From positions 1 through 7,844 of the forward strand of contig JAFWOP010000163.1 of NCBI GenBank assembly GCA_017545365.1: a stretch of DNA of 7,844 nt, in the 5' to 3' direction. Positions within the stretch are counted from its first letter, which is position 1. Each line of letters begins with the position of its first letter. This DNA is from Bacteroidales bacterium (GTDB lineage: Bacteria; Bacteroidota; Bacteroidia; Bacteroidales; P3). A program made the translations under genes and the position numbers. Positions 1-7,844 of this stretch are shown in pieces. The notes beneath the pieces are model-generated. The model did no database searches. It had not been told where the DNA came from and worked only from the letters and a program-made list of their open reading frames with translations.

Positions 1-1080
1 CCCGCCGCGCCCACCCCCGGCTATCGCTACCTCTACCGCATCAACTGCGGTGGCGACGCCTTCACCGACGAGTTCGGCCAGACGTGGCAAGCCGACGACA
101 GCATCCTGAGCCACTCCTGGGGTCAGGACTTTGAGGGCATCCATCCCTTCCAAGCTTCCCAGCGCCACATCACCACTGACATCCGTGGCACCAAGAGCGA
201 TGAACTGTTCCAGCGGTTCCGCTTCGGTCGCCACCGCTTGTGGTACGACCTCCCCGTCGACGGGAAAACCGCCGACCGCGAATACCGCATCGAGCTTTAC
301 TTCGCCGAACCCTGGCACGGCAAGGACGATTACCGTGAAGAAGCCGACTATGAGGGGTTGCGTGTCTTCGACGTGGCCATCAACGACAGTACCGTCATCG
401 ATGACCTCGACCTCTGGGCCGAGGCAGGTTATTGTGGCGCTTTGAAGCGGGTGGTCTATGCCCCAGCCAAGGATGGCCACCTGCGCATCTCTTTCCCAGA
501 GGTGAAGGCAGGTCAGGCTGTCATCGCCGGCATTGCCGTCGCTGCTGAGAGTGATGGGGATGATGGGGTTAATGGGTCTAATGGGGTTAATGGGTCTAAT
601 GGGCTAAATGGGGGAAAGGAGACCATGGGGGCATGGCTCGCCCTTGACACTGACACCATCGCCAAACTGCCTAAAGAAGAAATGCCTGTCGACCTTGACC
701 CTCGCCCCGCCACCATCTACGAGCCTGTATCTTCAAACCTCAAACCTCAAACCTCAAATCTCAAATCTCAAACCTCAACCCTCAAATCTCAACCCTCAAA
801 TCTCAAATCTCAAACCACCTTCACCATCACCCCCGGTCTCGGTCAGGAGTACGCCCTCCGTTTCCGCTACAAAAACACTACGGGCAGTGCGGTACAGGGC
901 CGCCTCACTATCACCGACAGCAAGGGTATCGTTCTTGTAGACCGCTCGCTGACCTTCCCGCCCACCCCCGACAAGTTCAAGATGCTCTCCACCACCACCG
1001 GCACCCAGATAAACGCCGGCACCTACCAGCTAGTGGTAGATGCCGACGGTGTGGAATTCAAGAACCTGGAAATGCAATAA
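1..1080 (+). CDS. C-terminal part of a secreted malectin-domain protein, probably a glycoside hydrolase (5' end outside window)
   Basis: The frame is open from base 1 to the TAA at 1078-1080 (359 residues seen). Residues about 8-183 resemble malectin: YRINCGG near the start, a D-E-F-G-Q-T-W segment, then RIELYFAEPW and RVFDVAINDS. Malectin folds bind carbohydrate, and in Bacteroidales they often sit at the C-terminus of large GH2-type beta-galactosidase-like enzymes; that the missing N-terminus is such an enzyme is inference. A linker of N-G-V/N-G-S triplets follows (about 184-205), then about 38 unassigned residues, then a second linker of 7-residue S-N-L-K-x-Q-T units (about 244-272). The last 87 residues look like a beta-sandwich, perhaps carbohydrate-binding (YALRFRYKN, GRLTITDSKG). 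Both linkers come from short-period DNA repeats. The stop abuts the stop of the convergent rel gene. No catalytic residues lie in the visible part, so the enzyme class is uncertain. Confidence 0.8.
   Translation, partial: PAAPTPGYRYLYRINCGGDAFTDEFGQTWQADDSILSHSWGQDFEGIHPFQASQRHITTDIRGTKSDELFQRFRFGRHRLWYDLPVDGKTADREYRIELYFAEPWHGKDDYREEADYEGLRVFDVAINDSTVIDDLDLWAEAGYCGALKRVVYAPAKDGHLRISFPEVKAGQAVIAGIAVAAESDGDDGVNGSNGVNGSNGLNGGKETMGAWLALDTDTIAKLPKEEMPVDLDPRPATIYEPVSSNLKPQTSNLKSQTSTLKSQPSNLKSQTTFTITPGLGQEYALRFRYKNTTGSAVQGRLTITDSKGIVLVDRSLTFPPTPDKFKMLSTTTGTQINAGTYQLVVDADGVEFKNLEMQ
551..613 (+). repeat. In-frame period-9 tandem repeat encoding an Asn-Gly linker
   Basis: Seven 9-nt units of the type NTAATGGGK (for example ttaatgggt, ctaatgggg) run without a break. 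Because 9 is a multiple of 3, each unit gives the same three-residue pattern, D-D-G then N-G-V, N-G-S and N-G-L, just after the malectin domain. Units can be gained or lost without a frameshift. No second, inverted arm is present here. Confidence 0.85.
732..815 (+). repeat. In-frame period-7 tandem repeat (12 units) encoding an interdomain linker
   Basis: Twelve consecutive heptamers, CTCAAAT, CTCAAAC or CTCAACC with a variant first unit (ttcaaac), fill exactly 84 nt. Three heptamers make 21 nt, so the protein shows a 7-residue period (SNLKPQT, SNLKSQT, STLKSQP, SNLKSQT). Twelve is a multiple of three, so the tract is frame-neutral. The unit has no stop codon in any of the three frames of this strand, whereas the complementary strand contains TGA. 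The unit closely resembles the untranslated heptamers at 3379-3462. Confidence 0.9.
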
Positions 1081-3360
1081 TCACATAATCTGTGAGATCT
1101 CCTTCAGGCCGTCGACCTTCTTCAGCTTGTCCATGATGGCCTTTACATCCTCGCGGTCGTGAACACGGAGGTCGATGGTGCCCTCGAAGATACCGTCCTT
1201 GGTGGTAAAGGCCAGGCCACGTATGTCTACCGAGAGCTGGTTGGAGATGATGAGTGTCACGTCGTTAATCATACCCCGGCGGTCGATGCCTCCAAGGCGA
1301 ATGGTGGCATTGAAGAACAGCAGCTTGTGCATGTCCCACTTCACGTCGAGCAGACGGTTACCGTAGTTAGCTTTCAGCTTATTGGCCACAGGGCACTTAC
1401 GGTTGTGAATCTCAATGCGGTTCTGCTTGTCGATGTAGCCCAGCGCGTCATCGCCCGGTATGGGGTGACAACACTCGGGGAAGATGTACTGTGTGATGTT
1501 CTCCTCGTTAATGAAGATGGGTTTCTTTCGGTTGAACTTTTCCGGCACAATGAACAGCTCCGGCTGTTTCTCCTCTTCCTGCTTCTTGGCCTTCACGAAG
1601 GGCACGTATTTGCGCCATCCACCGCCAGCACCGTCGCCCTTCTTGTTCTTGCCTTTCAGCTCGTCCTCGTCCTTCTCGCCCAAGATGACCTTCTTGTCGC
1701 CGATGGCGAGGAACAGGGCATCGCGGTTCTCGCAGCTGTGAAACGATGTCAATTGGTCGATGTTGCTCTGTGTAGGTTCGAAGCCCTTGGCTGCCAGCCA
1801 CTCCATGAACATTGTCTCGCCCTTCTTCTGCACTTCGCGCTGTGCACGTTTCAGCTGTGCCTGCACCTTTGCCTTGGCTTTGGCAGTATGGGCAAAGTTT
1901 ATCCACGCGGGTTGCACATGCTGTGACTTCGAGGTAAGGATTTCCACCTGGTCGCCACTATTCAGCTGATGACTCAGTGGCACCAGCTTGTGGTTCACCT
2001 TGGCACCGATGCAGTGGCTGCCCAGGAAGGTGTGGATGGAGAAGGCGAAGTCCAGGACAGTACATCCTGTAGGCATGGTCTTGATTTCGCCCTTCGGGGT
2101 GAACACGAATATCTCACTGGCGAAGAGGTTCAGCTTGATGGCATCGAGAAAGTCCATCGCGTCGGGCTGCGGGTCATCGAGGATTTCCTTGATGGTCAGC
2201 AGCCACTGGTTCAGCTCACCATCATCCTCCTGGAATTCCATGTCCTCGTGGCTCTCCATACCCTCCTTGTACTTCCAGTGGGCGGCCAGTCCCTGCTCGG
2301 CAATCTCGTTCATGCGCTCCGAGCGTATCTGCACCTCTATCCAGTGACCCTGCTTCGACATAAGCGTAACGTGGAGGGCCTGATAGCCATTGGCCTTGGG
2401 GTGGTTCACCCAGTCGCGGATGCGGTCGGGATGGCTGCGGTAGATTTTCGTCAGGGCAACGTAGATGTCAAAGCACTCGTTGGCCTCGGCCTCCCGACTG
2501 CTGGGTGTGAAGATGATACGAGCGGCCAGGATGTCGTAAATCTCGTCGAAGGTGACGTGCTTGTTCTGCATCTTGCTCCAAATGGAGTAAGGCGTCTTGA
2601 CGCGCTGCTTAATCTGGTACTTCAGGCCCATGTCCTCCAAGGCCTTCTCAATGGGCTTCGTAAACTGGTCAAACGACTCCTGACGTGAAATCTTAGTCTC
2701 CTCCAGCCTACGCTGTATGGCAGCATACTCTTCAGGATGCTCGAAGCGGAAACTGAGGTTCTCCAGTTCAGACTTTATTCGGTAAAGGCCCAGTCGGTGG
2801 GCCAGCGGGGCATAGAGGTAGAGCGTCTCGCCGGCAATCTTGTACTGCTTGTTGGCGGGCTGGCTTTCCAGCGTTCGCATGTTGTGCAGACGGTCGGCAA
2901 TCTTGATGAGGATGACACGTATGTCTTCGCTCATGGTGAGCAGCAGCTTCTTGAAGTTCTCGGCCTGCGCCGATGCCTGCTCACCGAAGATGCCGCCGGA
3001 GATTTTCGTCAGTCCGTCGACAATCTGAGCCACCTTCGGGCCGAACATGTTCTCAATGTCCTCGACGGTGTACTCCGTGTCCTCCACCACGTCGTGGAGC
3101 AGGGCAGAGCAGATACTCGTAGAACCCAGTCCTATCTCCTCGCTCACTATCTGAGCCACGGCGATGGGATGCATGATATAAGGCTCTCCCGACAGGCGTC
3201 GTACACCCTTGTGTGCCTGGCGCGCAAAGTTGTACGCCTTGGCAATGATATCCACCTTCTTACGGTGGCACGAATGCATGTAACTGTCTATCAACCGGTC
3301 ATAGGCCTCGGTAATCATCTTGTCGTCCGCGGCATCACGGCGCATCATCTCGTCATCCAT
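1081..3360 (-). CDS. rel: RelA/SpoT-family (p)ppGpp synthetase/hydrolase
   Basis: This is a full-length long RSH protein (759 aa), cytoplasmic, making and/or degrading the alarmone (p)ppGpp. Order: HD hydrolase domain about 40-190, with H64, the H89-D90 pair, E93-D94 and KIADRLHNMRTL at 153-164; synthetase domain about 245-365, with YSIWSKM at 258-264, D277, R281, PKANGYQALH at 321-330 and E342 in EVQIR; TGS about 413-476; a helical region; a Lys/Gly/Glu-rich low-complexity stretch about 562-607; a Cys-Cys-His region at 630-632 with C656; and a C-terminal ACT domain about 678-759. Hydrolase and synthetase motifs both look intact. The loop R313-I-R-D316 fits the RxKD class of bifunctional enzymes with K replaced by R, not the ExDD class of synthetase-only RelA. 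The ATG at 3358-3360 is supported by a strong Shine-Dalgarno. No promoter motif was found just upstream, so cotranscription with mltD is likely. Bifunctionality is inference. Confidence 0.95.
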   Translation of the reverse strand: MDDEMMRRDAADDKMITEAYDRLIDSYMHSCHRKKVDIIAKAYNFARQAHKGVRRLSGEPYIMHPIAVAQIVSEEIGLGSTSICSALLHDVVEDTEYTVEDIENMFGPKVAQIVDGLTKISGGIFGEQASAQAENFKKLLLTMSEDIRVILIKIADRLHNMRTLESQPANKQYKIAGETLYLYAPLAHRLGLYRIKSELENLSFRFEHPEEYAAIQRRLEETKISRQESFDQFTKPIEKALEDMGLKYQIKQRVKTPYSIWSKMQNKHVTFDEIYDILAARIIFTPSSREAEANECFDIYVALTKIYRSHPDRIRDWVNHPKANGYQALHVTLMSKQGHWIEVQIRSERMNEIAEQGLAAHWKYKEGMESHEDMEFQEDDGELNQWLLTIKEILDDPQPDAMDFLDAIKLNLFASEIFVFTPKGEIKTMPTGCTVLDFAFSIHTFLGSHCIGAKVNHKLVPLSHQLNSGDQVEILTSKSQHVQPAWINFAHTAKAKAKVQAQLKRAQREVQKKGETMFMEWLAAKGFEPTQSNIDQLTSFHSCENRDALFLAIGDKKVILGEKDEDELKGKNKKGDGAGGGWRKYVPFVKAKKQEEEKQPELFIVPEKFNRKKPIFINEENITQYIFPECCHPIPGDDALGYIDKQNRIEIHNRKCPVANKLKANYGNRLLDVKWDMHKLLFFNATIRLGGIDRRGMINDVTLIISNQLSVDIRGLAFTTKDGIFEGTIDLRVHDREDVKAIMDKLKKVDGLKEISQIM

Positions 3361-3367
3361 AATCTTT

Positions 3368-3374
3368 CCTCCTT
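3368..3374 (-). promoter_or_regulatory. Strong Shine-Dalgarno of rel
   Basis: On the minus strand AAGGAGG stands 7 nt before the rel ATG, fixing the start codon. Such a full match is notable because Bacteroidetes genes generally make little use of Shine-Dalgarno pairing. It lies directly downstream, in the mRNA sense, of the heptamer tract. Confidence 0.75.
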
Positions 3375-3378
3375 ATAA

Positions 3379-3462
3379 TTCTAAACTCTAATCTCTCAAC
3401 TCTAAACTCTCAACTCTCAACCCTCAACTCTAATCTCTCAACCCTCAACTCTCAACCCTACC
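3379..3462. repeat. Intergenic period-7 tandem repeat, about 12 units
   Basis: Heptamers on the plus strand read CTCTCAA, CCCTCAA, CTCTAAA and CTCTAAT, ending in a degenerate ccctacc. In another register these are CTCAACT/CTCAACC, close to the units translated at 732-815. The tract lies in the mltD-rel gap, ending 4 nt before the rel Shine-Dalgarno, and would be in the rel 5' leader or the intercistronic mRNA. It has no complementary arm, so it should be largely unstructured. Confidence 0.88.
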
Positions 3463-3484
3463 TTGGATTATTCATAATCTTTTC

Positions 3485-3611
3485 AACAACGGATTTTACG
3501 GATTACACGGATTATACGGATTGTAATGGATTTCACCGATTTCTTCCAGATTCGATGGGGAGATGATAAATAATCCGTGAAAATCCGTGAAATCAGTTTT
3601 AATCCGTTGTT
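3485..3611. repeat. Intergenic two-armed element of period-9 units (inverted repeat)
   Basis: The left arm (3485-3522) carries four consecutive GGATT-ending units, 9 nt apart: aacaacggatt, ttacggatt, acacggatt, atacggatt. Weaker copies reach about 3541. The right arm (about 3572-3611) carries the reverse complement: aatccgtga twice, then aatcagtttt and aatccgttgtt. The outermost 11 nt (3485-3495 and 3601-3611) are perfectly complementary. A transcript of the mltD-rel gap could form an imperfect hairpin here. No T-tract follows on the minus strand, so a terminator role is not supported. Confidence 0.8.
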
Positions 3612-3647
3612 TTTACCATATTGCCATAAATAATGTAGGCTAAACTC

Positions 3648-5027
3648 TTACTTCACTTTTAGTTTCTTTCCTGCCTGAATATTGTTTCCCTTAATGCCGT
3701 TCAGCCGTTTGATATTAGCCACAGTGGTGCCGTTGCGTTTGGCGATGGACGAGAGCGTGTCGCCTCGTTTCACCGTCACCGACTTGCTGCCCCCTGACTT
3801 ACTTTTACCCGACTTGGCAGCAGCACGCCCACGACGGCCCTTGCTGCGCTTTGCCTTCGGAGCGTATAACTGCTGGTCAATCTCCACCTCCAGCCGCTTC
3901 TCAAAGGCACCATCGGTGCTGACAAAGATAGAGTCCTGCAGATCGATGAATCGTACGGCATCGGCCACGGGCAGCCGCAATGCCGAGGGCTTCGTAGCCC
4001 CGGGAATGATGTCACGGCGATACTGCGGGTTGAGCGAGCGGAGCATGTCGATGCTAAGCCCCATCACCGAGGCCACCTGGCTGAAGGTGACGTTACGGGA
4101 GAGCATCACCGTGTCGGTCTTCACGGGCAGCTGCGACTGCATAGGGCAGATGTTGTGGTCGCAGTAGTAAGTCATCACATAGTTGGCCGCGATGAAGGCG
4201 GGCACGTAGCCACGAGTCTCGCGGGGCAGGAAGGGACAGATTTTCCAGTAGTCGCGCTCGCCACCGGCACGATGGATGGCCTTGTTGATGTTCTCCGGCC
4301 CGCAGTTATAGCCCGCAATGGCCAGGTTCCAGTCGTTGAAGAGCCGGTAGAGGTCGCGCAGGTAGCGTGCTGCGGCCCAGCTGCTCTTCACAATGTTGCG
4401 CCGCTCGTCAACAAGCGAGTTGATCTCCAGGTTGTAGGTCTTGGCTGCTGACGACATGAACTGCCAGAGACCCGCTGCCCCGGCATGTGAGGTAGCCTGT
4501 GGGTTCAGCGCCGATTCGACGATGGGCAGGTACTTCAGCTCCAGCGGCAACTGGTAGGCCTCGAGTGCCTCCTCAAAGAACGGCATATAGAAATTGCAGG
4601 CACCCAGCAGATAGCTCACCTGGCGGCGAGACTTCTGGGTATAGCGCTCAATGCACGTCTGCACCACCTCGTTCCACGGCATCTCGATGATGGTAGGCAT
4701 GCGATAGAGGCGGTCGATGTACTGTTCCTTTGTTAACACCGGGTCTTCCGGAGCAGTCTGGCAGTCGCTCTCCGGCGTGAGGTAAGTCTTGGTCATGTAG
4801 AGCGTCATCAGACTGTCCAGATAGTCGCCCATAGCCTCCGGGAACACCAGTTCGCCATCGTCCTGCGAATCCTCGTCGGCAGCATCTTCTTCCTCGTCAT
4901 CACCCTCCTCGGCTGTCACCTCGGTGTCATCGACGACATCCGTCTCAATTTGCGCGTGTATACTGCCCGTCCCCATGAGGAACAGGAATGAAAGTATAAG
5001 TATATATCGTATCTTCATAATCTTCAT
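3648..5027 (-). CDS. mltD: MltD-like membrane-targeted/periplasmic lytic murein transglycosylase with LysM
   Basis: The protein (459 aa) cleaves the MurNAc-GlcNAc bond of peptidoglycan non-hydrolytically, by family assignment. A signal peptide covers about 1-25 (ILILSFLFLMGTGSIHA, then Q); there is no lipobox cysteine, unlike E. coli MltD. A very acidic stretch follows (about 28-59). The SLT catalytic domain spans about 155-290: LKYLPIVESALNP with probable catalytic E171, GAAGLWQFM at 183-191, and AIAGYNCGPENI at 236-247. Residues about 307-355 look like a degenerate LysM. A basic linker (388-417, rich in K, R, S, G) leads to a clear C-terminal LysM (about 416-459, VKRGDTLSSIAKRNGTT). Start at ATG 5027 or ATG 5018 (codon 4); both keep the signal peptide and neither has a Shine-Dalgarno. 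The heptamer tract ends at the base before the first ATG. It lies between DUF5683 and rel on the same strand. Confidence 0.93.
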   Translation of the reverse strand: MKIMKIRYILILSFLFLMGTGSIHAQIETDVVDDTEVTAEEGDDEEEDAADEDSQDDGELVFPEAMGDYLDSLMTLYMTKTYLTPESDCQTAPEDPVLTKEQYIDRLYRMPTIIEMPWNEVVQTCIERYTQKSRRQVSYLLGACNFYMPFFEEALEAYQLPLELKYLPIVESALNPQATSHAGAAGLWQFMSSAAKTYNLEINSLVDERRNIVKSSWAAARYLRDLYRLFNDWNLAIAGYNCGPENINKAIHRAGGERDYWKICPFLPRETRGYVPAFIAANYVMTYYCDHNICPMQSQLPVKTDTVMLSRNVTFSQVASVMGLSIDMLRSLNPQYRRDIIPGATKPSALRLPVADAVRFIDLQDSIFVSTDGAFEKRLEVEIDQQLYAPKAKRSKGRRGRAAAKSGKSKSGGSKSVTVKRGDTLSSIAKRNGTTVANIKRLNGIKGNNIQAGKKLKVK

Positions 5028-5217
5028 TCTAAAGTCTACGGTCTAAAGTCTACGGTCTAAAGTCTCTGGTCTAAAGTCTACGGTCTAAAGTCTCTGGTCT
5101 AAAGTCTACGGTCTAACGTCTAAAGTCTAAAGTCTCTGGTCTAAAGTCTAAAGTCTAACGTCTAACGTCTAAAGTCTATAGTCTAAAGTCTAAGGTCAAA
5201 ATCTAAGTTCTAAAGTC
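5028..5217. repeat. Intergenic period-7 tandem repeat, about 27 units, filling the whole gap
   Basis: Plus-strand heptamers TCTAAAG, TCTACGG, TCTCTGG and TCTAACG run almost perfectly from 5028 to 5195. One 6-nt unit (5196-5201) breaks the phase before the tract ends at the DUF5683 stop. The first part shows a higher-order 14-nt and partly 28-nt alternation (TCTAAAG+TCTACGG, TCTAAAG+TCTCTGG), suggesting stepwise duplication of larger blocks. The tract is exactly the space between the DUF5683 stop and the mltD start codon, so it forms the whole untranslated leader available to mltD. It contains no complementary arm and no clear promoter motif. Confidence 0.93.
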
Positions 5218-6039
5218 TCAGAAGTTTATGCTACAGTTCACCCCCAGAGAGTTGGCATAGAGCGGGTTCTGTGACTGTCCGTTGTTAATGACCGTCGGCG
5301 TTACTTTCAGGCTCAAGTCCTTGGATATGTCGAATTGCGACAACTCGGCATCGACGTAGGCATCGATGACTGAGAAGGCGTAGATGCCCAGCATGACGAA
5401 GAAGCTGAGGTCGCGCCAACGGCGATACTTGTCTTTACGTTTCTTGAACAAGTCCTTATAGCGGTCCTCGTTTTCCTTGGTTATCTGTCGTCCCAGGTGC
5501 AGGAACTTGTTATAGCTCGCCGTGCCAGGGTCATTGTCCATGATGTCGAGGTAGGCCTGTGAATAGTCCTTGTACATGGTGTTATTCCACGTCATGGCAT
5601 AGATGCAGCCGAGGAATCCTCCGTAGACGATGGGCAGCTTCCAGTACTTGCGGTTGTATATTTGACCGCCACCGGGGATGACCAGTGCCAGCCACAGCGC
5701 ACGCTTCGGGTTGGGAGCCCACTTGCTCCAGTCGCGTTTCTGGGTCACGGGAGCCACTTGCTCAGCCATGAGCGAAGCACCCTGCTCCATGAGGTCTATC
5801 ACCACTGCCGAGTCCGTCTGCTGCCTGATGGTTTCCAGTTCAGTCTCCAAGTCGGGAATGGTATCGGGTTCGAGGTCGGGGATGTCATCGGGAATCGACG
5901 TCTGCACATCGACCACCGTGTCGGGCACCTCCACCTGCGCCAGGGTAGCGACAGGCACTAACTGAAAGGTGATAACCGTCGTTATCACCATCAGCAGTCG
6001 TCTGACTTGCGCATACACCGTGTCACACATTCTGTTCAT
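5218..6039 (-). CDS. DUF5683-domain envelope protein with signal peptide
   Basis: This 273-aa protein is of unknown function; its family is recognised by the core NPKRALWLALVIPGGGQIYN at 110-129 followed by RKYWKLPIVYGG and NNTMYKDYSQAY. The N-terminus has positive residues and a hydrophobic run (about 11-34, LLMVITTVITFQLVPVATLA), a probable signal peptide or anchor. An acidic region with repeated P-D-L-E motifs follows (about 39-70). Hydrophobic segments at about 113-123, 135-150 and 211-228 suggest membrane insertion; a charged K/R-rich stretch (about 196-210) lies between. I chose ATG 6039 because the frame's upstream extension to 6123 starts with TTG, lies in AT-rich DNA and overlaps the promoter motif; ATG 6030 is also possible. 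It is the first gene of the DUF5683-mltD-rel cluster, suggesting an envelope role, which is inference only. Confidence 0.85.
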   Translation of the reverse strand: MNRMCDTVYAQVRRLLMVITTVITFQLVPVATLAQVEVPDTVVDVQTSIPDDIPDLEPDTIPDLETELETIRQQTDSAVVIDLMEQGASLMAEQVAPVTQKRDWSKWAPNPKRALWLALVIPGGGQIYNRKYWKLPIVYGGFLGCIYAMTWNNTMYKDYSQAYLDIMDNDPGTASYNKFLHLGRQITKENEDRYKDLFKKRKDKYRRWRDLSFFVMLGIYAFSVIDAYVDAELSQFDISKDLSLKVTPTVINNGQSQNPLYANSLGVNCSINF

Positions 6040-6050
6040 GCTTGGAGGTG

Positions 6051-6058
6051 CAAAATTA
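6051..6058 (-). promoter_or_regulatory. Bacteroidetes-type -7 element upstream of the DUF5683 gene
   Basis: On the minus strand TAATTTTG matches the Bacteroidetes -7 consensus TAnnTTTG exactly. A possible -33 TTG lies about 17 nt upstream, slightly short of the usual spacing. With the G 11 nt before ATG 6039, transcription would start only a few bases before the start codon, giving a near-leaderless mRNA for the cluster's first gene. An AT-rich chance match cannot be excluded. Confidence 0.5.
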
Positions 6059-6143
6059 CTAAATTTCCCCCAAACCAATGAATATATTTTCAAAATCTTG
6101 TCAGCATTTAAGACTTTTTTCAAAAACTGTCAAGATTCTTGTC

Positions 6144-6204
6144 TACGGAGGTTAGGAGGAAAGGAGGGTTGCGCGCAAATTCTCCTTATCTCCATATCTC
6201 CGTA
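6144..6204. repeat. Two-armed palindromic element of period-8 units
   Basis: The left arm is tacggag, gttaggag, gaaaggag; the right arm is its imperfect complement, ctcctta, tctccata, tctccgta, around a GCGCGC core at 6171-6176. The outer 7 bp (6144-6150 and 6198-6204) pair perfectly, and GGAG/CTCC blocks pair at 8-nt intervals with mismatched 4-nt spacers. It lies about 85 nt upstream of the probable DUF5683 promoter and resembles the element at 6213-6310 in design but not in exact sequence. Confidence 0.75.
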
Positions 6205-6212
6205 AAATATAT

Positions 6213-6310
6213 TGTCTAAGGAATTTAGGAGTTTTTCCCTGCGGGGCTTTTGTCTAAGGAATTTAGGAAGCTACGCGCAGCCATTCCTTGATTCCTAAAT
6301 TCCTTAGACA
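6213..6310 (+). repeat. Composite palindromic element, left copy (inverted relative to 7600-7707)
   Basis: The 18-mer tgtctaaggaatttagga occurs directly at 6213-6230 and 6251-6268, and inverted at 6293-6310. Two GC cores are present: ccctgcgggg at 6237-6246 and gctacgcgcagc at 6270-6281. Bases 6251-6269 and 6292-6310 form a perfect 19-bp stem; the loop holds an extra 8-nt unit found on one arm only. The element begins 11 nt downstream of the stop of the BspA-like gene. Its reverse complement matches 7600-7707 over nearly its full length, apart from substitutions and insertions of whole 8-nt units. Confidence 0.88.
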
Positions 6311-6321
6311 TAATTTTATCC

Positions 6322-7617
6322 TTAGGGCACCACGACCTTCTTGCCTCCGTAGATGTAGAGTCCCTTCTTCGTCGGCTTCCCGTCGAGGCGCACGCCGTCG
6401 AGGGTGTACCACGCGCCGGCAGAATCCGTTAAATCCGTGTAATCTGTGGTCGTGATTCCCTGTGCCTCGCCATCGAAGTTGAGCACGAACTGGCGGGCAT
6501 GGGTGGTGCCGAGGTTGAAGTAGGCGCGCTGTGCGCCGATCTTCGCGCCGCTCTCGGGATAGTAGAGCGTGTTGCCCGCGCCGAGGAAGAGGATGCTCGG
6601 GTTCTTGTCCGTGAAGGTGATGCTCTGGTAGGTGCCCTTGAAGCTGCCGTCGGTGAAGGTGACGGGCAGGGGAGTCGGGGCGGTGATGGTGACGCCCTTG
6701 AAGGTCGGGCTCACGATGTCGTTTTCGTCGATGCCCATTTGCGATGCCTGTGCCTTGTAGGTCTCCAGGCTTTTGCTGAACACGTATATCTTGCGTCCGC
6801 TGGTGGCATTGCGAGAGAACGCATTGCTGCCGTAGGTGGTCAGCGACGGGGCATAGATGGTGACGCTGGTCAAGTCTATGCAAGAAGAGAAGGCATATTC
6901 GCCGATGCTCGTCACGCTGGCGGAAATCTCGACACTGCTCAAACTATAACAACTCTGGAAGGCATATTCGCCGATGCTCGTCACGCTGGCAGGGATTTCG
7001 ATGCTGGTTAAGCCAGTACAACCATCAAAGGCATATTTGCCGATGGTCGTCACGCCGTCAGGAATGACAGTATTCTTACATCCCTGAATGAGCTTGTTAG
7101 TTGCAGTCTCGATAAGGGCGTTACAGTCGTTGCCTTTGTAAATCTTGACGGTGGTCTGTGGCGTTTTACCGTTGCTGCCCGTCCATCCTGTGAAACGACA
7201 ATCCTCTTTGGTGGGGTTGTTCAGCGTAAAGGTCGGGGTCTCTATATTATAAGAGGTGGGGTTAGATGTAGCCACGCTGCCGCCGTTGAGGTTGTAGGTG
7301 ATGGTGTAGGTGATGGGCGTCCACTTGGCGTAGAGGACGACGGTGCCGCCATCGGTAGTGGTGAGGTTGCTAACGCTCTGCTTGTCGCTGTAAACCACGT
7401 TGCCATTCTCCGACTTTGCCCAGCCTGCGAAGGTGTAGCCCGTGCGGTCGAAGGCGTTGGCGGTGAGGTTCTGCGCTGTGCCGTAGGTGAAGGTCTGGTC
7501 AGTCATCTGGCCATCGCCGCAGGTGCCGCCGTTGCCGTTGAAATGCTCGGTGTAGGTGTTGTATGCCAGTTCGGCAGTGAGGGTCACGTCGCCGTCGCCG
7601 AGGAGTTTAGGAGTCAA
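6322..7617 (-). CDS. BspA-like leucine-rich repeat surface protein, N-terminally truncated
   Basis: The frame is open for about 431 codons but has no signal peptide and no ATG; the first usable start is TTG 7617, and an in-frame TAG lies at 7641-7639. Residues 9-16 (GDVTLTAE) look like the end of a B-repeat cut off upstream. Two InlB B-repeat/Flg_new-type units follow (about 24-99 and 103-161; NGNGG, FAGWA, FTGWTG). Then come three 23-residue BspA-type leucine-rich repeats (about 186-255; IPASVTSIGEYAF), a beta-rich region, and a C-terminal tail (AWYTLDGVRLDGKPTKKGL) common on secreted Prevotella proteins. By family such proteins bind host or matrix targets at the cell surface. The first codons (7600-7617) lie inside a palindromic element, so this looks like the surviving 3' part of a disrupted gene. 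Expression and export are doubtful; calling it a pseudogene is equally defensible. Confidence 0.75.
   Translation of the reverse strand: MTPKLLGDGDVTLTAELAYNTYTEHFNGNGGTCGDGQMTDQTFTYGTAQNLTANAFDRTGYTFAGWAKSENGNVVYSDKQSVSNLTTTDGGTVVLYAKWTPITYTITYNLNGGSVATSNPTSYNIETPTFTLNNPTKEDCRFTGWTGSNGKTPQTTVKIYKGNDCNALIETATNKLIQGCKNTVIPDGVTTIGKYAFDGCTGLTSIEIPASVTSIGEYAFQSCYSLSSVEISASVTSIGEYAFSSCIDLTSVTIYAPSLTTYGSNAFSRNATSGRKIYVFSKSLETYKAQASQMGIDENDIVSPTFKGVTITAPTPLPVTFTDGSFKGTYQSITFTDKNPSILFLGAGNTLYYPESGAKIGAQRAYFNLGTTHARQFVLNFDGEAQGITTTDYTDLTDSAGAWYTLDGVRLDGKPTKKGLYIYGGKKVVVP
6423..6449 (-). repeat. In-frame period-9 repeat in the BspA-like gene
   Basis: Three 9-nt units (coding strand ccacagatt, acacggatt, taacggatt) encode T-T-D-Y-T-D-L-T-D at about residues 389-397, between the beta-rich region and the C-terminal tail. 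The 13-mer gattacacggatt is identical to bases 3501-3513 in the intergenic period-9 element, tying a coding linker to the intergenic repeat family. Confidence 0.7.
6853..7062 (-). repeat. 69-bp direct repeats encoding BspA-type leucine-rich repeats
   Basis: The plus-strand block aaggcatatt...gccgatg...cgtcacg recurs at 6890, 6959 and 7028, a strict 69-bp period equal to 23 residues. The 6890 and 6959 copies are nearly identical over about 30 nt. This is the DNA of the LRR_5-like array, and could be a substrate for unit gain or loss. Confidence 0.8.
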
Positions 7618-7707
7618 GGAGTGGCTGCGCGCAGCTTCCTAAATTCCTAAATTCCTTAGACAAATGCCACGCAGGGAAAAACTCCCAAACTCCTAAGCTC
7701 CTTAGAG
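7600..7707 (-). repeat. Composite palindromic element, right copy (inverted relative to 6213-6310)
   Basis: Read on the minus strand this matches the left element in order: ctctaagg, octamers, ccctgcgtgg core (plus strand 7667-7676), the 18-mer tgtctaaggaatttagga (plus strand 7645-7662 in complement), gctgcgcgcagc (7624-7635, a perfect 12-nt palindrome), then more octamers. It carries two extra 8-nt units relative to the left copy, one in each half. The inner end, near 7600, runs into the BspA-like reading frame. Confidence 0.85.
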
Positions 7708-7844
7708 AACAAAGCTCGTACTGAAAAATCTTTACATTGACCCCTCTGAGACTCCGATTTTTTGAATGAGGTCCTTGGGGGGATGGCGTATGAGCTAGTT
7801 TTGACAGGGGGCGTTTCCGCGTTTTCCACGCTACTGCTCAGCTA
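7708..7844. other. Unassigned sequence upstream of the BspA-like fragment
   Basis: The minus strand has stops in all three frames near the window end, so the missing BspA N-terminus is not encoded here. On the plus strand a short frame is open from 7750, with an ATG at 7783 (MAYELVLTGGVSAF...), and runs off the window; it is too short to judge and I do not recognise it. The sequence lacks the short-period repeats found to its left and could be the end of another mobile or regulatory element. Confidence 0.3.

Follow-up and report, generated by a model that had tools for sequence, protein, structure and literature searches.

Locus and build of the palindrome pair

The window, by which we mean the whole stretch of 7,844 nucleotides that was analysed, corresponds to C67:43925-51768 of its own genome (4.75 Mb, 135 contigs), and contig C67 stops 18 bases past its end. 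On its right-hand side it carries, in this order, a palindrome that we call type B (6142–6204), a first copy of an octamer-built element (copy 1, 6206–6317, plus strand), a BspA-like ORF fragment on the minus strand (6322–7617, Pfam List_Bact_rpt and LRR_5), a second and inverted copy of the element (copy 2, 7595–7715, minus strand) and the left end of a separate MITE-like repeat (7720–7844, plus strand). This last repeat measures 564–647 bp, has the terminal sequence tgctgaaaaatctttacatt and 35 matches in the genome and is distinct from the octamer element, although the right-hand copy abuts it.

Copy 1 consists of two octamers (arm 1, 6215–6230, tctaagga atttagga, where fuller copies have three), core 1 (6237–6246, ccctgcgggg), the same two octamers again (arm 2, 6253–6268), core 2, which forms the tip (6270–6281, gctacgcgcagc), all of them on the plus strand, and three octamers on the minus strand (arm 3, 6285–6308), the reverse complement of tctaagga atttagga atcaagga. 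A further outer octamer ctaagga follows at 6318–6326 on the minus strand, and the BspA-like ORF takes its stop codon from the taa of this octamer (minus strand ccc TAA gga). Copy 2 has three octamers in each of its three arms, with core 2 at 7624–7635, core 1 at 7667–7676 and the outermost arm at 7683–7706, and its innermost arm opens with an altered octamer, gccgagga, at the gene boundary. The adjacent type B palindrome shows the same build with other octamers (tctacgga...tccgta): tctacgga ggttagga ggaaagga, the tip ttgcgcgcaa (6169–6178) and the reverse-complement octamers (6181–6204), and related copies of it were found at five further loci (L007, L010, L011, L040 and L002).

An earlier note on this DNA had described a pair of inverted copies with the same order of parts, differing by two gaps of exactly one octamer each. 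Mapping the parts gave the order octamers, ccctgcgggg, octamers, gctrcgcgcagc and reverse-complement octamers in both copies, and a global alignment of 6206–6317 with the complement of 7595–7715 placed two internal gaps of exactly 8 nt each, both in copy 1, and a third gap of 7 nt that is only the ragged end. The score of 125.8 is far above that of 500 dinucleotide shuffles (mean 13.8, maximum 32.2), and repeat finding also picked out this pair of inverted blocks (54 nt, 91%; 48 nt, 92%), so that this description holds; as a correction to it, copy 2 extends to about 7709. When folded as single-strand DNA, copy 1 reached a z of -6.3 (none of 200 shuffles as good), copy 2 a z of -2.2 (6 of 200 as good) and the type B palindrome a z of -3.8. 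Copy 2 and two other copies of the same genome (L002 and L003) have 3, 3 and 3 octamers per arm and copy 1 has 2, 2 and 3, and because the fuller copies agree with each other we regard copy 1 as a deviating short variant.

The BspA-like ORF uses a TTG start, and this start and its first codons (MTPKLL) are read from the octamers of copy 2; the ORF therefore appears to lack its own 5' end, and copy 2 may have truncated the gene. Three of the protein clusters, P0001, P0002 and P0004, share an identical beginning, MTPKLLGDGDVT, and this is precisely where P0003 departs from them. P0001 is listed as the window's own protein is, P0002 and P0004 come from another source, and judged from these protein sequences the octamer-to-BspA junction seems to be common to other strains.

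The earlier note had also considered the pair as an inversion boundary. In such a reading, the pair would be a site-specific inversion or recombination boundary that switches the BspA-like segment. An inverted pair around 1.3 kb would suit such a role, and the neighbourhood is indeed broken: upstream of the DUF5683 gene, an ORF end that we take from its sequence to be that of ParB lies within about 170 nt in 19 of the 20 relatives that were readable (21 fetched), and in the twentieth a similar ORF is found at a distance of 406 nt. In the window genome parB lies on contig C122, followed by a gene presumably encoding malate dehydrogenase and by one for a glycerol kinase (Pfam FGGY), and the window is thus a rearranged junction. 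No element was found on the parB side of the break (C122 8175–8197), where the nearest cluster is 2.7 kb away, and for this reason we dropped the inversion story for parB. As the element-to-gene junction is moreover identical in P0001, P0002 and P0004, and as single copies also occur elsewhere, the idea of an inversion boundary found no support and we consider it extremely improbable. The framing of the 1.3-kb segment by the pair may be incidental, given that the right-hand copy abuts the separate MITE-like repeat, and given the rearrangement relative to relatives the element may still have had a role in recombination at the locus.

Copy number, distribution and the three-octamer arm

With 6200–6325 as query, 79 matching stretches were obtained in the own genome at E values up to 10, in which one palindrome is often scored on both strands and several lie at one place. 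Nineteen of them, on 12 contigs and including both window copies, fall below 1e-9, and many matches are located near contig ends. With an E cutoff of 0.001, the same query matched 6 of 60 relatives, one of them being the own genome, and all six belong to the same genus. When at most one mismatch was allowed, tctaagga-nTnnagga-nTnnagga as the pattern of an arm was found in 83 of 299 sampled same-genus genomes (own included), in some of them as a single occurrence with a mismatch, and was not found in the other 216; as a control, the reversed pattern matched 8 times in the own genome and 15 times across the 298 others. Whole palindromes with three octamers in each arm (3+3) were present as 28 stretches in 13 genomes among 84,980 scanned species, all titled Bacteroidales, Bacteroidaceae, Prevotellaceae or Prevotella, with sheep, goat or red deer mentioned in some of the titles. 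Absence elsewhere would have spoken against the earlier note, and the element does recur, both within its own genome and in the genus and species scans.

Carriage by phages or plasmids was rejected, since the whole-palindrome pattern gave 0 stretches in viral contigs and a blastn search of 6120–6330 gave no match in plasmids. Rfam had nothing above the gathering threshold (the best of four matches reached 25 bits against a threshold of 100), and among the literature matches listed we found no published description of the octamer palindrome. Copies in G151 sit within larger repeats, and those in G160 and RUG606 have loops or flanks in common, so that part of the copy number is due to segmental duplication. 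Most of the arms fetched from G196, G027 and G023 stand singly, and many of them lie next to other short arrays, a picture as compatible with array growth as with transposition.

The earlier note had proposed an element that grows and shrinks by 8-nt steps, which is true for the window pair and not as a rule: the octamer number is nearly fixed and not freely stepping. Among stretches fetched regardless of octamer number, in which arms starting with tctaagga or tctacgga could match with any number from two up, exactly three octamers were counted in 43 of 48 arms and two in the remaining five (three-octamer arms in G000 29/34, G025 12/12 and G018 2/2). Of 40 distinct non-redundant palindromes 36 show the 3+3 build, and all four exceptions come from G000 (12/16 there); this figure is biased, as the patterns used to fetch many of the loci demanded three octamers in one or both arms. 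In addition, L275, L292, L294 and L301 are single arms with four octamers, and three is therefore a strong rule but not a law.

The elements measure about 55–126 bp. A typical member is an imperfect hairpin of about 55–100 bp with an arm of tctaagga and two nnnnagga units, a variable tip and the mirrored arm, often with an extra ctaagga about 9–11 nt outside the arm when judged by eye; the outer octamer and the letters gga were imposed by the search pattern and the other positions vary. The first letter of the octamers is typical for a genome among the matches listed, namely T in G151, A in G160 and G196 and G in G027. Cores are common to dispersed own-genome copies, and the tips, which vary in sequence, fold a little better than shuffled versions of themselves (mean z of -1.2 over 44 tips, with some redundancy, and of -0.9 over 18 in a second set).

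The two arms of one element match less often than expected at octamer positions 3–4, where both letters are identical in 6 of 72 pairs (shuffled 14.9 ± 3.0, P = 0.0004), in 3/24 for G000 alone (7.5 ± 1.9, P = 0.008), in 3/48 without G000 (7.4 ± 2.3, P = 0.03) and in 2/42 with one element per family and without G000 (5.3 ± 2.0, P = 0.08). A further 18 elements gave no significant result for both positions together (5/36 vs 6.6 ± 2.2, P = 0.31) and 17/72 for single positions (29.5 ± 4.0, P = 0.0004, with the null pooled over species). As related copies inflate all of these statistics, we keep a preferred arm mismatch at positions 3–4 as a suggestion.

The palindromes might also be the product of slippage, in which arrays of 7-, 8- and 9-nt units grow and a palindrome appears wherever complementary arrays meet, with no transposition of a unit. 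The genome is rich in such arrays, with 202, 16 and 56 of period 7, 8 and 9 in 728 kb compared to 1, 0 and 0 in 120 kb of G024, and inverted arrays also occur in it at period 7 (10 pairs, 6 of them in crude ORFs) and period 9 (4 pairs); the scan of G000 for inverted arrays gave in addition 5 pairs with a period of 10 and 2 with a period of 11. Slippage has been proposed for the heptamer direct repeats of some Bacteroidetes and cyanobacteria in passages of PMC4679880. The arms themselves are short tandem runs (2–4 units), too degenerate and too short for the array-scan criterion. In a test for cores associated with arrays, only 3 of 12 core matches reached the array criterion, which uses 32 nt and under-detects 24-nt arms. 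However, slippage leaves unexplained why the arms have a near-constant three units, why dispersed copies share conserved cores and how gene tails are carried along with the element and a whole palindrome comes to lie in a glycosidase gene (see below), and we regard it as distinctly unlikely.

Insertions, gene tails and stop codons

In G025 a GH97 glycosidase gene holds an octamer palindrome in frame, with a net gain of 108 nt compared to G013 and of 99 nt compared to G020. The site is empty in all seven aligned relatives (of 20 loci fetched) and is the sole octamer site seen both occupied and empty. Inspection by eye of this empty site and of the printed flanks of other elements revealed no consistent target-site duplication, and a TA duplication from ctaagga...tccttag is possible. 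A relative of shorter period lies in glpK of the own genome, where an inverted heptamer array around gctgcgcatagc makes the gene a net 36–48 nt longer than in all six aligned relatives (20 loci fetched). The glpK query also had matches at nine more own-genome places that cover just the heptamer part, eight of them in open frames without stops, and these are candidates for the same insertion.

Among 27 elements, the flanking genes were co-directional for 13, convergent for 8 and divergent for 1, and 3 elements lay in ORFs and 2 at edges; the corresponding numbers in a second set of 18 were 7, 4, 1, 1 and 5. Pooled, elements are rarer in divergent gaps (2/34 vs 87/347 background gaps, P = 0.0098) and commoner in convergent ones (12/34 vs 56/347, P = 0.009), with crude gene calls (open frames of at least 90 aa) and non-independent related copies in these Fisher tests. 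A stop codon lies within 31 nt of 12 of the 17 intergenic elements outside G000 but of only 1 of 5 in G000, and in the second set within 31 nt of 3/12 and within 45 nt of 8/12.

The stop codon can come from the element itself. The last ~110 nt of the BspA-like ORF match 19 places in the own genome (10 readable tails, 8 without a frame and 1 with an empty frame), and six of the ten readable tails end with VVVP or VVIP followed by TAAGGA, five of which run straight into octamer arrays and the sixth into another palindrome. The other four end in K or R in a different context and have no octamers within 75 nt (0/4; Fisher P = 0.005 vs the TAAGGA tails). No long ORF precedes four of the six TAAGGA tails (66, 121, 43 and 99 codons between stops at L361, L362, L365 and L368), and in these cases tail and element seem to have been copied together. 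We rejected TAAGGA as a general stop context, as it is found at 5 of 231 TAA stops in G000 and 2 of 89 in G025, and 3 of these 5 and 2 of these 2 run into octamers.

Stop proximity, convergent enrichment with divergent depletion, an outer octamer that serves as stop in six tails and tips that fold somewhat better than shuffled ones would all be in line with a functional 3'-end element, which as a hairpin in the RNA would stop transcription or shield the end of the mRNA and which would supply a UAAGGA stop context. A T-tract after the hairpin on either strand is present in just 2 of 44 distinct elements, however, and the opposite arrangement, an A-run after or a T-run before the hairpin, in 27 of 44, and no terminator-like site was found in the window from 6050 to 7844. 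Furthermore, some copies are inserted within genes, the pattern was not found in most of the sampled genomes of the genus, stop proximity is weaker in G000 and the second set, and an avoidance of promoters is equally expected of an insertion that is merely tolerated. A function at the 3' end is thus rather unlikely in our view.

Relation to known repeats and proposed mode of spreading

Dispersed non-coding palindromes bring to mind the REP/REPIN elements moved by a RAYT (Y1 tyrosine transposase), which passages of PMC3733652 describe as dispersed hairpins, mostly intergenic. The genus does possess Y1 transposases, and the one at C37:7392 of the own genome is flanked by palindromes, but these belong to a different family (gccccgaaggggc). 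Within about 1.5 kb of 10 + 30 Y1 loci no tctamgga octamer array was found, only two single tctamgga words and two weak AGGA look-alikes, and Y1 presence does not correlate with the octamers (8/12 octamer-bearing vs 7/12 octamer-free genomes, P = 1; with six more genomes 12/16 vs 8/14, P = 0.44). The feet of the printed octamer elements, in which the outer octamer was set by the search pattern, also read tctaagga instead of GTAG, and the arms are made of octamer units. As two Y1_Tnp searches and the flank checks gave no link, and no transposase with octamer ends was found in the Y1 family searched, we rejected a RAYT/REPIN origin, which appears very improbable; on present evidence RAYT is not the partner of the octamer element.

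The Rickettsia palindromic elements (RPE) are described in passages of PMC10969869 as short palindromic repeats inserted in frame in protein-coding genes, with a length of ~150 bp and ten families, every one of which has an ORF encoding a conserved peptide; in R. conorii they carry CGTC at one end (in passages of PMC3733652). The octamer palindrome within GH97 and its heptamer relative in glpK are similar in this respect. The octamer element differs in having arms of 8-nt units, a host of another phylum and no CGTC end in the printed elements, whose ends read tctaagga / tccttaga with the outer octamer being part of the search pattern. The BrickBuilt MITE of Porphyromonas gingivalis likewise has inverted ends, is multi-copy and lineage-limited and contains internal tandem units, and the octamer element is also inverted-ended, multi-copy, lineage-limited and built from tandem units. 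According to passages of PMC4596501, the units of BrickBuilt are 23 nt long, its small inverted ends are apart from them and it is 'always located intergenically', and it is resembled more by the MITE-like repeat at 7720–7844 than by the octamer element. Typical features of MITEs are seen in the latter: terminal inverted repeats in the form of its mirrored arms, short non-coding multi-copy sequences and an occupied and empty site (GH97).

In passages of PMC4679880, arrays of the TAACTGA heptamer in Beggiatoaceae, cyanobacteria and some Bacteroidetes are long simple sequence repeats with intergenic units of fixed period, some touching stop or start codons, and 169 direct sets and one indirect repeat were counted in the main genome. 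These are direct repeats, in contrast to the octamer element, whose arms, mostly with three degenerate octamers each, mirror one another on the two sides of a tip. Hairpin arms that vary by whole short units are known from the heptanucleotide repeats in the P6b stem of the Nostoc tRNA-Leu intron, but these are found at one intron locus and the octamer element is dispersed. In its general kind the octamer element agrees with MITEs and Rickettsia palindromic elements, without the specific RPE and REP tags.

Copies at unrelated places, shared cores, lineage restriction, the empty site and the co-copied tails lead us to favour a mobile palindrome, and the pair in the window probably represents two copies of a dispersed non-autonomous mobile palindromic repeat of a Prevotella lineage. 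The earlier note had listed a non-autonomous mobile element among its options, and the multi-copy state, the lineage restriction in the scans, the in-frame insertion with its empty sites and the copies travelling with gene tails without a long ORF support this option short of proof; the best reading is a new family of palindromic repeats that is specific to this lineage, mobile and non-autonomous. In such a repeat the octamers would act as terminal inverted repeat and recognition sequence, and the whole would move as a unit and spread as a non-autonomous element, probably via an intermediate with arms that an enzyme of the host or of a transposon, acting in trans, would recognise. After landing behind a gene its outer ctaagga could supply the stop codon, and after landing in frame within a gene it could be read through.

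More tentatively, the octamer palindrome might be one dialect of a wider and undescribed class of mobile palindromes with arms of counted 7-, 8- or 9-nt units and interchangeable GC-rich gctgcgcgcagc-type tips common to different periods. Its members would insert into each other's centres and thereby become nested, and arms mismatched at two positions per unit would give a hairpin rhythm of six paired and two unpaired nucleotides that is read by an enzyme. We base this idea on the richness of the genome in short-period arrays together with the nested palindromes of G196 (285–448 bp), in which octamers form one layer, and GC-rich tips of the gctgcgcgcagc kind were seen on octamer arms as well as on heptamer arms.

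Annotation pipelines gain a repeat to mask. If it is mobile, the octamer palindrome would be a palindromic element specific to its lineage and without any link to RAYT found so far, which could provide stop codons, add in-frame segments to enzymes such as the GH97 glycosidase and, with many copies lying near contig ends, perhaps contribute to breaks in the assemblies of these genomes. Its nearly fixed three-unit arm would point to a recogniser that counts.

Short-period arrays between and within genes

In the 728 kb of the genome that were scanned, seven was the commonest array period (202 arrays). Within the window, a heptamer array of the tctaaag/tctacgg/tctctgg type at 5028-5218 occupies all of the intergenic gap between the DUF5683 stop codon and the beginning of the following gene, and another gap holds heptamer (tctaaac/tctcaac) and nonamer (aatccgtga) arrays at 3380-3460 and 3489-3600. 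Arrays of both periods are also found within the malectin-domain ORF, where the heptamer array (733-816) and the nonamer array (554-613) read as SNLKPQT- and NGSNGV-type peptide repeats. On contig C122 an inverted heptamer array with the tip gctgcgcatagc lies in frame within glpK (positions 6833-6925 of the fetched locus L137), and its peptide has matches at nine further places in the genome.

Palindromes in other settings

In the same-genus genome G196, octamer arms are part of nested palindromes of 285-448 bp (loci L263, L265, L266 and L270), in which they and other short arrays are mirrored about inner inverted stretches such as gattccgcgcgcggaatc. In some copies (L009, L011, L012 and L003) an octamer arm is interrupted by an insert, cgctcggcccaaagggacgcttgccaaagcaag or the complement of this sequence. 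The RAYT-like Y1 transposase at C37:7392 (locus L172) is flanked by palindromes of its own, gccccgaaggggc / gacgggggt.

A MITE-like repeat at the window end

Only one end of the MITE-like repeat lies in the window (7720-7844); five full copies (L037, L041, L054, L055 and L059) measured 564-647 bp. As judged by eye, its termini form an imperfect inverted pair, tgctgaaaaatctttacatt / aatgtaaag...ttcagca, and its interior contains tandem units of about 22-25 nt. The genome holds 35 matches to it, many of them close to contig ends. In build, the repeat resembles BrickBuilt, a MITE of Porphyromonas gingivalis.
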